A DNA stretch of 64,000 nucleotides from Actinomyces mediterranea (GTDB taxonomy: Bacteria > Actinomycetota > Actinomycetes > Actinomycetales > Actinomycetaceae): the NCBI RefSeq assembly GCF_900155595.1, contig NZ_FTPB01000004.1:248001-312000 (forward strand), in the 5' to 3' direction. The position numbers were made by a program, and so were the translations under genes. Positions 1 through 64,000 of the stretch are shown piece by piece. How positions within the stretch are numbered: position 1 is the stretch's first letter; each line of letters opens with the position of its first letter. The notes below the pieces were generated by a model, which worked only from the letters and a program-made list of their open reading frames with translations, searched no databases and had not been told where the DNA came from.

Positions 1-1216
1 CGTTCCACCACCAGTACGCGGATAGGCCGCCCGCGATGAGGAGCAGCGCGATGAGGGCGAGTATCTTGCCGACTTTGGATTTCGTCTTGGAGGGGTGCTC
101 CATCGGCGCGGGGACGTGGCCCGATGCGTGGACGATGGTTTCAGAGGTGGCGGGGATGCGCGCGGGAAGTGCGGTTGTGGCGCCGCGGGAGTTCCATGCG
201 ACGGTCTGGGTTCCAGACTCCTGGGGTTCGACCTCGGCGCGCATGGCGCCCACATCCGCGGGGATCGCTGCAATGACCCTCGCCACGAGGTCGAGAGCGT
301 GATCGGCGTCCTGGGGGCGCTCATCGGGGTTGCGCGCGGCGAGGGAGGCGATGAGGTCGTCGACCTCGCGGGGGATCCACGGTTCAGATTCGGAGGGCAG
401 GGGGATCGAATCGTTGACGTGGTGCTGGGCGATCTGCAGGGCATTCTCACTCTCCCAGGGGACGTGGCCCGTGAGCATCTCGTAGGCCATGATACCGACC
501 GCGTACAGGTCGGTCCGCGCGTCGATTCCACCCGATGAGGCGACTTCCGGCGCTATATAGGCGATGGTGCCGAGCATGGTCCCGGTCGTCGACATCGACA
601 CTTCGGATGCTGCGCGGGCCAGGCCGAAGTCGGTGACCCTCACCGGGGGGTCTGCGGGAACGAGGACGTTCTCGGGTTTGATATCACGGTGGACTACACC
701 GACGCGGTGCGCTGCACGCAGGGCGTCGAGGACATCGCGGGTGTAACGAAGGCTCTGTTCGAGTGTGAAGGCGCCCTGTCGGCGCAACAGTGTGCGCAGG
801 TTGGGACCGTCGACGAGCTCCATGACGAGGAATCCCTGACCGTGGACGACTCCCTGATCGAAGACGGAGACGACGCCGGGGTGGAGGATACGAGCGGCTG
901 AGCGCGCCTCGCGGCGGAAACGCTGCACGAAGTCCGCGGACTCTGCGAGGTGGGGGTGCATGAGTTTGAGGGCGACTGGACGCTCGAGGCGCTCGTCGTG
1001 GGCGACGTACACGGTCGCCATCCCGCCTCGGGCGAGGCGGCGTTCGATCCGGTAGCGCGAATCTACGACGAGCCCGATCATGGGGTCGATCGGCTGGAAA
1101 GCGGGAGCCGATTCATCCGCATCCGGGGCATCGGGCAGCGGCGGAAGAGCCGATAGGGGAACGGTCTGCCGCGTTGAGATCTCATCGCCTGTCGGCTCTA
1201 AGTCGTGTTCTGCCAC
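1..1216 (-). CDS. Serine/threonine protein kinase, PknL-like (partial, C-terminus beyond window)
   Basis: Membrane-anchored eukaryotic-type Ser/Thr kinase. Reading the minus strand from a GTG at 1216, the protein has a ~45-residue acidic N-terminus, a glycine-rich loop (ARGGMATVY), the ATP-binding Lys near residue 84, the catalytic loop HRDIKPEN (Asp ~178), DFG (Asp ~196) and an activation loop rich in Ser/Thr ending in APE. A single hydrophobic segment followed by Trp residues lies at the window edge, so the extracellular part is not visible. It is divergent from an Rv2175c-like gene and close to a polyprenyl synthase, the order seen around mycobacterial pknL; that order is why PknL is the preferred comparison. 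Whether it carries PASTA domains cannot be seen. The GTG start is supported by a -10 box 7 nt upstream. Confidence 0.93.
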   Translation of the reverse strand, partial: MAEHDLEPTGDEISTRQTVPLSALPPLPDAPDADESAPAFQPIDPMIGLVVDSRYRIERRLARGGMATVYVAHDERLERPVALKLMHPHLAESADFVQRFRREARSAARILHPGVVSVFDQGVVHGQGFLVMELVDGPNLRTLLRRQGAFTLEQSLRYTRDVLDALRAAHRVGVVHRDIKPENVLVPADPPVRVTDFGLARAASEVSMSTTGTMLGTIAYIAPEVASSGGIDARTDLYAVGIMAYEMLTGHVPWESENALQIAQHHVNDSIPLPSESEPWIPREVDDLIASLAARNPDERPQDADHALDLVARVIAAIPADVGAMRAEVEPQESGTQTVAWNSRGATTALPARIPATSETIVHASGHVPAPMEHPSKTKSKVGKILALIALLLIAGGLSAYWWWN

Positions 1217-1223
1217 GTCTGGG

Positions 1224-1229
1224 ATTGTA
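1224..1229 (-). promoter_or_regulatory. -10 box of leaderless kinase transcript
   Basis: TACAAT on the minus strand ends 7 nt before the kinase GTG. This places the predicted transcription start at or next to the start codon, so the mRNA would lack a Shine-Dalgarno leader. No clear -35 element is seen. Confidence 0.55.
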
Positions 1230-1319
1230 GGGGAGGGGAGTGCCGCGGGCGCGTCTGGCACTCGGCGCGCCCGCGGCTCCGGCGGCGCTCTCCCGCTCGA
1301 TCGCACATCGGCAGTGGTT

Positions 1320-1325
1320 TAGGCT
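1320..1325 (+). promoter_or_regulatory. -10 box of leaderless Rv2175c-like gene
   Basis: TAGGCT ends 6 nt before the ATG at 1332 with no purine-rich SD between, suggesting a leaderless transcript divergent from the kinase promoter about 90 bp away. Confidence 0.5.
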
Positions 1326-1331
1326 GACTCC

Positions 1332-1679
1332 ATGACTGTTTTCCCCGAGACCTACTCCGTCGAAGAGGCGGCGCGCCTCTTGGGCGTTGACCCCCGTCGG
1401 ATCAAGCAGCTGATCCGAGATCGTATCCTCTTCACTATGCCCGCTGAATCGGGAGGAGGAATCCCTCGGGAGATACTCGTCAAGGGCGAGAACGGGTGGG
1501 AGCCCCTGGTGAACCTGCAGGGCACCCTCACGCTGCTCGCCGACGACGGGTACTCGCCGGAGGAAGCGGCTCATTGGCTGTACACGATGCAGGACGAGTT
1601 GGAGGAGACGCCGATGGAGGCTCTGCTCAAGGGGCGACACCACCGGGTCAACGCCATCGCCTCCGCCCTCGCGTTCTGA
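1332..1679 (+). CDS. Rv2175c-family DNA-binding protein (putative kinase substrate)
   Basis: A 115-residue protein with an N-terminal helix-turn-helix (TYSVEEAARLLGVDPRRIKQL) and a C-terminal segment typical of the Rv2175c family of small actinobacterial DNA-binding proteins. In Mycobacterium, Rv2175c is phosphorylated by the neighbouring kinase PknL on an N-terminal threonine, which reduces DNA binding. Here threonines lie at positions 2 and 7 and the gene is divergent from a kinase gene, so the same kinase-regulator relationship is plausible but is an inference. The ATG is supported by the -10 box 6 nt upstream. The gene ends 30 bp before the stop of the convergent polyprenyl synthase. Confidence 0.85.
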   Translation: MTVFPETYSVEEAARLLGVDPRRIKQLIRDRILFTMPAESGGGIPREILVKGENGWEPLVNLQGTLTLLADDGYSPEEAAHWLYTMQDELEETPMEALLKGRHHRVNAIASALAF

Positions 1680-1709
1680 ATCCCGCGCACCGGTCGCGAA
1701 TCGTCGCGG

Positions 1710-2804
1710 CTAAGCGGAGCGCGCGGTAATGATGGCGGCGAGTTCGCCGAGCAGCTCGCGGTGCTCCTCGGTGAAGGGATGGTGCTCCATGGCTGCGGTT
1801 CCCTCATTGACGAGGGAATCGATGAGCCCTTCATGGGCGGCTCGGCCGCGTTGGTCAATGACGTCGGTCGCGTCGGCGATATCGGGCCCGCCGACCGAGG
1901 CACCCATGAGGACGCGGGCGAGGAGTGTGCGTTCGTCCTCGTCGGCGCGTTTCCACGTGAGAGCGAGAAGGACCGTGCGCTTGCCCTCACGCAGGTCGTC
2001 CCCGGCTGGCTTTCCCGTGGTCTCCGGATCGCCGAAGACTCCGAGGTCGTCGTCGCGCAACTGGAAGGCGATTCCCCACGGCGTGAGCACCTCGGACAGG
2101 GATGCGAGAAGCTCGTCCTCCCCTCCCGCTGCGATCGCCCCGAGCAGTGCCGGGTAGACGATCGAATAATGCGCGGATTTGTGGACGATGACCTTCATCG
2201 CATCGTCGGCCCTCAAGGAATCGGGGTCATCGGCATCGAGGGGGAGATGCTCCGCTCGCACATCGAGGTACTGACCGAGGGCGACCTCAGCGTGCATCAT
2301 CGTGTAGCGGTCGAGAAGCCGTGTCGCGGTTAGCGCGTCGAGTGCCGCGCATTGGCGGCCCATCGCGTATTCGGCGGCGGAGAAGAGCATGTCACCGACG
2401 AGGACGGCCCCTGCAGCGCCGAAATTCGTTGAGGACCCGATCCAACCGTGGTCCCGGTGGATGCCGGTGAGCCGGACGTGGGGGGTGGGGGCGCCTCGGC
2501 GCGTCAGTGCATGATCGATGAGGTCATCATGGGCGAGTGCACTGGCCTGGTAGAGTTCAAGCGCCGCCGCAAGGTCGGCGACGGGCGCCTCCTCCACAGC
2601 GTAGCCGCCCGCCAGGCTCGCCCCGACGTGGGCGAGCAGGCCCCTGAAGCGCTTGCCCGAACGGGTCGCGCGGATGCACGTGTCGATGAAGTCGTCGCAA
2701 CCGATCGACGGGTCGAGCCTGCGGACCAGGGAGGCGAGGGCGTCATCGGTGGCCGCATCGATACGGGGGCGCAGTACGGTGAGCCTCTCCTTGAGATCAG
2801 TCAT
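1710..2804 (-). CDS. idsA: Polyprenyl (geranylgeranyl-type) diphosphate synthase
   Basis: Chain-elongating trans-prenyltransferase that condenses isopentenyl diphosphate with an allylic diphosphate. The 364-residue product has the substrate-binding GKRFR motif (~50), the first aspartate-rich motif DDLID (~93-97) and the second as RDDDLG (~247-252). The first motif has DDxxD spacing, as in long- or medium-chain synthases, but chain length cannot be read from sequence alone. The frame is open far upstream through the rpoD region; the ATG at 2804 is chosen because TAGGCT lies 7 nt upstream (leaderless) and because it matches the family N-terminus. Position next to the kinase and Rv2175c homologue resembles mycobacterial idsA2. 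It shares isoprenoid metabolism with dxs, dxr and ispG elsewhere in the window. Confidence 0.9.
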   Translation of the reverse strand: MTDLKERLTVLRPRIDAATDDALASLVRRLDPSIGCDDFIDTCIRATRSGKRFRGLLAHVGASLAGGYAVEEAPVADLAAALELYQASALAHDDLIDHALTRRGAPTPHVRLTGIHRDHGWIGSSTNFGAAGAVLVGDMLFSAAEYAMGRQCAALDALTATRLLDRYTMMHAEVALGQYLDVRAEHLPLDADDPDSLRADDAMKVIVHKSAHYSIVYPALLGAIAAGGEDELLASLSEVLTPWGIAFQLRDDDLGVFGDPETTGKPAGDDLREGKRTVLLALTWKRADEDERTLLARVLMGASVGGPDIADATDVIDQRGRAAHEGLIDSLVNEGTAAMEHHPFTEEHRELLGELAAIITARSA

Positions 2805-2811
2805 GTGCCCC

Positions 2812-2817
2812 AGCCTA
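2812..2817 (-). promoter_or_regulatory. -10 box of leaderless polyprenyl synthase gene
   Basis: TAGGCT on the minus strand ends 7 nt before the ATG at 2804. It decides the start against a much longer open frame that overlaps the sigma factor gene in antisense. Confidence 0.5.
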
Positions 2818-2935
2818 GGGGTACGGGGCGACCATGTGGCGACTCTCACCGCGCGAGTGGGCCGTGAAGGTGACATGAGCCACCTGCTCGGTGATGGGCC
2901 TGGGTTCTTCGTCGGGAAAACTGGGCGGACTCGAC

Positions 2936-2941
2936 TATAAT
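2936..2941 (+). promoter_or_regulatory. -10 element of the primary sigma factor gene
   Basis: A perfect TATAAT lies about 70 nt before the preferred GTG start of the sigma factor gene. The predicted 5' leader is about 60 nt. No convincing TTGACA-like -35 is found at 17 bp. Confidence 0.55.
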
Positions 2942-3009
2942 TGTTCGCAGTGCGTGCCAAGCGTCCGGCGCTCGGTCTATTGTTCCCGTCTTCTGAGAAA
3001 GGCACAGGT

Positions 3010-4500
3010 GTGGTTGCATCAAGCACTGCCAAAGGTTCATCCCGTAGGAAGAAGACAGTAGAGGCCGATGCATCAGCCGAGGTCGTTGAAGCCGCCAGGC
3101 CCGCCCGCAAGAGGGCTGCGTCGCGCAAGAAGACAGCCGTAAAGGAAAGGGCCGCACAGACGACTACGGGTGTCGATGCCGCTGAGGAGACGTCCGCCGC
3201 TCCGCGTCGCACGAAGAAGAAGGACGCTGCAGCGGAGCCCGCCGAACCCGTGAAGAAGAAGCCGGCTCGAAAGAAGCGGACGGCGAAGGCCTCGAAGGCA
3301 GCGGAAGTGGCTCCCGCAGAGGACGCCATCGAGCCGACTGACGAGCAGGATGCCCCCGACGAGGACATCGAGCCCACGGACGAGGACATCACGCAGAGCG
3401 AAGAGGTCGAAGCCGCTGAGGAAGAGAACGACTCCGGCGAGGAGGAGTCCGAAGAAGAGGCCGACGAGGCGAAGAACGCTGCGGCTCTGCGCGAGCGCAC
3501 CTCCGCCGGGATCCAAGTCAAGGGCGGCTTCGTCGTCTCCGATTCCGATGAGACGGACGAGCCCGTCCAACAAGTCACCGTTGCCGGTGCGACAGCTGAC
3601 CCGGTCAAGGACTACCTCAAGCAGATCGGCAAGGTATCGCTGCTGAACGCCGAGCAGGAGGTCGACCTCGCCCGTCGCATTGAGGCCGGACTCTACGCCG
3701 AGTACAAGCTCAAGAACGAAGCCGAGACGATGACCTCCAAGGAGCGTCGCGAACTGCACTTCCTCGCTCAGGACGGCCAGCAGGCGAAGAACCACCTCCT
3801 CGAGGCCAACCTGCGACTCGTCGTCTCTCTCGCCAAGCGCTACACGGGCCGGGGAATGCAGTTCCTCGACCTCATCCAAGAGGGCAACCTCGGCCTCATC
3901 CGCGCGGTTGAGAAGTTCGACTACACGAAGGGTTACAAGTTCTCCACCTACGCGACGTGGTGGATCCGCCAGGCGATCACCCGCGCCATGGCCGACCAGG
4001 CCCGCACCATCCGCATCCCCGTGCATATGGTCGAGGTCATCAATAAACTCGCCCGCGTCCAACGGCAGATGCTGCAGGACCTCGGGCGCGAGCCCACCCC
4101 GGAGGAGCTTGCCAAGGAGCTCGATATGACCGCGGAGAAGGTCGTCGAGGTCCAGAAGTACGGGCGCGAGCCGATTTCCTTGCACACGCCGCTGGGCGAG
4201 GACGGCGACTCCGAGTTCGGCGACCTCATCGAGGATTCCGAAGCGATCGTCCCCGCGGACGCGGTCTCCTTCACACTGCTGCAGGAGCAGCTCCACCACG
4301 TGCTCGACACCCTGTCCGAGCGCGAGGCGGGCGTCGTGTCGATGCGCTTCGGCCTGGGGGACGGCCAGCCCAAAACCCTCGACGAGATCGGCAAGGTGTA
4401 TGGCGTCACCCGTGAGCGGATCCGTCAGATCGAGTCGAAGACCATGTCGAAGCTGCGCCACCCCTCGCGGTCCCAGGTGCTGCGCGACTATCTCGACTAA
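3010..4500 (+). CDS. rpoD: RNA polymerase primary sigma factor (SigA/HrdB/RpoD)
   Basis: Directs RNA polymerase to housekeeping promoters. The 496-residue protein begins with ~190 residues rich in Lys, Ala and Glu, normal for actinobacterial primary sigma factors. Region 1.2 starts at [11 protein letters not shown] (~197); region 2 includes [30 protein letters not shown] and the 2.4 segment [16 protein letters not shown]; region 3 follows; region 4.2 has the HTH around [12 protein letters not shown] (~464-475). The open frame extends upstream to a TTG at 2941, but GTG 3010 has a good SD (GAAAGG, 6 nt spacing) and lies downstream of a TATAAT, so it is preferred. The window's many TANNNT -10 boxes are what this factor would read. 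Confidence 0.97.
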
Positions 4501-4566
4501 GTCTGTCCGACATCTCTCACGATATGGGCAACGCACTGGGCGCTGCTAGCGGATCGATGCACGAGG

Positions 4567-4923
4567 ATGGACGATAGACACATGGTCGAGGGATTCGCAG
4601 TCATGTTCTTCCTACTGATCGTCATCGTCCTCTTGGCGATCGGCGTCATCGTCGTGCTCGCACTCATGCGCAGGCCCGCACAGGCATGGCAGACCCACCT
4701 GCGCGAGCAGAACGAGCAACTCACCGCGCCACAGCCGACGGATGGGGAACCCGAGGTCAGCCCCACTGAGGCCTCCCTCGAGACTCTCATGAGTGAAGCC
4801 ACGACGACCATGTCCGCCTACTTCGATGCGGACCGCCTGCCGGGCGTCGATCGCATTGAAATCGTCACCGACAAGATCGAAGCCCTCCAAGACAAGCGCG
4901 CCTCATCATCGGAGAGGCAATGA
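4567..4923 (+). CDS. Small single-pass membrane protein, unknown function
   Basis: Not recognised. The product is ~113-118 residues: one strongly hydrophobic segment (FFLLIVIVLLAIGVIVVLAL) near the N-terminus, a Pro/Glu-rich linker and a charged C-terminal helix (VDRIEIVTDKIEALQDKR). It lies between the sigma factor gene and ftsY on the same strand. Starts at ATG 4567 or ATG 4582 are both possible; neither has a convincing SD. Topology suggests a short membrane anchor with a cytoplasmic tail, which is an inference. Confidence 0.6.
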   Translation: MDDRHMVEGFAVMFFLLIVIVLLAIGVIVVLALMRRPAQAWQTHLREQNEQLTAPQPTDGEPEVSPTEASLETLMSEATTTMSAYFDADRLPGVDRIEIVTDKIEALQDKRASSSERQ

Positions 4924-4963
4924 GGCCGGTGTGACGAGCCGCTCCGGCTCTCGCTGGCATCGC

Positions 4964-5002
4964 AATGCGTCCATGGGGGATGATGAACCCCATGGACGCA
5001 TT
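4964..5002 (+). promoter_or_regulatory. Perfect 15-bp inverted repeat over the ftsY start region
   Basis: Left arm 4964-4978 (AATGCGTCCATGGGG) is the exact reverse complement of right arm 4988-5002, with a 9-nt loop GATGATGAA. The possible ftsY start codons at 4965, 4980, 4983 and 4992 all lie within the arms or loop, and the only G-rich SD candidate (4975-4979) is in or just beside the left arm. There is no U-run, so it does not look like a simple terminator. An RNA hairpin here would affect ribosome access to ftsY. Confidence 0.6.
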
Positions 5003-6257
5003 CGTTTCCCTCTTCTCAGACCCGCTCGTACTGGCGGCATCGATCGTCGTTCTCCTCGCCCTCGTTGCGGCAGTCGTGTGGGCAGTGCACAGGTCGAAGA
5101 CGCCCTCGGCCCCCACCCCCACGGCCATGCCATCCGCGCCCGTCGAGGCCGCGCCCGACGCTGCGGAAGACCTTGAGCCGACCAGTGCGGGCCCCGCCGA
5201 CGAGCCCGCCGAATCCATCGAGGAGCCCGAAGAACCAACCGGCGAATCGGTCGAAGAGGCTGAGGCGCCCGCCGGACCCGTCGAAGAAGGCGCCCCCGAA
5301 GAACCCTCCCGAGACGTCCCCGAATCACTGCCGTCGCGCATGCGGCGCCTCAGGTCGCGCCTTGCGGGCTCCGGAGCCCTTGGCCGCGCCATTGTCCGAG
5401 TCCTGTCGCGCGGCGACCTCGAAGCCGCGGACTGGGAGGAGATCGAGGACTCCCTCCTCATCGCCGACCTCGGACTCGACGCCACCGACACCCTCATGGA
5501 GTCGCTGAAGAATCGAGTCGCCATCGAGGGCACACGCGATGGCGCGAAAATCCGTGAGCTCCTTGCTGACGAGCTCCTTGCCCTCGTCGACGAGTCGATG
5601 GACCGCTCGCTCCACCTCGACCCCCACGAGGAGAATGGGCGCCGCCTACCGGCGACCGTCCTCATGGTCGGTGTCAACGGTACCGGCAAGACGACCACGG
5701 TCGGCAAGCTCGCCCGCGTCCTCGTCGCGCAGGATAAGACTGTCCTGCTCGGCGCGGCGGACACGTTCCGCGCCGCCGCAGCCGATCAGCTGTGCACGTG
5801 GGGCGAAAGGGTCGGCGTCGATGTCGTCCGATCCGAGCGCGAGGGCGCGGATCCCGCGTCGGTCGCATTCGACGCTGTGCGCGAGGGCGCTGAGCGCGGC
5901 GTTGACGTCGTCCTCGTCGACACCGCCGGCAGGCTCCAGACGAAGTCCACTCTCATGGACGAGCTCGGCAAGGTCAAGCGCGTCATGGAGAAGCAGGCGT
6001 CGGTCGATGAGGTTCTCCTCGTCCTCGACGCCACCACTGGCCAGAACGGCCTCAAGCAGGCGGAGGTTTTCGCCGAGGTCGCCGGTGTGACGGGCATCGT
6101 ACTGACGAAACTCGACGGTTCGGCCAAGGGCGGGATCGTCGTGTCCGTGCAGCGCGCACTCAAAGTCCCCGTGAAGTTCGTCGGCTTGGGCGAAGGCCCC
6201 GATGACCTCGCGCCCTTCGACCCCGCTGGTTTCGTCGACGCCATCGTCAACGCCTGA
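4983..6257 (+). CDS. ftsY: Signal recognition particle receptor FtsY
   Basis: GTPase that docks SRP-ribosome complexes at the membrane. An N-terminal hydrophobic segment (ASIVVLLALVAAVVWAV) is followed by ~75 acidic and Pro-rich residues, then the NG domain: P-loop GVNGTGKTTTVG (~230), DTFRAAAADQL, DTAGRL, TKLDGSAKGG and the closing GLGEGPDDLAPFDP. An N-terminal transmembrane anchor is common in actinobacterial FtsY, unlike the amphipathic anchor of E. coli. The start is uncertain: ATG at 4965, 4980, 4983 or 4992 are all in frame and all sit inside a perfect inverted repeat. ffh follows 98 bp after the ftsY stop. Confidence 0.95.
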   Translation: MNPMDAFVSLFSDPLVLAASIVVLLALVAAVVWAVHRSKTPSAPTPTAMPSAPVEAAPDAAEDLEPTSAGPADEPAESIEEPEEPTGESVEEAEAPAGPVEEGAPEEPSRDVPESLPSRMRRLRSRLAGSGALGRAIVRVLSRGDLEAADWEEIEDSLLIADLGLDATDTLMESLKNRVAIEGTRDGAKIRELLADELLALVDESMDRSLHLDPHEENGRRLPATVLMVGVNGTGKTTTVGKLARVLVAQDKTVLLGAADTFRAAAADQLCTWGERVGVDVVRSEREGADPASVAFDAVREGAERGVDVVLVDTAGRLQTKSTLMDELGKVKRVMEKQASVDEVLLVLDATTGQNGLKQAEVFAEVAGVTGIVLTKLDGSAKGGIVVSVQRALKVPVKFVGLGEGPDDLAPFDPAGFVDAIVNA

Positions 6258-6297
6258 TCGCTCCGGGCCGCTCACACAGGGGAGGTCGATCCTGCGA

Positions 6298-6303
6298 TAG
6301 GCT
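6298..6303 (+). promoter_or_regulatory. Candidate -10 element for ffh
   Basis: TAGGCT, the hexamer also found before other genes in this window, lies 52 nt upstream of the ffh GTG. It would give a leader of about 45 nt containing the ffh SD. Confidence 0.35.
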
Positions 6304-6355
6304 GGTGACAGTCCCCAGGGGCGCGCCCCTCATCCACACACCACGGGAGTCCTCA

Positions 6356-7942
6356 GTGTTCGGGAATCTATCCGATCGGTTGACCCAGTCCTTCAAGCAG
6401 CTTCGCAGCCGCGGCGTCCTGACAGAATCCGATGTCGACCAGACGATCTCCGAGATCCGTCGCGCCCTCATTGACGCCGACGTTGCGCTGCCCGTGGTCC
6501 GCCAGTTCACGAACGAGGTCCGTGAGAAGGCCTACGGAGCCGCCCGCTCGAAGGCGCTCAATCCCGGCCAGCAGGTCATCCGCATCGTCCACGACGAGCT
6601 CGTCGAGATCCTCGGCGGCCAGACCCGTGAACTCCACTTCGCGGACCGCGGACCCACGGTGTTCATGCTCGCGGGCCTCCAAGGCGCCGGTAAGACGACG
6701 CTGGCCGGGAAACTCGGCAAGTGGTTGCGCGAAGAGGGCAAGACCGTTCTGCTCGTGGCGTCGGACCTCCAGCGCCCCAATGCTGTCCAACAGCTGCAGG
6801 TCGTTGCACAGAGGGCGGGCGTCCAGGTGTGGGCGCCCGAGCCCGGCAATGGTATCGGAGACCCGGTTGCGGTGGCGCGTTCGGGCCTCGCGCGCGCCAT
6901 CGAGACCGGCACGAATGTGGTCATCGTCGATACCGCCGGGCGCCTCGGCATCGACGAGGAGATGATGACGCAGGCGAGGAACATCCGCGACGCCGTCAAC
7001 CCCCACGAAGTGATGTTCGTCCTCGACGCCATGGTCGGTCAGGACGCGGTGAGCACCTCAACGGCATTCCGCGACGGAGTCGGCTTCACCGGTGTCGTGT
7101 TGTCCAAACTCGACGGCGATGCGCGCGGCGGTGCCGCGCTGTCGGTGCGCGGCGTGACGGGCGCACCCATTCTCTTCGCCTCCACCGGTGAGGGCGTTGA
7201 CGACTTCGAGCGCTTCCACGCCGACCGGATGGCGGGCCGGATCCTCGACATGGGAGACGTCCTCACACTCATCGAACAGGCCGAAAAGCGTCTCGACGCC
7301 GAAGAGGCGGAGAAGATGGCCGCCAAGGTCATGTCCGGTGAACTCACGCTGGCCGACTTCCTCTCCCAACTCCAGCAGGTCAAGAAACTCGGCTCGATGA
7401 AGAAGATGCTCGGGATGATTCCGGGGGCTGCGCAGATGCGCGAGCAGATCGAGAACTTCGACGAGCGGGAAGTGGATCGAGTCGAAGCGATCGTCCGCTC
7501 CATGACCCCCGCCGAGCGCGAAGACGTGTCCATCCTCAACGGCTCGCGCCGCATGCGCATTGCGAAGGGATCGGGAACGACCGTCGCTGAGGTCAACGGA
7601 CTCGTCAAACGCTTCGAAGCGGCGAAGACGATGATGGGGCAGATGGGCCAAATGGGCGGCATGCCCGGGATGGGGGCCCTCCCCGGTCAGGGAGGTCGCG
7701 CAAAGCAGAAGGCGAACGCCCGCAAGGCACAGTCCGACCGCAGGAAGATGAAGAAGGCCGGCAAATCGGGTAATCCTGCGAAGAGGCGCCAACAGGAACT
7801 CGAAGCCCTCCTTCCCCCCGAGCAGCGCAAGGGGACAGCGCCCGGATCCGCCTTTTCAGCCGAGCCCGCCGCCTCTGCGGCACGCCCCACCATGGATGAC
7901 CTGCCCGACGACATCAAGCGCATGCTCGGCGGCATGAGGTGA
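6356..7942 (+). CDS. ffh: Signal recognition particle GTPase Ffh
   Basis: Protein component of the SRP; binds 4.5S RNA and hydrophobic signal sequences. The 528-residue product has the N domain (FGNLSDRLTQSFKQLRSRG), the G domain with P-loop LQGAGKTTLAGKL, DLQRPNAVQQL, DTAGRLGID and SKLDGDARGGAALS, then a Met-rich M domain (MGQMGQMGGMPGMG) with the RNA-binding SRRMRIAKGSG segment. GTG 6356 is preferred over an upstream in-frame start because GGGAG lies 6 nt before it and the protein then begins at the conserved N domain. Its last codons overlap the GTG of the amidohydrolase gene. Confidence 0.96.
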   Translation: MFGNLSDRLTQSFKQLRSRGVLTESDVDQTISEIRRALIDADVALPVVRQFTNEVREKAYGAARSKALNPGQQVIRIVHDELVEILGGQTRELHFADRGPTVFMLAGLQGAGKTTLAGKLGKWLREEGKTVLLVASDLQRPNAVQQLQVVAQRAGVQVWAPEPGNGIGDPVAVARSGLARAIETGTNVVIVDTAGRLGIDEEMMTQARNIRDAVNPHEVMFVLDAMVGQDAVSTSTAFRDGVGFTGVVLSKLDGDARGGAALSVRGVTGAPILFASTGEGVDDFERFHADRMAGRILDMGDVLTLIEQAEKRLDAEEAEKMAAKVMSGELTLADFLSQLQQVKKLGSMKKMLGMIPGAAQMREQIENFDEREVDRVEAIVRSMTPAEREDVSILNGSRRMRIAKGSGTTVAEVNGLVKRFEAAKTMMGQMGQMGGMPGMGALPGQGGRAKQKANARKAQSDRRKMKKAGKSGNPAKRRQQELEALLPPEQRKGTAPGSAFSAEPAASAARPTMDDLPDDIKRMLGGMR

Positions 7943-9048
7943 TCTTCACCGGCCGCCTGTTGTGGGCCGAAGCCCCCGATGCCGACTCGTCATGGGTGGA
8001 GGGCGCGTGGCGCATCGACGAGGGGATCATCCGCCGCGCAAACGGAAATGAAACGGCTGATATGTCGGGTTACGCGATCCCGGGCCTCGCCGATTCTCAT
8101 GCGCATATCGCGATCGGAGCTGACGGCCCGGTCGATCGTGCCCAACAGGAGCGCCACCTGCTGGCACAGCGCCGCACCGGCGTCCTTGCGTTGCGCGACT
8201 GCGGATCGCCGCTGGACACATCATGGGCGGATCAGCGCGACGACCTCCCGCGCGTCGTGAGGTCGGGCGCCCATATCGCCCGCCCCATGCGCTACCTGCG
8301 AGGACTGCCCGTCGAGGTGGAGGATCCGCGCGACCTCCCGGACGAGGTCGCGCGCCAAGCGGAGGATTCGAATGGGTGGGTGAAACTCGTCGGAGACTGG
8401 ATCGACCGCTCGAAGGGCGCCGACTCCGACCTCGATCCGCTGTGGCCCGGAGAGGCTCTCACGGATGCGGTCGCAGCGGCTCACGAGGCCGGGGCGCGCG
8501 TCGCCGTGCACGCCTTCGGACACGGCGTCATCGACTCGCTCCTCGAGGCGGGAGTCGACGACATCGAACACGGGACGGGGATGGATGAGGATCAGGCGCT
8601 CGAGGCCGCACGCCGGGGCATCATCGTGACCCCCACTGCACTGCAGGCGGAACTCTTCTCCGGATTCGCCGCACAGGCCGGGCGCAAGTACCCCGCGTAT
8701 GCGTCGACGATGATGCGCATGTACGAGGGGCGACGCGAGCATTTCGCAATGCTGCGCGATGCGGGCGTCACCCTCGTCATGGGCACCGACTCGGGAGGCT
8801 ATCAAGCACACGGGACGATGGGCTCAGAACTCGCCCTGTGGTCGCAGCTCGGAGTGCCCGCCTCTGAGATCATCGATATCGCCACATGGCGCACCCGCCG
8901 CGCCCTCGACCTGCCCTCCCTCTTCGAAGGGGCGCCCGCCGATCTCCTCATCTACTGGGAGGATCCCCGGGGCGATGCGTCGCTCATCGCCTCGCCTTCC
9001 CGGATCATCCTCGCGGGACGCGAAACAGGCAGCGTCGACGTTTCGTGA
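7939..9048 (+). CDS. Amidohydrolase (metal-dependent, imidazolonepropionase/prolidase-like)
   Basis: Amidohydrolase-superfamily TIM barrel, 369 residues. Metal ligands are visible: DSHAHI (HxH, strand 1), the candidate carboxylated Lys in WVKLVGDW, His in VAVHAFGHG, His in DDIEHGTG and Asp in MGTDSGG. The substrate is unknown; related proteins act on cyclic amides or dipeptides. GTG 7939 overlaps the ffh TGA, so the two are translationally coupled. This gene sits between ffh and rpsP, which are usually direct neighbours, so it looks like an insertion into a conserved operon. Confidence 0.85.
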   Translation: MIFTGRLLWAEAPDADSSWVEGAWRIDEGIIRRANGNETADMSGYAIPGLADSHAHIAIGADGPVDRAQQERHLLAQRRTGVLALRDCGSPLDTSWADQRDDLPRVVRSGAHIARPMRYLRGLPVEVEDPRDLPDEVARQAEDSNGWVKLVGDWIDRSKGADSDLDPLWPGEALTDAVAAAHEAGARVAVHAFGHGVIDSLLEAGVDDIEHGTGMDEDQALEAARRGIIVTPTALQAELFSGFAAQAGRKYPAYASTMMRMYEGRREHFAMLRDAGVTLVMGTDSGGYQAHGTMGSELALWSQLGVPASEIIDIATWRTRRALDLPSLFEGAPADLLIYWEDPRGDASLIASPSRIILAGRETGSVDVS

Positions 9049-9249
9049 CCGATTCCACGGGCATCGTCGCGGGATAGTTCACGATGAATTGGGGAGGACT
9101 CGTCGTTTCATGGCAGAATGTATGGCTGTACCCGGTCATTCGAGGACCCTCTCGCCTCCCATGGTCGTGTCCCGGAGCAATCGCAGACCCGTGTTCCCAC
9201 CGGTGATGCCTGCGCTCCACACCGTTGAGAATCAGGAGTGACCACTCAA

Positions 9250-9711
9250 GTGGCAGTTCGTATCCGTTTGAAGCGCGTGGGCAAGACCCATGCCGCCGCC
9301 TACCGCGTCGTCGTCGTCGATTCGCGCAAGAAGCGCGATGGTCGCGTCATTGAGGAACTGGGCATCTACGATCCCCAGCCGAACCCCTCGGTTATCCGTA
9401 TCGACTCCGAGCGCGCACTGTACTGGCTCGGCGTGGGGGCCCAGCCCTCCGACCCGGTCCGTAACCTTCTCGTGCTGACCGGCGACATCGCCAAGTTCCA
9501 CGGCAAGAAGGACGCGGTGTCCCGCGTCGAGGTGTCCGAGGCCGACAAGGCTGTGCAGGCCGCTGAGGCGGTGAAGGCCGCTGAGGCTGAGGCCGAGAAG
9601 TCCAAGGCGAGCCAGGCAGCGGCCAAGGCCGAGGCGAAGGCCGTTGCTGAGGCGAAGGCTGCTGAAGAAGCCGTCGAACCCGCAGCCGACGGGGCCGACG
9701 AGGAAGCCTGA
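9250..9711 (+). CDS. rpsP: 30S ribosomal protein S16
   Basis: Small-subunit assembly protein. The core begins [12 protein letters not shown] and contains [15 protein letters not shown] and [11 protein letters not shown]. After ~85 residues the protein continues into an Ala/Glu/Lys-rich tail of ~65 residues (repeats of AEA/AKA), a typical actinobacterial extension. GTG 9250 gives the canonical N-terminus and has AGGAG 11 nt upstream; an in-frame GTG at 9238 overlaps that SD and is rejected. It starts the rpsP-khpA-rimM-trmD gene group. Confidence 0.95.
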
Positions 9712-9713
9712 TC

Positions 9714-9953
9714 ATGCTCGCAGATGCGCTCGAACACTTGGTCGGCGGCATTGTGGACCACCCGGAGGACGTGTCGGTGACGGCGCGTTCACTCCGCAGG
9801 GGACGGCTTCTCGAGGTCCGGGTCAACCCCGATGACCTCGGTCGCGTCATCGGACGCAATGGCCGCACCGCTAGATCGCTGCGCACCGTCATGGGCGCCT
9901 TGTCCACGCGGGGTCCGGTTCGCATCGACGTCGTCGACACCGACCGCGAATAA
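9714..9953 (+). CDS. khpA: KH-domain RNA-binding protein KhpA
   Basis: A 79-residue single KH-domain protein with the GxxG loop (VIGRNGRTARSLRTVM). KhpA proteins bind RNA, often as a partner of KhpB/Jag, and affect cell division and RNA stability in Gram-positives. The ATG follows the rpsP stop by 2 nt. A strong hairpin follows the gene. Confidence 0.9.
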   Translation: MLADALEHLVGGIVDHPEDVSVTARSLRRGRLLEVRVNPDDLGRVIGRNGRTARSLRTVMGALSTRGPVRIDVVDTDRE

Positions 9954-9969
9954 GACCGTGTAGACGGAC

Positions 9970-10003
9970 GCGCAGGGGGCCCGGGCATCCGGGCCCCCTG
10001 CGC
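9970..10003 (+). terminator. GC-rich hairpin between khpA and rimM
   Basis: A perfect 15-bp stem (9970-9984 with 9989-10003) with a GCAT loop. There is no U-tract, so it may act as an attenuator, a factor-dependent terminator or an RNA-processing signal that separates rpsP-khpA output from rimM-trmD. Confidence 0.6.
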
Positions 10004-10075
10004 ACGTCACAGCGCCGTATGCGCCAATGCGGCGCCTGTGGTGAAATGGGCGCGACACGTCGAGGAGGCACACGA

Positions 10076-10600
10076 ATGAAGATGACGGCCGGAATCATCG
10101 GACCCGCGCATGGCTTGCGAGGCGAAGTGATCGTGGATATCCGATCCGATGATCCGGACGTCTGGAGTCCGGGCAGCGCCATTGAAGCCGATACCCGGCC
10201 CCCTCGAGAATTGACCGTGAGCAGAACACGCGTCCACAAAGACAGGGTCTTCGTCTCCTTTTGCGAAGTAACGACGCGTGAAGAGGCGGAGGCGCTTCGC
10301 GGCGCCGCCCTGCTTGTTGACGCGCACGATGAGCATGACGCCTGGTACCCGCATCAACTTGATGGATGCATGGCCGTCACCGTCTCGGGAGAAACTCTGG
10401 GGACGGTTGTAGGGCTCCGATTCGGCGCCGCACAGGACCTCCTCGTCGTGTCGACCGACCGCGGTAGGGTCCTCGTGCCATTCGTGTACGCCCTCGTCCC
10501 TGACGTCGATGTCGACGCCGGCACCGTGACCATCGACGCACCCCCGGGACTTTTCGACGATTCCTACATCGATGCGGACGACCGTGGGGAAGAGCAATGA
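10076..10600 (+). CDS. rimM: 16S rRNA processing protein RimM
   Basis: 30S maturation factor that binds S19. The 174-residue product begins [15 protein letters not shown], the RimM N-terminal barrel signature, and has a PRC-barrel-like C-terminal half ([18 protein letters not shown] ... [23 protein letters not shown]). ATG 10076 has an excellent SD GAGGAGG 7 nt upstream. Its TGA overlaps the trmD ATG (ATGA). Confidence 0.93.
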
Positions 10601-11928
10601 GGATCGACCTCGTCTCCATATTCCCCGCATACTTCCAGCCTCTTGAACTGTCCCTCCTCGGCAAGGCGCACGACGTCGGCCTCGTTGACGTCCATATTCA
10701 CGACTTGCGGGACTGGACCCACGACCGCCACCGCACCGTCGACGACACGCCCTACGGCGGCGGCGCCGGAATGGTGATGAAGCCCGATATTTGGGGCGCC
10801 GCCCTCGACGAGATCCTTGCAGCTGATATCGGGTTGCAAGGCGAGCGTGTCCTCGCGATCCCCACCCCCTCGGGCGTTCCACTCACCCAGGCGATCGCGG
10901 AGGATCTCGCCAGGGAGTCGGACCATCTCGTCATCGCCTGTGGGCGCTACGAGGGCATCGATCAGCGGGTGGCGGACCATTATCGAAACCGCGGCATCCG
11001 CGTTCTCGAATATTCCATCGGCGATTACGTCCTCAATGGGGGAGAGGCGGCGGCCCTCGTGCTCGTCGAAGCGGTGAGCCGACTCCTCGACGGTTTCATG
11101 GGCAACCCCGACTCCCTCGCGGAAGAATCCCACTCCGACGGGCTCCTCGAGTACCCGGCCTACACCAGGCCCCGCTCCTGGCGCGGCCACGACGTTCCGG
11201 ACGTGCTGCTCGGGGGCAATCACAAGGAGATCGAGCGCTGGCGGCGCAACCGCTCCCTCGAGCGAACCGCGGCCCGCAGGCCCGACCTCGTCGCCGCCCT
11301 GAAGCACGACCGGCTCGATATGGCCGATCGGGAGGCTCTCGTCAGGTGCGGATGGATCCTCACCGACACTGGTGCGAGCCGCATCGATATCCGCCCGGCG
11401 AGGATCGACGATGCCCCCGCGCTCGCCGAACTCGCCGCGAGGACCTTCCCCGACGCCTGCCCCGACTGCATCGACCCCGAGGCGATCGCCGCCTTCATCG
11501 CTGAAGAACTCAGCGTCGAGGCCTTCACCCGCTATATCGGAGATCCCGCCGGATGCCGCGTGCTCGTCGCCGGAATCGCGGGTCGGCTCGGGGGATACAC
11601 CCTCACCCTCGTCTCAGGCGCCGACCTGCCCGAGGACATGATCCGCCTGCGCTCGATCGACGAGAACGCAGCGTACCTGTCGAAGTGCTACGCGGACTCG
11701 CACTGGCGGGGGAGCGGATTGGCGGGCGCGCTCCTCGAGGCGGCCGTCGAGGACGCTCAGGCGGCCACGGATGCGGCGCAGATCGTCCTGGGAACGCATA
11801 TCTCCAATACGCGGGCGCAGCGCTTCTACAAGCGGCACGGTTTCAAAAGGGGGGGGCAGCGGCACTTCCAGGTTGGCGGGGTCGACAATGTCGATGTCGT
11901 CCTCGTGCGCAAATTCACCGTCGATTGA
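10597..11928 (+). CDS. trmD: tRNA (guanine-N1-)-methyltransferase TrmD fused to a GNAT acetyltransferase domain
   Basis: Residues 1-~255 are TrmD, which makes m1G37 in t[15 protein letters not shown], the AdoMet trefoil-knot motifs [11 protein letters not shown] and [17 protein letters not shown], and the C-terminal helices to about WILTDTG. Residues ~262-443 form a GNAT domain: [16 protein letters not shown], the acetyl-CoA loop [19 protein letters not shown] and the C-terminal [17 protein letters not shown]. TrmD is usually ~230-270 residues, so the 443-residue product is a true fusion with no stop or frame change at the junction. The acceptor of the acetyltransferase is unknown. ATG overlaps rimM; rplS follows after a 180-nt leader. 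Confidence 0.93.
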
Positions 11929-12108
11929 GCGGACGATCCCCCCAACGGGCTTGGTGGCAGAGCCCGATTATGGGACACTGGGGCGTTGATGCCGCTGGGC
12001 GGAACCTGCCGCAGGGGGACGCCGGAGGGCGGCATCGCAGTCAACCCGCAGGCGCTGCCTGCCGAATGAGACGCGACTGACCTGCGGCGGGTGCGTCAAG
12101 GAGTAACC
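11929..12108 (+). promoter_or_regulatory. Structured leader upstream of rplS
   Basis: The 180-nt gap between trmD and rplS is GC-rich and can fold: an 8-bp stem pairs GATGCCGC (11988-11995) with GCGGCATC (12029-12036), enclosing further G/C-rich complementary runs, and AAGGAG (12098-12103) precedes the ATG. A long structured leader before L19 could allow autoregulation, but it matches no leader family I can name. Confidence 0.35.
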
Positions 12109-12465
12109 ATGCAGAAGATGGACGCAGTCGACGCTGCTTCCCTTCGTACTGACATCCCGGCGTTCCGCGCCGGCGACACCGTCAAGGTGCACGTGAAGGT
12201 CATCGAGGGCAGCCACTCCCGTATCCAGGTTTTCCAGGGCGTCGTCATCGCCCGCCGCGGACATGGCGTGTCGGAGACATTCACCGTCCGCAAGGTGTCC
12301 TTCGGCGTCGGCGTGGAGCGCACCTTCCCGCTGCATGCTCCGACCATCGACCGCATCGAGATTGTCACCAAGGGTGACGTCCGTCGTGCCAAGCTCTACT
12401 ACTTGCGTAAGCTGCACGGCAAGGCTGCGAAGATCAAGGAGTACCGTTCCAGCAAGGCTGAGTGA
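12109..12465 (+). CDS. rplS: 50S ribosomal protein L19
   Basis: Large-subunit protein at the 30S-50S interface. The 118-residue product contains [51 protein letters not shown] and RAKLYYLR, all L19 hallmarks. ATG 12109 has AAGGAG with 5-nt spacing. A terminator-like hairpin follows the stop. Confidence 0.97.
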
Positions 12466-12482
12466 CACTCCCGGCATGACCG

Positions 12483-12517
12483 AAGTGAGCCCGGTACCCC
12501 AGGCGCCGGGCTCACTT
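12483..12517 (+). terminator. Rho-independent-type terminator after rplS
   Basis: A 12-bp stem (12483-12494 with 12506-12517, sequence AAGTGAGCCCGG and its complement), an 11-nt loop and a short TTT at the 3' side. It separates rplS from lepB. Confidence 0.6.
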
Positions 12518-12555
12518 TCAATGAAGGCCCTCTGGAGAGGATGAACGGAGAGACC

Positions 12556-13302
12556 ATGGCCGACTCGGGATCAGCTCCCGCGCATGCGCGATCCATCGGT
12601 CCTACGCACCTGCCGTCGAGGCGCGACGGCGAAGCGGACGCACCGCAAGGGCTGTGGGGTTGGTTCAAGGAGCTGGCACTCATCATCGTCATCGCCCTCA
12701 TCATCTCCTCGCTTCTGCGCGCCTTCATCGTCCAGGTCTTCTGGATCCCCTCCCCGTCGATGCACGACACTCTCGTCGAGAAGGACAAGATCGCGGTATC
12801 TAGGATCCACGCTTTGACGGGTGACATCCAACGCGGCGATGTCGTCGTCTTCCACGACGATCTCGGGTGGCTCTCCTCCTCTGCGACCCAATCGTCGAAC
12901 CCCCTTGCCAAAGCCGGGGAATTCCTCGGCGTCGTCCCGGCGGGCGGTGAACAGACCCTCGTCAAGCGCGTCATCGGCGTCGGCGGCGACCGCGTCGAAT
13001 GCTGCACCGCAGACGGGCGCCTGACGGTCAACGACACCCCAATCACAGAGACCTATCTCGCGGCGGGACAGGTGCCCTCCACCATCTCCTTCTCCGCCAC
13101 CGTCCCCGAGGGCTTCTTGTGGGTGATGGGCGACAATCGCGGGAATTCCGCGGACTCGCGTTACCACATGGGAGAGGGAGAGACCCCCTATGTGTCCGTC
13201 GATTCCGTCGTCGGAACGGTGGCGGCGGTGATCCTCCCCGTCAACAGATTCCGGTTCGGCATATCCGCGCCCGACGTATTCGCATCGGTTCCGAACCCGT
13301 GA
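12556..13302 (+). CDS. lepB: Signal peptidase I
   Basis: Cleaves signal peptides on the outer face of the membrane. A ~35-residue cytoplasmic N-terminus is followed by one transmembrane helix (ELALIIVIALIISSLLRAFIV), then box B with the catalytic Ser (IPSPSMHDTL), the catalytic Lys in box D (TLVKRVIGVGGD) and box E (WVMGDNRGNSADSRYH). ATG 12556 is preferred because GGAGAG lies 3 nt upstream; at the in-frame ATG 12541 the purine run abuts the start codon. rnhB overlaps the stop codon. Confidence 0.92.
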   Translation: MADSGSAPAHARSIGPTHLPSRRDGEADAPQGLWGWFKELALIIVIALIISSLLRAFIVQVFWIPSPSMHDTLVEKDKIAVSRIHALTGDIQRGDVVVFHDDLGWLSSSATQSSNPLAKAGEFLGVVPAGGEQTLVKRVIGVGGDRVECCTADGRLTVNDTPITETYLAAGQVPSTISFSATVPEGFLWVMGDNRGNSADSRYHMGEGETPYVSVDSVVGTVAAVILPVNRFRFGISAPDVFASVPNP

Positions 13303-13958
13303 CACCGGTCGCGACTCGGGAGAGGGAACTCGAACTGGTGCGCACCCACGGCATCGTCGCCGGCATGGACGAGGTGGGGCGCGGCGCCCTCGCCGGCCCC
13401 GTCGCAGTCGGCGTATGCATAGTTTCGGGCGGCGAGGGCGACCCTCCTCAAGGCCTCACCGATTCGAAAGCCCTGACTGTGAAGAAGCGAGAGGCCCTGT
13501 ATCCGCTGGTCGAGCAGTGGGGCATGGACTGTACGGTCGGCTATTCGAGCGCGGAGGAAATCGACCGCTGGGGGATCACCGCGGCCCTGCGGCTGGCGGG
13601 CATGCGTGCCCTGGGGAGCGTGATTGAGCGGGGGATCCGTCCCGGCGTCGTCCTCCTCGACGGAACGTACGACTGGCTCACCCCTCCTGACGACCTCTTC
13701 GCCGCCTTCGACGGCCCCGAGGCTCCCCAGATCCCCGCATTAGAAGTCGTCACCCAGGTGAAGGCGGACGCCTCCTGCTCGGTAGTCGCGGCAGCATCAG
13801 TGCGGGCGAAAGTGGAGCGCGATGCCTTCATGGCATCGCTCAACGACCCGGGCTACGGATGGGCGTCGAATAAGGGATACTCGTCACCCGCCCATATCGA
13901 CGCCCTGCACCGACTCGGCCCGAGTCGGTGGCACAGGCGCTCGTGGCGCCTGCCCTAG
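13299..13958 (+). CDS. rnhB: Ribonuclease HII
   Basis: Removes RNA from RNA-DNA hybrids, including single ribonucleotides in DNA. The 219-residue product has the catalytic acidic residues in GMDEVGRGALAGPV (Asp-Glu) and LLDGT, the DSKAL motif, and the closing GYGWASNKGYSSPAH. GTG 13299 overlaps the lepB stop (GTGA) and is the only start that keeps the frame separate from lepB. Confidence 0.93.
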   Translation: MTPVATRERELELVRTHGIVAGMDEVGRGALAGPVAVGVCIVSGGEGDPPQGLTDSKALTVKKREALYPLVEQWGMDCTVGYSSAEEIDRWGITAALRLAGMRALGSVIERGIRPGVVLLDGTYDWLTPPDDLFAAFDGPEAPQIPALEVVTQVKADASCSVVAAASVRAKVERDAFMASLNDPGYGWASNKGYSSPAHIDALHRLGPSRWHRRSWRLP

Positions 13959-14016
13959 CAGTGGCGCGCCGCGCCGAGCGCATGCCGAAATCCGTGCGAC
14001 CGTGCATGATGTCCCT

Positions 14017-14316
14017 GTGAGTGACGATATCGAAAGCTACGAGAACACACTGGAGTTGGAGCTGTTCCGCGAGTACCGGGATGTCATCGGGCTCTTCACG
14101 TACGTTGTGGAGACCGAGAGGCGTTTCTACCTGTGTAATCAAGTCGATGTGCAGGCCAGACCCGTCGGCGGTGATGTCTTCTTCGAGTTGACGCTGACGG
14201 ATGCATGGGTGTGGGACATCTACCGCTCCTCGCGCTTCGTCAGGTCCGTGCGCGTCATCACCTACAAGGACGTCAACGTCGAGGAGCTGTCCAAGCCGGA
14301 ACTCAATATTCCCTGA
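14017..14316 (+). CDS. DUF2469 family protein (Rv2901c-like)
   Basis: A 99-residue conserved actinobacterial protein of unknown function, recognised by ESYENTLELELFREYRDVIGLFTYVVETERRFYL split across its first half and by its fixed position after rnhB. No enzymatic motif is visible. GTG 14017 is 6 nt after CATGAT, a weak candidate -10, so a leaderless transcript is possible but unproven. Confidence 0.85.
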   Translation: MSDDIESYENTLELELFREYRDVIGLFTYVVETERRFYLCNQVDVQARPVGGDVFFELTLTDAWVWDIYRSSRFVRSVRVITYKDVNVEELSKPELNIP

Positions 14317-14341
14317 CGCGCGTCGTCCACAGTCGCTAGCG

Positions 14342-14371
14342 CCCCCGTGATCCATCCACAGATCACGGGGG
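14342..14371. terminator. Perfect hairpin between DUF2469 gene and yraN
   Basis: An 11-bp perfect stem (14342-14352 with 14361-14371, CCCCCGTGATC and complement) with an 8-nt loop. No U-run follows. It covers an in-frame GTG (14347), arguing against that codon as the yraN start. Confidence 0.5.
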
Positions 14372-14412
14372 AGGCACTGTTGCACGGGGACGACAACAGC
14401 GACCCTGGGGCC

Positions 14413-14826
14413 ATGCACGCAACACGTCACCGCGCAATGCTCGGTCGCTCCGGCGAATATACTGCCGCCCGCATCCTGGAAGAACACGGGTTGCGCATCA
14501 TCGATCAGAACTGGCGCAATGGCAGACACGGTGAGATCGATCTGGTCGCGACCGATGGGTGCACCGCCATCATCGTCGAAGTGAGGACCCGCACCGGCGT
14601 CTTCCACGGAACACCCCTCGAATCCATCGACCCCGTCAAGGTCGCGAAGCTGCGTCGACTCGCGGGCGCATGGTGCGCGGCACACCCGCTCGGCTTGCGG
14701 CCGCGACTCGATGCCATCACGATCCTCGCGCCCGCCAGGGTGCGAGAGCCACTCGCCCGGGCCGCTGATCCCCTGGACCTGCGCACGATGGGAGCGAGCG
14801 TCGACTGGACGAAGGCGATCTCATGA
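14413..14826 (+). CDS. YraN family endonuclease-like protein
   Basis: Small PD-(D/E)XK-fold protein, ~137 residues, of uncertain function, usually found beside yifB/dprA. The active-site-like pattern is HGEIDLVATDG ... AIIVEVRTR (Asp, then Glu-x-Arg), preceded by GRSGEYTAARILEEHG. ATG 14413 or 14437 is likely; an upstream GTG lies inside a hairpin. The stop overlaps the yifB ATG. Confidence 0.85.
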   Translation: MHATRHRAMLGRSGEYTAARILEEHGLRIIDQNWRNGRHGEIDLVATDGCTAIIVEVRTRTGVFHGTPLESIDPVKVAKLRRLAGAWCAAHPLGLRPRLDAITILAPARVREPLARAADPLDLRTMGASVDWTKAIS

Positions 14827-16388
14827 CGCAATCGCGCCTGGCGGCCACATCAGGCATCGCCCTCGTCGGATTGGACGGGCACATCGTCACGGTGGAGACC
14901 CATGTCGGACGCGGCCTCGTATCCCTTACCCTCGTCGGACTGCCCGACGCATCGCTGCGAGAATCGAAGGACCGGGTGCGTTCCGCCGTCCAGGCATGCG
15001 GCCTCGAGGTCCTCGACTCTCGCATCACCGTCAACCTGTCACCCGCAGGACTGCCGAAATCAGGTTCGGGCTTCGATCTCGCCATCGCACTGTCCCTGCT
15101 CGTCGCATCCGGGGCTATCCCCGCTCAGCCCCTCGAGGCGACAGTCCTCATCTCCGAACTCGGGCTCGACGGCGGATTACGCGCCGTGCGCGGAGTACTG
15201 CCTGCAGTCGCAGCTGCGAGAAGGCTCGGCATGCGCCGAGCGATCGTCGCCTCCGCGAGCGAGGACGAGGCGCGCCTCGTCACCGGGATTGACGTCCTCG
15301 GCTTCGACCACCTCGCCGATGTCGTCGAATGGGCGGGCGGACGCGCCCGGCGCCCGGCGCCTCTGATGGCTCAGTCCCCGCCGCATTCCGAGAAGGCGCC
15401 TGTCGGTGCAGCCCCGCACTACGCTCACGACCTCGCCGACGTGCGCGGCCAGAGGGAGGCGATCGAGGCACTCGAAGTGGCGGCAGCTGGCGGCCACCAC
15501 CTGTTCCTCATCGGTGAACCCGGATCGGGCAAGACGATGCTCGCCTCCCGGATGCCGACGATCCTACCGCCCCTGGATGACGAGACCGCGCTGACTGCCA
15601 GCGCCCTTCACTCAATCGCGGGGATGCTGCCCGACAAGGGCGGCCTGCTGCGCACCCCGCCCTTCCAGGCGCCGCACCACTCGATTACCGCGCCCGCGCT
15701 CATCGGGGGAGGCAATGGCATTGCGACTCCGGGGGCCGTGTCTCTCGCACACGGCGGAGTGCTCTTCCTCGACGAGGCCGCCGAGTTCTCACCGAGCGTT
15801 CTCGACTCCTTGCGCCAGCCCCTTGAAGAGGGGTGGATATACATCCACCGCTCCCGCGCGCACGCTGCCTATCCCGCCCGCTTCCAACTCCTCCTCGCAT
15901 CGAATCCATGTCCGTGCGGGGCGATGGGCGGATATGCGGCATGTCGCTGCTCGTCGATTCAGAAGAGGCGCTACATGTCCCGCCTATCGGGCCCCCTCCT
16001 CGATCGCATCGACATCACCGTCGCCGTGAAGACCCCCAGTCGCGCATTGACGCGCTCGGAAGCGACCATCACCTCTGCGCAGGTCCGCGACAGGGTTGCA
16101 GAGGCTCGGGCCCGTCAGTGCCGCCGCCTCTCCGGAAGTGGGTGGACGCTCAACGCCGAACTCCCTGGACCGTGGATCCGCGCGCAGTCCGGAATCGATG
16201 CGGGACTCGTCGAAAGAATCGACTCCGCAGTGGAGGCGCATGTCCTCACCATGCGCGGAGCCGACAGAGTCCTGCGACTCATGTGGACCCTCGCCGACCT
16301 CGCCGGTCGGGCCGCTCCCGACGGTGAGGACCTCGCGCGAGCACTCGCCCTGCGAACAGGAGGACCCCATGCTCAGATCGGCGCGTAA
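14823..16388 (+). CDS. YifB/ComM-type Mg-chelatase-like AAA ATPase
   Basis: The 521-residue product has an N-terminal Lon-S16-like domain (GLVSLTLVGLPDASLRESKDRV), then an AAA+ core with Walker A GEPGSGKTML, Walker B GGVLFLDEAAEF, sensor ASNPCPCGAMGG, and arginine-rich helices. ComM homologues act as branch-migration helicases in natural transformation in other bacteria; this role is an inference here. It lies directly before dprA and overlaps yraN. Confidence 0.93.
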   Translation: MTQSRLAATSGIALVGLDGHIVTVETHVGRGLVSLTLVGLPDASLRESKDRVRSAVQACGLEVLDSRITVNLSPAGLPKSGSGFDLAIALSLLVASGAIPAQPLEATVLISELGLDGGLRAVRGVLPAVAAARRLGMRRAIVASASEDEARLVTGIDVLGFDHLADVVEWAGGRARRPAPLMAQSPPHSEKAPVGAAPHYAHDLADVRGQREAIEALEVAAAGGHHLFLIGEPGSGKTMLASRMPTILPPLDDETALTASALHSIAGMLPDKGGLLRTPPFQAPHHSITAPALIGGGNGIATPGAVSLAHGGVLFLDEAAEFSPSVLDSLRQPLEEGWIYIHRSRAHAAYPARFQLLLASNPCPCGAMGGYAACRCSSIQKRRYMSRLSGPLLDRIDITVAVKTPSRALTRSEATITSAQVRDRVAEARARQCRRLSGSGWTLNAELPGPWIRAQSGIDAGLVERIDSAVEAHVLTMRGADRVLRLMWTLADLAGRAAPDGEDLARALALRTGGPHAQIGA

Positions 16389-17514
16389 CGCCCGCGAGGC
16401 TGCGATGTGGTGGGCGGCGGTGATCGAGCCTGAAGACGTCCACCAGGTCGCGATCCGAGAAGCACTGGGTGACGACGAGGCGTGCCGGTGGGCACTCGCA
16501 CCATCGCCCGGCCCGCTGCCCGATTCCTTGGGCGGTCGCGAGCGCGGATGGGATGCCGCGTGGGAGCGCTGGCATCCGCGCGCCACAGCCGTCGACATCG
16601 ATGAACTCATCGCCCTCACCGAGCAGATCGGAGCCCGCTTCATCATTCCCGCCGATCCCGAGTGGCCCGATGAATTGCGCCTGCTCGCAGCCCACGAGCC
16701 GGTGGGACTGTGGCTCCTCGGGACCATGCCCACCCGCCGGGGCATCTCCCTCGTCGGAGCACGGGCGTGCACCCCGTCGGGTGCGAGGATCGCTTTCGAC
16801 ATGGGTGCCGAACTTGCCCAATCGGGAGTCCCCATCATCTCGGGCGGAGCCTTCGGCATCGATATCGCCGCCCATCGGGGCGCACTCGCGGCGGGAGGGA
16901 GCACTCTTGCCATCATGGCGGGAGGACTCGCCCACCTGTATCCGGCCAGTCATGACGAGGAGTTCCACAGGATCATCGAGGCCGGGGGAGCACTCATCTC
17001 AGAATTACCGCCGTTGTGGAGGCCAGCGAAATGGCGCTTCCTCGGGCGCAACCGAATCATTGCAGCACTGGGCCATGCGAGCATCGTCGTTGAGGCGGGC
17101 ATGAGATCCGGAGCCCTGGCGACGGCCAGACGCGCCTTCGACGTATCCCGACCGGTCGGAGCAGTCCCCGGGCCCGTCCACTCGGCGGCATCAGCGGGAT
17201 GCCACGACCTCATCCGCAATGGGGCCACACTGATCCGAGACAGTCGTGACGCATTCGAACTGATCCGCAGTGGGTTCATCCCCGATGAGGAGACGCTCTT
17301 CGGCGCGCCCCATGAGGAGGACACCGGCGTCGCGGCCCTCGATCCTCTCATGCGACGAGTATGGGAGGCGATGCCCAAGTCCAGGGGGACGGGCCTGGAC
17401 CGCATCACTCGTGCATCCGGGATGGGCCGACGCGACTGCCTCATCGCCCTGGGGCAGCTCGAACTGCTCGGACACGTCAGAGCGGACCCTGACGGATGGA
17501 GGCGGGCGCACTGA
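16369..17514 (+). CDS. dprA: DNA-processing protein DprA
   Basis: Loads RecA onto incoming single-stranded DNA. The 381-residue product has the Rossmann-like DprA core: SLVGARACTPSGARIA, IISGGAFGIDIAAHRGAL, MAGGLAHLYPASH, SELPP, RFLGRNRIIAALGHASIVVEA and GAVPGPVHSAASAG, plus a C-terminal winged-helix region. ATG 16369 has AGGAGGA just upstream and overlaps the end of yifB by 20 nt; the longer open frame upstream is rejected. Confidence 0.93.
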   Translation: MLRSARNAREAAMWWAAVIEPEDVHQVAIREALGDDEACRWALAPSPGPLPDSLGGRERGWDAAWERWHPRATAVDIDELIALTEQIGARFIIPADPEWPDELRLLAAHEPVGLWLLGTMPTRRGISLVGARACTPSGARIAFDMGAELAQSGVPIISGGAFGIDIAAHRGALAAGGSTLAIMAGGLAHLYPASHDEEFHRIIEAGGALISELPPLWRPAKWRFLGRNRIIAALGHASIVVEAGMRSGALATARRAFDVSRPVGAVPGPVHSAASAGCHDLIRNGATLIRDSRDAFELIRSGFIPDEETLFGAPHEEDTGVAALDPLMRRVWEAMPKSRGTGLDRITRASGMGRRDCLIALGQLELLGHVRADPDGWRRAH

Positions 17515-17515
17515 C

Positions 17516-17521
17516 TACGAT
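17516..17521 (+). promoter_or_regulatory. -10 box of leaderless xerC
   Basis: TACGAT starts 2 nt after the dprA stop codon and ends 6 nt before the xerC ATG. This suggests an independent leaderless transcript. Confidence 0.5.
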
Positions 17522-17527
17522 GAGGCC

Positions 17528-18442
17528 ATGTCTCAACGCGCGCCACTTGCCGAGTGGGTGAACTCGCTCCGGCACCTCAGAAGGCTGTCCGATCACACCG
17601 TGCGCGCCTACCGCGCAGATGTGCGCTCCTGTTTCGCCTTCCTCGAACTCGATGACGATGCCGAGGCCGCCCGGATCCGCACAGCGCTGACGACCAGGCG
17701 CATCAGGCTGTGGCTCGGACACCAGGCGAATAATGGGGCGTCGCGATCCACACTGTCACGCCGCACCGCGTCCATCCGGAGTTTTTGCGCATGGGCGCTC
17801 GAACATGGGGTCCTTGCGCACGATCCCGCACTCACCCTCGTTTCAGCGCATGCGGACCAGCGTCTGCCGCGTGTGCTGGCTGCGGATGATGCCGAGACCC
17901 TCATGGAATACGCGAGGGCATCGTGCACGCCGGACTCGCCGGTCACGATCCGCGACTGGGCGATCCTAGAGACGATCTACGCAACGGGAATCCGAGTATC
18001 GGAATTATGCGGGCTCGATCTGGACTCGGTGGACCACTCGGCGATGACGCTGCGCGTCCTCGGCAAGGGCGATAAAGAACGGGTCGTGCCATTTACCCGC
18101 ATCTGCGGTCAGGCGATCAACCAATGGGCGGAGATCGGACGCCCTGCCTTCATCTCCGACCCGGGACTGCGCGCGCTCTTCCTGGGGGAGAAGGGCGCCA
18201 GGATCGACCCGAAGATCGTGCGATCAATGATCCACCGGATGACTGCGCGCGCCGGAGTCCCTGATATGGCGCCCCACGCGCTGCGTCACACCGCAGCGAC
18301 GCACATGCTCCTGGGAGGCGCGGATCTGCGCAGCGTCCAGGAAATGCTCGGACACGCATCCTTGCAGACGACTCAGCGCTACACCCACGTGGATGCGCGC
18401 AGACTTTCCGCGGTCTACCTCCAGGCCCATCCGAGGGCGTAA
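17528..18442 (+). CDS. xerC: Tyrosine recombinase XerC
   Basis: Resolves chromosome dimers at dif with XerD. The 304-residue product has a SAM-like N-terminal domain (TVRAYRADVRSCFAFLEL) and the catalytic set: Arg in YATGIRVSELCGL, Lys in LGKGDKERVVP, HxxR in HALRHTAATHML, His in MLGHASLQTTQ and Tyr in RYTHVD. Its place in the yraN-yifB-dprA-rpsB neighbourhood supports housekeeping XerC rather than a mobile-element integrase. ATG 17528 is favoured by the -10 box upstream. Confidence 0.92.
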   Translation: MSQRAPLAEWVNSLRHLRRLSDHTVRAYRADVRSCFAFLELDDDAEAARIRTALTTRRIRLWLGHQANNGASRSTLSRRTASIRSFCAWALEHGVLAHDPALTLVSAHADQRLPRVLAADDAETLMEYARASCTPDSPVTIRDWAILETIYATGIRVSELCGLDLDSVDHSAMTLRVLGKGDKERVVPFTRICGQAINQWAEIGRPAFISDPGLRALFLGEKGARIDPKIVRSMIHRMTARAGVPDMAPHALRHTAATHMLLGGADLRSVQEMLGHASLQTTQRYTHVDARRLSAVYLQAHPRA

Positions 18443-18456
18443 CGCGGCTGCATGCC

Positions 18457-18954
18457 TCACACGCTGTCCCAGGGTTTGAGGACGGTCCGCCCGATGAGCA
18501 TCCGAAGAGGGTCGACATAGTCCGCCCGGCTTCGCTTGACCCCCCAGTGGAGAGAGCCGGGGGAGTGGCCCTCAACGACGATGCCGATCGGGTCTCCCTC
18601 GGCGAGGGTATCGCCGACGCGGACGAGGGGCTCGACGGGTTCGAATGCCGAGCGGAGGGAGCCGTGGTCAATGGCGACGACTCCCCGGTCGACGATCTGT
18701 CCCGCTACGACCACCCGACCGTCTGCGGGTGCGCGCACGATCGTTCCGGTATCGACATCGAGGTCGACGCCGCGATGCCCGGGCATCCAGTCGCGGATGG
18801 GGGGATCGAAGGGGCGGGCGACGGCGACTGGATACTCCGTCGGCCACGACCATCTGCGCTGCGTTGACGAGTCGCCCAACGCGGGCTCGGCACCCGTAAG
18901 CGCTAGGACGGTGAGGGCTGGTACGAGGATTATAAGCAGACGGGGGAGGGCCAT
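18457..18954 (-). CDS. Secreted M23 family (LytM-like) metallopeptidase
   Basis: A 165-residue protein with an N-terminal signal peptide (LLIILVPALTVLALTGAEPALG). The peptidase domain has the zinc ligands His and Asp in GHRGVDLDVDTGT, PADGRVVVAGQ, and the third ligand in GSLHWGVKR. The usual HxH reads SxH, so the first histidine is absent; a (C/S)LHWG form is common in actinobacterial M23 proteins, so this need not mean inactivity. Probable target is peptidoglycan. The gene is convergent with xerC and divergent from rpsB. Confidence 0.85.
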   Translation of the reverse strand: MALPRLLIILVPALTVLALTGAEPALGDSSTQRRWSWPTEYPVAVARPFDPPIRDWMPGHRGVDLDVDTGTIVRAPADGRVVVAGQIVDRGVVAIDHGSLRSAFEPVEPLVRVGDTLAEGDPIGIVVEGHSPGSLHWGVKRSRADYVDPLRMLIGRTVLKPWDSV

Positions 18955-19002
18955 GGGGTCAAGCGTGCTCCAACGGTGCTCGGAGCGCCTCCTCCTATGA
19001 GC

Positions 19003-19051
19003 CGGGCTGTGGACGGGACGGGTGCGGGGCGCGGGCTGTGGACGGGACGGG
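19003..19051. repeat. Tandem 20-nt direct repeat between the M23 gene and rpsB
   Basis: The 20-nt sequence CGGGCTGTGGACGGGACGGG occurs exactly at 19003-19022 and 19032-19051, a 29-nt period. It lies in the divergent promoter region and could bind a regulator or be a replication-slippage relic. Confidence 0.7.
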
Positions 19052-19307
19052 CGATGAGGGTCACAGCCGTGGCTTTTCGGCTGCGTTTATCCGATGGTCT
19101 AAACTACTTGTGCGCATGCTGTGCATGTGACTTCGCGTGCCATTTCGCGTCGGGCGCCGACCCGGGCGGGCGCGATTGCCACGGTCCCTGCGGGGAGGCG
19201 ATCGGTCATGGCACTAGGGCTCACCCGGAACCGCCGGGACTGAGCATGAACCGAAACCGGGGGCGCCGCCCCCCAGATCCCGCCTCGAGCGGGGGAAGGA
19301 CGATGTA
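19052..19307 (+). promoter_or_regulatory. Promoter and leader region of rpsB
   Basis: No gene is seen in this stretch. TAAACT at about 19100-19105 is a candidate -10, giving a ~195-nt leader. Near the ATG the leader can form G/C hairpins (for example GGGGGCGCC with the following GCCCCC) and carries a GGGGGAAGGA SD. Long structured leaders before rpsB are often autoregulatory in bacteria; that role is inferred. Confidence 0.4.
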
Positions 19308-20159
19308 ATGGCAGTCGTCACTATGCGTCAACTCCTCGAGTCCGGTGTGCATTTCGGCCACCAGACCCGCCGTTGGAACCCGAAGATGAAGCGCTTCATC
19401 CTCACTGAGCGCAATGGCATTTACATCATCGATCTCCAGCAGACCATCGCCGATATCGATATCGCTTACGACTTCGTGAAGCAGACCGTCGCCCACGGCG
19501 GCTCCATCCTCTTCGTCGGAACGAAGAAGCAGGCTCAGGAAGCGGTTGCCGAACAGGCACTGCGAGTCGGAATGCCCTACGTCAACCACCGTTGGCTCGG
19601 CGGTATGCTCACCAACTTCTCGACCGTCGCCAAGCGCCTCCAACGCCTCAAGGAGCTCGAACAGGTCGACTTCACCGATGTCGCCGCCTCCGGCCACACC
19701 AAAAAGGAACTGCTCATGATGAGTCGCGAGAAGGACAAGCTCTCGCGCACTCTCGGCGGCATCCGCGACATGGCCAAGGTCCCCTCCGCACTGTGGGTCG
19801 TCGACCCGAAGAAGGAGCACCTCGCGGTCTCCGAGGCCCGCAAGCTCAACATTCCGATCGTTGCGATCCTCGACACGAATGCCGACCCGGATGAGGTCGA
19901 CTACCGCATCCCGGGCAATGACGACGCCATCCGCGCAGTCGCGCTGCTCACCCGCGTCATGGCCGACGCCGTTGCCGACGGCTTGCTCGCCCGCTCCGAG
20001 ACTCGCAAATCCCAGGATTCCTCCGAGACCGTCGCCGAGCCCCTGGCCGAGTGGGAGCGCGAACTCCTCGAGGGCGAGACCCCTGCGGCTGAGGCTGCCC
20101 CCGCGGCTGAAGAGGCCGCAGAAGCGCCCGCCGCTGAAGAAGCACCCGCACAGGACTGA
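19308..20159 (+). CDS. rpsB: 30S ribosomal protein S2
   Basis: The 283-residue product has the S2 signatures [43 protein letters not shown] and [12 protein letters not shown], and ends in an Ala/Glu/Pro-rich tail common in actinobacteria. GGAAGG precedes the ATG. tsf follows after 29 bp in the usual rpsB-tsf operon. Confidence 0.97.
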
Positions 20160-20188
20160 CCACAACACCCCAGAGAGGAAAGACATCA

Positions 20189-21016
20189 ATGGCGAATTTC
20201 ACCGCTGCTGACGTCAAGGCGCTGCGCGAGCAGACCGGCGCCGGAATGATGGACGTGAAGAAGGCTCTCACTGAGGCCGACGGCGACGTTGAGAAGGCCC
20301 TCGAGATCATCCGTCTCAAGGGCTTGAAGTCTCTGTCCAAGCGCGAGGGCCGCCAGGCGTCTGCCGGTCTCATCGCCGCTCAATGCGAGAACGGCGTGGG
20401 CGTTCTCGTCGAGGTGAACTCCGAGACCGACTTCGTGGCCAAGAACCAGAAGTTCATCGACTTCGCCAACGAGGTCCTCGCCTCCGCGGTCGCTTCCAAG
20501 GCTGCGGACGTCGAGTCCCTCCTCGCGGCCCCCATGGGCGATGAGACGGTTCAGGACAAGCTCAACGGCATGGCCGCGATCATCGGCGAGAAGCTTGAGA
20601 TCCGCCGCGTTGTCCGCGTTGAGGGCGAGAACGTCGATCTCTACCTGCATCAGACCAGCCCCGATCTGCCCCCGCAGGTCGGCGTGTTCGTCGTGACCGA
20701 CGCCGCCGGGGCAGAGGTCGCGCACGATATCGCGATGCACGTCGCCGCCTACATGCCGACGTACCTCGATCGTGATCACGTCCCCGCCGACGTCCTCGAC
20801 AAGGAGCGCGCAACGCTCGAGAAGATCACCCTCGAAGAGGGCAAGCCCGAGCACATCGTTCCGAAGATCGTCGCCGGGCGCCTCGAGGCTTATTACAAGG
20901 ACAACTGCCTTGTCGACCAGGCCTTTGCGCGCGATCCGCAGAAGACCGTCGGCCAGGTGCTCGCATCCGCGGGTGCGACGGTGACCGAATTCGTTCGCGT
21001 CCACGTCGGAGCCTGA
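20189..21016 (+). CDS. tsf: Translation elongation factor Ts
   Basis: Nucleotide exchange factor for EF-Tu. The 275-residue product opens with MANFTAADVKALREQTGAGMMDVKKAL split as usual, and contains GRQASAGLIA, VEVNSETDFVAKN, the Tsf core dimerisation region and the C-terminal GQVLASAGATVTEFVRVHVG. It follows rpsB and ends at a strong hairpin. Confidence 0.97.
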   Translation: MANFTAADVKALREQTGAGMMDVKKALTEADGDVEKALEIIRLKGLKSLSKREGRQASAGLIAAQCENGVGVLVEVNSETDFVAKNQKFIDFANEVLASAVASKAADVESLLAAPMGDETVQDKLNGMAAIIGEKLEIRRVVRVEGENVDLYLHQTSPDLPPQVGVFVVTDAAGAEVAHDIAMHVAAYMPTYLDRDHVPADVLDKERATLEKITLEEGKPEHIVPKIVAGRLEAYYKDNCLVDQAFARDPQKTVGQVLASAGATVTEFVRVHVGA

Positions 21017-21021
21017 GCCCG

Positions 21022-21055
21022 GTGATGGCCCCGCCCGCCTGGGCGGGGCCATCAC
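21022..21055 (+). terminator. Terminator after tsf
   Basis: A perfect 15-bp GC-rich stem (21022-21036 with 21041-21055) with a GCCT loop, between tsf and pyrH. It lacks a U-run, like most hairpins in this genome. Confidence 0.65.
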
Positions 21056-21096
21056 ACTGTCCGCCCCATTCCACGCCTCCATAGGAGATCCTCCCA

Positions 21097-21813
21097 ATGA
21101 CTCAACCACGTCGTGTTCTTCTCAAACTTTCCGGAGAAGCCTTCGGAGGCGGCTCCGTCGGCCTCGACCCGACCGTCGTGCGCGACATCGCGCAGCAGAT
21201 CGCCACCGCAGTGAACGGGGGAGTTCAGGTCGCCGTCGTCGTCGGCGGCGGTAACTTCTTCCGCGGCGCGCAACTCGCCTCGGCGGGCATGGACCGCTCT
21301 CGCGCCGACTACATGGGCATGCTCGGCACTGTCATGAACGCGCTCGCCCTGCAAGACTTCATCGAGCAGTCGTGCGTTGCAGCGCGCGTTCAGTCCGCGA
21401 TCACCATGACGCAGGTCGCCGAGCCGTACATCCCGCTGCGGGCCATCCGCCACCTCGACAAGGGGCGCGTCGTCATCTTCGGCGCCGGCGCTGGAATGCC
21501 CTTCTTCTCCACCGACACCGTGTCCGCCCAGCGCGCTCTCGAGACTCACTGCGATGAACTTCTCGTCGCCAAGAACGGCGTGGACGGCGTGTACGATTCC
21601 GACCCGCGGACGAATCCCGAGGCGAAGCGCCTCGACTTCGTCACCTACTCCGATGCGCTCGCACGCGAACTCAAGGTCGTCGATGCGACGGCGCTGGCCC
21701 TGTGCCGCGATAATGGACTCACCACGCGAATCTTCGGAATGTCGGAGCCCGGCAATGTGACCGCTGCACTCATGGGCGAGAGAATCGGTACTCTTGTCAC
21801 GACAGAAGACTGA
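21097..21813 (+). CDS. pyrH: UMP kinase
   Basis: Converts UMP to UDP. The 238-residue amino-acid-kinase-fold protein has [59 protein letters not shown] and [18 protein letters not shown] precedes the ATG. frr follows 17 bp later, the standard pyrH-frr order. Confidence 0.96.
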
Positions 21814-21830
21814 CCAGTAAAGGAGCTTCA

Positions 21831-22388
21831 GTGATAGACGAGATTCTCCTCGAAGCAGAGGACAAGATGGATCGCGCAGTGGATTCTGCGCGAAACGAAT
21901 TCGCCAATATCCGCACCGGTCGCGTGAACTCTGCGATGTTCAACCAGCTTCTCGTGGACTACTACGGGGCGCCGACTCCGATGCAGCAACTCGCCTCCTT
22001 CCAGATCCCTGAAGCGCGCACAGTCCTCATCTCGCCCTTCGACCGAACGGCGACCGCTGAGATCCTGCGGACTCTGCGCGAATCAGACCTGGGCGTCAAC
22101 CCCACCGACGACGGAAACGTCATCCGTGTCGTCCTGCCCGCCCTCACCGAGGAGCGTCGCCGCGACTACGTCAAGCAGGCAAAGACGAAGGCCGAAGAGG
22201 GGCGCGTCTCGGTTCGCAGCATTCGCCGCAAGGCGAAGGAGAGCCTCGATCGTCTCAAGAAGGACGGCGAGGTCGGCGAGGACGAGGTCGATCGCGCAGA
22301 GAAGTCTCTAGAATCGGTGACGAAGAGCCACGTCGACCAGATCGACAAGATGCTCGCAACGAAGGAAAGCGAACTGCTGACCCTGTGA
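21831..22388 (+). CDS. frr: Ribosome recycling factor
   Basis: The 185-residue product splits post-termination ribosomes with EF-G. It contains the frr signatures EFANIRTGRVNSAMF, YYGAPTPMQQLA, RTVLISPFDR, GNVIRVVLPALTEERRRDYV and the C-terminal helices. GTG 21831 has AAGGAG upstream. Its TGA overlaps the cdsA GTG. Confidence 0.96.
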   Translation: MIDEILLEAEDKMDRAVDSARNEFANIRTGRVNSAMFNQLLVDYYGAPTPMQQLASFQIPEARTVLISPFDRTATAEILRTLRESDLGVNPTDDGNVIRVVLPALTEERRRDYVKQAKTKAEEGRVSVRSIRRKAKESLDRLKKDGEVGEDEVDRAEKSLESVTKSHVDQIDKMLATKESELLTL

Positions 22389-23284
22389 CGACGATGGATT
22401 CCTCCTCTCAGCGCTTGCGCAGGGTCTTCCATCCGGGTCCGACCCGCGAGGGGGAGCCCCTCGCCGCGACGGGGCGTGCGGGGCGCAATCTTCCCGCTGC
22501 GGTGGCGACGGCGGTGGTCCTCGTGGTTGGCGTCGGCCTCCCGCTCTTCTTCTACAGGCCCGCCTTCGTGGCGGTCGTCATCATCCTCATGTGGGGTGCC
22601 CTGTGGGAGCTCGCCGGAGCCTTCGCCAGGCTCGGCTCCCGTCTCACTCTCGCTCCGCTCTACGTCGGAGCGGCGGGCATGGCGACATGCGCGTGGACTC
22701 TCGGTCCCGAAGCGCTTCTCTTCGCGCTCTACGCGACCGTGTTCGCTGCGATCTCGTGGAAGATCCTCGATGCGGAACCCAAGGGGCGGGTACACGATGT
22801 CGTGGCTTCGGTCTTCGCGGCGCTCTACGTGCCCTTCCTCGGTTCCTTCATCGTTCTCATCGCTCACGACTTCGCTTCGCCATGGGTCCTTCTTACCTAT
22901 ATCGCTCTCGTCGTCGCTTCCGACACCGGCGGCTGGGCGGCGGGAGTCCTCTTCGGGAAGCATCCGATGGCGCCGCGACTGTCGCCGAAGAAGTCATGGG
23001 AGGGCTTTTCGGGTTCCCTCATCGCAGCCCTGACAGTGGGCGTTGGAGCATTCATGCTTCTCGACACCCACTGGGCGTGGGGACTGGTCGCAGGCATCGG
23101 CACATGCATTGTCGGCACGCTCGGAGATTTGACGGAGTCGCTCATCAAGCGTGAAGCGGGTCTCAAAGACATGTCTCAGATCTTGCCCGGGCATGGGGGA
23201 CTCCTCGACCGCGTCGACGCCCTCGTCATGGTGGCGCCCCTCATGTACATGATCTTCTCGTGGTCAGTGAGTGGGGGAAGATGA
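22385..23284 (+). CDS. cdsA: Phosphatidate cytidylyltransferase
   Basis: Makes CDP-diacylglycerol for phospholipid synthesis. The 299-residue protein has multiple hydrophobic helices and the full CDP-diglyceride synthetase signature near the C-terminus: SPKKSWEGFSGSL, then GDLTESLIKREAGLKDM and LPGHGGLLDRVDALV. The start at GTG 22385 overlaps frr; ATG 22394 is an alternative. Confidence 0.94.
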   Translation: MTTMDSSSQRLRRVFHPGPTREGEPLAATGRAGRNLPAAVATAVVLVVGVGLPLFFYRPAFVAVVIILMWGALWELAGAFARLGSRLTLAPLYVGAAGMATCAWTLGPEALLFALYATVFAAISWKILDAEPKGRVHDVVASVFAALYVPFLGSFIVLIAHDFASPWVLLTYIALVVASDTGGWAAGVLFGKHPMAPRLSPKKSWEGFSGSLIAALTVGVGAFMLLDTHWAWGLVAGIGTCIVGTLGDLTESLIKREAGLKDMSQILPGHGGLLDRVDALVMVAPLMYMIFSWSVSGGR

Positions 23285-24498
23285 GCAACACGCATGACAA
23301 GCGCGAGGTCCGACCGACGGACCAGCCGCCCGAGGGCGCTGCCTCGCCGGACGCCGTACCGGTCCTGTCCTTCGCGCCCAAGCGCAAGGGTAAGCCCCTC
23401 GCCCACCTCGCCGATCTCGATGCGGCGGGGCGCAAGCAGGTGCTGCGCGACGCGGGGTTCTCCGCATTCCGCGCCGATCAGCTCTCCCGTCATTACTTCG
23501 AGCGCTTCACGGCGGATCCATCGCAGATGAGCAATATTCCCCGGGCGATGCACGACCAGATCCGCACGGCGCTGCTTCCCGACCTCGTCGAGGAGGTCGT
23601 CGCCCAGCGCGCCGACGGCGGACTGACGATCAAACACCTGTGGCAACTCTTCGACGGCGCGCGCGTCGAGTCGGTCCTCATGCGTTATCCGGAGCGGACG
23701 ACGTTGTGCATCTCATCCCAGGCGGGGTGCGGCATGGCGTGTCCCTTCTGCGCGACCGGTCAGATGGGTCTCACGCGCAACCTGTCGACCGCTGAGATCG
23801 TTGACCAGGTCCGTCACGCGCAGGCCGCATGTCGTGACGGTGCCCTCAACGGCCCCACCCGCCTGTCGAATGTCGTCTTCATGGGCATGGGCGAGCCGTT
23901 GGCGAACTACCGGGCGGTCGTCAATGCGCTGCACCGCATCATCGATCCCCCGCCCGAAGGTTTCGGGCTATCCGCCCGCAATGTCACCGTGTCAACGGTC
24001 GGCCTGGTTCCGGCGATCGACAAGCTCGCCGCTGAGGGGCTCCCGGTGACTCTCGCCGTGTCGCTCCATGCGCCCGATGATGATCTTCGCGACGAACTGA
24101 TCCCGATCAACTCGCGATGGAAGGTGGGTGCACTCCTCGATGCTGCGCGGCGCTACTTCGTGGCGACGGGCAGGCGCGTGTCGATCGAATACGCGCTCAT
24201 CAAGGACATGAACGATCAGGAGTACCGCGCCCGCATGCTCGCCGACGAACTCAATAGGCGCGGGCACGGGTGGGCGCATGTCAATCCGATTCCGCTCAAT
24301 CCGACGCCCGGAACGATATGGACTGCCTCCACACGGCGCGCACAAGATGTTTTTGTCGCGACGCTGCGCAACAATGGATTATCGACAACTATCCGCGATA
24401 CTCGCGGATCCGACATCGATGGAGCCTGTGGTCAGCTGGCCACGGTCGTCCGCGATGGACATGCCACAACGACAACTTTGACGCAGGAGACTCGATGA
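23281..24498 (+). CDS. rlmN: 23S rRNA A2503/tRNA A37 methyltransferase RlmN (radical SAM)
   Basis: Methylates C2 of adenosine in 23S rRNA and tRNA. The 405-residue product has the radical-SAM cluster motif CGMACPFCATG, GMGEPLANY, VTVSTVGLVPAI, LAVSLHAPDD, and a C-terminal RDTRGSDIDGACGQL with the mechanistic Cys. ATG 23281 overlaps the cdsA TGA and follows GGGGGAAG; an earlier GTG is less likely. Confidence 0.95.
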   Translation: MSNTHDKREVRPTDQPPEGAASPDAVPVLSFAPKRKGKPLAHLADLDAAGRKQVLRDAGFSAFRADQLSRHYFERFTADPSQMSNIPRAMHDQIRTALLPDLVEEVVAQRADGGLTIKHLWQLFDGARVESVLMRYPERTTLCISSQAGCGMACPFCATGQMGLTRNLSTAEIVDQVRHAQAACRDGALNGPTRLSNVVFMGMGEPLANYRAVVNALHRIIDPPPEGFGLSARNVTVSTVGLVPAIDKLAAEGLPVTLAVSLHAPDDDLRDELIPINSRWKVGALLDAARRYFVATGRRVSIEYALIKDMNDQEYRARMLADELNRRGHGWAHVNPIPLNPTPGTIWTASTRRAQDVFVATLRNNGLSTTIRDTRGSDIDGACGQLATVVRDGHATTTTLTQETR

Positions 24499-25046
24499 GT
24501 GACGCTTTCCCGAAGGTGGGCTTCTTCAAGCACGGCTACACCCCGGACCGTGTCGACACCTTCTTCGACGATGCCCGTCGCGCCTACGAGGGGGGCGTTC
24601 CGGCTGAACAGTTCTCAGCTCAGCAAGTGCGTCAGGCGACTTTCCCGCTCAAACGGGGCGGCTACCGCATCGACGCCGTCGACGCTGCGATGAACAGGCT
24701 CGAAGCGGCATTCGTGCAGCGCGATCGCGCCGATCACGTCGCAGTCAATGGCGAGGCCGCGTGGCTCGAGCGAGTCGCGGATCGTGCGACCACGCTCTAT
24801 GACCGCCTCCTGCGTCCCCGAGGTAGTCGATTCGCCCACCCCGACTCCGGACGCGGCTACGAAGCGACGGCCGTCGACGACCTCCTCGACCGTCTCGCCG
24901 CATACTTCGACGAGGGCAGCCCCCTGCGCGTCGATGACGTGCGGCTCGCCATCTTCAAACCCGCCCGCGGGAAGAAGGCCTACGCCGAGGGGCCCGTCGA
25001 CGCCTACCTGGGTCGCGCCGTCGAGATCCTCCTCGCAGTCGAGTGA
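24495..25046 (+). CDS. DivIVA-domain repeat protein
   Basis: A 183-residue protein built from four divergent copies of the DivIVA N-terminal motif (Phe/Lys, Arg/Gly-rich turn, Tyr, then Val-Asp and a short helix): GYTPDRVDTFFDDA, GYRIDAVDAAMNRL, GYEATAVDDLLDRL and AYAEGPVDAYLGRA. Canonical DivIVA/Wag31 has one such domain and a long coiled coil; no coiled coil is seen here, so this is the actinobacterial repeat family, of unknown function. ATG 24495 overlaps the rlmN TGA with AGGAGA upstream; dxr overlaps its stop. Confidence 0.85.
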   Translation: MSDAFPKVGFFKHGYTPDRVDTFFDDARRAYEGGVPAEQFSAQQVRQATFPLKRGGYRIDAVDAAMNRLEAAFVQRDRADHVAVNGEAAWLERVADRATTLYDRLLRPRGSRFAHPDSGRGYEATAVDDLLDRLAAYFDEGSPLRVDDVRLAIFKPARGKKAYAEGPVDAYLGRAVEILLAVE

Positions 25047-26281
25047 GCGCCTCCATGGCAGCTTCCGCACCCACGCCGGTCGTCATCCTCGGGTCCACGG
25101 GCTCCATCGGTACCCAGGCGCTCAACGTCATCAGCGCGCACCCCGAACAATTCGAGGTCCGCGCACTCGCAGCCGGGGGCGCCCACATCGATCTTCTGGC
25201 CCGCCAGATCATCGACTACAATCCCGAGGCCGTCGCGATCGCGAGAACGAATGCGGACGCCCTCGTCGAAGTGCTCGGCGCACTCGCCCCCGCACACCCC
25301 ATGCCCCAGATCCTCACGGGTGCTAATGCGGCTGCACAGGTCGCACTCCTCGCCCCCGAGGGGGTCGTCCTCAACGGCATCACCGGGGGAGTGGGGCTCG
25401 CCCCCACACTTGCGGCTCTGTCATCGGGTGCGACACTCGCTCTCGCCAATAAGGAGTCCCTCGTCGTGGGCGGCCACCTCGTGCAAGGAGCGACCGTCCG
25501 CCCTGGTCAGATCGTCCCCGTCGACTCCGAGCACTCGGCCATCGCCCAAGCGCTCGCCTCCGGCGTCCATGAGGCGGGTCTGACTTCTCCCGTGGTCACC
25601 GGCCGCTCCGAGGTCGCCGACCTCGTTCTGACGGCCTCCGGAGGACCCTTCCGGGGGAAGAGTCGTGCCGAACTCGCCGATGTCACACCTGCTCAAGCGC
25701 TCGCCCATCCGACGTGGGATATGGGGCCGGTGGTCACCATCAACTCCTCCACTCTCGTCAACAAGGGATTGGAGTTGATCGAGGCTCACCTGCTCTTCGA
25801 TGTCGCTCCAGAACACGTCCTCACGACGGTGCACCCCCAGTCGATCGTTCATTCCATGGTGACGTGGATCGACGGGGCGACGACACTGCAGGCCTCGCCC
25901 CCCGATATGCGGCTGCCGATCGCCCTGGGGCTGACATGGCCGCGCAGACTCGCCCATGTGGAGGAGCCCCTGTCGTGGCAGACGGCGCAGTCGTGGACCT
26001 TCGAGCCGATCGATGACGAGACCTTCCCCGCCGTCGCCCTCGCACGGCGAGCGGTGGCCGCCTCAGCGACGCACCCGGCGGTGATGAACGCCGCGAATGA
26101 GGTGCTCGTCGACGCCTTCGTCCGAGCAGATCTCAGCTGGCTCGGCATTGTCGATACCCTGCGCGGCATCGTCGAGGATCATGATGGGATCGCAGAGCCC
26201 GATCTTGAGGACATCATGGGCGTAGAGGAATGGGCACGCGACGAGGCGAGGGCGCGGATTCTGCGTACGACGGTGCACTGA
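25043..26281 (+). CDS. dxr: 1-deoxy-D-xylulose-5-phosphate reductoisomerase
   Basis: Second step of the non-mevalonate isoprenoid pathway, using NADPH. The 412-residue product has the nucleotide-binding GSTGSIGTQALNVI, LANKESLVVGG, metal/substrate residues in VDSEHSAIAQAL, ASGGPFRG, HPTWDMGPVVTINSSTLVNKG (split) and NAANEVLVDAF. GTG 25043 overlaps the previous gene; ATG 25055 is an alternative start. rseP overlaps its stop, the usual dxr-rseP pairing. Confidence 0.95.
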   Translation: MSASMAASAPTPVVILGSTGSIGTQALNVISAHPEQFEVRALAAGGAHIDLLARQIIDYNPEAVAIARTNADALVEVLGALAPAHPMPQILTGANAAAQVALLAPEGVVLNGITGGVGLAPTLAALSSGATLALANKESLVVGGHLVQGATVRPGQIVPVDSEHSAIAQALASGVHEAGLTSPVVTGRSEVADLVLTASGGPFRGKSRAELADVTPAQALAHPTWDMGPVVTINSSTLVNKGLELIEAHLLFDVAPEHVLTTVHPQSIVHSMVTWIDGATTLQASPPDMRLPIALGLTWPRRLAHVEEPLSWQTAQSWTFEPIDDETFPAVALARRAVAASATHPAVMNAANEVLVDAFVRADLSWLGIVDTLRGIVEDHDGIAEPDLEDIMGVEEWARDEARARILRTTVH

Positions 26282-27519
26282 TGGGTTCGGGTTGGGGAAT
26301 TCTCGTCATCGTCGTCGGTCTCGTCGCCTCGATCGGGCTGCACGAAATCGGTCATCTCATACCGGCGAAGCGTTTCGGCGCCCTCGTGCCCGAATATGCG
26401 ATCGGATTCGGACCGACACTGGTCAAAAAGCGGATCGGGGAGACGACCTACGCCTTCAAGCTCCTTCCACTCGGCGGGTTCGTGCGGATTCTTGGAATGT
26501 TTGCGCCCGCGCGCGCCGGAACGCGCCTGACGAATCGGAGGGGGCGCATCACGCTCGCCGAGGAGGCGCGCAGGACTTCCTCGGAGGAACTCCCCGAAGG
26601 CTCCGAGCACCGCGCTTTCTACAGGCTCGCTTGGTGGAAGAAGCTCATCGTCATGATGGGGGGACCAGCGATGAATCTCGCACTGTCCTTCCTCCTCATC
26701 TCGTCCGCGCTCGTCGGCATCGGGGTCGCCTCTCCCTCCCTTACCCTGTCGGCGGTCTCGGAAACGGTGCAGACCCCTGCGGGTGAGGTCGCGTCCCCGG
26801 CGGCGGAGTCGGGCATCATGGCCGGGGATACGATCATCGCTGTCAACGGCGCCCCGGTCGCCGAATGGTCCGAATTCCCCGGGCTCGTCGCTGACTCCGC
26901 GGGCGCGCCCATCGTTATCGAGGTCGAACGCGGGGGAGTCACCCACTCCCATTCCCTCTCCGCGGTGAGAAATACCAATGATTCCTGGGTGATCGGCGTG
27001 GCGGCGGGCGTCGAATACGCTCCCGCCTCGTGGGGCGCCACCTGGGATGTCTTCACTGCGATGTTCACCGGCACGGCGTCGGCGATCGTCCGACTGCCCG
27101 TTGCAGTCTGGGATGTGGGCGTCTCCCTGGTAACGGGAGCCCCCCGCGACGTCAACGGCATCATGTCGGTCGTCGGCGTGGGCCGCATTGCGGGCGAGGC
27201 TACCCAGGAGGCGTCTGCGGGCGGTACTGCGAATTGGCGCGGCACCATCGCCTTCCTCCTGTCGCTATTGGCATCGCTCAATATGGCGCTGTGCGTGTTC
27301 AATCTCATTCCGCTGCCCCCGCTCGACGGCGGGCACATCGTGGGAGCGGCCTGGGAGGGGATGCGGCGCGGGTGGGCACGCCTTCGTTCGCTCTCCGATC
27401 CGGGTCCGGCCGATACCGCTCGCCTCGTTCCACTGACATGGGCAGTGGGCGCCCTGCTCCTCATTATGAGCGCCTTCCTTGTTGTCGCGGATATTGTTCG
27501 CCCCCTCACCCTGATGTAG
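26281..27519 (+). CDS. rseP: Site-2 protease RseP family (M50 zinc metalloprotease)
   Basis: Intramembrane protease for regulated proteolysis. The 412-residue product has the zinc motif HEIGH in the first transmembrane helix, a central PDZ domain (ESGIMAGDTIIAVNGAPVAEWSEF), and the third ligand region in FNLIPLPPLDGGHI. Four hydrophobic helices are visible. ATG 26281 shares its A with the dxr TGA. In most actinobacteria ispG follows directly; here a minus-strand islet intervenes. Confidence 0.93.
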   Translation: MGSGWGILVIVVGLVASIGLHEIGHLIPAKRFGALVPEYAIGFGPTLVKKRIGETTYAFKLLPLGGFVRILGMFAPARAGTRLTNRRGRITLAEEARRTSSEELPEGSEHRAFYRLAWWKKLIVMMGGPAMNLALSFLLISSALVGIGVASPSLTLSAVSETVQTPAGEVASPAAESGIMAGDTIIAVNGAPVAEWSEFPGLVADSAGAPIVIEVERGGVTHSHSLSAVRNTNDSWVIGVAAGVEYAPASWGATWDVFTAMFTGTASAIVRLPVAVWDVGVSLVTGAPRDVNGIMSVVGVGRIAGEATQEASAGGTANWRGTIAFLLSLLASLNMALCVFNLIPLPPLDGGHIVGAAWEGMRRGWARLRSLSDPGPADTARLVPLTWAVGALLLIMSAFLVVADIVRPLTLM

Positions 27520-27547
27520 AGGAGGGGGCATAACGATTTGTTCTCCA

Positions 27548-27569
27548 CCCGGACGCGGGTGCGTCCGGG
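27548..27569. terminator. Convergent terminator between rseP and dcuB remnant
   Basis: A perfect 9-bp stem CCCGGACGC (27548-27556) with 27561-27569 and a GGGT loop lies between two convergent genes, so it could serve both strands. Confidence 0.5.
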
Positions 27570-27571
27570 GA

Positions 27572-28930
27572 TCAGAGGAGGAGCCGGGCGAGACCGGTTC
27601 CGACTAGACAGCCGACGCCGACGCAGATCAGTCCGGGGATGATGAAGGAGTGGTTGATGATGTACTTGCCGATGTGCGTGGTCCCCGTTCGGTCGAAGCC
27701 GATGGCCGCGAGGTCTGAGGGGTAGGTCGGCAGGACGAAATATCCGTAGGCGGCCGACGCAAAACCAACCATGGTCACCGGATCGACGCCGATCGCCAAA
27801 CCGATCGGAGCCATTGCTGCGATCGCCGCCCCTTGCGAGTTGACGAGTTTCGATACGAGGAACAGCGCAATGGCGTAGGTCCACGAGTAAGATTCAACCA
27901 TGCCTGATAGCGTCTCCTTCAGGCCATCGACGTGGGCGCCGAAGTAGGTCTCACTCATCCAAGCGACGCCGAACACGGACACCAGGGCGACCATGCCCGC
28001 GCTGAAGACATTCATTTTCGGCACTTTTTTGGTCGGAACCTTGCAGATGATGAGGATGAGGGCTCCGGCAACGAGCATGAGCATCTGGATGACAAGGTTC
28101 ATCGACAGGCGCGAGGCCTCTCCGTTGTCGCCGAGGATCAGCGGACGGAGCTGCTCGAAGGCGCCCATGAGGACGACGACGCCGATGGTCGTGAAGAAGA
28201 TACCAGTCGCGATGTACGCGCTGCGCGGGAACACCCTGTCAAGCAGTGTCGCATCATCACCGCCCTGGTAGATGTAGCTGCGCTGCTCAGGGTCGGCGAG
28301 CTTCGCCTGGAACAGTGGATCTTTATCGAGGTCCTTTCCACGGCGCAGGCTCCACAGAGCAGCGGCGAGAACGCCGCACAGGGTTGCGGGAATGGAAACC
28401 TGAAGAACTTGCGGGATCGAAATCGCAGTCCCTCCCGTCGACTCTGCGTGCTCGGAAAGGACCGACACGAGGGTGACGGTGGCGACGGAAACGGGCGACG
28501 CCATGATGCCGACCTGGGCGGAGACCGAGGAGACGGCCATGGGCCGCTCGGGGCGGATGTTCTTCGACAGAGCAATGTCTTCAATGATCGGGAACATCGT
28601 GTAGACGACGTGACCGGTGCCGCAAAGCATCGTGAGGGTTCATGTCGTCAACGGCGCGAGGAGGGTGATGCGCGAAGGGTGTTTGCGCAGGATCCTTTCC
28701 GCGAAGCGCATGAGGACGTCGAGGCCGCCCGCTGCTTGGAGGATCGACGCGCAGGAGATGACCGCAAGGATTGTGAGCATCACCGAAACCGGCGGGCTCC
28801 CAGGGGACAGACGGAAGAGGAAGACGAGTATGACGAGGCCGAACCCGGAGATGACGCCGAGTCCGAGGCCGCCATAGCGCGTACCGAGGACGAGACATGC
28901 CAGGACGACCAGAAGCTGTATCCACACCAT
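27572..28930 (-). pseudogene. dcuB: Anaerobic C4-dicarboxylate transporter DcuB interrupted by one in-frame TGA
   Basis: The minus strand encodes a DcuB-family fumarate-succinate antiporter over its full normal length (~451 residues). The N-terminal part (MVWIQLLVVLACLVLG ... RITLLAPLTT) ends at a TGA at 28640-28642; translation resumes in the same frame with TLTMLCGTGHVVYTMFP and runs uninterrupted to YFVLPTYPSDLAAIGFDRTG and the stop. By alignment from memory with E. coli DcuB (APFVTCTLTILCGTGH), the TGA replaces a Cys codon. Only one disabling change is visible, so the mutation is recent, a sequencing error, or a recoded UGA. ATG 28930 has GAAAGG 7 nt upstream; ATG 28945 contains that SD. 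Internal ATG 28630 could restart translation. Confidence 0.88.
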
Positions 28931-29299
28931 GAGGGTGCCTTTCACTCAGGGGGTGATGCGTGGAGGCACGGTGATCGTAAACGTTGCTAACGGCATCGTC
29001 GGCACAGCTTCTGGGTCACAATTCAATAATGTTTTTCTATTATGTTGTGACCTGCGCAACAATGATTCGGCATCCGTTTCATCGGATGTCAAGCGGCGAC
29101 TTCATTATGAGATGACCATCGATGGGCATCCTCGAGCGCTCCTCAATAAAGTGATGTCAGCGTTGTGTTATGCAATCGGCGCGGTGGTGTCACGGCGGTC
29201 CGGCGTCATCTTTCGGTACTGCCGTATCGATCCGTTGATCGGGGCCGGGTTGGGGCGGCGAATGGTCGAATCGTCGCTTTGCCGCCGCTGGTGCGGCCC
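28931..29299. promoter_or_regulatory. AT-richer intergenic region upstream of dcuB
   Basis: No gene is recognised here. The stretch holds the presumed dcuB promoter and a candidate operator: GGTCACAA (29014-29021) and its complement TTGTGACC (29045-29052), with a second nested pair ATAAT (29026-29030) and ATTAT (29039-29043). The base composition is clearly lower in GC than the flanking genes. CRP-like sites also use TGTGA/TCACA, but the order and spacing here differ, so the regulator is unknown. Confidence 0.4.
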
Positions 29300-30295
29300 T
29301 CACCAGCGGTGGTGGATGTACTCGCGCACCTTCGAGTCGTACAGGTCTGAAAGCGCCCCGGTGAGCTCGGGGGACAGGGGATCCACATCCGCTGCTCGCG
29401 CGTTGGAAAGGACCTGCTCGCCATTGCGCGCGCCCGGGATGACCGTCGTTACTCCGGGGGCGTCGAGAATCCACCGCAATGCGATCTGCGTGGGTGAGGC
29501 GCCCTCGGGCCCGAGGCTCTCGCACAGTGCGACGAACTCCTGGGCGACGTCGACTCCCAGATCGTAGGGAACGCCGGAGAAGGTCTCTCCGATGTCGAAG
29601 GCGGAACCGTCGCGGTTATATGTGCGGTGGTCTTGAGCGGAGAAAACAGTGTTGTGGCGGTATCTGCCCGACAATAGTCCGGAGGCGAGGGGTACGCGGG
29701 CGATGATGCCCACTCCCTGTTCGAATGCCCGAGGGAGCACCTCTTCGAGAGGCTTGGGGCGCAGGACGTTGATGATGATCTGAATCGTCTGGGCTCCGTG
29801 GTCCATCGCGATGAGTGCCTGCTTGCATGTCTCCACTGACGCTCCGAAGGCGCGGATTCTGGAGGCGTCGACCATTTCGCGCAGGATGTCCCACGTTGCG
29901 GGGTTGGCGAGGACTTCGGTGGGCGGGCAATGCAGTTGAACGAGGTCGAGCATCTCGACGCCGAGGTTCGCCCGGGATCGGTCGTTCCAGGCGAGCATGG
30001 CCTCTCGGGTGTAGTTCTCGGGCCTCTGGTCGACTCGACGCCCCATCTTCGTAGCGATGAAGGGGCGCTGCTTATCATCCATGTTCGCGCAATAGCCTCC
30101 GATGAGGGTCTCGGATCGCCCGTCGCCGTAGACGTCGGCGGTGTCGACGAAGTTGATGCCGACACTCAGCGCCGTATCGAGTACCTGTGTGGCCTGTTCG
30201 GTGCTGACATTGCCCCAGTCGGTTCCTAACTGCCAGGTGCCGATTCCGATGACCGAGGTTGAATGACCGGTTGATCCCAAGGTGCGGTGTTCCAC
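29300..30295 (-). CDS. Aldo/keto reductase
   Basis: NADPH-dependent oxidoreductase of the AKR superfamily, 331 residues. Catalytic residues are seen in order: Asp and Tyr in [10 protein letters not shown], Lys in IATKMG and His in LVQLHCPP; the nucleotide-binding C-terminal region includes [14 protein letters not shown]. The substrate is unknown. GTG 30295 has GAAGGAG just upstream and is preferred over a farther ATG at 30337. A 23-bp palindrome lies between its promoter and SD. A 9-bp hairpin (29285-29293 with 29301-29309) overlaps its stop codon. With dcuB it forms the minus-strand islet between rseP and ispG. Confidence 0.9.
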
Positions 30296-30327
30296 GATTC
30301 TCCTTCGAATTGGCGGGTGCTCAGTGG

Positions 30328-30350
30328 AGCTACACAATTGTTTTGTAGCT
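30328..30350. promoter_or_regulatory. Operator-like 23-bp palindrome upstream of the aldo/keto reductase
   Basis: Arms AGCTACA (30328-30334) and TGTAGCT (30344-30350) are exact complements and the centre CAATTGTTT is nearly symmetrical (9 of 11 pairs match). On the minus strand it lies just downstream of an AT-rich -10-like stretch (GATATAGAAT) and 33 nt before the reductase GTG. This position fits a repressor operator. It is also about 90 nt upstream of ispG. Confidence 0.5.
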
Positions 30351-30425
30351 ATTCTATATCGGTGGCGTGTGCCACTCAGGACGCTCTCAGCTGAAGATCA
30401 CCACGACCGGATGCGACTTGTGGGC

Positions 30426-30431
30426 AATAAT
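30426..30431 (+). promoter_or_regulatory. -10 box of leaderless ispG
   Basis: AATAAT ends 6 nt before the GTG at 30438. The spacing matches the other leaderless genes in this window and decides the ispG start. Confidence 0.4.
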
Positions 30432-30437
30432 GAAACA

Positions 30438-31607
30438 GTGAATGAGATCCCCTTGGGCATGCCCACTGTGAAGGCGTCCGTCTTCCCTCGTAAGCAGACC
30501 CGCCAGATCATGGTCGGACGGCTCCCCGTCGGCGGTGATGCTCCGGTGTCGGTCCAATCGATGACGACGACCAAGACCCACGACATCGGTGCGACGCTCC
30601 AGCAGATCGCGGAACTGACTGCAGCGGGATGCGACATCGTTCGCGTCGCCTGTCCGACCGACAAGGACGCCGAGGCCCTCTCGATCATTGCGAAGCAGTC
30701 GCGTATCCCGGTCATTGCCGACATCCATTTCAATCCGAAGTATGTGTTCCAAGCGATCGAGGCCGGATGCGGCGCGGTGAGGGTTAACCCCGGCAATATC
30801 CGAAAATTCGATGACCAGGTGAAGGAGATCTGTAAGGCGGCCTCCGATGCGGGGGTCTCTTTGCGCATCGGAGTCAACGCAGGATCACTGGATCCGCGCC
30901 TGCTGAAGAAATACGGGCGAGCGACCCCCGAGGCACTCGTCGAATCGGCCGTCTGGGAGGCCTCTCTCTTCGAGGAGAATGACTTCCACGATTTCAAGAT
31001 CTCCGTCAAACACCATGACGTCCTCACCATGGTGGAGGCTTACCGCCAGCTCTGCGAACACGGCGACTGGCCGCTCCACCTGGGCGTGACCGAAGCGGGA
31101 CCTGCATTTCAGGGGACGATCAAGTCGGTATCGGCATTCTCGATCCTGCTCGCCGAGGGAATCGGTGACACGATCAGGGTCTCTCTGTCAGCGCCTCCCG
31201 TCGAAGAGGTCAAGGTCGGCACTAAGCTTCTCGAATACATGGGACTGAGGGAGCGCACCCTCGAAATCGTGTCGTGCCCGTCATGCGGACGCGCCCAAGT
31301 CGATGTGTGGACCCTTGCCGAGAGTGTCACCGAGGGTCTCAAGGATCTCACGGTCCCGTTGCGCGTCGCCGTCATGGGATGCGTCGTCAACGGTCCCGGG
31401 GAGGCTCGCGAGGCCGACCTCGGTGTCGCCTCGGGCAATGGTAAGGGACAGATCTTCATCCAGGGCAAGGTTGTCGAGACCGTTCCCGAGGATCAGATCG
31501 TCGAAACCCTCATCCGTCGCGCCAATATCCTCGCCGAGGAAATGGGCTTGGCAGCGGGGGAGGGCTCCGTTGAGGTGATCCCCGTCACTGCTGGCCCGAG
31601 CCGCTGA
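30438..31607 (+). CDS. ispG: 4-hydroxy-3-methylbut-2-en-1-yl diphosphate synthase
   Basis: Late step of the non-mevalonate pathway, a 4Fe-4S enzyme. The 389-residue product has [60 protein letters not shown], and the cluster cysteines in [10 protein letters not shown] and [12 protein letters not shown]. Starts further upstream are open, but GTG 30438 gives the family length and follows a -10 box. Confidence 0.94.
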
Positions 31608-31621
31608 GAGGGGCATCGATT

Positions 31622-32122
31622 ATGCGCATTCGTTGTGCCGCTGCACTCTCAGCGAGCGCGTTGGCGGTTGCCGTTTGGGCGACCGGGTTCCCCAAGCGCA
31701 TCGGGTTGACGGCGTCTGAAGCCGCAGTCTCCCTTCCCGGCGACCTTATCATCGCTGCAGCGGATGTCGTCGTCGACCGCGGAATCCGCATCGACGCCGA
31801 CGCCCGGACCGTGTGGTCCGTCCTCGTGGGCGCATTCGAAGACGACGAAGCTTCGCGGGTGATCGCCCGCGAAGAGGAGGAGGCGCTCATTTTGGCGGTG
31901 CCCACCCCCGGTCTCGAGGACGAGGACGATCTGCCCGGCACCTGCGTGTTCGCGCTCCTGCCGCTGACAAATGGGCGAACGCTGCTCCACCTGCGCGAAC
32001 GGCACCAGTCCTGCGAGCCCGATGCGCCAAAAGCCGCTCTGTGGACGGGGCTCGCGCTCGAATCCGTGACCGCAATGATGCTGCTGCATGACATCAAGAA
32101 GGCGGCGGAACTCGCATCCTAG
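31622..32122 (+). CDS. Hypothetical protein, SRPBCC/polyketide-cyclase-like
   Basis: A 166-residue protein with a hydrophobic N-terminal stretch (CAAALSASALAVAVWA) and a segment reading VVVDRGIRIDADARTVWSVLVGAF, the typical opening of START/SRPBCC ligand-binding folds. The rest (ALLPLTNGRTLLHLRERHQS) fits a beta-rich cavity domain. The ligand is unknown. It follows ispG by 14 bp, so it is probably co-transcribed. Confidence 0.6.
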   Translation: MRIRCAAALSASALAVAVWATGFPKRIGLTASEAAVSLPGDLIIAAADVVVDRGIRIDADARTVWSVLVGAFEDDEASRVIAREEEEALILAVPTPGLEDEDDLPGTCVFALLPLTNGRTLLHLRERHQSCEPDAPKAALWTGLALESVTAMMLLHDIKKAAELAS

Positions 32123-32246
32123 TGGGCGAGCGACTCGACGGGCATAAAGGATCGTCCCTAACGGCGAGGACGGCGGCCGCATCGCTACACTGACCGGGGC
32201 GGCAATCGGCGCTCATAACGGCGCACCATGTGAAGGAGGGCGGTTC

Positions 32247-32711
32247 ATGGCTCAATGGGGCGGAGTCGCCATGCTGGTCCTCACCGGGCTCGGCATCCTC
32301 CTCACGTGGCTGTGGATCTGGGCGGGTTTGTCCCCGCGTATGCGCCGGATCAGCGCAGAGCGGCTCTATCCGCTGGCGGATCGCCCGACGATCGGGCAGC
32401 TCCAGGCGATCATCTGGCCGATCGTCCCCCTCGTTGGCCTCGCATGGATCGCCACGGGCGCCCTCGTAGCCAGGACCATCATCGGCAGAGGCGCCTCCTA
32501 TGAAGCGTCTACGGTGATCGCCCTATTCATTGCGATCGCGCTGGTCGCACTGTGGTGCGCCTTCGATGAGCCGATGCCGCAGTGGGCGTACCCGGGGTGG
32601 ATGACCCGCCGATTCTACGAGCACCATCCGGACAGGATCGACTCCGAGCTGCCTGCACCGTGCGCCAGACGGATGGCTAACGCCGTGGGCGCACAGCGGC
32701 GATCGCGCTGA
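32247..32711 (+). CDS. Multi-pass membrane protein of unknown function
   Basis: Not recognised. The 154-residue product has three hydrophobic helices (MLVLTGLGILLTWLWIWAGL, IVPLVGLAWIATGALVA, TVIALFIAIALVALWC), so it is a small integral membrane protein. AAGGAGG with ~6-nt spacing supports the ATG. It sits between the SRPBCC-like gene and proS. Confidence 0.65.
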   Translation: MAQWGGVAMLVLTGLGILLTWLWIWAGLSPRMRRISAERLYPLADRPTIGQLQAIIWPIVPLVGLAWIATGALVARTIIGRGASYEASTVIALFIAIALVALWCAFDEPMPQWAYPGWMTRRFYEHHPDRIDSELPAPCARRMANAVGAQRRSR

Positions 32712-32757
32712 CGCCCAGGGCCTGCGGGCGAAGTGGCCCCGTATCGCCCCGGTGCAC

Positions 32758-32763
32758 TAATCT
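32758..32763 (+). promoter_or_regulatory. -10 box of leaderless proS
   Basis: TAATCT ends 6 nt before the GTG start of proS and no SD lies between. Confidence 0.5.
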
Positions 32764-32769
32764 GGAACG

Positions 32770-34578
32770 GTGCTGAGAAACCTATCCTCTTTCTTCCTGC
32801 GCACATTGCGCGAAGACCCCGCCGATGCCGAGGTCGATTCCCACAGGCTCCTCGTCCGCGCCGGATACATCAGGCGCACCGCTCCGGGCATCTACACATG
32901 GCTGCCCCTCGGCCTGAGGGTCCTGCGCAGGATTGAAAACATCGTCCGCGAGGAGATGGACCGCATGGGTGCGCAGGAAGTTCTCTTCCCCGCTCTGCTC
33001 CCCGCAGACCCCTATAAGGCGACGAACCGCTGGGATGAATACGGTCCCACATTGTTCAAGCTGGAGGATCGCAAGTCCGGGGACTATCTCCTCGCGCCGA
33101 CGCATGAGGAGATGTTCACCCTCCTCGTCAAGGACATGTACTCCTCGTACAAGGATCTTCCGACGACGCTTTATCAGATCCAGACGAAGTACCGCGACGA
33201 GGCCAGACCCCGCGCCGGCGTCATCCGCGGCCGTGAATTCGTCATGAAGGACGCCTACAGCTTCGACCTCACTGACGAGGGACTCGACGCGTCCTACCTC
33301 CAAGAGCGCGCCGCCTACCAGCGCATCTTCACCCGCCTCGGCCTCGACTACGTCATCGTGTCCGCGAAGTCGGGACCGATGGGGGGGTCACGCTCCGAAG
33401 AATTCCTCCACCCCAGCCCGATCGGCGAGGACACCTTTGTGCGTTCGCCGGGGGGGTATGCGGCCAATGCGGAGGCGGTGACGACCCCTGTTCCCGATCT
33501 GGTCACCGCCTCGGGGACAAGACCCGCGCGCGTGGTCCCCACCCCCGACTGCCCGACGATCGACACGCTCGTCGAACTCGTCAACGCCGAGTATCCCCGC
33601 GAGGATCGGCCCTGGACAGCAGCAGACACCCTCAAGAACGTCGTGGTCGCGCTCACGCACCCCGATGGCACCCGCGAGTTGCTCATCGTCGGTATCCCCG
33701 GCGATCGAGATGTTGACATGAAGCGCCTCGAAGCCTCCGTCGCCCCCGCCGAGGTCGAAATGGCGAGCGACGCGGATTTCGAGGAGCATCCTGAACTCGT
33801 CCGCGGCTACATCGGTCCGACGGCTATCGGCCCGAACTCCCCGAATCGCACGGTTGATGAGAACGGCGACTCGGTCGGCTCGGTCCGTTACCTCGTCGAT
33901 CCGCGCATCGTCGATGGCACGGCCTGGGTGACGGGCGCGAACAAGGATCGTCACCACGTCCTCGATCTCGTCATGGGACGAGACTTCACCGCCGACGGCA
34001 CCATCGAGGCGGCTGAGGTGCGCGAGGGTGATCCCGCCCCCGACGGCTCGGGCCCCCTCCACCTGGAACGGGGCATCGAAGTAGGCCACATCTTCGCCCT
34101 CGGACGCAAGTATGCGAAGGCCCTCGGACTGACGGTCCTCGATGAGAATGGAAAGTCCCAGGTCGTCACCATGGGCTCCTACGGCATCGGCATTTCCCGG
34201 GTCCTCGCGGCCATAGCCGAGTCAACATGCGATGACAAGGGTCTTGCGTGGCCGGCACAGGTCGCGCCCTTCGACGTTCACGTCTTGGCAACGGGCAAGG
34301 GCGATGACGTCTTCGATGCGGCGCGCGAAATCGCCGAACACCTCGATGCCGCGGGCTTGGACGTCCTCTTCGACGATCGGCGCAAGGTATCCGCGGGGGT
34401 GAAATTCGCCGACTGCGAACTCGTCGGCATCCCCCTCGGGCTCGTCGTCGGGCGCGGCCTAGCCGACGGAAACGTGGAGATCCGCGAACGAGTCGGCGGG
34501 CAGCGACGCGACGTTCGCGTTGACGAGGCCGTCCATCAGATCATGGACGCCCACCGGCGACTGATGGAAGGCAAGTGA
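32770..34578 (+). CDS. proS: Prolyl-tRNA synthetase
   Basis: Charges tRNA-Pro. The 602-residue product is the bacterial class II type with motif 1 region ([19 protein letters not shown]), motif 2 ([25 protein letters not shown] split), the YbaK-like editing insertion (residues ~250-400) and motif 3 ([17 protein letters not shown]), then the anticodon-binding domain ([11 protein letters not shown] ... [20 protein letters not shown]). GTG 32770 is supported by the -10 box. def follows immediately. Confidence 0.96.
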
Positions 34579-34580
34579 CA

Positions 34581-35072
34581 ATGACGATTCGCGATATTCG
34601 AATCATTGGCGATCCGATTCTTCGCACCCCGTGCGACCCGATCACCACGATTGACGCATCGGTGAAGGCCCTCGTCGAGGATCTCGTCGAGGGCGTCGAC
34701 ATGGAGGGGCGTGCGGGACTCGCCGCCAACCAGATCGGCGTCGGATTGCGGGCGTTCTCCTGGAATATCGACGGGGAGATCGGCTACATCCTCAACCCGA
34801 GAATCGTTGAGGTGAGCGACGACGAGTACCAGGACGGCGATGAGGGATGTTTGTCGGTCCCCGACCTGTGGTACCCGACGAAGCGCGCCTGGTACGCCCG
34901 CGTCGAGGGCATCGACCTCGACGGGAAGAAGAAGATCATCGAGGGCGAAGAACTCATGGCCCGATGCCTTCAGCACGAATGCGATCACCTCGACGGTTTC
35001 ATCTACATCGACCGCCTCGATCGCGCCACCCGCAAGAAGGCGTTGCGCGATATCCGCAATTCGAGTTTCTGA
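34581..35072 (+). CDS. def: Peptide deformylase
   Basis: Removes the N-formyl group from new proteins. The ~163-residue product has motif 1 [10 protein letters not shown], motif 2 [10 protein letters not shown] with the metal-ligand Cys, and motif 3 QHECDHLDG with both His ligands and the catalytic Glu. ATG 34581 has GGAAGG at 9 nt; GTG 34575, which overlaps the proS stop, is an alternative. Confidence 0.94.
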
Positions 35073-35077
35073 GCCTT

Positions 35078-36205
35078 TCAAGAGGCCGCTGAACCCGGCC
35101 TGATCTCCCCGGATCCACGGATGATGAGCCGGGTGGGGATATCGATGTGATGTGATATCGGTTCCTCGCTGTCTAACAAGGAGAACAACTGCCGGGCGAC
35201 GGTGCGGCCGATCAGCGTCGGGTCTTGGCGGATCACGGTCAGCGGGGGATCGAGCAGCTCCGCCAGGGGGATGTCGTCGAATCCGACGAGGGCGATGTCG
35301 TGCTGGCGGTGTGCGGCGTGAAGGGCTCGAAGAGCACCGATCGTGAGCATATTCTGCGAACTGAAAACAGCAGTCGGTACATTCGGTGAATCGAAGAGCG
35401 CGGTGATGGCCTCTTCAGCCGCCCGGGTCGTCGAACCCACTTCAATGACGGGGCAGTCGGTGGCGGCGATACCGGCATCGGCGAGCGCGTCGAGGAATCC
35501 GAGGTAGCGCTGTGCGGCCGTCGGGATGGATGAGCGCTCCATGAGGAAGGCGATGCGGCGGTGGCCGTGGGAGATGAGGTGCGCGGTGCCGCGCCGGGCG
35601 CCCTCGCGGTTATCGCTCGTGACGGAATGCGCCTTGTCGTATGAGGGCTTGCGGTCGACGAAGACCGTGGGGATCTCCATTGTGGAGACGGCCGCTTGAT
35701 GGGTGATGGCATCCGTCGTCGTCGCGAGGATGATCCCATCGACGTGGCGGGCGCGAAGATCGCGCAGCACAGCCACTTCACGCTCGGGATCCTCATCGAG
35801 GCTTGCTGCGAGGACGACGATGCCCCGGCGCCGAGCCTCGTCTTCAACGCCGCGCTGCATCTCGCCGGCGAAGGGATTGTCAACGCTCGAGACGAGGACG
35901 GCGATAGTTCTTGTCCGCCCGTCGGCCCGCCTCAGTGAGCCTGCTCGCATATCGGGGTGGTAATCGAGTGCCTCGATGGCAGCCCACACCCGCTCTGCCG
36001 TTGACGCGGAAACATTGGGTTCGGCGTTGATGACGCGGGAAACGGTCTTGATACCAACACGGGCGAGCGTGGCGACCTCTCGCATCGTCACCCGGGAAGC
36101 ACCGTGCCGTCGCAGTGATCGGGTGCCAGAGGGCGGCGGCTCAGGTCCGGGATGTGAGTCGGTCGCCATTGTTACCAGTCCGATATCTGTCGGGAGTTGA
36201 TTCAT
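35078..36205 (-). CDS. LacI family transcriptional regulator
   Basis: Sugar-responsive repressor, ~375 residues. The HTH is VTMREVATLARVGIKTVSRVIN, followed by the hinge ALDYHPDMRAGSLRR and a periplasmic-binding-protein-like effector domain (TIAVLVSSVDNPFAGEMQRG ... FGDDIPLAELLDPPLTVIRQD region). It is divergent from a ribose-type ABC operon, which it probably controls, and a palindrome with a central CG lies between. Start is uncertain: ATG 36205 or 36169; the first leaves ~43 residues before the HTH. Confidence 0.9.
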   Translation of the reverse strand: MNQLPTDIGLVTMATDSHPGPEPPPSGTRSLRRHGASRVTMREVATLARVGIKTVSRVINAEPNVSASTAERVWAAIEALDYHPDMRAGSLRRADGRTRTIAVLVSSVDNPFAGEMQRGVEDEARRRGIVVLAASLDEDPEREVAVLRDLRARHVDGIILATTTDAITHQAAVSTMEIPTVFVDRKPSYDKAHSVTSDNREGARRGTAHLISHGHRRIAFLMERSSIPTAAQRYLGFLDALADAGIAATDCPVIEVGSTTRAAEEAITALFDSPNVPTAVFSSQNMLTIGALRALHAAHRQHDIALVGFDDIPLAELLDPPLTVIRQDPTLIGRTVARQLFSLLDSEEPISHHIDIPTRLIIRGSGEIRPGSAAS

Positions 36206-36236
36206 CGTCATCTGGAGCATAATCTTAACAACAGGT

Positions 36237-36250
36237 TGACAACGTTGTCA
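36237..36250. promoter_or_regulatory. LacI-type operator between regulator and ABC operon
   Basis: TGACAACGTTGTCA is a perfect 14-bp palindrome with the central CG typical of LacI/GalR operators. It overlaps a TTGTCA -35-like element for the regulator on the minus strand (candidate -10 TATGCT, 36216-36221) and a TTGACA (36236-36241) on the plus strand. It is well placed to repress both directions. Confidence 0.75.
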
Positions 36251-36375
36251 GTTGATGAGTGTTTCGCTCATTCAATCGATTACGACAGTCGTTGCAGACT
36301 ACAGAGCCGTACGGACAAGCCCTCGTCAACCATGCCGTGCGGGCGTGAGCTCATTGCACACAGAAAGGGGACAGC

Positions 36376-37884
36376 ATGGGAAGTGAAGACCTGCGCCTGC
36401 GGATGCGCTCCGTAACGAAGACCTTCCCGGGCGTCACAGCTCTCGATCAAGTGGACTTCGACCTTCGTCCGGGCGAGGTGCACGCAATCGTCGGTGAGAA
36501 CGGCGCCGGAAAGTCCACTCTGATCAAGATCATGACCGGGATGTACACGGATTTCGACGGAATCTATGAATTCAATGGAGTCAACGCCGATTTCCACTCG
36601 ATCAGGGACGCCCAGAACAAGGGCATCTCGATCGTTCACCAGGAACTCAATATGATGGCGGACCTCACGGTCGCCCAGAACATCTTCATCGGACGCGAAG
36701 GGGACGGCCTCGTCATTTCCGATACCGAACTCAACGAGAGGGCGCAAGCGCTCATCGACGAGTTTGACATCGGTGTCAAAGCGACCGATCAGCTCCGCGA
36801 GCTCACCGTCGGCAAGACGCAGCTGGTGGAGATCGCCCGCGCGATGTCCTTCCCGGCGACGACGGTGCTTATCCTCGATGAGCCCACCGCAGCCCTCTCG
36901 GAGACCGAGTCGGTCGAACTCCTCAACAAGATCCGCGTCATGCGCGATGCCGGGGTCGCGATCGTCTACATCTCCCACCGCATGCACGAAGTGATGGACG
37001 TATCCGACAGAATCACCGTGTTCCGCGATGGCACGCACGTCGGGACCCGCGACACCGCAGCATGCACCGTCGACGACATAATCGAGATGATGGTGGGGCG
37101 CGCGGTCGTCAATGCGAAGAAGGAGACATCGACGGTGTCCGCCAACGCGCCCGTCGTCCTCGAAGCGACCGGTCTCAACTCGACGCGCGTGCACGACGTG
37201 TCCTTCACCCTCAAGAAAGGTGAGATCCTCGGCTTTGCGGGTCTCGTCGGCGCCGGGCGCACCGAGACGATGGAGATCCTTTTCGGTGCCGACCCGGCGT
37301 CGAGCGGATCGATCACCGTCAATGGACGATCCATGTGCTTCTCCCATCCCAGGGACGCCGTCAACGCCGGTATCGCCTACCTCTCCGAGGATCGCAAGCG
37401 CTATGGGCTCGTCACCAATCTGACGATCCAGGACAACATCGAATTGCCCTCCTACGATCTGCTCTCCCGGGCAATGGTCGTCAAGGACAAGGAGAGCTCC
37501 TCACAGGCGAAGCGCTTCGTCGACCTGCTCAGGATCAAAACCCCCTCGATCCGCCAGCGCGTGCGCAATCTGTCCGGTGGGAACCAGCAGAAGGTCGTCC
37601 TCGCGAAGTGGCTGCTGCGCGACATGGATATCCTCATCTTCGACGAGCCGACCCGCGGCATCGACATCGGTGCTCGCGCTGAGATCTATGCGCTCATGAA
37701 CTCCTTGGTCGACGAGGGCAAGTCGATCATCCTCGTATCCAGCGACCTCGACGAGGTGCTTCACCTGTCAGATCGGATCCTCGTCATGTGCGAGGGCCGC
37801 AAGACGGGCGAACTCGACATCGCCGACGCCACTCCAGTCCGCATCATGGCTCTCGCCACTGCTCAAGAAAAGAAGGAAGACTGA
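36376..37884 (+). CDS. Sugar ABC transporter, ATP-binding protein (RbsA/MglA type)
   Basis: Energises import of a monosaccharide. The 502-residue product has two ABC domains: the first with Walker A GENGAGKSTLIK, signature LTVGKTQLVEIARA and Walker B LILDEPTAAL; the second with a degenerate P-loop GLVGAGRTE, signature LSGGNQQKVVLAKWL and IFDEPTRGIDIGAR. Such an asymmetric tandem is normal for the ribose/galactose family. Substrate is not determinable. GAAAGGGG precedes the ATG. The permease ATG overlaps its TGA. Confidence 0.93.
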   Translation: MGSEDLRLRMRSVTKTFPGVTALDQVDFDLRPGEVHAIVGENGAGKSTLIKIMTGMYTDFDGIYEFNGVNADFHSIRDAQNKGISIVHQELNMMADLTVAQNIFIGREGDGLVISDTELNERAQALIDEFDIGVKATDQLRELTVGKTQLVEIARAMSFPATTVLILDEPTAALSETESVELLNKIRVMRDAGVAIVYISHRMHEVMDVSDRITVFRDGTHVGTRDTAACTVDDIIEMMVGRAVVNAKKETSTVSANAPVVLEATGLNSTRVHDVSFTLKKGEILGFAGLVGAGRTETMEILFGADPASSGSITVNGRSMCFSHPRDAVNAGIAYLSEDRKRYGLVTNLTIQDNIELPSYDLLSRAMVVKDKESSSQAKRFVDLLRIKTPSIRQRVRNLSGGNQQKVVLAKWLLRDMDILIFDEPTRGIDIGARAEIYALMNSLVDEGKSIILVSSDLDEVLHLSDRILVMCEGRKTGELDIADATPVRIMALATAQEKKED

Positions 37885-38864
37885 TGGTCAAGAAGAATCT
37901 GTCGCTCCCATCCCTATCAGGCCCGGCCATGCAACAGGTCATGGCGCTCGTCGCCCTGGTGATCCTCTACGCGTTCTTCGCGGTCTTCGGCAATCGATTC
38001 GCCACTGCCGACACCTTCGTCTCCATCCTCGACTCCTCGTACTACATCGGCTTCCTCGCCATCGGAATGACCTTCGTCATCATCACCGCAGGAATCGATC
38101 TGTCATCGGGCACAGTCATGGTCGGAGCGGCACTCGTCGGTGGTGTCGCCTACAACGTCTGGCATTTGCCAATCGCCGTTTCACTGTTGATCGTCCTGCT
38201 CGTCGGAGTGCTCTTCGGCGTCGGCAACGGCATCCTCGTCGGATACCTCCACCTGCCGCCATTCATCGCGACCCTCGGCATGCAATTCGTCTCCCTCGGT
38301 CTGTGCGCAGTCGTCGCCAATGTCCAGACTCAGACCTACCCCGCCCTCGGTAGCCCCGACGGTTGGTTCAAGCAGGTCATCTACAAGTCCCACTCCCTGC
38401 CCGTCGGAGTCTTGTGGCTAGCGGCCTTCTTCGCCATGGCGTGGTTCCTCCTCAAGAGGACGAAACTCGGGCGCTATACCTACGCCATCGGCTCGAATGA
38501 AGAGGCCGTCGAACTCTCGGGCGTTGTCGTCAAGCACTGGAAGTTCTGGGTGTACGTCATCAACGGCTTCTTCTGCGGTCTGGCAGGCGTCATCTACGCG
38601 GCGACCTTCTCCTCGATCACCCCGCAGACCGGTAATGGTCAAGAGATGTACGCGATTGCGGCCTGCGTCATCGGCGGCACATCTCTCGCAGGCGGAATCG
38701 GTTCCCTGTGGGGCACCCTCATCGGCGTCTTCGTTATCTCCGTCCTCAAGACGGGCTTGCTCTCCATGGGGCTGCCCGTCCAATGGCAACAGGTTCTTAT
38801 CGGCGTCGTCGTGGTCCTCGCCGTCCTCCTCGACGTCGTCCGCACACGCAGCCGTCGCGGCTGA
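37884..38864 (+). CDS. Sugar ABC transporter, permease (RbsC type)
   Basis: The 326-residue polytopic protein belongs to the branched-chain/ribose permease superfamily. Family motifs are FVIITAGIDLSSGTVMVGAAL, GNGILVGYLHLPPFIATLG and GRYTYAIGSNEEAVELSGV, with about eight to ten transmembrane helices. ATG overlaps the ATPase stop, and AGAAGGAAG is the SD. Confidence 0.93.
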   Translation: MVKKNLSLPSLSGPAMQQVMALVALVILYAFFAVFGNRFATADTFVSILDSSYYIGFLAIGMTFVIITAGIDLSSGTVMVGAALVGGVAYNVWHLPIAVSLLIVLLVGVLFGVGNGILVGYLHLPPFIATLGMQFVSLGLCAVVANVQTQTYPALGSPDGWFKQVIYKSHSLPVGVLWLAAFFAMAWFLLKRTKLGRYTYAIGSNEEAVELSGVVVKHWKFWVYVINGFFCGLAGVIYAATFSSITPQTGNGQEMYAIAACVIGGTSLAGGIGSLWGTLIGVFVISVLKTGLLSMGLPVQWQQVLIGVVVVLAVLLDVVRTRSRRG

Positions 38865-38887
38865 CACCCCCAATGAAAGGAACTCCC

Positions 38888-39994
38888 ATGAAACATCGAA
38901 TCCTCGCAGCGGTATGCGCGCTCAGCGTCGCATCCACCCTCGCGGCGTGCGCCGACGGATCGGGTTCTGATTCCACCGCCTCCTCCGGAGGCGCCCAGCA
39001 GGTCATCATTATCTCGAAGTCGTATCAGAACCAGTTCTACCAGGCAGCGTTCAAGGGCGCCCAAGCCGCTGCCGATGAATTGGGCGTCGAACTGACGACG
39101 AATGGACCGGACGCCGAGTCCAATGTCTCCCAGCAGGTCGAACAACTCGCCGCGGCCGTCAACCAGCGCCCCTCCGCAATCGCCCTCGCGGCGAGCCAGC
39201 CCGACGCGGTCCAAGATGCCCTCGCCAAGGCGAAGAAGTCGGGCATCCCTATCATCGGCTTCGACTCGGGCGTCCCCGGAGACGCATCCGGCGCTGTCGT
39301 CGCAACGGCGACGACCGACAACCACGCGGCCGGGGCGAATGTCGCCAAGAACCTCATCGCCAACGATGATGTGAAGAAGGCCCTCGCTGCGGGAACCGCC
39401 GAGAAGCCCGCCGTTATCGGCGTCCTCGCCCAGGACTCGACCTCGGGCTCCATCGTGCAGCGCGTCGACGGATTCGTCGAGGAGGCCGTCGCACAGGTTG
39501 AGGCCATTGATGGCATGGCTGGAACAGTCGATGTCTCCGGTCAACAGAATTGGACGAACCCCTCCGCCAATCCGGCGAAGGTGAAGATCGTCGTGACCGT
39601 GCCCCCGACCACGTCGCAGGCCGACATCCAGAGCGCGGCGAATTCGATCTTCGCCACCGATGGCCTCGTCGCTCTCTTCGCCGCGAACCAGGACGCGGTT
39701 AATGGCGTCATCTCCGCGACCAATGATGCGACAGACCTTGACCGCATCAGCGGCAAGTACAAGAACATCTTCGTCGTCGGCTTCGATGCCGGCTCATCCC
39801 AGAAGGCAGCCGTGAAGTCCGGTGCGTTCCTCGGTTCCGTGTCCCAGGATCCGTACCAGATGGGCTACCAGGCGGTCGTCCTCGCTGTCGCCGCTTCCAA
39901 GGGCGAGCCCGTCGCCGATGTCGACACCGGTTCGGTGTGGTACGACTCGTCGAATATCGACGATGAAGACGTCGCTGTGCTCCTCTACGACTGA
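38888..39994 (+). CDS. Sugar ABC transporter, substrate-binding lipoprotein (RbsB type)
   Basis: Extracytoplasmic binding protein, 368 residues. A lipoprotein signal peptide ends in the lipobox STLAAC, so it is anchored to the membrane. The mature part has the type I periplasmic-binding fold (QVIIISKSYQNQFYQAAFKGA, RPSAIALAASQPDAV, PIIGFDSGVPGD, FVVGFDAGSSQKAAVKSGAFLG). Sugar identity is unknown. GAAAGGA precedes the ATG. Confidence 0.92.
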   Translation: MKHRILAAVCALSVASTLAACADGSGSDSTASSGGAQQVIIISKSYQNQFYQAAFKGAQAAADELGVELTTNGPDAESNVSQQVEQLAAAVNQRPSAIALAASQPDAVQDALAKAKKSGIPIIGFDSGVPGDASGAVVATATTDNHAAGANVAKNLIANDDVKKALAAGTAEKPAVIGVLAQDSTSGSIVQRVDGFVEEAVAQVEAIDGMAGTVDVSGQQNWTNPSANPAKVKIVVTVPPTTSQADIQSAANSIFATDGLVALFAANQDAVNGVISATNDATDLDRISGKYKNIFVVGFDAGSSQKAAVKSGAFLGSVSQDPYQMGYQAVVLAVAASKGEPVADVDTGSVWYDSSNIDDEDVAVLLYD

Positions 39995-40001
39995 GTCGAT
40001 C

Positions 40002-40350
40002 ATGGATGCTTCCACCCGGCAGGTGCGCATGGACCATGTGGCTCTTGTCGTAGAGTCGCTCGACAGGGTCGGCATGGGCGATCACCGGATTCAATACCTC
40101 GGTTCCGGCACCGCCTCAGACTCGAACTCATCGAGTATCTGCCGAGGCGGGAGCCTCGGCAGATGGTCGACGCATCGGGATGGCCACACCGTCTGGGACG
40201 TGGCGGACCTCTCGCCGGTCGCCGCCAGAGTCGAATCCCTCGAGGGCCCGATCATGGCGGGAACCGACGCGGGCGCTGAGGCTCGGATTCCATTCGGCCC
40301 CCATCCGTGACCCAGATGGAATCCAAGTCGAACTCATCCAACGAGTCTGA
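40002..40350 (+). pseudogene. Decayed VOC/glyoxalase-family gene
   Basis: Fragments of a vicinal-oxygen-chelate protein appear in order but in shifting frames: MDHVALVVESLDRVG (frame of ATG 40002), then LRLELIEYLPRREP in another frame (~40109), then GHTVWDVADLSPVAARVESLEGP back in the first frame, and finally IRDPDGIQVELIQRV before a TGA at 40348-40350 in a third context. Metal-ligand His and Glu positions of the fold are recognisable. At least two frameshifts make it non-functional. It lies 7 nt after the binding-protein gene, so it was probably the last gene of the sugar operon. Confidence 0.75.
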
Positions 40351-40457
40351 AAGGCAAATGCGCATTGCGGGGCGTCCGGCTGGTCCGAGCGCCCCGCACC
40401 CGTGTATCGCCTGCGACTCGCATCGCACCCCGCGTGGAAAAACACATCGAAATGAGG

Positions 40458-40472
40458 CACACTAGGAGTGTG
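40458..40472. promoter_or_regulatory. 15-bp palindrome upstream of DUF3145 gene
   Basis: CACACTAGGAGTGTG has perfect 6-bp arms around AGG. It lies about 75 nt before the DUF3145 start in a region that otherwise shows no gene (40351-40545). Possible operator; unassigned. Confidence 0.35.
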
Positions 40473-40545
40473 ACACCGTGATTCACTGTGCCGTGGTTGA
40501 GAGGACGTAGGGGAAGACGCTCCTCACCAGCAACCGGAGGTCACA

Positions 40546-41049
40546 TTGAGAGGGACATACACCCGCGGTGTACTTTTCGTGCACTCGACAACACCCGCAC
40601 TGTGCCCGCATATTGAATGGGCGGTCGGCACCGCCCTCGGGCAAGAGGTCCACCTGCAGTGGACCAGCCAGGATGCGGCGCCCGGGACCGTGCGCTGCGA
40701 ATTCTCGTGGGTCGGCCCGACCGACTCGGGCGCGCGCCTCGCCTCCGCATTGCGCGGCTGGGAGCACCTGCGTTACGAGGTCACGGAAGAGGCGACCGCC
40801 TCCACTGACGGCGGGCGCTGGTCGCACACCCCCTCCCTCGGAATCTTCCACTCGCAGATGGACACCATTGGCAATGTCGTCGTTCCCGAAGACAGGATCC
40901 GAGGCGCCCTTGAACGCTCCGCGACGCTCGAAGAACTGCGAGACGCCCTCGACCTCGCGCTCGGACAGGCGTGGGACGACGAACTCGAGCCCTTCCGCCA
41001 CGCGGGTGCGGGAGCTCCCGTGCGCTGGCTCAACAACCGCGTGGGCTGA
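40546..41049 (+). CDS. DUF3145 family protein
   Basis: A 167-residue actinobacterial conserved protein, recognised by the opening TRGVLFVHST, CPHIEWAVGTALG and the HTPSLGIFHSQMDTIGNVVVPEDRI segment. Function unknown. In streptomycetes the DUF3145 gene follows the type II fatty-acid synthase cluster (fabD-fabH-acpP-fabF); here only an ACP-like gene is adjacent. A TTG start at 40546 is used, with GGAGG 5 nt upstream. Confidence 0.85.
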   Translation: MRGTYTRGVLFVHSTTPALCPHIEWAVGTALGQEVHLQWTSQDAAPGTVRCEFSWVGPTDSGARLASALRGWEHLRYEVTEEATASTDGGRWSHTPSLGIFHSQMDTIGNVVVPEDRIRGALERSATLEELRDALDLALGQAWDDELEPFRHAGAGAPVRWLNNRVG

Positions 41050-41053
41050 ACTC

Positions 41054-41410
41054 ATGGGAACCATCGCCGAACTCCTCGGGTATTCGCTCAGCGAATCCGA
41101 TGCCTCCCCCGAACCCTCGAGCGAGCCCGGCGGCGCAGCAGGGTCCGAAGGGGAGGCGCCTTCGGATCCGCAGAGCAGGGATGGTCGGGAGACGGCGATG
41201 AGCGCCGTCTTGGAGGAAACTGATCTCGATCCCGACCGGGCGCGGGCGGAGCTCCTGCTCACCGATGACTTGGATCTCGACACGCTGAGCCTGTATGCGA
41301 TCGTCGCGAGGATCGAACACGATCTGTCGATCTCCATCCCGGATGAGACGATCGGTGCGTGGCGCTCACTCGGAGATCTCCTCGACGGAGTCGACGCAGC
41401 AGCGCGATAA
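41054..41410 (+). CDS. Acyl-carrier-protein-like protein lacking the phosphopantetheine serine
   Basis: The 118-residue product has an acidic, Ser/Pro/Gly-rich N-terminal half and a C-terminal ACP-like four-helix domain: LLLTDDLDLDTLSLYAIVAR followed by IEHDLSISIPDETI. The position of the 4'-phosphopantetheine Ser in the canonical DSL motif is Thr (DTL, codon ACG). ACP synthases modify Ser, so holo-ACP formation is doubtful. It follows DUF3145 by 4 bp. It may be a non-acylated structural or regulatory relative, or a diverging remnant of a FAS II locus. Confidence 0.7.
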   Translation: MGTIAELLGYSLSESDASPEPSSEPGGAAGSEGEAPSDPQSRDGRETAMSAVLEETDLDPDRARAELLLTDDLDLDTLSLYAIVARIEHDLSISIPDETIGAWRSLGDLLDGVDAAAR

Positions 41411-41490
41411 CGGTTCCACAGTCCGATCTGTCCGCTCGAATGTGACGCAGAGCATTCCCTCACCCCATAGCCTGGAGGGGGAGGTGAAGC

Positions 41491-42204
41491 ATGGCGGATA
41501 ATGTTCTCGCTCAGGTTCCACGGCACCGAGTCCTGGTCCCCACGTGGGTGGCGAAAGCCATCATGGCGGCAACGGGACTCATCATGATGCTCTTCGCGCT
41601 CGTCCACATGATCGGCAATCTCAAGATCTTCACCGATCCCGAGGCGATGGATGCCTACGCCGCGTGGCTCCGACAGATCCTCGTTCCCCTCGTTCCCTAC
41701 GAGGGCGTCCTGTGGATCATCCGCATCATCCTGTTGCTCACCGTCATGCTCCACGTGGCCTGCGCCCTGATCCTGTGGCGGAGGAACCGCGCAACGCGCA
41801 CCCCCGGAATGCGCCGCAGTGGGAGGCGGATGTGGACGGCGACCCTCATGATGCCGACTGGAATCGTCATCGTCATCTGGCTCATCATCCACCTCCTCGA
41901 CCTCACCATCGGCGCGCTCGTCGCATCATCGACATTCGCCCATCCCGATCCCGCGTTCCACGCGGTCGCCAATGTCCTCGCTTCGCTGTCGCGCCCGTCG
42001 ATGGCCACTGCCTATCTCTTCGCGCTGACGGCGCTCGGCGTCCATCTCGCTCACGGGATCCCCGTCGCCATTAAAGATCTCGGCGCCTCATCACCGGCAT
42101 CCGCGACTTGGGCGAGGCTCATCGGGTTTATCATCGCCGTCGTCATCGTCGCAGGAGATGGCGCCGTTGTCATCTATTCGCTCATCACCGGGGGTGCACC
42201 ATGA
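41491..42204 (+). CDS. sdhC: Succinate dehydrogenase/fumarate reductase cytochrome b subunit (B-type)
   Basis: Membrane di-heme anchor, 237 residues, with five hydrophobic helices. Conserved His residues lie in ALVHMIGNLKIF, MLHVACALILWRRNR, WLIIHLLDLTIG and GVHLAHGI, the pattern of B-type (Wolinella/Bacillus-like) enzymes with one large subunit. The GGGGGAGG SD supports ATG 41491. The ATG of sdhA overlaps its stop. Confidence 0.92.
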   Translation: MADNVLAQVPRHRVLVPTWVAKAIMAATGLIMMLFALVHMIGNLKIFTDPEAMDAYAAWLRQILVPLVPYEGVLWIIRIILLLTVMLHVACALILWRRNRATRTPGMRRSGRRMWTATLMMPTGIVIVIWLIIHLLDLTIGALVASSTFAHPDPAFHAVANVLASLSRPSMATAYLFALTALGVHLAHGIPVAIKDLGASSPASATWARLIGFIIAVVIVAGDGAVVIYSLITGGAP

Positions 42205-44189
42205 TCGGAGAAGCTCATCCGGTGGGAGCCGGACAGTCGAATGGACGGATCTGCGAGGGCGAGGCGCTCCTTGCCGGGCAGCCCGAGGTTGGGGCGCCGG
42301 ACATGTGGAACCACTATATTGCCAATGCGCGGCTCGTGTCGCCCGCGAACCGGCGCAAACTGAAGGTTCTCATCGTCGGCTGCGGACTGGCGGGAGCGGG
42401 CGCAGCGGTATCGCTGGCGGAACTCGGTTACGACGTCGAGGTCCTCAGTTACCACGACACCCCCCGGCGCGCCCACTCCGTCGCAGCCCAAGGAGGTATC
42501 AATGCCGCCAGGGCCAAGGGCGTCGACTCGGACGCGCTCGCCCGATTCGTACGCGACACCGTCAAGGGCGGCGATTTCAGGGCCAGGGAATCCGAGGCGT
42601 GGAGACTCGGTCAGGAATCGGCCCGCGTCATCGACCATATGAATGCCCTCGGCGTCCCCTTCGCCCGTGAATACGGGGGAGCCCTGTCAACCCGCTCATT
42701 CGGTGGCGTCCAGGTGTCGCGCACCTACTACTCGCGCGGACAAACCGGCCAACAACTCCAAGTCGCCGCCTCGTCTGCGCTCATGCGCTACGTTGCCCAG
42801 GGGCGCATCCGATTGACGATCCGCCACGATATGCTCGACCTTGTCGTCACCGACGGACGGGCCTCGGCAGTCATCGCGCGCAACCAGGTCACCGGGGCAT
42901 TGAGCGTCCACCGCGCTCACGCGATCGTCCTGGCCACCGGCGGCTACGGGAACATCTTCTTCCACTCGACGCTTGCGAAGAACTCCAACGCCTCTGCCAT
43001 ATGGCGCGCACACCGCCGCGGCGCCGCCTTCGCCTCGCCGTCGCTCATCCAATTCCATCCAACCGCTCTGCCGGTCTCGTCTTCCTGGCAGTCGAAGACG
43101 ACCCTCATGTCGGAGTCCCTGCGTAATGATGGAAGAATCTGGGTTCCCCTCACGCCCGGCGATCCTCGCCCCGCCAATGACATCCCGGAGGAGGATCGCG
43201 ACTACTACCTCGAGCGCCGCTACCCGGCATTTGGGAATCTCACCCCCCGCGATATCGCCTCGCGCGCCGCATTCGACCAGATCACCCGTGGCAACGGCGT
43301 GGGGCCCGGTTCCAATTCGGTGTATCTGGACTTCCGCGATGCCCTCGCCAGACTCGGACGGCCCGCCATTGCCGAACGTTATGGGAACCTATTCGAGATG
43401 TACCGGGATGCGACGGGGGAGGACCCCTACGCCGAGCCGATGAGGATCGCACCGGGAGCCCATTTCACCATGGGCGGTCTGTGGGTCGACTATGGACTCC
43501 AATCGACCATCCCGGGGCTCTTCGTCGCCGGCGAGGCGAATGCCGCCTATCACGGGGCCAATCGCCTCGGTGCGAACTCCCTGCTCGCCGCATGCGTCGA
43601 CGGCAATTTCACGATCCCCGTCACCGTGTCCGACTACCTTGCCACCCGGCTCGGCTCCGCCCTCGTCGACGACTCCGATGCGACGGTGCAGGGCGGCATG
43701 ACGGATGTGCGCGAGCGGATCGACGGATTGATCAGCGGTGTCGGCTCACTGCCCGCCCGCTCCGTCCACCGCGAACTCGGCCGCATCATGTACGCCGGAT
43801 GCGGTGTCGTCAGGAACTCCGATTCCCTCATTCGCGCGATGACGGACATCGCCACGCTGAGGCGCACATTCCACGACGAGGTCGGTGTCACCGGCGGGGT
43901 CGGCGAATTCAACCCCGACCTCGTGGAGGCGCTGAGAATCGCAGACTACCTCGAGCTCGCCGAACTCATGTGCAACGACGCCCTCAACCGGCGTGAATCC
44001 TGCGGCGCGCACTTCAGGAGCGAATACGCCACTGACGAGGGCGAAGCCCAGCGCCGCGACGACGAATGGCAGTGTGTGTCGGCGTGGACCACCACCGGCT
44101 GGGACGATGAGACAGGCCCGTCGTTCACACATCACAGAGAAGACCTCGAGTATCGAAGCGTCGATGTCGCGACGAGGAGCTACCGATGA
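42201..44189 (+). CDS. sdhA: Succinate dehydrogenase/fumarate reductase flavoprotein subunit
   Basis: Catalytic FAD subunit, 662 residues. An N-terminal extension is followed by the dinucleotide fold VLIVGCGLAGAGAAVSLAEL, the covalent-FAD His in AHSVAAQGGINAA, QFHPTALP, the active-site Arg region in ASRAAFDQIT, HFTMGGLWVDYGLQ and GEANAAYHGANRLGANSLLAAC. In fermentative actinomycetes the complex may run as fumarate reductase and yield succinate; direction cannot be told from sequence. Confidence 0.95.
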   Translation: MIGEAHPVGAGQSNGRICEGEALLAGQPEVGAPDMWNHYIANARLVSPANRRKLKVLIVGCGLAGAGAAVSLAELGYDVEVLSYHDTPRRAHSVAAQGGINAARAKGVDSDALARFVRDTVKGGDFRARESEAWRLGQESARVIDHMNALGVPFAREYGGALSTRSFGGVQVSRTYYSRGQTGQQLQVAASSALMRYVAQGRIRLTIRHDMLDLVVTDGRASAVIARNQVTGALSVHRAHAIVLATGGYGNIFFHSTLAKNSNASAIWRAHRRGAAFASPSLIQFHPTALPVSSSWQSKTTLMSESLRNDGRIWVPLTPGDPRPANDIPEEDRDYYLERRYPAFGNLTPRDIASRAAFDQITRGNGVGPGSNSVYLDFRDALARLGRPAIAERYGNLFEMYRDATGEDPYAEPMRIAPGAHFTMGGLWVDYGLQSTIPGLFVAGEANAAYHGANRLGANSLLAACVDGNFTIPVTVSDYLATRLGSALVDDSDATVQGGMTDVRERIDGLISGVGSLPARSVHRELGRIMYAGCGVVRNSDSLIRAMTDIATLRRTFHDEVGVTGGVGEFNPDLVEALRIADYLELAELMCNDALNRRESCGAHFRSEYATDEGEAQRRDDEWQCVSAWTTTGWDDETGPSFTHHREDLEYRSVDVATRSYR

Positions 44190-44932
44190 ATCTCACCGTG
44201 AAAGTCTGGCGGCAGGAGAACGCGCAGGCTCAAGGCCGATTCGAATCCTACGAGCTGGCGGGCTGCGATCCGCGGATGAGTGTCCTGGAGCTCCTCGACC
44301 ACCTCAATGGCGTCCTCGTCGCCGGTGCCCGCCCGCCAGTCGCCTTCGAATCGGATTGCAGGGAGGGGATCTGCGGCGCCTGCGGCCTCATGGTCGACGG
44401 TCGCCCCCACGGGTGGCGCGACAATCTCCCGGCGTGTCACCAGCGGATCGGGGAGCGCGATGGTGCGACCATCACGCTCGAACCCCTCAGATCCGGCCTC
44501 TATCCCATTGTCAAGGACCTCGTCGTTGACCGCTCTGTGCTCGACGAGATCACCTTGGCGGGCGGTTTCGCCTCCATTGCGACGGGGCGCGCCCCCGACG
44601 CCGATGCCCTTCCCGTCGCCCATGATGATGCGGAACTTGCCCTCGACTGGGCGTCCTGCATCGGCTGCGGCGCATGTGTCGCAGCCTGTCCCAATGGGTC
44701 GGCCGCTCTCTACGCGGGTGCCCGGATCGCCCACCTCGCCGCGCTGCCCACGACATCTTTGGAGAGGGGCAGGCGCGCGCGCTCCATCGCCGCAGTCCTC
44801 GATGAATTCTTCGGATCATGCACCGGGTACGGCGCCTGTGTCGACGTGTGCCCCGCGGGCCTCGATATCGGTCTCACCGGCTATGTGGCGCGCGAACGCT
44901 GGGGCGCGCTCATGCATCCCCGGCGCCGCTGA
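44186..44932 (+). CDS. sdhB: Succinate dehydrogenase/fumarate reductase iron-sulfur subunit
   Basis: Electron-transfer subunit, 248 residues. The 2Fe-2S cluster is bound by CREGICGACG and the later LPACHQ; the second domain has CIGCGACVAACPNGS and CTGYGACVDVCPAGL for the 4Fe-4S and 3Fe-4S clusters. ATG overlaps the sdhA stop. The operon sdhCAB ends here with a hairpin and then an aspA remnant. Confidence 0.95.
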   Translation: MNLTVKVWRQENAQAQGRFESYELAGCDPRMSVLELLDHLNGVLVAGARPPVAFESDCREGICGACGLMVDGRPHGWRDNLPACHQRIGERDGATITLEPLRSGLYPIVKDLVVDRSVLDEITLAGGFASIATGRAPDADALPVAHDDAELALDWASCIGCGACVAACPNGSAALYAGARIAHLAALPTTSLERGRRARSIAAVLDEFFGSCTGYGACVDVCPAGLDIGLTGYVARERWGALMHPRRR

Positions 44933-44939
44933 GGCGACC

Positions 44940-44975
44940 GACTCGCACGCGGATTACGGGGACGGCATGCGAGTC
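44940..44975 (+). terminator. Hairpin after sdhB
   Basis: GACTCGCA (44940-44947) pairs perfectly with TGCGAGTC (44968-44975) across a 20-nt loop rich in G and C. It is a candidate operon end; no U-run. Confidence 0.35.
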
Positions 44976-45026
44976 CAGTGATCCTTGCATTGCGGGCGTA
45001 TCCACCTCGACACAGGAGGAAGCGTC

Positions 45027-45394
45027 ATGACGACGGCCTACCGAATCGAAGAAGACCTCCGGGCCCCAGGTCCGTTCCGCTCGAGGCCCAGTGGGGGAGC
45101 CACGCGTTGCGCGCTTCGGAGAACTATCGGATCTTCTGCAATGACCTGCGCCTCCTCGCATCGGGGCCGAGGGCGGGGCCGGGCGAGATTCGCCTGCCCG
45201 AACGCGCGGCGGGCTCATTGAACATGCCGACGAAGGTGAATCCCGTGATCCCCGAGGTCGTCAACCGGGTGTGTTTCAAAGTGATCGACAATGACGTCGC
45301 ACTGACATTCGCCGCAAAGGCGGGTCAATTGCAGTTCAATGTCATGGAGCCGGTCATTGGTCAGACCATGTTCGAGTCGTGCGCGCATCGGATC
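45027..45394 (+). pseudogene. aspA: Aspartate ammonia-lyase remnant (internal deletion, frameshift, truncated)
   Basis: An intact SD (AGGAGGA, 45014-45020) and ATG 45027 start [15 protein letters not shown], the aspartase N-terminus. The frame then shifts to [20 protein letters not shown], and after YRI the sequence jumps to [20 protein letters not shown], which in E. coli AspA lies ~265 residues later. It continues through [20 protein letters not shown] and [17 protein letters not shown] and is lost about 80 residues before the normal end. The catalytic loop GSSxMP reads GSLNMP. It cannot make active enzyme. It sits directly downstream of sdhCAB, where aspartase-made fumarate would have been used. 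Confidence 0.85.
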
Positions 45395-45444
45395 TTCCCG
45401 ATTGCATCCACCGATACAATGAGTGCGCATGAGAGGAGCCGTAA

Positions 45445-46071
45445 GTGGCGAAACTGTACTTCCGCTACGGGGCGATGAACTCCGGGAAATCCACTGCACT
45501 GCTGCAGGCGGCCTATAACTACGAGGAGCGCGGCCAAAGGGTTCTCGTCGCCAAGCCCATGATCGACGCCAAGGGGGACTCGCTCGTCGTGTCGCGCTTG
45601 GGAGTATCGCGGGAGGCGGATGTCAGGATCGGGCCCGACACGGACGTCTATGCGCTCATGGAATCCCTTGTCGATAGCGCGGACGCTGCGGCGCCGATCG
45701 CATGTCTGCTCGTCGATGAGGCCCAGTTCCTCAGCGAGGCTCAAATCGACGACCTCCTCCACGTGACGGTGGCATTGTCGATCCCGGTCATCGCCTATGG
45801 CATCCGAACCGACTTCCAGACCCTGTCATTCCCGGGCTCTCGCCGTCTGCTGGAAATCGCGCATTCTCTGGAGGAACTCAAGACGATTTGCAGATGCGGG
45901 CGCAAGGCGATGTTCAACGGGCGCAAAACGGGCGGAAAATTCGTCTTCGACGGGGAGCAGGTCGCCATCGACGGGATCGAGGTCACCTACGAATCCATGT
46001 GTCCTGCATGCTATCTCGCAGCCGGGGGCAGCCTGCCGTACCGCGGGGCGCGAGACACCCGAGTCGTCTGA
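45445..46071 (+). CDS. tdk: Thymidine kinase
   Basis: Salvages thymidine. The 208-residue type II enzyme has the P-loop [44 protein letters not shown], a zinc ribbon (CRCG and CPAC), and the lasso loop. GTG 45445 has AGGAG 6 nt upstream. A TACAAT at ~45415-45420, inside the decayed end of aspA, is a likely -10, so its promoter may have formed in pseudogene sequence. Confidence 0.93.
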
Positions 46072-46168
46072 TTCGCGTTGGCGCTCCACCAGTCGCAGTG
46101 AGCGCTGAGACGCGAGAACCGTCCTCCTCGGCGCGGTCGACACGGGCGGTTGCCCGGCAGGGCAGGCA

Positions 46169-48910
46169 TCAGTGCTGCGCGTGTTGCTCGGCTGCGCCGA
46201 TCGTGGCGTTGAACAGGTCGTACTTCGCGATCGCCTGGGCGACGGCGCTGCGGTCCACCTGACCATGGTCGGCGAGTGCCGCGAGCGTCTTGACGACGAG
46301 CGACTCGGCGTCGATGTGGAAGTAGCGGCGAGCCGCACGGCGGGTGTCGGAGATGCCGAAACCATCGGCGCCGAGGACGCGGTAGTCCCCGGGCACCCAC
46401 TGGCGCACGAGATCCTGGGTGAGGGTGTCGAAGTCCGAGGTCGCGATGAAGGGGCCCTGAGAACCGGCGAGCTTGCTCGTCAAGTACGCGGTGCGCGACT
46501 CCTCGTCAGGGTGGAGGAGGTTGTGCTCGTCGGCTTCGAGGCCGTCGCGGCGCAGCTCGTTCCACGAGGTGACCGACCAGACGGCGGCGTCGACTCCCCA
46601 ATCCTCAGCGAGGAGGCGCTTGGCCTCCATAGCCCACGGAACCCCCACGCCAGACGCCATGAGCTGGGCCCTTGGCCCCTCGCCCCGGTGATCGGCGACC
46701 TTGTAAATGCCCTTGAGCAGTCCTTCGACGTCGAGGTTCTCCGGTTCGGCGGGCTGGTGGATCGGCTCGTTGTACACGGTGAGGTAGTACATGACATTCG
46801 GGTCGCGGCCGTCGCCCTCTCCGTACATGCGCGTGAGGCCGTCCTCCATGATGTAGCGGATCTCGTAGGCGTATGCGGGATCGTAGATGACGAAGGCGCG
46901 GTTGGTGGAGGCGAGAACGGGGGAGTTGCCGTCCATGTGCTGGAGCCCCTCACCCGCGAGGGTTGTGCGGCCCGCAGTCGCACCGATGACGAATCCGCGC
47001 GCGAGTTGATCACCGGCCGCCCAGAACTGATCGCCCGTGCGTTGGAATCCGAACATCGAGTAGAAGATGTAGATCGGAACCATCGGAAGATCATGTGTCG
47101 AATAGGCGGTGCCGACGACCTGGAAGGCTGCGGCCGACCCCGCCTCGGTGATGCCGGTATGCAGGACCTGGCCCTGCTCAGACTCCTTGTAGGACAGCAT
47201 CATGTCCGCATCCACAGCCGTATAGTTCTGGCCGTGGGTGTTGAAGATCTTTGAGGAGGGGAAGATCGCATCTAGGCCGAATGTGCGCGCCTCATCCGGA
47301 ATGATCGGCACGAAGTAGCGTCCCACCTGCTTATCCTTGAACAGGTCCTTGAGAAGGCGCACGAGAGCCATGGTCGTCGCCACTTCGAGCGGTCCCGACC
47401 CCTTCGACAGACCCTCGAAGGGCTTCGAGGGCAGGGGCGGCAGGGTCGGGTTGCGATCCGCGCGCCGCTCGGGCACCCAGCCTCCGAGCTTCTCGCGGCG
47501 CTCCTTCATGTACAGCAGCGCGGGATCGTCGTCCGCGGGCTTGTAGTAGGGCGGCATATATGGGTCGCGCTCGAGTTCCTCATCCGTGATGGGGATCTGA
47601 AGACGATCGCGCAACTGCTTGGCGTCCTCGAGGGTGAGCTTCTTCATCTGGTGGGTCGCATTGCGTCCGGCGAAGTGCGATCCCAGGATGTACCCCTTGA
47701 TGGTGTGGGCGAGGATGACGGTCGGCTGGCCCGTGTGCTCCATCGCGGCCTTGTAGGCGGCGTAGACTTTGCGGTAGTCGTGCCCGCCGCGCTGAAGCGC
47801 CCAGATCTGCTCATCGGTCCAATTCTCGACCATCGCCTTCGTACGCGGATCGCGGCCGAAGAAGTGCTCGCGCACATAGGCGCCGTCATTGGCTTTGAAG
47901 GTCTGGTAGTCGCCATCGAGGGTGTCATTCATCAGGTGAACGAGGGCGTTATCCTTGTCGGATGCGAGGAGCTGATCCCAGCCCCTGCCCCAGATGACTT
48001 TGATGACGTTCCAGCCCGCGCCCTTGAAGAAGGCCTCGAGCTCCTGGATGATCTTGCCATTGCCCCGCACGGGGCCGTCGAGGCGCTGCAGATTGCAGTT
48101 GATGACGAAGGTTAGATTGTCGAGCCCCTGCTGTGCGGCGAGCTGGAGCATGCCGCGCGATTCGGGCTCGTCCATCTCACCATCGCCGATGAACGCCCAG
48201 GTGTGCTGCTCAGAGGTGTCCTTGATGCCGCGCAGGTGGAGGTAGCGGTCGAACCAGGCCTGGTAGATAGCCTCTGCCGGACCGAGCCCCAAAGACACCG
48301 TCGGGTACTCCCAGAAGTCGGGGAGCTGACGCGGGTGGGGGTAGGAGGGTAGTCCGTATTCAGTGGAGGCCTGCTGGCGGAACCCGTCCATCTGCTCTTC
48401 GCTCAGGCGCCCCTCGAGGAAGGCACGGGCGTAGGGGCCGGGGGAGGCATGTCCCTGGAAGAAAACGTGGTCGCCGCCGCCGGGGTGGTCCTTACCTCGG
48501 AAGAAGTGGTTGAGGCCGACCTCGTAGAGGGTGGCGACGGAGGCGTAGGAGGAGATATGGCCGCCGACTTTGACCTCGGAGCGCTGCGCCCTGGTGACCT
48601 GGACGGCGGCGTTCCAGCGGATCCAGCGGCGGTACTGCCGCTCCATCGCCTCGTCGCCGGGGAAGTAGGGCTCCTTGTCGACGGGGATGGTGTTGATGTA
48701 CGGAGTCGTGTATTCCTGGGGGAGTTGGACGCCCTCGTGGCGGGCTTTATCGAGCATATGGAGGAGAATGTAGCGGGCGCGCGGTCCGCCCTTCTCATTG
48801 ATGAGACCGGACAGGGACTCGACCCATTCGGCGGTCTCCTCGGGATCGTTGTCGGGGACCTGGCTGAGCAGGCCGTTGACGACGGGATGGCTGTCGTTCA
48901 TGTGACTCAC
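46169..48910 (-). CDS. aceE: Pyruvate dehydrogenase E1 component (homodimeric)
   Basis: Decarboxylates pyruvate and passes acetyl groups to a lipoylated E2. The 913-residue product is the homodimeric AceE type: [29 protein letters not shown] (split), the ThDP motif [10 protein letters not shown] with the following [14 protein letters not shown], and the C-terminal Rossmann-like domain. GTG 48910 is chosen because AGAGGG lies 5 nt upstream; the open frame continues to 49021. The DUF3052 gene is divergent, as in mycobacteria. Confidence 0.95.
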
Positions 48911-49156
48911 GGATACCCTCTTGTTCTTGATGGAGCTGCGCTGGCACAGCATCGTGCGGATGAAGACTATTCTTCCCCGTTTTTGTCGACCACGCGACTG
49001 GATGTAGGACTTCTGGCCCATGAGAAGCGCCTCATTTGTCTGTCAGGTCGCAGTGGACATGATGTCGGCACGTGTTCTCACGAGAGTGCACATAGTGCGG
49101 ACCGATGGTGACGAGAGCGTCGAGTGCCCTACGATGAACGCTGTGTTGATTCAAAT

Positions 49157-49171
49157 AGTGCACCGTGCACT
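49157..49171. promoter_or_regulatory. Palindrome in the aceE/DUF3052 divergent region
   Basis: AGTGCACCGTGCACT is a perfect palindrome (7-bp arms, one central base) 24 nt before the DUF3052 GTG and ~250 bp upstream of aceE. It is a candidate operator; the regulator is unknown. Confidence 0.45.
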
Positions 49172-49195
49172 GACCACGGAAGGCGGTTGTGCGTC

Positions 49196-49594
49196 GTGGC
49201 GGTGAGCCTCGGATTCAAGCCGGGACAGATTGTCCAAGAGTTCTATGTCGACGACGATGCCGATCGGGATCTTCGCCGCACAGTAGAAGAGGAGACGGGA
49301 GAGGCGATCGTTGACGTCGACTACGGCGATGTCGTTGACGGTGCCATCGTGTGGTGGCGCAGTGATGATGCCGACGACGGGGATCTCGCGGATCTCCTCG
49401 TTGACGCCCTGTCGAATCTCGATGATGGTGGCCTCATCTGGGTCCTCATCCCTAAACCGAATCGTCCGGGCGCAGTGGATGTCGCCGATGTCGAGGATGC
49501 GGCGCGCGTCGCAGGCCTGCATTCGACCTCTGCCGCTTCAGTCGGCGCCGAATGGGCGGGCATTCGCTTGACTGCGAGGCCGAGGGGCCGCTGA
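49196..49594 (+). CDS. DUF3052 family protein
   Basis: A 132-residue acidic actinobacterial protein of unknown function, recognised by SLGFKPGQIVQEFYVDDDAD and the closing GLHSTSAASVGAEWAGIRL. Homologues lie beside aceE and ahp genes in Mycobacterium (Rv2239c region), and both are neighbours here. GTG 49196 or 49202 is possible. Confidence 0.85.
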   Translation: MAVSLGFKPGQIVQEFYVDDDADRDLRRTVEEETGEAIVDVDYGDVVDGAIVWWRSDDADDGDLADLLVDALSNLDDGGLIWVLIPKPNRPGAVDVADVEDAARVAGLHSTSAASVGAEWAGIRLTARPRGR

Positions 49595-49660
49595 GCGTCC
49601 TGCGGATGTGCGCGAACACATCACGGTCACTTATGCTGTCCCACGTGCCGCCGCCGCTTG

Positions 49661-49734
49661 GGGCCCGTAGCTCAGCTGGTTAGAGCACTGCGTTTACACC
49701 GCAGGTGTCATCGGTTCGAATCCGGTCGGGCCCA
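49661..49734 (+). tRNA. tRNA-Val (anticodon UAC)
   Basis: A complete cloverleaf: acceptor GGGCCCG/CGGGCCC, D-arm GCTCAGCTGGTTAGAGC, anticodon stem CTGCG/CGCAG with loop TTTACAC (anticodon TAC), T-loop GGTTCGAATCC. CCA is not encoded. Confidence 0.95.
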
Positions 49735-49740
49735 CAGATT

Positions 49741-49782
49741 GGTTCCGGGGGCTGAGCGCATGATCGCTCAGCCCCCGGAACC
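49741..49782. terminator. Strong bidirectional terminator between tRNA-Val and ahpF
   Basis: An 18-bp perfect stem (49741-49758 with 49765-49782) and a 6-nt loop CATGAT. It lies between the tRNA and the convergent ahpF gene and is the longest perfect hairpin noted in the window. Confidence 0.75.
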
Positions 49783-49807
49783 ATGTGTGTATCAGATGCT
49801 GGAAGCC

Positions 49808-51367
49808 TTACTGCTCCGAGTCGGAGCCGTGGACCATGAGGTAGTCGAATGCTGATAGTGCAGCCGTCGCACCCGAGCCCATAGCGATGAGGATCTGCTT
49901 ATAGGGTGTCGAAGCGCAGTCGCCGGCGGCGAAGAGCCCATCGATCGAGGTAGCCCCCTCGCTATCGGTGACGATTTCGCCGCTCGGATTGCAGATGCCG
50001 TGCTCGGCCAGCCAGTGCGTATTCGGCACGAGGCCGATCTGAACGAAGACCCCGGACAGGGGGAGCACCGAGCGGACGCCCGTGTTCCGATCCTCGATGG
50101 CGAGTCCATTGACGCGTTTGCCGTCCCCTTCGACCGCGACGACTCGAGTCGAAGTCATGATGGAGACATTCGCCAGCCGCTTGGCAGATTCGACAAGAAT
50201 TTCGTCGGCTTTGAGGGAGTCGAGGAACTCTACGACGGTGACGCGAGAGGCGACGGCGGCAAGGTCGATCGCCGCCTCGATGCCCGAGTTCCCACCGCCG
50301 ACGACTGCGACATCGCGACCCGCGAAGAGCGGGCCGTCGCAGTGCGGGCAGAAGGTCACGCCCTTATTGAGGTACTCCTGCTCTCCGGGCACATTCATCC
50401 GTCGATACTGCGCGCCGGAAGCGATGATGACGCTGCGCGATTGCAGGCTCCCGCCGTCCACCTGCACGGTGAACAGGCCTCGGGGACTTGTCGGTGGCGC
50501 GAGGGAGAGGGCTGTGCGCCCGGTTATGAGATCGACCTCGTGGCGGCGCACGTGATCCTCGAGCTTCGCGGCGAGCTCGGATCCGCCGACGGCGGGTAGG
50601 GAGGTGACGTTCTCAATGCTCGCCGAATCGAGGACTTGTCCGCCGACGCGATCGGCGACGATCCCCGTGCGCAGCGCCTTGCGCGCGGAATAGATCGCCG
50701 AGGTGGCCCCGGCGGGTCCCGCACCGATGATGAGGACATCGAAGGGGGCTGTGTCCTCCAGGGGCGCAGTGGTGTCCCCATTATGCGACGCGAGGAGGGA
50801 GAGGATATCGACGATGTCCATCCTGCCGTGTCCGAATTCTTCACCGTCCTTGTAGACCGCGGGGACTGCGAGGATCTGACGGTCGAGGATCTCGGATTCG
50901 AAGGCCCCGCCTTCGACGGCCGTGTGGCGGATGAGCGGGTTGATGATGCTCATCGTATTGAGGGCCTGGACGACCGTCGGGCAGTTCTGGCAGGTCATGG
51001 ACATGTAGGTGACGAAGTCGCCGCCATCGAGCGCCTTGATGGCGGCAATGGTGGCAGCATCGACCTTGGGTTCGTGCCCCCCGACTTGGACGAGTGCGAG
51101 GACGAGGGAGGAGAACTCGTGGCCCATCGGCAGCCCCGCGAAGCGAACGCTGATATCGGTGCCGGGTCTACGGATCGCGAATGACGGCGTCCTCTCGTCC
51201 ACTTCTTCGACGACGGTGATGCGATCGGACTGCGCGGCGATCTCATCGAGGAGTTCGCCCACGCGGTGCGACAGGGGAGCGTCGTCGAGTGATGCGGCGA
51301 GTTCGATCGGCTCACGGACGAGGACGAGATAGTGGGCGAGTTGCTCCGTTGCTGCAGTATCGAGCAT
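49808..51367 (-). CDS. ahpF: Alkyl hydroperoxide reductase subunit F
   Basis: Flavoprotein that reduces AhpC with NAD(P)H. The 519-residue product has the N-terminal glutaredoxin-like domain with CQNC (MTCQNCPTVV), the FAD site VLIIGAGPAGATSAIYSARK, the redox CPHC (VTFCPHCDGPLF), NAD site VAVVGGGNSGIEAA and the C-terminal GLFAAGDCASTPYKQ. It lies 9 bp downstream of ahpC. Confidence 0.95.
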   Translation of the reverse strand: MLDTAATEQLAHYLVLVREPIELAASLDDAPLSHRVGELLDEIAAQSDRITVVEEVDERTPSFAIRRPGTDISVRFAGLPMGHEFSSLVLALVQVGGHEPKVDAATIAAIKALDGGDFVTYMSMTCQNCPTVVQALNTMSIINPLIRHTAVEGGAFESEILDRQILAVPAVYKDGEEFGHGRMDIVDILSLLASHNGDTTAPLEDTAPFDVLIIGAGPAGATSAIYSARKALRTGIVADRVGGQVLDSASIENVTSLPAVGGSELAAKLEDHVRRHEVDLITGRTALSLAPPTSPRGLFTVQVDGGSLQSRSVIIASGAQYRRMNVPGEQEYLNKGVTFCPHCDGPLFAGRDVAVVGGGNSGIEAAIDLAAVASRVTVVEFLDSLKADEILVESAKRLANVSIMTSTRVVAVEGDGKRVNGLAIEDRNTGVRSVLPLSGVFVQIGLVPNTHWLAEHGICNPSGEIVTDSEGATSIDGLFAAGDCASTPYKQILIAMGSGATAALSAFDYLMVHGSDSEQ

Positions 51368-51376
51368 GGGAAGTCC

Positions 51377-51940
51377 TCAAATCTTCCCGACGAGGTCGAA
51401 TGACGGGGTCAGGGTGTCCTCGCCCTCCTCCCACTTCGCGGGGCACACTTCGCCGGGGTGGGAACGCACGTACTGCGCGGCCTTCACCTTGCGGATGAGT
51501 TCGACGGCGTTCCTGCCGATCCCCTCGGGGGTCGTTTCGATGTACTGGATGATCCCGTCGGGATCAATGAGGAAGGTGGAGCGGTCGGCGAGCCCGGAGG
51601 CGGGGCGCATGGTGTCGAAGTTCGAGGTGATGACTCCATTGACGTCGCCGAGCATAGGGTAGGTGATGGTCCCTACTTCGGGGGAGGCGTCGTGCCATGC
51701 CTTGTGGACGAAATGGGAGTCGCGGGACACGGAGTAGACCTCGACGCCGAGGGAACGCAATTCGGGGTAGATCTTCTCAAGGTCGGCGAGTTCTGTCGGG
51801 CAGACGAAGGAGAAGTCTGCGGGGTAGAAGAAGACGATGCTCCAGCGCCCCAGGAGGTCGTGCTCGCTGACCTCGACGAATGCGCCGTTGTGGAAGGCGG
51901 TCGTTGTGAAGGGGAGGATCTGGGTACTGATGAGTGACAT
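51377..51940 (-). CDS. ahpC: Alkyl hydroperoxide reductase subunit C (peroxiredoxin)
   Basis: Typical 2-Cys peroxiredoxin, 187 residues. The peroxidatic Cys is in [18 protein letters not shown] and the resolving Cys in [18 protein letters not shown] precedes the ATG. In the upstream gap, CGATCA-GGC-TGATCG (52019-52033) is a 6-bp palindrome that could bind a redox regulator, but no OxyR-type site can be assigned. Confidence 0.96.
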
Positions 51941-52093
51941 ATCAACAACCTTTCAATCTCTGAAGTAGCGAGGTGGTTCGTACGCTATAACAGAGACGGA
52001 TGTGCTGCAATATTTGAGCGATCAGGCTGATCGGCCGGGAAGGCGCCGACAGTATTCGACGCGATCTGCGCGGATCGGCACCGCTCGGACAAG

Positions 52094-53449
52094 TCAGTCG
52101 TTCTGTGCGGTGGTGGGATCTTCACCGGCGACGAGACGGCCCGACGAACCGGAGCCGAGGGTCTCAAGGGCGAGGCGCCCCACGAGCTGCTGATTCGTCG
52201 ATGTCCGCTGCGATCGGGCCCCGGAGATGAAACTGAAGAACCAGTGGACGAGAGTACCAATCTGGCTCTTGAAACCGACGATGTACAACAAATGGAGGAA
52301 GCACCACGCCGCCCAGGCCGCAAAACCGGTGAATCGGAGCCGCCCCATTGCAACAACCGCTTTGAATCGGGCGATCGTCGCCATGGACCCTTTGTCGACG
52401 TAGGAGAACGAGGGGTTCTTCGGCGTGCGCCCCGCGAGTCGGTCCTTGATCACCCGGGCGGCGAAGCGCGCCGACTGGATGGCCCCCTGGGCGACTCCGG
52501 GAACGCCGGGCACGCTCATCATGTCACCGAGGACGAAGATCTCGGGATGACCCGGCACGGTGAGATCGTCATCGACGATGACACGGCCCGCGCGATCGAG
52601 TTCGGCTCCCGCTGTGTCGCGCAGTACCGTACCGAGTTCACTCGCCTGGACACCCGCGGCCCAGACTTTGCACGTCGACACGATCGTCTCGGTAGAGCCG
52701 TCTGCATAGGTGAGCGTGACCGTATCGTGGTCGAGATCGGTGACGACGGCATTCATCCTCATCTCGACGCCGAGACCTTCGAGTTCTGTGCGAGTCTTGC
52801 GCCCCAACTCTTCGCCGAATGTGGGAAGGGGGTGTGCCGCACCATCGACGAGGATCACTCGCGCCGCCGTGGGGTCGATGGATCGGAACTCGTCGCGCAG
52901 CGTATGCGAGGCGAGTTCTCTGATCTGGCCCGCCATTTCAACACCGGTGGGGCCCGCACCGACGACGACGAATGTGAGGAGGCGCTCGACCTTACCGGGC
53001 TCCGTCGCGATCTCGGCCTTCTCGAAGGAGTCGAAGATGCGCGCGCGCAATTCGAGGGCGTCGTCAATGGTCTTCATGCCGGGCGCGAAAACTGCGAAAT
53101 GGTCATTGCCGAAGTACGACTGACCCGCCCCGGCTGCGAGGATCAGTGTGTCGTAAGGGGTTTGCTTCGTCTCGTTGTGATTGCGCCAGCGGACGATCCT
53201 CTGCTCGACGTCAATGTCCTCGACGAGCGCCTGAAGGACGCGGATATTCCGCTGCTTCTTGAGGATCTCCCGAGTTGTCGGTGCGATGTCGCCTTCGGAG
53301 AGGATGCCGGTTGCGACCTGGTAGAGGAGGGGTTGGAAGAGGTGATGACTGGTCCTCGCCAGGAGCGTGATATCGGCGTCCTCGCCCTTGAGCTCCTTCG
53401 CGGCTGTGAGCCCGGCAAAACCTGAACCGATGATAACGACGCGGTGCAC
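52094..53449 (-). CDS. ndh: Type II NADH dehydrogenase
   Basis: Non-proton-pumping NADH:quinone oxidoreductase, 451 residues. It has two dinucleotide folds (VVIIGSGFAGLTAAKEL and FVVVGAGPTGVEMAGQI), FQPLLYQVATGILSEGDIA, the FAD-proximal FVLGDMMSVPGVPGVAQGAI and a hydrophobic C-terminal region for membrane attachment. GTG 53449 is the start. With sdhCAB it points to a quinone-based electron chain. Confidence 0.93.
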   Translation of the reverse strand: MHRVVIIGSGFAGLTAAKELKGEDADITLLARTSHHLFQPLLYQVATGILSEGDIAPTTREILKKQRNIRVLQALVEDIDVEQRIVRWRNHNETKQTPYDTLILAAGAGQSYFGNDHFAVFAPGMKTIDDALELRARIFDSFEKAEIATEPGKVERLLTFVVVGAGPTGVEMAGQIRELASHTLRDEFRSIDPTAARVILVDGAAHPLPTFGEELGRKTRTELEGLGVEMRMNAVVTDLDHDTVTLTYADGSTETIVSTCKVWAAGVQASELGTVLRDTAGAELDRAGRVIVDDDLTVPGHPEIFVLGDMMSVPGVPGVAQGAIQSARFAARVIKDRLAGRTPKNPSFSYVDKGSMATIARFKAVVAMGRLRFTGFAAWAAWCFLHLLYIVGFKSQIGTLVHWFFSFISGARSQRTSTNQQLVGRLALETLGSGSSGRLVAGEDPTTAQND

Positions 53450-53639
53450 TGTGAAACCCCTTCTTCAATTACGGCACGCACACATTATCAAAATCGCGTC
53501 GATAGTGGGAGATCCCGTCACTTATTCAATCGTGCGGTCCTTCGCTCACGGCGCTCGCATCCCCTTTTCGCCCATGGCAGTCCGGCACGATACGAGGAGC
53601 GCGCCTGGCGACCGGATGATGCAAGGGGGAAGGTCGCAG

Positions 53640-53907
53640 ATACTGTGTGATTGTCACGAGGCCGAATCCGGCGCTCATCAGGTCATGCAATGCGCGGATC
53701 ACTCCATTCTCGACACTGCGGATCCAGGTGCAGGTCAATGGGCTGTTTGAGCACAACGACGGGGTAGACGACTACTTGACCGGGTCCGTGCCAGGTTGCC
53801 GAACCCGCGCGATCAACGTGGATTGTCTCGTCGTAGAGGCGGCGCTGAAGCGCATCCGCCTCCATGTAGTCCGTTGGATCAGAGCCAATGAGATTGACGA
53901 CCTGCAT
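53640..53907 (-). pseudogene. lipB: Octanoyltransferase LipB remnant
   Basis: Minus-strand sequence from ATG 53907 reads MQVVNLIGSDPTDYMEADAL then QRRLYDETI, skips the LipB middle, and continues with [20 protein letters not shown], the LipB hallmark. A frameshift then leads to [16 protein letters not shown], matching the next LipB helix, after which similarity ends. At least one internal deletion and one frameshift are present, so it is inactive. LipB starts lipoylation of the pyruvate dehydrogenase E2. No other gene is recognised in 53450-54088. Confidence 0.7.
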
Positions 53908-54088
53908 CCGGATCATGAGGACGAATGTGCGCTGCGGCCGACAACAGGCAGATGAAGCCGTCTGAACGGATATGCTGAACACCGGTGTCGGCATCCGGGC
54001 ACCGTGCGAAGTGGGAACCGGGCGTCGAAGTCTCTACCATTGCGACACAGCAGCGGAATCATCACTGGCCGACTCAGGAGGGTTCGTC

Positions 54089-54823
54089 ATGAAAGCGTCG
54101 TATCTCGATCAGCTCAATCTGCTCACGCTCCAGGGACTCGACAAGAAGGAGTCCTCCCTGCTCCACCGGCGCAACACACACCCGGCGCATACGAGGGTCA
54201 ATGAACTTGCGGGTCGCGCGGACGACCTGCAGCGGGCTTCCATCACGCAGTCAGCGGTGATCGCGGATATCGAACGCGAAATCGCGAGGATCTCCCACGA
54301 GATCGAACTCGTCGAGGCGCGCCGCAAGCGACAGCAGGACCGTCTCGACCAGAACCAGGTGCCATTGCGCGACATTTCGCCGATGGAGCACGAGATCGCA
54401 CAAATGGAGCAGCGCATCCGCAAGCTTGAAGAGGATCAACTCTCCGCCGAGGAACAGCACGAGGCCGCCTCTCATGCCCGCACCGCCATGGTGACCGAGG
54501 CGAAGGCGATCGCCGCCGACGTCGAGGCGACGAAAGCGGCGTTCGCCGAGGACGTTAAAGAGCTCGACGAGCAACTCAGAGCGGTCATCGCCCAGCGCAA
54601 GGAATTGGTGTCCGCCCTGCCCGACGACCTCGTCGCCGAATATGAGAGGGCGAAGAAGAACATGGGCGCCCTCGCAGTCGTCGAAGTGCGCAATGGCGTC
54701 GGCATGGGGGGCGCGGCTGACCTGTCGCCCCTCGAACTCGACCAGATTCGGCGCACGCCTGACGATGAGCTCTATTGGACGGAGGACACCGGGCAGATCG
54801 TCGTGCGCACGACCGGTGCCTGA
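54089..54823 (+). CDS. C4-zinc-ribbon-family coiled-coil protein without the cysteines
   Basis: The 244-residue product has a long alpha-helical coiled coil (residues ~10-180: LDKKESSLLHRRNTHPAHT, ISHEIELVEARRKRQQDRL, HEIAQMEQRIRKLEEDQ) followed by a short C-terminal domain. In the usual family this end is a zinc ribbon with two CxxC pairs and a LSPxEL spacer. Here the spacer remains (LSPLELDQIRRTPDDELYW) but the Cys positions read GMGGA and TEDTG. CAGGAGGG supports ATG 54089. Confidence 0.8.
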   Translation: MKASYLDQLNLLTLQGLDKKESSLLHRRNTHPAHTRVNELAGRADDLQRASITQSAVIADIEREIARISHEIELVEARRKRQQDRLDQNQVPLRDISPMEHEIAQMEQRIRKLEEDQLSAEEQHEAASHARTAMVTEAKAIAADVEATKAAFAEDVKELDEQLRAVIAQRKELVSALPDDLVAEYERAKKNMGALAVVEVRNGVGMGGAADLSPLELDQIRRTPDDELYWTEDTGQIVVRTTGA

Positions 54824-54988
54824 TCGCCGAGCACCGGCCGAACGTCGGTACAACCCGTCTGCGAAGAGCGTGCTTCAGCGGGTCACGATGGTGAGGGCGG
54901 ACTGCGACCCCCGGCGTCAGTCGGCTTCTTCCCGCAGTCTTCGACTCGGAGGGAGGCAAATGAACAGAGGGGCACTGCAGCGGTCCGC

Positions 54989-54994
54989 TATAAT
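54989..54994 (+). promoter_or_regulatory. -10 element of rnpB
   Basis: TATAAT ends 6 nt before the first paired base of the RNase P RNA, exactly where a promoter for the mature 5' end is expected. Confidence 0.65.
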
Positions 54995-55000
54995 CGTTCG

Positions 55001-55361
55001 CGCGGATGAGTCGGTCGGGCGGCCGCGCGGGCTTCGGCTCTCGAGGAACGTCCGGGCTCCACAGGGCAGGGTGATGGCTAACGGCCACCCGGGGCGACCC
55101 GAGGGACAGTGCCACAGAAAACAAACCGCCGTGCAAGCGGTAAGGGTGAAAAGGCGGGGTAAGAGCCCACCAGTGGTGCGGGTGACCGCATCAGCTAGGT
55201 AAACCCCACCCGGAGCAAGATCGAGCAGCAGGCAGTGGATGGCCCGTCCCATGCCTGCGGGTAGGTCGCTTGAGGCCAGCGGTAACGCTGGTCCTAGATG
55301 GATGGCCGCCACTGCGCGCATGCGCAGGACAGAACCCGGCGTACAGACCGACTCATCCGCG
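55001..55361 (+). ncRNA. rnpB: RNase P RNA (bacterial type A)
   Basis: Catalytic RNA that matures tRNA 5' ends. The 5' end CGCGGATGAGTCGGTC pairs with the 3' end GACCGACTCATCCGCG (P1). Conserved blocks include GAGGAACGTCCGGGCTCC, the P4/J-region GGTGATGGCTAACGGCCACC, GACAGTGCCACAGAAAACA, AAGGGTGAAAAGGCGG, GTAAACCCCACCCGGAGCAA and AGAACCCGGCGTACAGACC near the end. Boundaries follow the P1 pairing. Confidence 0.93.
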
Positions 55362-55386
55362 TCCGCCATCGCGGGCGCGCTCCGTC

Positions 55387-57387
55387 TCACAGATTCGCGA
55401 TCTCGAGGTCGGCCTCGACATCGGTATCCATGTCCCAGATCCGAGAGTAGAAGGCGAGCTCGGACTGCCAGGCGTCGCGAATCGTCTCAGCCCTGCGGAA
55501 TCCGTGCCCCTCGCCCTCGTACATCTTCATTGCCACGACGCTGCCGCCGCCCTTAAGGGCATCGAACATGACGTGCGCCTGCGAGGGCGGCACGACCTTA
55601 TCGTCCGTGCCCTGAAGGATCAGCAGAGGCGCGTGAATCCGATCGATGTGGGTGATCGGCGAGCGCTCGACCCACACCTCATCGTCGGGGTTGGAGGAGC
55701 CGAGCAGTCGGAAGGGATAGCGCGACTCGAACTTGTGCGTCTCGGCTGCGAGCATTCGAAGATCGGCGATTCCATAGAACGAGGCGCCCGCGGTGAACAC
55801 ATCGGAGCTGACGAGGGCGGCGAGCACCGTGAACCCGCCGGAGGAGCCGCCGCGGATCGAAATGCGCTTCGGATCGACTAGGCCCCGCTCAATAAGGCTG
55901 AGCGCACCATCGGCGCAGTCGTTGACGTCCATGATGCCCCAGTTGCCGTTGAGACGCTCGCGATAGGCGCGCCCGAATCCCGTCGACCCGCGGTAGTTGA
56001 CGTCGAGCACTGCAAAACCCCTACTGGTCCAGTACTGCAGCGGGATCTTCAGCCCCGGACGTGCAGCAGATGTCGGTCCGCCGTGGACATTGACGATGAG
56101 CGGCGGCAGCGAGCCCTCGGGCGCCTGATAGTCGGGGTTCTTCGGCGGATAGTAGAAGCCGTAGGACTTCTCGCCGTCGTGTGTCGGCCAGGAAATGATC
56201 TGAGCGGGGGAGAGCAGCGCCGGATCCATCTGAGCCTCGGAGGAGGGGCGAACGACCGACGTCGAGCCGTTCCTGACTTCGACGATCGCGGGCGTATGGG
56301 TCGCAGAATCGGCGAGAAAGACGACGCGCTCGTCGCTGGACGCGACATTGCCGATCGGCCACCATCCGGTCGCCCACTCCTCGGTCAAGCCGTTGTCGAG
56401 GCGGACCGTGCCGATATGCCACGTCAGATCATCGACCCACGAACAGATGAGGTGCTCGTGATTGAAGTTGTCGAAGGAATGGAGGCCCAGCTGCCAATGC
56501 GGGTGGGAGAACGCCTGGGTGCCCGGGTGCAGGGCGCGGGTGCGCAGGCGAGTCGTCCACGCGTCCGCATCTTCGCCCTCGCGCCACGCGAAGCCCTCGG
56601 TGCGGAAAAGATTCGCCCAACCGTTGGAGTCATCAACGTGAACGAGGTCGCCCGTGAGGGTCCAGCGCGGCTCATAGACGCAGACGTCCTCTTCGTCAAC
56701 GACGATCTTCGACACGGAGATATTGCCCTCGAAGTCGAGGGCTCCGACGTGCAGAGCTGAGCGGGTCCACGGCATTTCCGGATGGTTCCAGGTGATCCAC
56801 GCGAGTTTCGTCCCATCGGGGGACAGACACGGGTCGACGACGAAGTCCGTCCCCTCGAAGAGGGTGATGATCGCGGCGTCATTGCGCGCGGCCGAGCCGT
56901 CGAGGGGGATTGCGACAAGGGTGTTGATGGGCTCGCCCTCGCCCGAATGATCCTCGCGGACGGCGTAGACCAGTTGGCGGACCTCGTCGATCTCAAAGTC
57001 CCCGAAGCGCGACTTCGATAGCGTCGTCAACGGGGTGACGGTTTTCGTCGAGTCATTGAGGTCGAAGCGGTAGACGCGCGAGTCGAATCCATCGGAGAAC
57101 ACGATGAATCCGTCCGCCACGGCGTATGCGCGGCCGCCGTATTCGTGGACGCGGGTGCGGACATCGGGCAGGCGCGCGCCGTCGATGAGGGGGAGGACTT
57201 CGGAGGTGACGCCCGAGCCCGAGCGGCGCAGCAGCGTGCCGCGCCCATTCTCCTTGGGGTGGCCCTCCACCCAGTAGGTGTCCGGACCGTCGATGCGCAC
57301 CTGTGAGAGTGTGACCGATCGTGCAGTGAAGGACTCACCAGTGATTGAGGATTTCCACTCGCCATACGGTGCAACGGTCACAGACAT
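55387..57387 (-). CDS. S9 family prolyl oligopeptidase-type peptidase
   Basis: Cytoplasmic serine peptidase, 666 residues, no signal peptide. An N-terminal beta-propeller (~400 residues) precedes an alpha/beta-hydrolase domain with the nucleophile Ser in IRGGSSGGFTVLAAL, Asp in LQGTDDKVVPPSQ and His in GEGHGFRR; the oxyanion region is VNVHGGPTS. This matches dipeptidyl/acylaminoacyl peptidases. ATG 57387 has AGGAGG 5 nt upstream. The gene ends 26 bp from the rnpB 3' end. Confidence 0.92.
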   Translation of the reverse strand: MSVTVAPYGEWKSSITGESFTARSVTLSQVRIDGPDTYWVEGHPKENGRGTLLRRSGSGVTSEVLPLIDGARLPDVRTRVHEYGGRAYAVADGFIVFSDGFDSRVYRFDLNDSTKTVTPLTTLSKSRFGDFEIDEVRQLVYAVREDHSGEGEPINTLVAIPLDGSAARNDAAIITLFEGTDFVVDPCLSPDGTKLAWITWNHPEMPWTRSALHVGALDFEGNISVSKIVVDEEDVCVYEPRWTLTGDLVHVDDSNGWANLFRTEGFAWREGEDADAWTTRLRTRALHPGTQAFSHPHWQLGLHSFDNFNHEHLICSWVDDLTWHIGTVRLDNGLTEEWATGWWPIGNVASSDERVVFLADSATHTPAIVEVRNGSTSVVRPSSEAQMDPALLSPAQIISWPTHDGEKSYGFYYPPKNPDYQAPEGSLPPLIVNVHGGPTSAARPGLKIPLQYWTSRGFAVLDVNYRGSTGFGRAYRERLNGNWGIMDVNDCADGALSLIERGLVDPKRISIRGGSSGGFTVLAALVSSDVFTAGASFYGIADLRMLAAETHKFESRYPFRLLGSSNPDDEVWVERSPITHIDRIHAPLLILQGTDDKVVPPSQAHVMFDALKGGGSVVAMKMYEGEGHGFRRAETIRDAWQSELAFYSRIWDMDTDVEADLEIANL

Positions 57388-57493
57388 CAGTGCCTCCTGA
57401 GTACAACGCGCCGTGTGGCGCACGACGCCCATCCTAGTCCGATGCGGTTGCCAGGATGGGCTCCTCGTCCACCACTTCGAGTACTCGAGCAAC

Positions 57494-57499
57494 TAGAAT
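57494..57499 (+). promoter_or_regulatory. -10 box of leaderless dxs
   Basis: TAGAAT ends 7 nt before the dxs ATG, with no SD between, supporting the start at 57507. Confidence 0.5.
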
Positions 57500-57506
57500 C
57501 GGCCTC

Positions 57507-59384
57507 ATGCATCAATCTGATGACGGTTCCTCGCTCCTCGGGCGAGTGCACGATCCATCGGATCTTCGCGGCTTCACCCCGGCGGAACTGGTCGACCTTG
57601 CCCGCGAGGTCCGAGGCTTCCTCATCTCCTCGGTGTCCAAGACCGGCGGACACCTGGGCCCCAATCTCGGCGTCGTCGAATTGACGATCGCTGTCCACAG
57701 GGTCTTCTCCTCCCCGGAGGACACGGTCCTCTTCGACACCGGTCACCAGTCCTATGTCCACAAACTCCTCACGGGTCGTCAGGACTTCTCCCGGCTACGC
57801 CAAGCGGGCGGATTATCCGGATACCCCAGCCGGGCCGAATCGATCCACGACGTCATCGAGAGCTCCCACGCCTCCTCATCGCTTGCCTGGGCCGACGGCA
57901 TATCCCGTATCAAGCGCCGCAATGGCGACGACACGTGGACTATCGCCATCATCGGCGACGGGGCACTCACAGGGGGCATGGCCTGGGAGGCGCTCAACAG
58001 GATCGCCGCGTCGAAGGACCGACGGGTCCTCATCATCGTCAACGACAACGGCCGCTCCTATGCGCCGACCATCGGCGGCCTCGCCCATCACCTCGACGCA
58101 CTGAGGACCTCTGAGGGCTATGAGCGAGCCCTCGCCTGGGGCAAGCGAAGACTCCTCGCCCTCGGCGAACCGGGCCGTACCGCATATGACGCCCTGCACG
58201 GGCTCAAGACGGGACTCAAGGATGCCCTCGTCCCACAGGCGATGTTCGAAGAGCTCGGCTTCAAGTACCTCGGCCCCGTCGACGGGCACGACATCATCGC
58301 CCTGGAGACTGCACTGTCCAGAGCGGCCTGCCTCCATGAGCCCGTCCTCATTCACGCCATCACCGAGAAAGGCCGCGGATACACCCCCGCTGAGGAGGAC
58401 CTCGCGGATCGTTTCCACGCTGTCGGTCAGATCCACCCCGAAACGGGTCTTCCCGTTGCACCCGCGCGCTTCGGATGGACCAGCGTCTTCGCCGACGAGA
58501 TCGTCTCGCTCGCACGGCACGACGAGTCGATCATCGGCGTGACCGCAGCGATGATGGCCCCGGTGGGACTGGGGCCGATGAAGAAGGAATTCCCCGACCG
58601 AGTCGTCGATGTCGGCATCGCTGAACAAGAGGCCCTCGCATCGGCCGCCGGAATGGCCTACCAGGGCGCCCACCCGGTCGTCGCCCTCTATGCGACATTC
58701 CTCAACAGGGCTTTCGATCAGCTCCTTATGGATGTTGCCCTCCACAAGGCCGGTGTCACCGTGGTCCTCGACCGTGCCGGTATTACCGGCGCCGACGGGG
58801 CGTCGCACAATGGAGTGTGGGATATTGCGATGTGCTCCATCATCCCGGGTCTGTACATGGCGGCGCCCCGCGACGAACAGACCCTGCGCACACAGCTGCG
58901 CGAAGCGATTGCGATGCATGACCGCCCGACGGTGCTGCGCTATCGGAAGGGATCGATGCCCGATCCGATACCGGCACTGAGGACCGAGGCGGGGATCGAC
59001 ATCCTCACTGAACCCGATCGCGACCCCGATGCCCTGATCGTGGCGGCGGGGGCCCTCGTGCCGCAGGCGCTGGCAGCGGCCGAGATCCTCACCGACAAGG
59101 GGATTGCGACGATGGTCGTCGACCCGGGGTGGATCCTGCCCGCCCCTTCCGGACTCGTCTCATTCGCCGACGGGGTGCCTCTCGTCGTCACCGTCGAAGA
59201 CGGAATCGTCAATGGCGGCTTCGGATGGGCTGTTCGCGACCTTCTCTCCGAAGTGGATACGAGGGTCGTCACCCTTGGCATCCCGAGGCGATTCCTCGAG
59301 CATGATGAGCGCGAACCGATTCTGTCCGAATGCGGGCTCGATGCCGAGAGCATCGCTCAATCCATCGCAGAGCGGCTTTCCTGA
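57507..59384 (+). CDS. dxs: 1-deoxy-D-xylulose-5-phosphate synthase
   Basis: First step of the non-mevalonate pathway, ThDP-dependent. The 625-residue product has TGHQSYVHKLLTGR, the ThDP motif IIGDGALTGGMAWEALN with the paired ND, GFKYLGPVDGHD, DVGIAEQEALASAAG and DRAGITGADGASHNG. ATG 57507 is preferred over an upstream in-frame start because of the leaderless promoter. It provides substrate for dxr and ispG elsewhere in the window. Confidence 0.95.
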   Translation: MHQSDDGSSLLGRVHDPSDLRGFTPAELVDLAREVRGFLISSVSKTGGHLGPNLGVVELTIAVHRVFSSPEDTVLFDTGHQSYVHKLLTGRQDFSRLRQAGGLSGYPSRAESIHDVIESSHASSSLAWADGISRIKRRNGDDTWTIAIIGDGALTGGMAWEALNRIAASKDRRVLIIVNDNGRSYAPTIGGLAHHLDALRTSEGYERALAWGKRRLLALGEPGRTAYDALHGLKTGLKDALVPQAMFEELGFKYLGPVDGHDIIALETALSRAACLHEPVLIHAITEKGRGYTPAEEDLADRFHAVGQIHPETGLPVAPARFGWTSVFADEIVSLARHDESIIGVTAAMMAPVGLGPMKKEFPDRVVDVGIAEQEALASAAGMAYQGAHPVVALYATFLNRAFDQLLMDVALHKAGVTVVLDRAGITGADGASHNGVWDIAMCSIIPGLYMAAPRDEQTLRTQLREAIAMHDRPTVLRYRKGSMPDPIPALRTEAGIDILTEPDRDPDALIVAAGALVPQALAAAEILTDKGIATMVVDPGWILPAPSGLVSFADGVPLVVTVEDGIVNGGFGWAVRDLLSEVDTRVVTLGIPRRFLEHDEREPILSECGLDAESIAQSIAERLS

Positions 59385-59429
59385 ACATTCCCGGCGGGGC
59401 TTCGACCCCGGGCCGACAGGTGCTCGTCC

Positions 59430-60674
59430 CTAGACGCCGAGGGCGTCGCAGATCGGATCGAGACACAGATCCATCTGCCAATCCCTCGCCCCCTGAGTGA
59501 ACATCCTTTCCTCGACCTCGTCGCCCGAGGGGCGCGTCGGATCGAGCGGCGCCCAGGCGATGTAGCGCTGGATTCGGGGTTCGAGGACGACCTCGGGGGC
59601 GATGGAGAGTCTCTGACCGATACCCGCGACCGCAGAGCGGACGAGGGCGAGGCGCCCGGCGGCGTCCTCGTCGATCCGCGACCAGTTGCGAGCATCGGGA
59701 ACGGCACCGGGGGCGAGACGCCTGCGAGTGGGCGGCAGCTCATCCTCGGACGCGGTCAGGGCGCGCGACAATGCGCGCATCCACTCATCGGTGAATTGGC
59801 GCGCGACGGGGGAGCGGAATTCCCCGATGGCGAGGAGCGCCCGCCGATTGCGGGGAGGCTGAAGGGCTGCGCGGATGAGCGCCGAGTTGCGCACGAGCCG
59901 CCCGGGGGCGAGGTCGATGCGCTGGGCAATCGACTCGCGGGCCTCCCACAGCGCCTTGAGGACCCCTAATTCCCTGTGAGTCTTCAGCTTGCCGACGCCG
60001 GGCAGGCTCCTCCACCGGTCCTCCTTAGGGGCGGGGTCGGGGTGGGCGAGGACATAGGCGCACTCTTCGACCATCCATTCCCAGCGGCCGAGGTCGTAGA
60101 GCCGGGTGGACAAGCGCCGGTAGAGCTCGGTGAGCAACTCCACGTCGAGCGCCGCATAGCGCAGCCAATCGCCAGGAAGCGGCCTGACCGACCAGTCGGA
60201 TGCCTGATGGTCCTTCACGAGGCCGAGCCCGAGGACCTGCTCGCACACGGCGGCGAGGCCGAACTTGTCCATTCCCACGAGGCGGGCCGCGATCTCAGTG
60301 TCGAAAAGAGTCGTCGGCGTCAGGCCGACGAAGCGGAGGTTGGGCAGATCCTGTGCGGCGTCGTGGAGCAGCCAGACATCCGACACACCGGGATTGAGGG
60401 GGCTCAGATCCGGAAGGGCGATCGGGTCGAAGAGGAAGGTGCCCGCGCCCTCTTTACGGATCTGAATGAGGTAGGGGTCATTCCCATAGCGGAAGCCCTG
60501 CGCGCGCTCGACATCGAGCGCCACGGGAGTATTCGCGGACTCGAGCGCACGCGCAGCAGACTCGAGCAGCCCGGGCGTGTCAATGATCGAGGGGACGCCC
60601 TCGCGCGGCTCGGCCATGAGTTCGGGTGACTCGGTGTCTCCCACGGGCAGGCCGTCTCTATTCGCGATGCGCAC
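59430..60674 (-). CDS. rnd: Ribonuclease D-like 3'-5' exonuclease with HRDC domain
   Basis: Trims tRNA and other structured RNAs. The 414-residue product has the DEDD exonuclease motifs: VALDVERAQGFRYG (Asp, Glu), DVWLLHDAAQDL (Asp), and the late YAALDVELLTELY. An HRDC domain follows (ELGVLKALWEARESIAQRID). GTG 60674 lies 4 bp after the DUF3000 stop, so the two are co-transcribed, the usual actinobacterial pair beside dxs. Confidence 0.92.
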   Translation of the reverse strand: MRIANRDGLPVGDTESPELMAEPREGVPSIIDTPGLLESAARALESANTPVALDVERAQGFRYGNDPYLIQIRKEGAGTFLFDPIALPDLSPLNPGVSDVWLLHDAAQDLPNLRFVGLTPTTLFDTEIAARLVGMDKFGLAAVCEQVLGLGLVKDHQASDWSVRPLPGDWLRYAALDVELLTELYRRLSTRLYDLGRWEWMVEECAYVLAHPDPAPKEDRWRSLPGVGKLKTHRELGVLKALWEARESIAQRIDLAPGRLVRNSALIRAALQPPRNRRALLAIGEFRSPVARQFTDEWMRALSRALTASEDELPPTRRRLAPGAVPDARNWSRIDEDAAGRLALVRSAVAGIGQRLSIAPEVVLEPRIQRYIAWAPLDPTRPSGDEVEERMFTQGARDWQMDLCLDPICDALGV

Positions 60675-60677
60675 GCC

Positions 60678-61229
60678 TCAGACTCCCTCAAGGAAACGGG
60701 CCGTGTGAATCCCGCAGGTTCGGCACATGAGTTCCGACCAGGCCGATAGGTGGTCGGACAGGTACTCATCGGAGGGCGTCCATGAGGCGCGCAACTCCAC
60801 ATTGAGCGTCGACCCCCTGAGGATGAGCCCGCCGAAGGATTGTGACAGTTCCCGCGTCACCGTGCCGGTGAGGTCGTGGAATGAGGCCCCCTGGTCGATG
60901 AGGCAATCATGCGCCCACGCCCATAGTGCCTCAGACAGGAGGGGATCGTTCCCCATATCCGCGTCGATCTGAGAGCGCAGCTGTGCGACGAGTCTAAAGG
61001 CGCCATTCCATCCGGCTTGTCCATCGGGGTCGTGGAGAACGACGAATCGGCCCGTTGCCAGCGGCTGATCGAAATCCTCTTGGAATGTTCTCATGGCGAG
61101 TGCGGCCGTGAACGGCGCCAGCCTGCGCGGGGGCGGAACCTCTTCATACTCGATATGCGGGTGGTTCGCTCCGTCTCGCAGGCTGAGCAGTGCCGTGACG
61201 AAGGCTTTGGGAGGTGCTTGCTCATCCAC
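60678..61229 (-). CDS. DUF3000 family protein
   Basis: A 183-residue actinobacterial protein of unknown function, recognised by PFTAALAMRTF, ATGRFVVLHDPDGQAGW, EALWAWAHDCLIDQGASFHDLTGTV (split) and the C-terminal Cys pair in ELMCRTCGIHTARFLEG. GTG 61229 follows a -10 box. It is the first gene of the DUF3000-rnd unit. Confidence 0.88.
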   Translation of the reverse strand: MDEQAPPKAFVTALLSLRDGANHPHIEYEEVPPPRRLAPFTAALAMRTFQEDFDQPLATGRFVVLHDPDGQAGWNGAFRLVAQLRSQIDADMGNDPLLSEALWAWAHDCLIDQGASFHDLTGTVTRELSQSFGGLILRGSTLNVELRASWTPSDEYLSDHLSAWSELMCRTCGIHTARFLEGV

Positions 61230-61236
61230 GACTGCA

Positions 61237-61242
61237 AGACTA
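61237..61242 (-). promoter_or_regulatory. -10 box of leaderless DUF3000 gene
   Basis: TAGTCT on the minus strand ends 7 nt before the GTG at 61229. The open frame extends further upstream, so this element decides the start. Confidence 0.45.
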
Positions 61243-61506
61243 AGCGGCGATAGAATGGGGAACCGGTTGCCGCGCCGCTGAGCGGGAGATCCTTTTACCC
61301 CCGGTTCACACCGGACGCGTCCGTGTGCGCCGCGAATGACCGATTCAATGCAGATATACGACAAAAACTGCAGCTCATCGAGCAATCGCAGATGAATCAC
61401 GAATGGCCTGTGTGATACGACTTACGGCGACACCGATTTCCCATTTCGTCTCAAAGCCTGTTAAAGTTCTTCTCGTTCACAGCGTCCCCCGGGATGTTGG
61501 CGACAC

Positions 61507-61579
61507 GCGGATGTGGCTCAGTTGGTAGAGCATCACCTTGCCAAGGTGAGGGTCGCGGGTTCGAGTCCCGTCATCCGCT
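61507..61579 (+). tRNA. tRNA-Gly (anticodon GCC), copy 1
   Basis: Cloverleaf with acceptor GCGGATG/CATCCGC, anticodon stem TCACC/GGTGA and loop TTGCCAA (GCC), T-loop GGTTCGAGTCC. It opens a five-gene tRNA cluster. TAAAGT at about 61462-61467 is a candidate -10 for the cluster. Confidence 0.95.
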
Positions 61580-61580
61580 C

Positions 61581-61652
61581 GGGCGATTGGCGCAGCGGTA
61601 GCGCGCTTCCCTGACACGGAAGAGGTCACTGGTTCGAACCCAGTATCGCCCA
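61581..61652 (+). tRNA. tRNA-Val (anticodon GAC)
   Basis: Acceptor GGGCGAT/ATCGCCC, anticodon stem CTTCC/GGAAG with loop CTGACAC (GAC), T-loop GGTTCGAACC. It begins one base after the preceding tRNA. CCA is not encoded. Confidence 0.95.
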
Positions 61653-61710
61653 CGGTCGTTCCGAGAATCTCGGATGCGATGGGCAGCACCTGATCGCAGA
61701 TGCGATCTTC

Positions 61711-61783
61711 GCGGATGTGGCTCAGTTGGTAGAGCATCACCTTGCCAAGGTGAGGGTCGCGGGTTCGAGTCCCGTCATCCGCT
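61711..61783 (+). tRNA. tRNA-Gly (anticodon GCC), copy 2
   Basis: Identical over all 73 nt to the copy at 61507-61579, so a recent duplication or gene conversion. Confidence 0.95.
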
Positions 61784-61826
61784 CGGTTGCCTCTCAATAT
61801 AACCCACTCGATTTCGGTGGGGACAT

Positions 61827-61897
61827 GGTGGGTTGGCCGAGAGGCGAGGCAGCGGCCTGCAAAGCCGTATACACGGGTTCGAATCCCGTACCCACCT
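61827..61897 (+). tRNA. tRNA-Cys (anticodon GCA)
   Basis: Acceptor GGTGGGT/ACCCACC, anticodon loop CTGCAAA (GCA) in a GCGGC/GCCGT stem with one G-U pair, T-loop GGTTCGAATCC. CCA is not encoded. Confidence 0.93.
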
Positions 61898-61898
61898 C

Positions 61899-61970
61899 GG
61901 GCGATTGGCGCAGGGGTAGCGCGCTTCCTTCACACGGAAGAGGTCACTGGTTCGATCCCAGTATCGCCCA
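61899..61970 (+). tRNA. tRNA-Val (anticodon CAC)
   Basis: Differs from the Val-GAC gene at only four positions, two of them in the anticodon loop (TTCACAC), giving CAC. A CCA (61971-61973) follows the discriminator base, unlike the other tRNAs of the window. A terminator follows at once. Confidence 0.93.
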
Positions 61971-61975
61971 CCATC

Positions 61976-62001
61976 AACCCGAGTCGTTAGACTCGGGTTT
62001 T
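61976..62001 (+). terminator. Rho-independent terminator of the tRNA cluster
   Basis: A 10-bp stem AACCCGAGTC (61976-61985) with 61990-61999, GTTA loop, and a TTTT stretch at 61998-62001. It is the only hairpin in the window with a clear T-run. Confidence 0.8.
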
Positions 62002-62110
62002 GTGTCATCTCCATCAGGTTCCACCGTATCGGGGGGATATGGACGGTCCGCCGACTCTTTCAGGCTAGGGTCGATCCCGGATCCCTCCTCACTACGACAG
62101 GCGGTCAGCG

Positions 62111-63358
62111 ATGCATCAGAACCACCCCACGATCCTCCCCGTCATCCTCGGAGGGGATTTCGGCGCCTATGGCATCGGCAGATCGTTCAGCGAGGCATTC
62201 GGGTGCCGCTGTCTGTGCGTATCGAATCGGCCAACAGTATCGATCACGCGATCGAACTTCTTCGACGTCCACCGCATTGAGCCCTCCGCCTCGGACGAGT
62301 CCCTCCTTGCGGCGCTTCTCGGCATCGGAGCCTCCCACCCGGACCATCGCCTTATCCTCATGGCGAATCACGACCTCCACTCCTCCTTCGTCGCGCGCAA
62401 TATCAGCGCATTGCGCGAGTATTATGCAGTGCCCTTTCCCTCGATCGAGGTCATCGAACGCCTCACCGACAAGGCCTCATTCGGCGCAGCATGCCAAAGC
62501 CTCGGCATCGACACGCCCCGCTCGGTCCTCGTCGACATGTCCGGTGTAGACGATGCGGCATGGAGCGCCCCCGACATCCCCTTCGACTTCCCCGTCGTCG
62601 CGAAGGCAGCGCGAGGCGACGCTTATGACCTTTTGACCTTCGAGGGCAAGCGCAAGATCTGGTTCATCGAGACACCTGCCGAACTCGAGGGCATGTGGAG
62701 GACCCTCACCGATGCCGGATTCCGCGACACCTTCCTTGTCCAGGAACTCATTCCCGGCGACAACACGCATATGCGCTCCATCACCGCCTATGTGGACTCC
62801 CATGGAGAGGTGACCCTCATCGGATCGGCGCGCGTCCTCCTCGAAGACCACGCTCCGACAATGATCGGCAACCCCGTTTCCATGATCACCGAAGAGTTCC
62901 CTTCTCTGTGGGACAAGGCAGAGGCCCTTCTCACGAGCGCGCAGTACCGAGGATTTGCGAACTTCGATGTGAAGATCGATCCGCGCGATGGACGCGCCGT
63001 CTTCTTCGAGGTGAACCCGAGGATCGGGCGGAACAACTGGTACATGACTGCGGCGGGGGCGAACCCGATGATCGCCATGGTCGCCGATCTCATCGACTCC
63101 GAGCGCATTGAACAGATGAGGATGACTGACGAAATCCTGTATTCAATGGTTCCCGATCCGCTTCTCCTCCGCTATGTTCGAGATGACACCCTCAAGAGCC
63201 ACGTTCGTGAACTCATCTCGGACGGCAAGCGCTTCGATCCCCTCCTCAATCCCGCAGAGAAGGACCTGCGGCGCAACCTGATCGTCCGCCTGCAAAAGCT
63301 CAATCACTATCGCAAGTTCGCACGCTTCTACCCCGAACCGACCGATCGTTCGTTCTGA
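62111..63358 (+). CDS. ATP-grasp carboxylate-amine ligase (D-aspartate ligase-like)
   Basis: ATP-grasp enzyme of 415 residues. The N-terminal domain starts PVILGGDFGAYGIGRSFSEA, resembling the opening of enterococcal D-aspartate ligase. The ATP-grasp fold shows FPVVAKAARGDAYDLLTFEG, LVQELIPGDNTHMRS and the Mg-binding FFEVNPRIGRNNWY. It is followed 14 bp later by a FemAB-type transferase, so a joint role in the peptidoglycan interpeptide bridge is likely; the donor acid is unknown. No strong SD is seen before ATG 62111. Confidence 0.82.
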   Translation: MHQNHPTILPVILGGDFGAYGIGRSFSEAFGCRCLCVSNRPTVSITRSNFFDVHRIEPSASDESLLAALLGIGASHPDHRLILMANHDLHSSFVARNISALREYYAVPFPSIEVIERLTDKASFGAACQSLGIDTPRSVLVDMSGVDDAAWSAPDIPFDFPVVAKAARGDAYDLLTFEGKRKIWFIETPAELEGMWRTLTDAGFRDTFLVQELIPGDNTHMRSITAYVDSHGEVTLIGSARVLLEDHAPTMIGNPVSMITEEFPSLWDKAEALLTSAQYRGFANFDVKIDPRDGRAVFFEVNPRIGRNNWYMTAAGANPMIAMVADLIDSERIEQMRMTDEILYSMVPDPLLLRYVRDDTLKSHVRELISDGKRFDPLLNPAEKDLRRNLIVRLQKLNHYRKFARFYPEPTDRSF

Positions 63359-63372
63359 GAGGACTCCTACTG

Positions 63373-64000
63373 ATGCCGACCACGTCGTTGAAGGACATGA
63401 CGCCCGATGAGATGCGACGGGCGACATCGGGATGCGGGGGCCTCCCGATCGAACAGAGCGAGGCATGGCAGGCTTTCGCGGCCTCGCAGGGCAACGAGTG
63501 CTGGGGGCGCTTCGGGTGGTACGAGGGCGACAAATGCGTGGCGGTGATCGCCCTCTACGAACATCGAATCCGCGCCTGGAAATATCTGTGGGCCAAGTCG
63601 GGTCCCGTGTGGATCCGAGAGGTCACCCCCGACCGTGAGGCCGCGTTCAGGAAGGACCTCGTTAAGGTTGTCCGCACCCGGGACTCGGCTGTTTCATTCG
63701 TTCGTCTCCATGCGTGGTATTCCGCGTCCGATCTGTGCGATGTCTTGCAGACCATCACCTATGACCGCACCGTCGTCATCGACTGTGCCAAGGGCAGGCG
63801 CGACGCGATCCTCGAGTCGATGCCGACCAATGGCAGGCGCGCGGTGCGCCGAGCGGTGAAGAAGTGCGGCGAGAGCGGCGTTGAGATCGCCGAAGAAACG
63901 GGTCTGAGCACTGACGACTTCGCCGAGCACTACGCGGTCATGTGCGAGACCGCTGAGCGTGACGGCTTCCGCCCCCACCCGAGATACGTGTACACGGATC
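63373..64000 (+). CDS. FemAB-type aminoacyltransferase (partial, runs off window)
   Basis: The first 209 residues of a GNAT-fold FemX/FemAB protein, which adds amino acids from aminoacyl-tRNA to the peptidoglycan stem. Recognisable parts are LPIEQSEAWQAFAASQGN, an acceptor-domain strand AVIALYEHRI, and the region MCETAERDGFRPHPRYVYT typical of the family. It lies 14 bp after the ATP-grasp ligase gene. The rest of the gene is outside the window. Confidence 0.85.
   Translation, partial: MPTTSLKDMTPDEMRRATSGCGGLPIEQSEAWQAFAASQGNECWGRFGWYEGDKCVAVIALYEHRIRAWKYLWAKSGPVWIREVTPDREAAFRKDLVKVVRTRDSAVSFVRLHAWYSASDLCDVLQTITYDRTVVIDCAKGRRDAILESMPTNGRRAVRRAVKKCGESGVEIAEETGLSTDDFAEHYAVMCETAERDGFRPHPRYVYTD

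Follow-up and report, generated by a model that had tools for sequence, protein, structure and literature searches.

A TrmD–GNAT fusion gene in Actinomyces mediterranea, and a second fusion of TrmD to a different GNAT in the same order

TrmD, the tRNA m1G37 methyltransferase, is essential in many bacteria and is a drug target. In the window analysed here, a stretch of 64,000 nucleotides from Actinomyces mediterranea (assembly GCF_900155595.1, contig NZ_FTPB01000004.1, positions 248,001 to 312,000; positions below are those of the window), trmD continues into an acetyltransferase of the GNAT superfamily. The locus raises the question of whether the two enzymes are truly joined and, if so, what an acetyltransferase does on the end of TrmD. 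An initial annotation had read the gene as a fusion and had offered tRNA, a ribosomal protein or a small molecule as the target of acetylation. No paper on a TrmD–GNAT architecture was found in a full-text search of the open-licence literature; database annotation may exist.

Architecture of the fusion gene

The gene was located at 10597-11928 on the forward strand as a single ATG-started frame of 443 amino acids with 0 internal stops. TrmD runs into the GNAT without a break, as first described, with PF01746 (residues 22-229, 201.5 bits, cut-off 27.3) followed by PF00583 (residues 314-416, 45 bits, cut-off 20.7). Residues 1-235 (10597-11301) form a complete TrmD by both NCBIfam cut-offs (TIGR00088, 240 bits against 195; NF000648, 300.9 bits against 220), with the usual TrmD motifs and a best PDB chain match of 293.7 bits. 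Most PDB TrmD chains among the matches listed are 218-276 amino acids long (exceptions 308 and 436), compared with 443 for the fusion. The fusion gene is the sole PF01746 match in its own 2.4 Mb genome and lies in a rimM-trmD-rplS neighbourhood.

Residues 236-259 (11302-11373, forward strand) comprise the native C-terminal helix of TrmD (LDxxDRxxLxxxGW) and a short linker. Unfused TrmDs of the order (for example L117 and L120) also terminate in this stretch, and the helix was placed at residues 242-250 in the full-length fusion model, where pLDDT is low (56.2). The acetyltransferase domain, here called GNAT1, was assigned to residues 260-443 (11374-11925, forward strand) from PF00583 and an AlphaFold model. 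At about 184 residues, with the acetyl-CoA pyrophosphate loop RGSGLA at residues 371-376 (11707-11724), it agrees with the domain of some 180 residues and intact loop described initially. One in-frame start codon was found between residues 226 and 275, an ATG at 11320 (codon 242); no Shine-Dalgarno-like stretch was seen by eye just upstream of it, and Met is absent at this codon in most aligned relatives.

The neighbours of the fusion gene are rpsP, rimM, rplS and lepB, which includes both ribosomal protein genes named initially. The stop codon of rimM (10019-10600, forward strand; PF01782, 59.8 bits) at 10598-10600 overlaps the start of the fusion gene, and rplS (bL19; 12109-12465, forward strand, ATG at 12109; PF01245, 167.2 bits) follows downstream. 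The ribosomal operon region also contains an amidohydrolase gene (7939-9048; PF01979, 57.6 bits), immediately upstream of rpsP. The nearest named relatives are Schaalia species (Actinomycetaceae).

A side observation was made in the TrmD half. The residues EES (176-178, 11122-11130) place a Glu at what we take to be the position of Asp169 in H. influenzae TrmD. Glu occupies this site in 102 of the 103 TrmDs of the order set (one was not resolved), and in 19/19, 29/30 and 18/20 of loci L161-L179, L232-L261 and L212-L231, respectively. The five best PDB TrmD chains, presumably mycobacterial, have Asp.

A frameshift or assembly error fusing trmD with a neighbouring gene, a concern raised in the initial annotation, was rejected; no point in its favour was found and it has practically no chance of being correct. 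A frameshift is excluded because many other genomes share the architecture, which is identical in 86 fused GNAT1 genes. An adjacent unfused GNAT gene was considered as a precursor and rejected, since inspection by eye of the downstream frames at 23 unfused loci of the order showed none behind trmD. The GNAT1 profile at E 1e-6 matched nothing in L161-L179, and no in-frame GNAT was found behind the TrmD stop codon in six genomes with alignments past residue 277 (L181-L186).

Distribution, origin and a second fusion

GNAT1 was found fused to TrmD in 61 of 73 TrmD genes examined in the family of the window, in 2/2 in family f12 and in 23/23 in family f13 (one of the latter cut by a contig end). 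The 73 genes are a non-random set made up of best matches, genomes drawn evenly from the order, and genomes with weak matches or none; eleven loci were dropped as repeats (L001, L002, L013, L017, L019, L022, L041, L065, L069, L096 and L098). The GNAT half was matched at E 1e-8 in 187 of 200 genomes of the family, which is not a count of fusions because the match in one genome (G013) lies outside its TrmD (L074, tail of 37 amino acids). Among the 13 genomes without a match, two (G116 and G198) also had no TrmD found.

Two of the 12 family TrmDs without GNAT1 have lost the domain (L074 and L095). The remaining ten (L071-L073, L076, L077, L079, L085, L088, L090 and L097) carry tails of 144-238 amino acids that score -2.6 to 22 bits against the GNAT1 profile, with faint similarity (9.5-22 bits) in four (L071, L073, L076 and L088) and none in six. 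All ten are in genomes of 1.5-2.2 Mb, and other genomes of that size retain GNAT1. In one small-genome genus TrmD is 88-91% identical, against 37-38% for the tail (two pairs). The tails are likely worn-down GNATs. Given these ten tails with little GNAT similarity and the two losses, the second activity is widely retained yet dispensable. In another member (L094, genome G117) a long, repeat-like linker insertion with many T, E, Q, N and H residues separates TrmD from the GNAT and brings the protein to 607 amino acids.

Elsewhere in the order, no GNAT was found on 55 TrmDs from 15 other families or on three further TrmDs of family f17, all with tails of at most 62 amino acids; one locus of the unfused control set (L261) is only a C-terminal piece. 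Outside the order, 20 TrmDs with frames of at least 335 amino acids (L212-L231), picked among the matches listed (281 of 296 phylum-wide genomes with TrmD), were all unfused, with tails of -4 to 61 amino acids. The long frames left out of this set include those of G494, G629 and G713 (f21, the same family as four of those examined), and rarer TrmD–GNAT fusions could exist elsewhere in the phylum.

Standalone relatives of GNAT1 were searched for with a profile of 36 fused GNAT1 domains (A1). Of 80 genomes of the order from families other than f1, f12 and f13 (11 of them f17), 25 contained such relatives, at 160-209 bits. Across the phylum, 11 of 198 sampled genomes matched at E 1e-20, one being that of the window, with seven at 175-204 bits (f5, f17 and f22) and three at 100-113 bits (f30 and f61). 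These standalone counts are lower bounds because the first pass did not score every candidate in large genomes. The genome of the window has no standalone GNAT1, its other GNATs scoring 23-30 bits against A1. Many standalone proteins of the order and of f22 share the signature of the fused domain (TFPLACPP, ELSKCY and LGVNxxNxRAQRFY); unlike the fused form, they lie apart from the TrmD locus in 23/25 genomes (the place of TrmD is unlisted for G237 and G328). GNAT1 may have come from a free-standing acetyltransferase of the PaiA/LcGNAT type in actinobacteria, captured by TrmD and then inherited across most of the family.

Quick trees gave four changes between fused and unfused states for the GNATs and three for the TrmDs. 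A single clade of fused proteins was not rejected by the AU test (p 0.64 for the GNATs, 0.85 for the TrmDs), the constrained trees being likelier. The GNAT tree omits the 10 rows without recognisable GNAT1, short-tail rows such as L116, which a contig end truncates, and six weak standalone rows; the TrmD tree omits 8 near-copies and scores all rows of the window's family as fused, including the 12 without GNAT1. The trees neither prove nor reject a single origin of the GNAT1 fusion. Junctions vary, with the TrmD helix kept or lost; in f13 it is gone in 15/22 tree rows and the GNAT begins within about 5-10 residues of RRPDL.

A locus of f17 presumed to be a control (L175) was found to carry a C-terminal GNAT of its own, here called GNAT2. 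A search with this domain gave TrmD and GNAT2 in one frame in 20 of 23 f17 genomes, the exceptions (G287, G326 and G437) having short TrmD tails, and in the 1/1 genome of f10 (L258, which scores 193 bits against the GNAT2 profile). The loci are L175, L189-L207, L209 and L258; three further GNAT2 matches (L208, L210 and L211, 53-86 bits) are in frames from which TrmD is absent. In the f17 fusions GNAT2 begins about 10-30 residues after RRPDL and the TrmD helix is gone. A comparison of the GNAT1 and GNAT2 profiles gave a shared superfamily at 97.8% probability. The 20 fused GNAT2 domains scored 11-29 bits against the GNAT1 profile, which does not exceed the scores of unrelated GNATs in the window's genome, and two genomes (G215 and G300) hold a free GNAT1 together with a TrmD–GNAT2 fusion. 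Because of this poor match and these two genomes the captures are regarded as separate, and TrmD has apparently been joined to a GNAT at least twice, to two different GNATs, in one order.

Fold, catalytic residues and selection

Structure prediction, suggested initially as a check, was informative for the domain and poor for the whole protein. The AlphaFold model of GNAT1 has a pLDDT of 87.8, whereas that of the full-length fusion has 56.2, with the TrmD half mostly below 50. The best folds for the GNAT1 model were tied, namely 8osp (LcGNAT; Z 23.1, rmsd 2.3 over 174 residues) and 1tiq (PaiA; Z 22.6, rmsd 2.0 over 173 residues). The profile neighbours were LcGNAT (105 bits), PaiA (95.7 bits) and 4e2a (72 bits), the next scoring 39. 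The GNAT superfamily is thus assigned by Pfam cut-off and fold.

LcGNAT, the top profile match and joint top fold match, shares both catalytic tyrosines with GNAT1, and its topology, given as b1-a1-a2-b2-b3-b4-a3-b5-a4-b6-b7 in PMC10416765, is that of the GNAT1 model apart from extra helices. It differs in being standalone, in an identity of about 20% over the fold, and in having Glu92 where the fusion has Tyr360. PaiA, a spermidine/spermine acetyltransferase, likewise shares subclass, fold and tyrosines with GNAT1 and differs in being standalone; the fusion scores 43.4 bits against its family model NF053587, below the cut-off of 250.

Catalysis by LcGNAT is impaired by changes of Glu92 (E92Q), Tyr97 or Tyr142, according to PMC10416765. 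The Tyr97 position of LcGNAT and PaiA, Tyr365 in the window (11689-11691), is Tyr in 86/86 fused GNAT1 domains. The Tyr142 position, a proposed general acid and Tyr411 in the window (11827-11829), is Tyr in 83 of the 85 with a letter there. For the PaiA/LcGNAT subclass, therefore, both catalytic tyrosines are present in the fusion and the general-base Glu92 is absent. That position, Tyr360 in the window (11674-11676, by alignment and entry numbering), is Tyr in 42, Glu in 42, His in one and Asp in one of the 86 domains. All 42 Tyr are in the window's family (42/61), the window included; in standalone GNAT1 the alignment reads Glu in 27/30. On this comparison the clade of the window has swapped the proposed general base from Glu to Tyr, and since this holds for the window and 42/61 family members, mechanism or substrate may have shifted.

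The pyrophosphate loop R/Q-x-x-G-x-G/A is strict in 37 of 86 fused GNAT1 domains, and RGSGLA in the window fits it. The fourth-position Gly is kept in 77 of the 85 with a letter there and replaced in 8. In several f13 loci (L105, L106, L111, L102 and L103) it is replaced (HRTQVA, HRSPVA, HRSSVA, HGTPAA) while both catalytic tyrosines and the remaining signature are retained. Degeneration of this loop alone is frequent in polyamine acetyltransferases of the PaiA/LcGNAT subclass (PMC10416765). GNAT2 has 15 invariant columns over 20 rows, including the loop glycine G94, and its acid tyrosine was read in 17/20 (absent in L202, L204 and L209).

Selection was estimated as NG86 dN/dS in 25 hand-chosen pairs. 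For GNAT1, 17 of 18 pairs without the window were evaluable (one was saturated) and 15 gave 0.02-0.32, two of these fifteen resting on dS above 1.4. The outliers were 0.67 (dS only 0.02) and 0.44 (the half-degenerate pair L080/L081). The TrmD halves of the same pairs gave 0.02-0.21 (one saturated), GNAT2 gave 0.12-0.23 in 4/4 pairs, and one of two pairs of tails without recognisable GNAT gave 0.31. The window and L003 gave 0.17 for TrmD and 0.53 for the GNAT, and the latter value is evidence against the GNAT being strongly constrained on the branch of the window. Judged by its residues, fused GNAT1 looks catalytically active; nothing seen pointed to a domain inactive in all homologues, the other outcome that the initial annotation had named as fatal to its reading.

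Candidate functions of the acetyltransferase half

The fusion is best explained, tentatively, as a bifunctional enzyme whose GNAT1 half acetylates a small, amino-acid-like amine. Its TrmD half would make m1G37 in tRNA, as family membership and its single copy suggest. Joining to trmD would co-produce GNAT1 with the translation machinery and might hold it there, and the fact that TrmD acquired another, different GNAT in a second family suggests that the link was selected and not accidental. A small amino-acid-like acceptor is favoured because the relatives use small amines, LcGNAT canavanine and PaiA polyamines (PMC10416765), because no convincing spermidine synthase was found, and because RimI is encoded separately. 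The search for spermidine synthase (PF01564) found none in the own genome and none convincing in 30 genomes of the genus, in which there were three partial matches of 19.5-25 bits, two slightly exceeding the cut-off of 22.9. The same search was positive in 11/14 known genomes and is blind to polyamine uptake and to the carboxyspermidine route. The convergence on TrmD tells against a small acceptor, in that a tRNA or protein target would explain it no less well.

It is possible, if rather doubtful, that the acetylation target of GNAT1 is a macromolecule located at the TrmD site, such as a nucleoside of the anticodon branch, TrmD itself or a nearby ribosomal protein, with TrmD as the targeting module. 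Two unrelated GNATs sit at the same TrmD C-terminus, in part with short junctions near RRPDL that lack the TrmD helix (15/22 f13 rows and the f17 fusions). In the H. influenzae complex, tRNA bound by one subunit is contacted by the C-terminal domain of the other (PMC5372744). TrmD also carries Tm1570 at its C-terminus in Calditerrivibrio nitroreducens, a natural fusion whose TrmD activity has been measured (PMC11187310). That partner is a SPOUT methyltransferase (PF09936), putatively tRNA 2'-O, where the window has an acetyltransferase; the words acetyltransferase and GNAT are absent from the main text of PMC11187310. The two GNATs on one TrmD end, the tRNA contact and the Tm1570 fusion make a tRNA-borne target a serious rival. 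However, free GNAT1 with the same signature occurs in genomes whose TrmD is not fused to GNAT1, and, among solved structures, the closest relatives of known substrate act on small amines. The ribosomal-protein target offered initially is so far unsupported. Recognition of GNAT1 as RimI was rejected, as the fusion scores 31.8 bits against TIGR01575 (cut-off 86.4) and RimI is encoded elsewhere in the genome (110.1 bits), for which reason bS18 needs no second acetylase. A more specific proposal, rather unlikely as it stands, is a two-step tRNA enzyme that would methylate G37 and, within the same anticodon branch, acetylate a nucleoside bearing an amine; such a modification has yet to be described. 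To our knowledge, no acetylated base occurs at this place in tRNA.

The GNAT half could instead be a structural or regulatory appendage (a stabiliser or acetyl-CoA sensor) or a neutral rider whose chemistry is not needed. The persistence, in genomes of 1.5-2.2 Mb, of the ten tails of 144-238 amino acids that hardly resemble GNAT1 or do not resemble it at all is consistent with this, as are the loss of the general-base Glu in one clade and the replaced loop Gly in 8/85 domains. This reading is unlikely, given that fused GNAT1 almost always retains both catalytic tyrosines, that most pairs show purifying selection, and that there were two independent captures, with the GNAT2 loop glycine also invariant over 20 rows. 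A PaiA-like acetyltransferase of spermidine or spermine, fused for co-expression, would account for the full-length match to NF053587 and for PaiA being among the two best folds. That reading is quite improbable: the match reaches 43.4 bits against a cut-off of 250, and the PF01564 result in the 30 genus genomes lowered it further. Fold does not give the substrate, since LcGNAT belongs to the subclass of PaiA and yet is selective for canavanine (PMC10416765). PMC10267138 also concerns a polyamine acetyltransferase.

With the small amine still preferred, the initial interpretation stands in part. The fusion is real and conserved, its GNAT plausibly active by sequence, and the proposed tie of an acetyltransferase to TrmD gains weight from the second, independent fusion with another GNAT subfamily, while the targets named for it are so far unsupported. 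Two separate captures of a GNAT by TrmD in one order are natural evidence linking acetylation with the maturation of m1G37 tRNA. The lineages also provide a comparative system, with TrmD fused to GNAT1, fused to GNAT2, bearing a tail without recognisable GNAT, having lost the domain, or never fused. If the two-step reading were true, the TrmD C-terminus would have been a repeated carrier for acetyltransferases because their target sits on the tRNA that TrmD binds.
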